11,917 nucleotides of DNA from Anaerolineales bacterium (GTDB lineage: Bacteria; Chloroflexota; Anaerolineae; Anaerolineales; VGOW01): the NCBI GenBank assembly GCA_919901875.1, contig CAKKQG010000001.1:1-11917 (forward strand). Reading direction: 5' to 3'. The notes below the pieces were generated by a model. That model ran no database searches and had not been told where the DNA came from. It was given only the letters and a program-made list of their open reading frames with translations. The position numbers and the translations under genes are program-made. Shown piece by piece: positions 1-11,917 of this stretch; within the stretch, counting starts at the first letter, position 1; each line of letters opens with the position of its first letter.

Positions 1-77
1 AATCTCCAATCTCCAATCTCCAATCTCCAATCTCCAATCTCCAATCTCCAATCTCCAACTTCCAATCTCTAATCCTT
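1..77. repeat. Heptanucleotide tandem repeat (AATCTCC)n, array 1
   Basis: Eight perfect copies of aatctcc fill positions 1-56. Three degenerate heptads follow in phase (aacttcc, aatctct, aatcctt). The array is cut by the window edge, so its true length is unknown. Its degenerate end contains the stop codon (69-71) of the small membrane protein gene. On the minus strand the unit reads ggagatt, which carries a Shine-Dalgarno-like GGAG in each copy. Two further 7-bp arrays of different sequence occur in the window. Confidence 0.97.
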
Positions 78-449
78 CCCCTTCTCCAACCACGCATCCA
101 AGAAATAAATTCCGGCAAACGCCAGTAGCCCACTGACGAAACCCGCCGCCTGACTCCACACCGGTCCAGCGATCTCCATCGTGGTGATGCCGGTATAAGG
201 CGCGACCATTGCGCTAAACCATACACCCGATCTCACCGTTTTCTCAATTCCAGAGTAAGCCAGAATCTGATCGATGATCAAGAACGCCAGAAGGAAGCCG
301 ATCATTACGCCGATAGTCATGGCTATTCCGATCCCTTGATACGGCGCATAACCCCAACCATTCACCAGAATAGTTGACCAGCGAAAAACGAAAACAGACG
401 AGATGGCAACAACGTAACCACTCGGGCGGTGTTTAAAAAAATTACTCAT
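69..449 (-). CDS. Small integral membrane protein, unknown function
   Basis: This 126-residue protein is not recognised as a member of a named family. It has four likely membrane segments at about residues 12-29, 38-60, 74-90 and 101-120, with a short basic N-terminus (KHR) and a charged C-terminal tail ending EKGKD. It is the last gene of the kinase/regulator group: the start codon lies 6 nt after the response-regulator stop. An AAGGAG-like sequence sits inside the end of that upstream gene, about 12 nt before the ATG, which is a long spacing and may mean translational coupling. The stop codon lies in the degraded end of a 7-bp repeat array, so the last few residues could be repeat-derived. 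The context suggests a target or accessory of the adjacent two-component system; this is inference from position only. Confidence 0.75.
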   Translation of the reverse strand: MSNFFKHRPSGYVVAISSVFVFRWSTILVNGWGYAPYQGIGIAMTIGVMIGFLLAFLIIDQILAYSGIEKTVRSGVWFSAMVAPYTGITTMEIAGPVWSQAAGFVSGLLAFAGIYFLDAWLEKGKD

Positions 450-455
450 GTTGTT

Positions 456-1097
456 TCATTTCTCCTTCTTCACCACTCCCTCACGCCAGGCATACACGGC
501 GGCTTGGGTGCGATCTGTTAAGTGTAACTTCGATAAGATATTGCTGACGTGACCCTTCACGGTTTTTTCGCTCAACACCAAACGCGCGGCGATGTCGGCG
601 TTGGATAAACCCTCGGCGATTAACTTTAACACATCCGTTTCGCGCGGGGTTAATTCTGTGGCGGTGTGGGGCGCGCGACTCTCTTGAAGGAGACGGGCGG
701 CGACTTTGGGATGCAGAGTCGGTTCACCGCGCGCGGCGGCGCGAATGGCTTCCACTAGCTGATCGGGCGCGACATCTTTAAGAAGATAGGAGAACGCGCC
801 GGCTTTGATCGCCGGAAAGATATGGGTGTCATCGTGAAAAGAAGTGAGGACGATGATGCGCGTGTTGGGGGTGATGCGGTGGATGCGAGCGGTGGCTTCC
901 ACCCCATCCATCCCGGGCATGAGCAAATCCATCACGATCACATCGGGGATCACGTCTTGCGCCAGTGTGACCGCCTCTTCACCCGAGCTCGCTTCGCCAA
1001 TCACTTGTAGATCGGGTTGCGTTTCTAAATAGCCGCGCACGCCTTTGCGGACTACGGCGTGATCGTCAACGAGGAGAACGGTGATAGGTGAGGTCAT
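456..1097 (-). CDS. LuxR/NarL-family response regulator (LiaR-like)
   Basis: The 213-residue protein has a receiver domain (about 5-122) and a LuxR-type helix-turn-helix (about 147-210). The acidic pair Asp11-Asp12, phospho-acceptor Asp57 (in VIVMDLLMPGMDG), Thr85 and Lys107 are all in place, so phosphorylation by a partner kinase is expected. The HTH carries the usual LTPRE...VLKLIAEG...S.ADIA..L..SEKTVKGHVSNIL pattern. The ATG overlaps the stop codon of the upstream histidine kinase as ATGA, a 4-nt overlap typical of translationally coupled cognate pairs. It is therefore the output regulator of the membrane kinase at 1094-2584, a DNA-binding transcription factor acting in the cytoplasm. Its targets cannot be read here; the next gene, a small membrane protein, is a candidate. 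Confidence 0.95.
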   Translation of the reverse strand: MTSPITVLLVDDHAVVRKGVRGYLETQPDLQVIGEASSGEEAVTLAQDVIPDVIVMDLLMPGMDGVEATARIHRITPNTRIIVLTSFHDDTHIFPAIKAGAFSYLLKDVAPDQLVEAIRAAARGEPTLHPKVAARLLQESRAPHTATELTPRETDVLKLIAEGLSNADIAARLVLSEKTVKGHVSNILSKLHLTDRTQAAVYAWREGVVKKEK

Positions 1098-2584
1098 AGT
1101 TTCATCTCTACTTTTACTACACTTCCCTCTTTGCTGCTTCCCACACTTAACGCGCCACCCGCTTCTTCCACACGCTCGTGCATGGAACGCAAACCGATGC
1201 CGCCGTGTTGAACTTTAGCGTCGAAGCCGCGCCCGTTGTCACGAATCTCTAACACCATTTTATCTTTGCTCACCGCTAAAGCAAAATTCACTTTTGTTGC
1301 GCCACTGTGCTTGGCGATGTTTGCCAGCGACTCTTGTGTCACGCGGAAGATCGTTTGTTGGGCTTCATCGGATAATTGAATTTGTTCGGGTAAAGAATAA
1401 AGGGTGATGATCTTTGTTTGCGCTTCCCATGTTTGCAGAAGTTCGCGCAGGGCAGGTAGCAATGTTTGCGACTCGAGTTGGGCCGGGCGCAGGGTTTGGA
1501 TGAGTGAGGTGAGTTCGTGCTGCGTTTGGTTGGCAAGTTCAATTGCTGTTTGTAGTTTTGCCCTCGCCTCTTGCGGATTCTTTTCCCATAACAATTGTGC
1601 TGTTCCTAAATTCATGCTAATGGCGAAAGCCTGTTGCTTTACGCTGTCGTGCAGGTCGCGGGCTAAACGGTTGCGCTCTTCCAGCGCGGTCAGCTGTTGT
1701 CGTGTGCTGAATAAGCTATGCAGTTGTTGGCTGACGTTGTTTAAATGTGAAGCGAGTTGCCCGATCTCGTCGGTTGATGTGTCGCGGATCGGTTGCGAGA
1801 AATCGCCGTGACCCCAAGCGGCAGTGATGAGGGCGAGATGTTGGATGCGGCGAGTGAGCGGGCGAGCGGTGAAGATTCCGAACAAGGCTCCCACGATCAC
1901 GGCGGCAACCGTGAAGGCGATGAGGCTGATAGTGGCGATCAAAAAGAATCCAGCCGAGAGAGGCGAAGAGGTTGAAGTGTCGGTGACGATGATCAAAATG
2001 CGTTGTAGTCCTTGCGCGTTATAAATCGGCAAGATGGAGATGAGCCGACCTTTAGAAGCATCGGGATAAGTGAAGATGCTGGGGTTTGCCTGATGCGAGA
2101 AGCGCGTTTGCGGTGAGGCGTTGAGCAGTTCGGGGATGATGGGTTGTTGCGGTAACTGCGTTAACTGTTGCACGAGAGTAGGCGGCAACACCTTGAGTGA
2201 GGCCAGATCGAATCGCGCGCCGAGTTGCGTTGCATTGGTCGTCGGAGTCTGCGCTAGCAAAATCTGGTTGGTATCGAGCAGGTAGAGTGTTTGGGTAGAT
2301 CGATCTGGGAAGCTGTAGAAGATGAGTCGCGCTTTGCCGGTGGCATCGCTGAGGCTGAAGGTAGGCGTGGAAAAATTATCCAGCCAACTTTGCGGTGCTG
2401 TGGTCGTTAAAATTTTTTCGCGGATTGTTTCGAGTGTGCGCGTATCGGGCGTGGGCAAGAGCGTGTTGCCCGCCGTGGCGATTTGAAAGATGAGCAAGGC
2501 GACGAGTTCGACGGTGAAGATGGCGACGACGGTGACGAGCGTGTAGCGCCAAGTGAGAGAGAATTGCAGACCGCGAGGGGACAT
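1094..2584 (-). CDS. Membrane sensor histidine kinase, NarL-partner type (HAMP, HisKA_3, HATPase)
   Basis: With the start chosen here the protein has 496 residues. TM1 is at about 13-37, followed by an extracytoplasmic sensor region of about 170 residues with no recognised domain. TM2 is at about 210-238 and HAMP at about 238-290. The HisKA_3 dimerisation helix has phospho-acceptor His312 in LARDLHDSVKQQ. The ATPase domain (about 405-496) shows the N-box Asn422 region, DNGRGFD (from 449) and GIGLRSMHERVEEAGG. The frame stays open upstream to a TTG at 2704, but those 40 extra residues are encoded by a palindromic repeat, whereas the ATG at 2584 directly precedes the hydrophobic N-terminus. A TATAAT lies 6 nt before this ATG and no Shine-Dalgarno is seen, so the message may be leaderless. 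It phosphorylates the overlapping LuxR-type regulator. Confidence 0.93.
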   Translation of the reverse strand: MSPRGLQFSLTWRYTLVTVVAIFTVELVALLIFQIATAGNTLLPTPDTRTLETIREKILTTTAPQSWLDNFSTPTFSLSDATGKARLIFYSFPDRSTQTLYLLDTNQILLAQTPTTNATQLGARFDLASLKVLPPTLVQQLTQLPQQPIIPELLNASPQTRFSHQANPSIFTYPDASKGRLISILPIYNAQGLQRILIIVTDTSTSSPLSAGFFLIATISLIAFTVAAVIVGALFGIFTARPLTRRIQHLALITAAWGHGDFSQPIRDTSTDEIGQLASHLNNVSQQLHSLFSTRQQLTALEERNRLARDLHDSVKQQAFAISMNLGTAQLLWEKNPQEARAKLQTAIELANQTQHELTSLIQTLRPAQLESQTLLPALRELLQTWEAQTKIITLYSLPEQIQLSDEAQQTIFRVTQESLANIAKHSGATKVNFALAVSKDKMVLEIRDNGRGFDAKVQHGGIGLRSMHERVEEAGGALSVGSSKEGSVVKVEMKL

Positions 2585-2590
2585 GGGTGG

Positions 2591-2596
2591 ATTATA
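2591..2596 (-). promoter_or_regulatory. TATAAT -10 box close to the membrane kinase start
   Basis: A perfect TATAAT on the minus strand ends 6 nt before the ATG at 2584, so transcription would begin at about the A of the start codon. No convincing -35 hexamer is present at 16-18 nt upstream, where the sequence belongs to a GC-rich palindrome. The call rests on the -10 alone plus the lack of a ribosome binding site. Confidence 0.4.
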
Positions 2597-2603
2597 ACGT
2601 TGT

Positions 2604-2731
2604 CCCTCACCCCGGCCCCTCTCCCGAAAATAAAGAACAAAGGCATTTTCGGGAGAGGGGAGAAAAAGTTTTTTATTCCCCCTCTCCTGAATTGTGGTTT
2701 TCAATTCAGGAGAGGGGGTTAGGGGGTGAGG
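2604..2731. repeat. Nested palindromic element forming a three-way junction
   Basis: Outer arms at 2605-2613 (cctcacccc) and 2723-2731 are exact reverse complements. Inside are two hairpins. The first pairs 2616-2630 with 2646-2660 (15 bp, perfect, 15-nt loop). The second pairs 2678-2694 with 2702-2718 (17 bp, perfect, 7-nt loop). Both stems share a CCCCTCTCC-like core. The element fills almost all of the 147 nt between the lipoprotein stop and the membrane kinase start, and keeps the kinase frame open for 40 codons upstream of its likely start. It resembles the REP/MITE-like palindromes common in Chloroflexota intergenic DNA. Neither stem is directly followed by a clean T-tract, so an intrinsic terminator role is not clear. 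Confidence 0.9.
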
Positions 2732-4945
2732 TTATTTGGGTAACCCAAACCTCAACAACCTCACCGAGAATTTAAATTCACCGACCCACAGATACGTGCC
2801 GTCAAAGTTCATATCGCTCGGCCAATATAATTTGTCGCGCCCAATTTCGGGGACGGTCTCGCTGAGATCGGTTGCCCCTAAGATCAACGTGGGGTTTTTG
2901 CCGTTGGCGGCGTCAGCGACAGAATCCCAGCCTAACACGCGCCCGTTCACGGTGTCAGCGACCAACAGCCGTTCACCGATTGTGATTGCGCTGCCCAGCA
3001 TGTTGAAGCGCGTTTGCGAATTTCCTTGCACCGTCATCGGCTGGGCGTTGGCGCTCAGCTCAGCGACTTTGTAAATCTTTACTGTCTTCTCGCTGACGAG
3101 CGTGAGATAGTTGCCATCGCTTTTGATGGACGAGATCGGCGTATTGAGATTCAAAGTGAAAGACGGATTGGCAAGCGTGGTGGGAAGCCCTTGCCACACA
3201 TACACTTTGCCCGATGTGTCGGCGAGATAAAAGTATTTATCGTCGAGCGCGACGCTGCCCGTATGTTTTTTAATGGCAGCGGCGCTGATTGTGAGATCGG
3301 GTTTCTCGCCATTGAGCGGTAATTTTTTCCACACAAAGATGTTTTCGCCGCCGACGATTAACGTTTCTTTCCACAGCGTGAGGCTACCTACGTTGCCCGG
3401 CTGAGGCATCGTGTATACAAAATCGGGATAGGCGTTGCTCTGGTTGGGCAACGACTTCCACACGTAGAGCTTGCGATCAAAATCGGAGATGACAAACAGA
3501 CTCTTGCCATTCGAGGCTGAGCGCGGGTTGGTGATGATGAAGTTTTGCTCGAGCGTGTTCACACACAACTCGCTCGCGCCGATCACGAAATCATGTTTCT
3601 GATCGCTACGTGTAGGCACTAAGTTATAAACAATAATTTTGTTAGCATTACCCTCAACGATATAAACGCGCCCGCCTGCCACTGCCACACCAAGCGAGTC
3701 GCCGATACGCACGCCGCTGGTTTTTACATCCACATCTGGTTTTTGGTCGAGCGACTTGGGGAACGAATTCCAAATGGCAAAACCGTCGCCCACTGCTAAA
3801 AATTTACCGTCACTGGTGAACGTGCCGCCGACGAAAGTGCGGTCAGTATTCACAAAAGTTTCTTTGCCGTCGCGCGTGGTCGGCAGGGTATTCCAATAAA
3901 ACGTGCCACGCGATGTGACGGTATTGGCGTCGTATTCGGGGCTGCCGGGTTTGGGCTGGATCTTCACGTTGTGATCCCATACCATCATGTTCTTGCCATC
4001 GCTGGCAATATAACGCGGCGTGCCGAAGAATCGATTCTTTATAACGAGATCGGGCGCGTCACTACTTTTCGTCGGAAACTTATTCCAGATCAATAACCCG
4101 CTTGCGCCTTGCGTGCTGGCGACAATTAATTTCTCGCCATCTGTCCACACACCCCAGGGCCAATTGAGGTTTTCTTTGAGTGTTGTCCCTAGCTCGGGGA
4201 AGTTGAAGGCGAAGTCTGCCGCTTGCCCGTTCTGGGTAGGGAAGCTCGACCAAACTAAAATACGTTGGTTTACGGTGTCGGCGACAACTACTTTGTTTTT
4301 TGTCACGCTCACCGCCGAAGGCCAGTTCATGCCGTTCAACTCTTTGCCAGGATTGTTGTGCGTGAAGTCTGTTTGCCCCAATACTATATCGGGTGCGGTG
4401 TTGCCGCTCGGCGCAGTGTTCCAAATCAGCACGCGGTTGTTGTTGCGATCCACTAACAACAACCGTGTGCCGTCGCTGGCGATGCCCGATGGATGATTGA
4501 ACAACAACCCGCCACCCGTGTTGTCAAAATCAATCGCCGAGAGAACGATGTCGGCGCTCTGCCCGGTGGTGAAAAATTTGTTAGATGTGTAAGTAGTCGC
4601 CGTCGCGTATTTGGCATTCGTGCTTTGCACACTCAACTGTGTGTTGAGATTGAATTTGCCGCACACATCCACGACGTTTTGATTCGGATTTTGGGGCTGG
4701 GCTTTTGGATCAGGGGCTGCCGCCGTTGGCTGTGCCACCGTAGAGGCAGGTGAGGCCTTCGCGGCAGTGGCGGCTTGGGTCGGCGGTGAGGCTATCACCG
4801 TTGGCGCGTTAGCGAACTCAGCCGCGCCGCACGCGCTCAATAAAATCCCCAACACGATCAAGGCGAGTGCAGACTTCCGAAGTTTTCGCGGTTTGTGCGA
4901 CTTCGGAAGTCTTGTGACGAGGTTGAGAAAGAATTTTGTTTTCAT
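2732..4945 (-). CDS. Lipoprotein with about twelve NHL-like beta-propeller repeats
   Basis: This 737-residue protein is probably exported and lipid-anchored. The signal peptide ends in the lipobox LLSAC with Cys39, followed by an Ala/Pro/Thr/Gln-rich linker to about residue 90. From about 130 to the end the pattern hydrophobic-VAD-x-x-N-R-hydrophobic-W-x-x-x-P recurs about twelve times. The aromatic positions are near residues 175, 232, 287, 351, 392, 440, 496, 539, 584, 625, 673 and a final degenerate one near 732. Twelve repeats would fit two six-bladed propellers; this is inference. AAAGGAG 7 nt before the ATG at 4945 decides this start over the in-frame ATG at 4969. Residues 12-25 are encoded by an inserted palindrome. 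A binding or scaffold role on the cell surface is likely; the ligand is unknown. It precedes the membrane kinase and could feed it a signal. Confidence 0.9.
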   Translation of the reverse strand: MKTKFFLNLVTRLPKSHKPRKLRKSALALIVLGILLSACGAAEFANAPTVIASPPTQAATAAKASPASTVAQPTAAAPDPKAQPQNPNQNVVDVCGKFNLNTQLSVQSTNAKYATATTYTSNKFFTTGQSADIVLSAIDFDNTGGGLLFNHPSGIASDGTRLLLVDRNNNRVLIWNTAPSGNTAPDIVLGQTDFTHNNPGKELNGMNWPSAVSVTKNKVVVADTVNQRILVWSSFPTQNGQAADFAFNFPELGTTLKENLNWPWGVWTDGEKLIVASTQGASGLLIWNKFPTKSSDAPDLVIKNRFFGTPRYIASDGKNMMVWDHNVKIQPKPGSPEYDANTVTSRGTFYWNTLPTTRDGKETFVNTDRTFVGGTFTSDGKFLAVGDGFAIWNSFPKSLDQKPDVDVKTSGVRIGDSLGVAVAGGRVYIVEGNANKIIVYNLVPTRSDQKHDFVIGASELCVNTLEQNFIITNPRSASNGKSLFVISDFDRKLYVWKSLPNQSNAYPDFVYTMPQPGNVGSLTLWKETLIVGGENIFVWKKLPLNGEKPDLTISAAAIKKHTGSVALDDKYFYLADTSGKVYVWQGLPTTLANPSFTLNLNTPISSIKSDGNYLTLVSEKTVKIYKVAELSANAQPMTVQGNSQTRFNMLGSAITIGERLLVADTVNGRVLGWDSVADAANGKNPTLILGATDLSETVPEIGRDKLYWPSDMNFDGTYLWVGEFKFSVRLLRFGLPK
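4871..4912. repeat. 42-bp palindromic repeat inside the lipoprotein signal-peptide coding region
   Basis: agacttccgaagt (4871-4883) is the exact reverse complement of acttcggaagtct (4900-4912), leaving a 16-nt centre. The unit is exactly 14 codons and in phase with the gene, encoding residues 12-25 (RLPKSHKPRKLRKS). A second copy of the same arm sequence occurs at 5056-5088. Confidence 0.93.
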
Positions 4946-4952
4946 GGTTAAT

Positions 4953-4959
4953 CTCCTTT
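4953..4959 (-). promoter_or_regulatory. Ribosome binding site of the propeller lipoprotein gene
   Basis: AAAGGAG on the minus strand lies 7 nt before the ATG at 4945. It is the strongest Shine-Dalgarno in the window and fixes the start of the lipoprotein, since the in-frame ATG at 4969 has no such site. Confidence 0.85.
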
Positions 4960-5055
4960 GAGACACCATATCAATTCTCTCTTCACCTGTAACGCCCCCT
5001 GCGAACTGTTTTAGGTCAAGACTTGAGACGGATGACTGTGGTCATGTCACCCGAT

Positions 5056-5088
5056 AGACTTCCGAAGTCTTAGAGACTTCGGAAGTCT
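5056..5088. repeat. Palindromic repeat over the 3' end of the NtrC-type gene
   Basis: The arms at 5056-5070 (agacttccgaagtct) and 5074-5088 are exact reverse complements, giving a 15-bp stem with a 3-nt loop. The arm is the same as in the palindrome at 4871-4912. The activator stop codon (5070-5072) falls at the loop and its last five residues (DFRSL) are encoded by the repeat. On the minus strand the stem is not followed by a T-run, so it is not a classic intrinsic terminator, although it could protect a 3' end. Confidence 0.93.
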
Positions 5089-6254
5089 GGTGGTTGAGTG
5101 ACTTCGTTTGGCAAATGCCCGATCTGAATTTCGCTGTCGTCGCAAAACAACATCCCGTTCTCAATGGCGCTGCGTAGTTGGCGGATGTTGCCGGGCCAGT
5201 GATAGGCCTGCAGCGCTTCAAGCGCGCGCGGATGAATGGACGTGACGTGCTTGCCCATCTCACTATTAAATTTTTTGATGAACGCGCCCGCCAGCGTGGG
5301 GACGTCCTCACGGCGATCACGCAGGGGCGGCAGTTCAATGGTGATCACTTTCAAGCGCCAATATAAATCTTCGCGGAAGTTTCCGGCTTCGATCATCTTG
5401 GGCAGATTACGATTCGATGCGGAGATCAATCTCACGTCCGTTTTGATCAAGGTGGTGCCGCCGACTCTGCGAATAGCTTTTTCCTCGATTGCCCTTAAGA
5501 GCTTTGCTTGCAAGTCGGGCTTCATGCTGGCGATCTCATCCAAGAACAGCGTGCCGTCTTCTGCCACTTCGATCAACCCCTCTTTGCGTTTGGTTGCGCC
5601 GGTGAAGGCTTGCGCCTCGTGACCGAAGAGTTCGCTTTCCAAAAGTTGGTCAGGCAGGGCGGCGCAGTTGATCGCAATAAACGGTTTATCACGGCGCGGG
5701 CTAAGTTGATGGACGGCATTGGCGATCACTTCTTTGCCAGTGCCGCTCTCGCCGCAGAGCAACACGCTTGCCTGAGTCGGTGCGGCGCGTTCAACGATCT
5801 CGGCAACCCGCTTCATGGCAGGCGTGTCGCCGACGACCCAGTCATATTCCGCGCGGCGGGCTTGGCGTAAATGGGCGAGTTCGCGCCGCAGGGCAACACC
5901 TTGCGAGGCGCGTTTCAATGCTTTGAGCATACGCGGCATTTGAATCGGCTTGGTTAAAAAATCCTGCGCTCCGGTTTGCATCGCCTCAACCGCCATATCA
6001 ATATCGCCAAAACTTGTCATCACGATCACCGGCAGCCCGGGTTGTTCTTGGGCTAAACGCTCCAACAACAAAAATCCGTTGCCGTCGGGCAGCATCACAT
6101 CGAGCAGAACAATATCGGCTTCGCCGCGATCAATTTGGGCATGGGCGGAAGCGATGCTCTCCGCTTCGAGCGTGGCGTATCCTTGATCGGCAAGAAACTC
6201 TTTGATGAAGGAGCGGGGAGTGGGTTCGTCGTCAACGATAAGGACAGTGAGCAT
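5070..6254 (-). CDS. NtrC-type sigma-54 activator lacking the DNA-binding domain
   Basis: The 394-residue protein has a receiver domain (about 2-118) with Asp8-Asp9, phospho-acceptor Asp52, Thr80 and Lys102. The AAA+ domain (about 138-375) follows. Walker A is GESGTGKE (168-175) and Walker B TLFLDE (235-240). The sigma-54 contact loop is at 215-220, reading QAFTGA instead of GAFTGA. The arginine-finger region is FREDLYWRL (293-301) and sensor II WPGNIRQL (353-360). Family members usually run to about 450-480 residues with a Fis-type HTH; here the protein stops about 20 residues after the AAA+ region, within a palindromic repeat. It should hydrolyse ATP to remodel sigma-54 holoenzyme but cannot bind enhancers by itself. 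The upstream kinase (stop 55 nt away) is the evident partner. The start is the only ATG directly before the receiver core; no Shine-Dalgarno is visible because a heptad array fills the leader. Confidence 0.95.
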   Translation of the reverse strand: MLTVLIVDDEPTPRSFIKEFLADQGYATLEAESIASAHAQIDRGEADIVLLDVMLPDGNGFLLLERLAQEQPGLPVIVMTSFGDIDMAVEAMQTGAQDFLTKPIQMPRMLKALKRASQGVALRRELAHLRQARRAEYDWVVGDTPAMKRVAEIVERAAPTQASVLLCGESGTGKEVIANAVHQLSPRRDKPFIAINCAALPDQLLESELFGHEAQAFTGATKRKEGLIEVAEDGTLFLDEIASMKPDLQAKLLRAIEEKAIRRVGGTTLIKTDVRLISASNRNLPKMIEAGNFREDLYWRLKVITIELPPLRDRREDVPTLAGAFIKKFNSEMGKHVTSIHPRALEALQAYHWPGNIRQLRSAIENGMLFCDDSEIQIGHLPNEVTQPPDFRSL

Positions 6255-6256
6255 AG

Positions 6257-6319
6257 TAGTGCATAGTGAACAGTGATCAGTAATCAGTAAGCGCGCTACT
6301 GATTACTGATTACTGTTTA
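6257..6319. repeat. Heptanucleotide array 2 with internal 19-bp inverted repeat
   Basis: Nine 7-bp units run in phase: tagtgca, tagtgaa, cagtgat, cagtaat, cagtaag, cgcgcta, ctgatta, ctgatta, ctgttta. The right half is the inverse of the left: 6271-6289 pairs with 6297-6315 over 19 bp with one mismatch and a 7-nt loop. The array fills the gap between the kinase and activator genes, includes the kinase stop codon (6310-6312) and ends 2 nt short of the activator ATG. Confidence 0.93.
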
Positions 6320-8307
6320 CTTTCCGCAATGGGTAGAAAAATATGAAACGCCGTCCCGATCCCGGAAAAGCTTTCGACAAAGATCGAACCCTTGTGGGCG
6401 TTGACGATGCGTTTGGTGATAGCCAGACCGAGCCCGGTGCCGTCGGCTTTGGTGGTGATGAATGGATCGAAGATGCGCTGCTGTATCTCGATTGGGATGC
6501 CGTGTCCGGTATCGCTGAAGATCAATTCAACAAAATTGCCGCGCGGCGTTTGGGCGTGCGCTGCCTTGAAGCATTTAATGGATAGCGTGCCATTCGTGCC
6601 AATGGCATCTACGGCGTTGACGATCAGATTCGTGAAGACCTGATCCATCTGATTTAAATCCGCCATCACTTGCGGCGTAGTCGGATCGATCTCTTTTTCA
6701 AGTTGGATGTTGAGTTTCGCCAGACGCGGCGCCCAACGGATGAGAGTCCGCGTGAGTAATGGAACGAGGGACGTTTGTTGGTAGTTGGCTTCGGACGATT
6801 TGACAGCCAGCAAAACATTATTGACAAGTTGATCGATCCGCAGGACTTCTGCTTGCATCATGCCCACGCGCTCGGCAAGCGGATCGGGCGGAAGAAATTT
6901 TGTGGCGAACAAACCAAGCCCGGTGGAGATTCCGTTAAGCGGGTTTCGCACATCGTGGGCGAAGATGGCTGAAACGTCGCCAAGCCAAGCGCGCCGTTCC
7001 AGATGATCGCTTTGTGTCTGGAAAAATTTTTGCTGGCGGCGATCCGTAATGACGATCAGCCCACCGATGAAGGTGTTGCCGCGACTCATCAACGGCGCGG
7101 CGCGGATGAACGCGGCAAGGCTGTCCCCATCGCGCCGAATCAGATCGGTTTCTACGCCGTCCCAACGCGCGCCGCGTTTAAGGGTCTCAATTAGCTGTGA
7201 GGCGAGGGGCTGCGAAGCGACCAGCACATCTTCAAGCGGTTCATTCACCATATCGTTGAGATGAAAACCTAACAGCGTCTCTGCCGCCGAATTAAGATCG
7301 ACGACGCGCCCCATAGCATTGATCCGCAAAATGCCTTCGCTGGTTTGACTCATGATCGCTTCTAGCTGTTGGCTCACTTCAGAGGCGTAGGCTTCAGTTT
7401 CGTTAGTTGTCTGCGCCCGCCGCAGTTGAAGCAGCAGGGCGGAAAAATAGTGCGCGGCAACGGCGGTCAGCGCCGGGACATCCGGCGGCTGGTTGTCTGA
7501 TTCGGTATACATCACGACAAATAATCCCAACAGCGTAGAGCGATCTGAGATGGCGTGAGCGTGGAGGGCGGCAAAGTTTCCGGCGCGTGCCGCGCGTGCC
7601 AGAGCCGAAGCAGGGCGCTCACCCAAGCGCCAACTGAACGCCGCCGATTTCAGGGCGGGATCATCGGCAGCAATGAGTGATGGAAATTTTGAGGGGAAGT
7701 TGATCGCTCGCCCGATGTTGAAACCGGGTGGATTTATGGAACGCCAGTAAAGCATGACGCTCTCCGCGCCGAGCATTTGACGGGATACCCCCAGCGTTTG
7801 TTCAATGAAGTCGTCTGACACGGCGTGAGGCAACGCTTCCATCATCTCGCTAAGCGCGGCGATGGAAACGTGATGGCGATTGAGGCTTTGAGTGGGGATG
7901 CGTTGGGTATATTCGCGCATGAGGATCATCACAAAATCCTCGTCGCCGCGAGTGCAGCTGCTGAGGCGTATGTCTACCGGAATCAAAACGCCACTGCGGG
8001 CGCGGAACAAAATGTTTCGCAACGAGTAATTGACTCCGGCTTCTACGTTGCAAATGATCTTCAGGATTTCTGCCGATTGGTCGGGAGAGAAAATATCTAC
8101 AAGATGAAGCGTATTGAATTCGGCGCGCGAATAGCCGCTAAAGGCAATCGCTTTGTCGTTGGTATAGAAGAAAGCGCCCGAAATGGGTTTAACTAAAAAG
8201 AGCGCGTCAACAAGTTCTTCGACGATGTCCCGGTAACGCTCGTCGTTTTGTTGAGCGCGAAAATTGTTCAGCAGATCGAGCGGTGATGTTTTACGTGTGT
8301 AAGACAA
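6310..8307 (-). CDS. Cytosolic PAS-GAF-PAS histidine kinase, partner of the sigma-54 activator
   Basis: The 665-residue protein has no membrane segment. PAS 1 is at about 25-135, a GAF-like domain at about 150-298, PAS 2 at about 312-425 and the HisKA helix at about 435-505, with His451 in FAHDVRNPLNG. The ATPase domain (about 515-662) shows N-box NLIVNAVDAIG (560-570), DTGHGIP (599-605), IFDPFITTK (612-620) and GTGLGLAI (623-630). This is the NtrB/AtoS class that phosphorylates NtrC-type regulators, and such a regulator gene follows 55 nt later. The start is uncertain: no ATG is available near the N-terminus, the frame closes upstream with TGA, and TTG at 8307 is the best candidate, without a visible Shine-Dalgarno. 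A palindromic element begins 9 nt upstream. The PAS and GAF domains suggest sensing of a small cytoplasmic ligand or redox state; the signal cannot be named. Confidence 0.93.
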   Translation of the reverse strand: MSYTRKTSPLDLLNNFRAQQNDERYRDIVEELVDALFLVKPISGAFFYTNDKAIAFSGYSRAEFNTLHLVDIFSPDQSAEILKIICNVEAGVNYSLRNILFRARSGVLIPVDIRLSSCTRGDEDFVMILMREYTQRIPTQSLNRHHVSIAALSEMMEALPHAVSDDFIEQTLGVSRQMLGAESVMLYWRSINPPGFNIGRAINFPSKFPSLIAADDPALKSAAFSWRLGERPASALARAARAGNFAALHAHAISDRSTLLGLFVVMYTESDNQPPDVPALTAVAAHYFSALLLQLRRAQTTNETEAYASEVSQQLEAIMSQTSEGILRINAMGRVVDLNSAAETLLGFHLNDMVNEPLEDVLVASQPLASQLIETLKRGARWDGVETDLIRRDGDSLAAFIRAAPLMSRGNTFIGGLIVITDRRQQKFFQTQSDHLERRAWLGDVSAIFAHDVRNPLNGISTGLGLFATKFLPPDPLAERVGMMQAEVLRIDQLVNNVLLAVKSSEANYQQTSLVPLLTRTLIRWAPRLAKLNIQLEKEIDPTTPQVMADLNQMDQVFTNLIVNAVDAIGTNGTLSIKCFKAAHAQTPRGNFVELIFSDTGHGIPIEIQQRIFDPFITTKADGTGLGLAITKRIVNAHKGSIFVESFSGIGTAFHIFLPIAESKQ

Positions 8308-8316
8308 GATGATTTC

Positions 8317-8523
8317 ATCACGAATGACTCGAATGGGCGAATATCACGAATGTTTTTTAAAATCGCAACTGCTCAGGCGTCATTGCGAGGAGCGTTCTGT
8401 GCGACGAAGCAATCTCGGTCGCGCCTTGAGATTGCTTCGCAAAGTGCGCTCGCAATGACGGAGTGGCTGGGTTACTTTTTATCGCTCTATTCGTTAAATT
8501 CGTATATTCGAGTCATTCGTGAT
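8317..8523. mobile_element. 207-bp MITE-like nested inverted-repeat element
   Basis: Outer arms at 8317-8351 and 8489-8523 are inverted repeats matching at 30 of 35 positions, with the outermost 18 bp perfect. Each arm is itself built of short attcg-starting units of 8-9 bp. Inside is a second palindrome: 8378-8389 (cgtcattgcgag) pairs with 8449-8460, and 8405-8416 (cgaagcaatctc) pairs with 8428-8439. The inner part matches the widespread GTCATTGCGAG/GAAGCAATCTC type of bacterial palindromic repeat, recognised from memory. It encodes no protein. It fills most of the 288 nt between rpoN and the kinase. No target duplication is evident. Confidence 0.85.
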
Positions 8524-8595
8524 TAGAGTGCGTAAGTCCGGTTCGATTTGGTTTCGCGTATGCAATAAAAACTCAAAACAAAAACAACAAACAAA
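8524..8595. other. Short intergenic remainder downstream of rpoN
   Basis: No gene is seen. Minus-strand sequence just after the rpoN stop is strongly T-rich (A-rich on the plus strand at about 8565-8595) with no hairpin directly before it. A weak terminator role is possible but not supported by structure. Confidence 0.4.
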
Positions 8596-10014
8596 TCAAG
8601 AAAGAAAAACTTCGCGCCCACGCAAACTTGCCGGTAAAATTCCAAGCATCTGACGATACTTCGCCACCGTGCGCCGCGCAACTTTATAACCACGCGGTTT
8701 CAACATCTCGGCGATCTTGGTGTCGGAAAGCGGGGCGGTGCGCTGTTCACTTTTGATAATTGTTTGCACTGCGTCACGCACGGCGAGAGAACGATCAAAA
8801 AACATCGAGAGCGGCACCATGCGACCATTGGGCAGGGCGGCGCACTTGTTGGCAACTGCGCGCGAGATAGTTGATTCGTGAAGTTCCAATCGCTGCGCCA
8901 ACGTCGCCCGAGTCAGCGGTTTAAGATCAGCGTCGCTGCCCAGAATAAATGCCTTCTGCTCTATCGTCATGATCTCGGCTAAACGCTTCATGGTGTTGTT
9001 GCGTTGCTGCACGCACTTGGTAAGCAATGAAGCGCGATCAATATGATTTGCCCAATTCGACTTTTCATCTTCCGAAAGCAGATTGAGACTGGCGCGAATT
9101 TCAGGATCAACGCGCAACGTCCCGCTCATGCCGCTAAACACTTCTACCAAAAGCGGTCCACCCGGTCGCGGGTTATGGCTCATCACAATATCAGGCTCGT
9201 AAAAAACAGATCGGGCGAGAGGAGTAACTCCGCGCCCCGAATCTTGCCAAGCCCGCCCCGGATACGGCGTGAGGTTATGGTGAATAAACAGCGCCGCTTC
9301 TTGTGCCGCCGCCAACGATGCCCGTGCGCCACGGGCAATCGCCACATAATTTCGTTTGATTAAATATTCCCAATAGTTTGAAATAATTTGCAACACTAAA
9401 GGATGCGTCACACCGTTTTCACTCAACACTTCCACTTGCACTAGCAGACTCTCACGAAGATCGCGCGTGGCAACGCCCACCGGATCACACCGTTGAATCA
9501 GTTTCAAGACGCGCTCCACGCTCTCCAGCGAGACACGCAGACTTAGTGCGATGTCGGCCGGATGATCCAACAACAAGCCGCGATCATCAAGGCGTTCCAA
9601 GATGTTGATCGCAATACGTTGTTCGTCGGCGTTGGTGGCGCAAGCAACTTGCCTCAGCAAATGTTCGGCGAGTGTTTCGGTTTGCGGCACACGCTCTGCC
9701 ATCGGCGAATCATCGCTGTCCTCTGCCGCACCGCGCATATTCGGAAGACGCGGCGAAAGAAAAACAATCGGGCAATCACCAGAATCAAGTTGACGTTTGG
9801 CGAGACAGCTCGGGCAGGGCAGGGCGCGGAGTCGGCGACCACATTCGGGGCAGCGAATTTCATCAAGCTGCTGCAAGGCGGGATTCGTTTGCAGTTCGCG
9901 CGTGATCTCATCTTCCAACTCGCTTGTGTTCATCTCAAGCAAGCGCATGGTTTGGGCAAGGCTGGCAGTGGCTTGGGCGCGCTGTTCGGTGGATTGAGAA
10001 AGGAACATTGGCAT
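8596..10014 (-). CDS. rpoN: RNA polymerase sigma-54 factor
   Basis: With the start chosen here the protein has 472 residues, the normal length for RpoN. Region I (about 1-52) is the Gln/Leu-rich activator-interacting segment with QTMRLLEMNTSELEDEI. A core-binding region follows (about 110-320, including PYPGRAWQ). The HTH lies at about 367-389 (LELHESTISRAVANK). The RpoN box ARRTVAKYR is intact at 446-454 and recognises the -24 element. Region II holds an unusual Cys-x2-Cys-x8-Cys-x2-Cys cluster (Cys55, 58, 67, 70) that looks like a small zinc ribbon. The frame is open to a GTG at 10062, but the ATG at 10014 fits region I better and lies just after a sigma-54-like promoter and a sigma-70-like one. 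It directs core polymerase to -24/-12 promoters that need ATP-driven activation; a candidate activator is encoded two genes downstream. Confidence 0.96.
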   Translation of the reverse strand: MPMFLSQSTEQRAQATASLAQTMRLLEMNTSELEDEITRELQTNPALQQLDEIRCPECGRRLRALPCPSCLAKRQLDSGDCPIVFLSPRLPNMRGAAEDSDDSPMAERVPQTETLAEHLLRQVACATNADEQRIAINILERLDDRGLLLDHPADIALSLRVSLESVERVLKLIQRCDPVGVATRDLRESLLVQVEVLSENGVTHPLVLQIISNYWEYLIKRNYVAIARGARASLAAAQEAALFIHHNLTPYPGRAWQDSGRGVTPLARSVFYEPDIVMSHNPRPGGPLLVEVFSGMSGTLRVDPEIRASLNLLSEDEKSNWANHIDRASLLTKCVQQRNNTMKRLAEIMTIEQKAFILGSDADLKPLTRATLAQRLELHESTISRAVANKCAALPNGRMVPLSMFFDRSLAVRDAVQTIIKSEQRTAPLSDTKIAEMLKPRGYKVARRTVAKYRQMLGILPASLRGREVFLS

Positions 10015-10018
10015 GATC

Positions 10019-10047
10019 AGTGTAATTGCAAGAACCATGCCAGTCAA
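10019..10047 (-). promoter_or_regulatory. Sigma-70-like promoter of rpoN overlapping the sigma-54 site
   Basis: TTGACT (10047-10042) and TACACT (10024-10019) are 17 nt apart on the minus strand. The -10 ends 4 nt before the ATG at 10014, so the transcript would be leaderless or nearly so. The two promoter elements share most of their bases, which implies competition between holoenzymes. Confidence 0.5.
10027..10042 (-). promoter_or_regulatory. Sigma-54 type -24/-12 promoter in front of rpoN
   Basis: The minus strand reads TGGCATG, four bases, then TTGCA, against the known consensus TGGCACG-N4-TTGCW. Only one specified base differs, and the GG and GC doublets are exactly 10 nt apart. With the usual offset the transcript would start near 10016, 2 nt before the ATG at 10014. 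Confidence 0.65.
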
Positions 10048-10049
10048 GA

Positions 10050-10058
10050 TGATAAAAT
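10050..10058 (+). promoter_or_regulatory. Extended -10 promoter of the methyltransferase gene
   Basis: The plus strand reads TGATAAAAT, a TGn motif plus TAAAAT (5 of 6 to TATAAT). It ends 6 nt before the ATG at 10065, and no Shine-Dalgarno or properly spaced -35 is seen. A leaderless message is predicted. The site lies within the 50-bp divergent region shared with rpoN. Confidence 0.5.
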
Positions 10059-10064
10059 ACACTC

Positions 10065-10613
10065 ATGCGAAAACTAAAACGCCCTTTGGGATTTACTGGA
10101 TGGAGATGGGACTTATTAGAGGAGGTGCGCGGGCGGACATTGGAAATTGGCTGCGGCTGGGGAAGTAATTTTGATCATTACCCGGCGGAGGCTTCGATCT
10201 CGGCGTTTGACATTGAACCGGCGCGGGCGCGGTCAGCCCACAATAAGCGATCGGGCATCACTCTTTCAACCGCCGACGCTCAACAGATTCCTCACCCCAA
10301 CCATTCATTTGATTCTGTTGTTGGCACGTTGGTCTTCTGTTCCATCCCTCAACCGCACATCGCCCTTGCCGAAATTCGCCGTGTGTTAAAGCCGGGCGGA
10401 AAATTGTTTTTGATCGATCACGTCCGCAGTCATCATCATTGGCTTGGTTCAACTCAAGAATTTTTAAACCCGCTGTGGAATACGGTGACGGGTGGATGTA
10501 ATTTGAATCGTGATAACGAAACGATGATTAAAGATTCGGGATTAAAGATTGAACGAATGATGGTGGGTTGGTATGGGTTGCTCAAGCTGCTGATAGCGAA
10601 TCGTGATGCGTGA
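10065..10613 (+). CDS. Class I SAM-dependent methyltransferase (Methyltransf_11 type)
   Basis: The 182-residue protein has a Rossmann-type SAM site: motif I LEIGCGWGS (26-34), acidic Asp49 after strand 2 (AFDIEP), TADAQQIP (69-76) after strand 3, motif II SFDSVVGTLVFCSI (81-94) and RVLKPGGKL (106-114). The C-terminal part with GGCNLNRDNE and DSGLKIERM resembles the UbiE/METTL7-like group, which acts on small molecules or lipids, but the substrate cannot be named. The protein is short and lacks an added substrate-binding domain. It diverges from rpoN across 50 bp and is followed after 27 nt by trmFO in the same frame and direction, so the two may be co-transcribed. Its last residues (NRDA) and stop codon are encoded within a heptad repeat array. 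Confidence 0.9.
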   Translation: MRKLKRPLGFTGWRWDLLEEVRGRTLEIGCGWGSNFDHYPAEASISAFDIEPARARSAHNKRSGITLSTADAQQIPHPNHSFDSVVGTLVFCSIPQPHIALAEIRRVLKPGGKLFLIDHVRSHHHWLGSTQEFLNPLWNTVTGGCNLNRDNETMIKDSGLKIERMMVGWYGLLKLLIANRDA

Positions 10614-10664
10614 TGCGATACGCCATCAGCCATTAGCGATATGCCATCAGCCATTAGCCATCTG
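10602..10664. repeat. Heptanucleotide array 3 across the methyltransferase/trmFO junction
   Basis: Nine 7-bp units run in phase: cgtgatg twice, cgatacg, ccatcag, ccattag, cgatatg, ccatcag, ccattag, ccatctg. The array covers the methyltransferase stop codon (10611-10613), the whole 27-nt spacer, the trmFO ATG (10641) and its first eight codons (MPSAISHL). It has the same unit length and same total of 63 bp as array 2. Confidence 0.93.
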
Positions 10665-11917
10665 CTCGTTATCGGCGGCGGACTTGCCGGAAGTGAAGCG
10701 GCGTATCAAGCGGCGCAACGCGGAATCAAAGTGCGCTTGTTCGAGATGCGCCCGCGCAAAAATACCGGAGCGCACATCACCGATAAACTGGCCGAGCTTG
10801 TTTGCTCCAATTCACTCGGATCGAATTTAATAGATCGCGCCTCAGGTTTGCTCAAAGCCGAATTGCGGATCATGGATTCGCTCATTGTAAGTTGCGCCGA
10901 CGAGTGCGCGGTGCCGGCAGGCGGCGCGTTGGCGGTTGACCGCGAAAAGTTTGCCGAGTCTGTCACAGCGCGGATCGAATCGCATCCCAACATTGAGATC
11001 ATCCGCGAAGAAGTGACGCGCATCCCCGATGAGCCGTGCATCATCGCCAGTGGACCGCTTACATCCGAATCGTTGGCGAATGATATTGCGCGGACGTTGG
11101 GCAGCGAGCATTTATATTTTTATGACGCACTGGCGCCCATCGTCAACGCCGACTCGATTGATATGAGCATCGCTTTCAAAGCCTCACGCTATGGCAAAGG
11201 TGATGACGACGAGGGCGATTACATCAACTGCCCCTTCAGCAAAGACGAATACGAAAATTTTGTGCGCGAGTTGTTGCACGCCGAGCGCATCCAACTGCGC
11301 GAATTTGAAGAGGCGATCAAAAACGGCGTGAACGCCGGACCCGATAAATTTTTTGAGGGATGTTTGCCGGTTGAGATCATCGCCTCACGCGGCGAGAAAT
11401 CGTTGGCGTTTGGGCCCATGCGCCCCGTCGGTCTCACCGATCCGCGCACGGACAGATGGGCTTACGCCGTTGTGCAACTGCGTCAAGATAATTTGGCGGC
11501 ATCGCTTTACAATATCGTCGGCTTTCAAACGAATCTCACTTGGACGGAACAGAAGCGGGTCTTCCGTTTAATTCCGGGTTTGGGCAACGCCGAGTTCGCG
11601 CGCTATGGGCAGATGCACCGCAACACTTTCATCAACTCGCCAACGCTGCTTGAGCCGACGATGCAGAGTCGCCAACGCCCCGATTTATTTTTTGCCGGAC
11701 AGATCACCGGTGTGGAGGGCTATATGGGCAACGCTGCTTCAGGATTAGTTGCAGGGATCAACGCGGCGCGTTTTCTTACGGGGCTGCCGCCTCTCACCTT
11801 TCCGCCACCGACGATGATCGGGGCGTTGTGCCACTACGTAACTCACGCCGAACCCAAAACTTTCCAGCCGATGAAGGCGGCGTTTGGGTTGATGCCGCCT
11901 CTTGAAAATGCGCCGCG
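10641..11917 (+). CDS. trmFO: Methylenetetrahydrofolate--tRNA-(uracil-5-)-methyltransferase, 3' end cut by window
   Basis: The frame runs open for 425 codons to the window end; known TrmFO proteins are about 435-450 residues, so only a short tail is missing. The N-terminal FAD-binding motif is [14 protein letters not shown] (8-21). Family signatures follow: [17 protein letters not shown] with Cys55, [50 protein letters not shown] with Cys241, [14 protein letters not shown] and [15 protein letters not shown]. Cys55 and Cys241 match the two functional cysteines (53 and 226) of the Bacillus subtilis enzyme. It uses methylenetetrahydrofolate and FAD to make 5-methyluridine at position 54 of tRNA. 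No other ATG or GTG is available upstream before an in-frame stop, yet no Shine-Dalgarno is present, since a heptad repeat array occupies the leader and first codons. Confidence 0.96.

Follow-up and report, generated by a model that had tools for sequence, protein, structure and literature searches.

Short in-frame palindromes in Chloroflexota genes: a copy in a lipoprotein signal and its altered counterparts in a sister species

A 42-bp palindrome lies in frame within the signal peptide of a lipoprotein gene in the window (the whole stretch of 11,917 nucleotides analysed here). We put at about 0.7 the probability that this insert is one copy of a non-autonomous palindromic cassette, dispersed in this groundwater genus of Chloroflexota, and that it entered the lipoprotein gene and was then exchanged or remodelled in place. 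The cassette is dispersed and its arms covary. Its copies stand in frame within proteins or at their ends, and one occupies a lipoprotein n-region. In a sister species the orthologous site usually holds a palindrome too, though its centre, its length or its whole family often differs. Our working reading is of a coding palindrome like the Rickettsia palindromic elements (RPEs), shorter and in another phylum, that would belong to a multi-family set exchanged at fixed sites.

The palindrome in the lipoprotein signal

The features concerned, and what each was called from, are as follows.

2732..4945, minus strand: lipoprotein gene with NHL repeats (Pfam PF01436); sequence, ORF and Pfam match
4829..4945, minus strand: signal peptide through the lipobox cysteine, MKTKFFLNLVT + 14 element residues + ALALIVLGILLSA + C; sequence and hydropathy
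4871..4912, minus strand: 42-bp family-A palindrome, read in frame as RLPKSHKPRKLRKS; sequence, fold and other genomic copies
5056..5088, no strand assigned: 33-bp family-A palindrome with 15-bp arms and loop TAG/CTA; sequence, fold and sister comparison
5070..6254, minus strand: NtrC-like response regulator gene, its last codons and stop inside the 33-bp element; ORF, Pfam and sequence

The lipoprotein begins MKTKFFLNLVT-RLPKSHKPRKLRKS-ALALIVLGILLSAC, and the middle 14 residues are exactly the 42 bp at 4871-4912. An earlier note on this DNA had described a palindrome of 14 codons inside a lipoprotein signal, with eight basic residues among the 14; its coordinates, frame, residues and count are all correct. 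An AAAGGAG ribosome site stands upstream of the ATG at 4945, and the lipobox LSAC places a cysteine after the h-region (both read directly from the sequence), as a lipoprotein signal peptide should have. The best 12-residue hydropathy of the signal is 2.88 with the element and 2.93 with its flanks joined. Pairing is perfect only in the outer 13 bp of each arm, the 16-nt centre adding four pairs, and the RNA fold of 4871-4912 reaches -22.7 kcal/mol, versus -6.8 +/- 2.4 for shuffled versions, none of 200 being as good.

The same arm had been reported at the end of a neighbouring gene, where we find a perfect hairpin (15-bp arms, 3-nt loop) at 5056-5088. This copy overlaps the NtrC-like gene at 5070-6254 and supplies its stop codon, and in the sister species its loop is inverted, reading as the reverse complement (TAG versus CTA). 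The genes for the NtrC-like regulator, a PAS histidine kinase and a sigma-54 factor are adjacent at 5070-10062 of the window, in a Chloroflexota genome.

Other repeats are also present in the window. Two CCCCTCTCC...GGAGAGGGG palindromes lie at 2616-2718, at the upstream end of a histidine kinase ORF (1094-2704). Between the NtrC-like and kinase genes there is a CAGTAATCAGTAA-type inverted repeat (6262-6331), with a different palindrome there in the sister, and at 8317-8523 a long ATTCGTGAT inverted repeat encloses a CGTCATTGCGAG...GAAGCAATCTC element, most of which is absent from the sister. An AATCTCC tandem repeat occupies positions 1-77.

Distribution of family A and its coding copies

A family-A element consists of the 15-bp half-site AGACTTCSGAAGTCT, itself near-palindromic, in two inverted copies that are separated by 3 bp in the 33-bp form and by 12 bp in the 42-bp form. 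Both standard forms are multiples of three and usually free of stops. With the pattern CTTCCGAAG N6-36 CTTCGGAAG we found 38 matches in the window's own MAG (G000; 2.63 Mb, 484 contigs, 64% complete) and 86 in a same-genus sister MAG (G003; about 480 contigs), one nested pair being counted twice in the latter; the same pattern reversed, used as a control, gave none. The arm is thus dispersed rather than gene-specific, as had been proposed, and the palindrome, far from being absent elsewhere in the genome, is abundant there. A longer pattern had at least one match in 104 of 400 genomes drawn from the order, with 1 to 81 where present. Rfam gave nothing at gathering scores in the window.

Arm covariation is seen as 39 compensatory double-change cells versus 8 single-sided ones among 74 copies of the 33-bp form, in counts that ignore shared ancestry among copies, which were collected at no more than one mismatch per half-site. 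The 3-bp centre of this form is of 20 types with strands merged; the 42-bp centres are common to different loci. Within copies so collected, the inner bases of the near-palindromic half-site are almost invariant, as would be expected if a DNA-binding protein recognised the half-sites and selection preserved them around a neutral spacer. This we think very unlikely, given that palindromes with unrelated cores occupy the same site in the sister and that copies are placed inside unrelated protein genes.

Family A, which the earlier note had not set in this wider context, comes in two standard forms and is accompanied by many other palindrome families. A census (arms of 12 or more, loops of 20 or fewer, overlapping ones counted) gave 116 palindromes in 296 kb and 182 in 465 kb of the two MAGs, in stretches chosen mostly for carrying family A, and 0 in a single shuffle that preserved base composition within 100-bp blocks. 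The 33-bp frame ARA-N9-TYT-NNN-ARA-N9-TYT is common to many palindromes with different cores, examples being CTTCCGAAG (A), CCTCCGAGT (B), CCTTCAAGG (E), AACCCGTTT, CACCGAGTG, CCCGAAGGG and CCTCGCGGG, where the family letters A, B and E are assigned in this analysis.

Gene positions were taken from a crude home-made caller (hexamer score) run on the fetched stretches of both genomes. Genes contained 23 of 107 family-A copies but 83.5% of 4000 random positions; 74 copies were intergenic, 5 fell at 3′ ends and 5 at contig edges. Family A therefore avoids genes, and its coding copies are a minority. Copies between convergent genes numbered 21 of 107, versus 1% of random positions, and have the most pronounced flanks, A-rich on the 5′ side (3.67 A per 8 nt) and T-rich on the 3′ side (3.90 T per 8 nt). 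The T-rich 3′ flanks are found at intergenic copies and are weaker at in-gene ones (1.83 A and 1.83 T per 8 nt); termination itself is a prediction. This distribution, including the 74 intergenic copies, would suit hairpins of the transcription-terminator or REP type that selection or spreading had placed at gene ends, with the coding copies as spill-over, an account compatible with our main reading, to which we give somewhat less than an even chance. It must accommodate about a fifth of copies lying in frame inside genes, where a terminator would be harmful, and, in its REP version, flanks that by eye have no constant GTAG/CGTC foot.

All 23 in-gene copies have a length divisible by three (versus 77 of 84 elsewhere), as is partly expected since the gene caller needs an open frame. 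After three ortholog pairs were merged by hand, 20 non-redundant in-gene copies remained. In-frame hosts with Pfam matches include rsmA, hemW, GH127 (two copies), amidase, rhamnosidase and O-antigen ligase; further hosts are a DUF4147/MOFRL glycerate-kinase-like protein, TPR proteins and PMT-type proteins (one PMT match below cut-off), and one (L121) had no Pfam match.

Frame follows context: the element is read in the TSEV frame in soluble proteins and in the RLPKS or DFRSL frame beside membrane segments. With sites sorted by hand into membrane-adjacent and other, the TSEV frame was used by one of six copies beside a strongly hydrophobic segment and by 13 of the 14 others (Fisher p 0.0022). 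The lipoprotein copy is read in the RLPKS frame adjoining the h-region and so matches this bias. The earlier note had tied placement to the export signal; a basic frame beside a hydrophobic segment does fit the context bias, but a special link with signal peptides is not supported, since by eye the lipoprotein copy is the only one of the 20 in-gene copies in a signal peptide and most copies (74/107) are outside genes altogether.

Compared with solved structures, the elements fall in poorly conserved stretches. Site 1 of GH127 looks like a clear addition, whereas for rsmA and hemW the solved structure has about as many residues at the element's place. Relatives of the amidase, hemW and rsmA proteins have a native variable stretch there, of similar or somewhat shorter length, and in amidase and hemW relatives without the element it spans about 8-12 residues, so the element may have replaced a native stretch. 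The coding copies in amidase, hemW and rsmA are not clean additions.

Turnover at fixed sites and possible routes of movement

At exactly the same position in the lipoprotein gene the sister species has the 33-bp form, with residues RLPKFLKLRKS. A 90%-identical ortholog is found in JACRLA010000349.1 ('Chloroflexi bacterium isolate NC_groundwater_1869...'). Among the N-termini of the best 13 of 120 listed matches, four orthologs could be aligned (the window, P0002, P0003 and P0004), with 14, 11, 14 and 11 residues at the site; the same 14 residues are thus not shared by all. P0003 is the other ortholog with 14, and P0002 has RSPSSLRTRRS, predicted to fit family B codon for codon, a fit that rests on back-translation as the P0002 DNA was not found. 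The earlier note had envisaged a 42-bp presence or absence among orthologs: the residues do differ, but none of these four N-termini (from the best 13 of 120 listed) is empty.

The same comparison was extended to both sets of palindromes. For 61 of 285 non-overlapping palindromes both flanks were located in the other set; two of these face runs of N, and the rest were merged by hand into 39 sites. Four of the 39 are identical and five are empty; in 15 the family is the same but its centre or length is altered (the spacer inversion at 5056 among them), and in another 15 the palindrome is a different one. Shared A/A sites are over-represented, since loci were chosen for carrying family A. About 10 of the 15 different-palindrome sites are clean by eye; the remainder are low-complexity, rearranged or large-loop, or have an extra element beside a shared one. 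The palindrome density in intergenic DNA of the sister is 0.148 per 60 bp, so that chance coincidence at the same site is a minor source. The earlier note had not remarked that a site's copy in the sister species is frequently a changed or a different one. An apparent empty sister site (L080 versus L140) was rejected, since it is a stretch of N in the MAG of the window, and a second comparison (L095 versus L115:5595) was likewise set aside.

Inside genes a different family was found in three cases: hemW (A versus the CCCCTCTCC family), a TPR gene (A versus B) and the O-antigen ligase (A versus ACACCTGACAGGT). The hemW site in the window's genome is occupied by a CCCCTCTCC palindrome similar to those at 2616-2718. 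At the protein level, in alignments of the best 18 of 120 listed matches for each, close amidase orthologs have family A, an E-like peptide or neither at the same place, and close hemW orthologs have A, half of A, the CCCCTCTCC family or none. In three more distant same-genus genomes (G001, G002, G004) the half-site pair was present in 0 of 15 aligned orthologs at six in-gene sites.

Both MAGs are fragmented (484 and about 480 contigs), and misassembly at short repeats could in principle mimic such differences. We consider an artefact of this kind highly improbable: flanks are collinear between the two genomes, the frames remain open, family A also occurs on phage contigs, and the representative of cluster P0001, which seems to include the window's own protein, differs from the window elsewhere yet has the same 14 residues. 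Elements of 33 or 42 bp are, moreover, shorter than a typical short read, which counts against such an origin.

Covarying arms and the inverted spacer at 5056 could both be produced by template switching in replication, a mechanism treated in PMC8604942 and PMC8794818. That each palindrome arose and is maintained locally in this way, with no mobility, is unlikely: dozens of unrelated loci have the same 15-mer arms, and different loci have 42-bp centres in common, which needs copying from locus to locus. Template switching may nonetheless explain remodelling in place. In our preferred reading, the dispersed cassette would have arrived in the lipoprotein gene ahead of the sister-species split, would have been tolerated since one frame yields a basic peptide compatible with an n-region, and would later have undergone exchange or remodelling at the same position. 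Template switching within the hairpin would account for homogenised arms and inverted spacers, and family replacement would need further copying or transposition activity.

A more specific process can be proposed tentatively, and we would sooner bet against it than for it: a 33-bp hairpin superfamily of the ARA-N9-TYT-NNN-ARA-N9-TYT frame, its cassettes having many interchangeable cores, would be actively swapped at fixed sites on the chromosome, genes included, by a trans-acting activity, with phages as possible carriers. If this is true, exchange rewrites protein loops and an export signal in one step.

Family A also occurs on four IMG/VR contigs. Ten proteins encoded on pieces of three of these contigs included six that matched PHROGs (major head, portal, terminase, tape measure, head closure and Mu Gam-like), by which we take these three to be tailed phages and phages to be possible carriers. 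The densest contig has nine palindromes in pooled pieces that total 28.6 kb and may overlap. Many family-A palindromes are seen on the IMG/VR contigs (L234-L241), several of them between ORFs and one just before the tape-measure gene. Plasmids were dropped as carriers after one 35-nt query had 0 matches in 72,556 plasmid records.

All five same-genus genomes have Y1 transposases. Of 13 Y1 loci, viewed with as much as 1.5 kb to either side (less where a contig ended), none is flanked by family A, one locus having a copy about 1.1 kb to one side. RAYT is thus not supported as the mobiliser of family A, and no other mobilising enzyme was found. No target-site duplication was recognised by eye at family-A copies, and orthologous-site comparisons yielded no clean empty family-A DNA allele. 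Elsewhere in the sister genome, GTAGGACAAG hairpins (L160, 1126-1152 and 1902-1928) flank a partial Y1 transposase match and are, with it, a possible REP/RAYT pair.

Comparison with known systems

In-frame coding palindromes are best known from Rickettsia. Family A adds much shorter ones from an unrelated, largely uncultured phylum, in sister species that catch the process half-way. Unrelated palindromes at the same protein place in close orthologs make spread and tolerance testable once more close relatives are sequenced. They also urge caution, since ortholog differences of 11-14 residues may stem from a change of cassette instead of point changes. Searches of open-access literature covered Chloroflexi and Anaerolineae palindromes, palindromes within genes, RPEs and template switching; among the papers listed, none describes anything like family A in its title or the start of its abstract, and a search with the half-site letters gave no match.

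Template switching, according to PMC8604942, homogenises the arms of inverted repeats and inverts their spacers, and the inversion at 5056 is of the kind described there; hairpin creation and maintenance are reported in PMC8794818. Such remodelling alone would not spread a single arm across dozens of loci. Tagged REPs, according to PMC3733652, are dispersed hairpins of 20-40 bp, mostly downstream of or between genes and some inside, with a GTAG/CGTC foot. Family A likewise consists of small dispersed hairpins, mostly intergenic with some in genes; unlike REP/RAYT it has no constant foot of this kind (flanks judged by eye) and flanks 0 of 13 Y1 transposase loci. PARCEL, according to PMC2996958, comprises 25-residue motifs in tandem arrays, encoded by dyad-symmetric DNA in membrane-targeted proteins including surface lipoproteins. 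Dyad-symmetric coding DNA is shared with family A; in contrast to the tandem arrays, the cassettes here are single.

The closest likeness drawn in the earlier note was to RPEs, which PMC10969869 and PMC3733652 describe as dispersed palindromes of several families, in frame in unrelated protein genes, with a size given as about 150 bp (PMC10969869). The likeness stands in that family A is a dispersed palindromic repeat family with copies in frame in the coding sequence of unrelated proteins, insertion versus loop replacement being ambiguous in rsmA, hemW and amidase. It does not extend to size, at 33 or 42 bp, so we do not class family A as an RPE, and we liken the two by description, not by sequence. 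Family A is also mostly intergenic and in another phylum, and, unlike in RPEs, the palindromes here differ in family between sister species at fixed sites.
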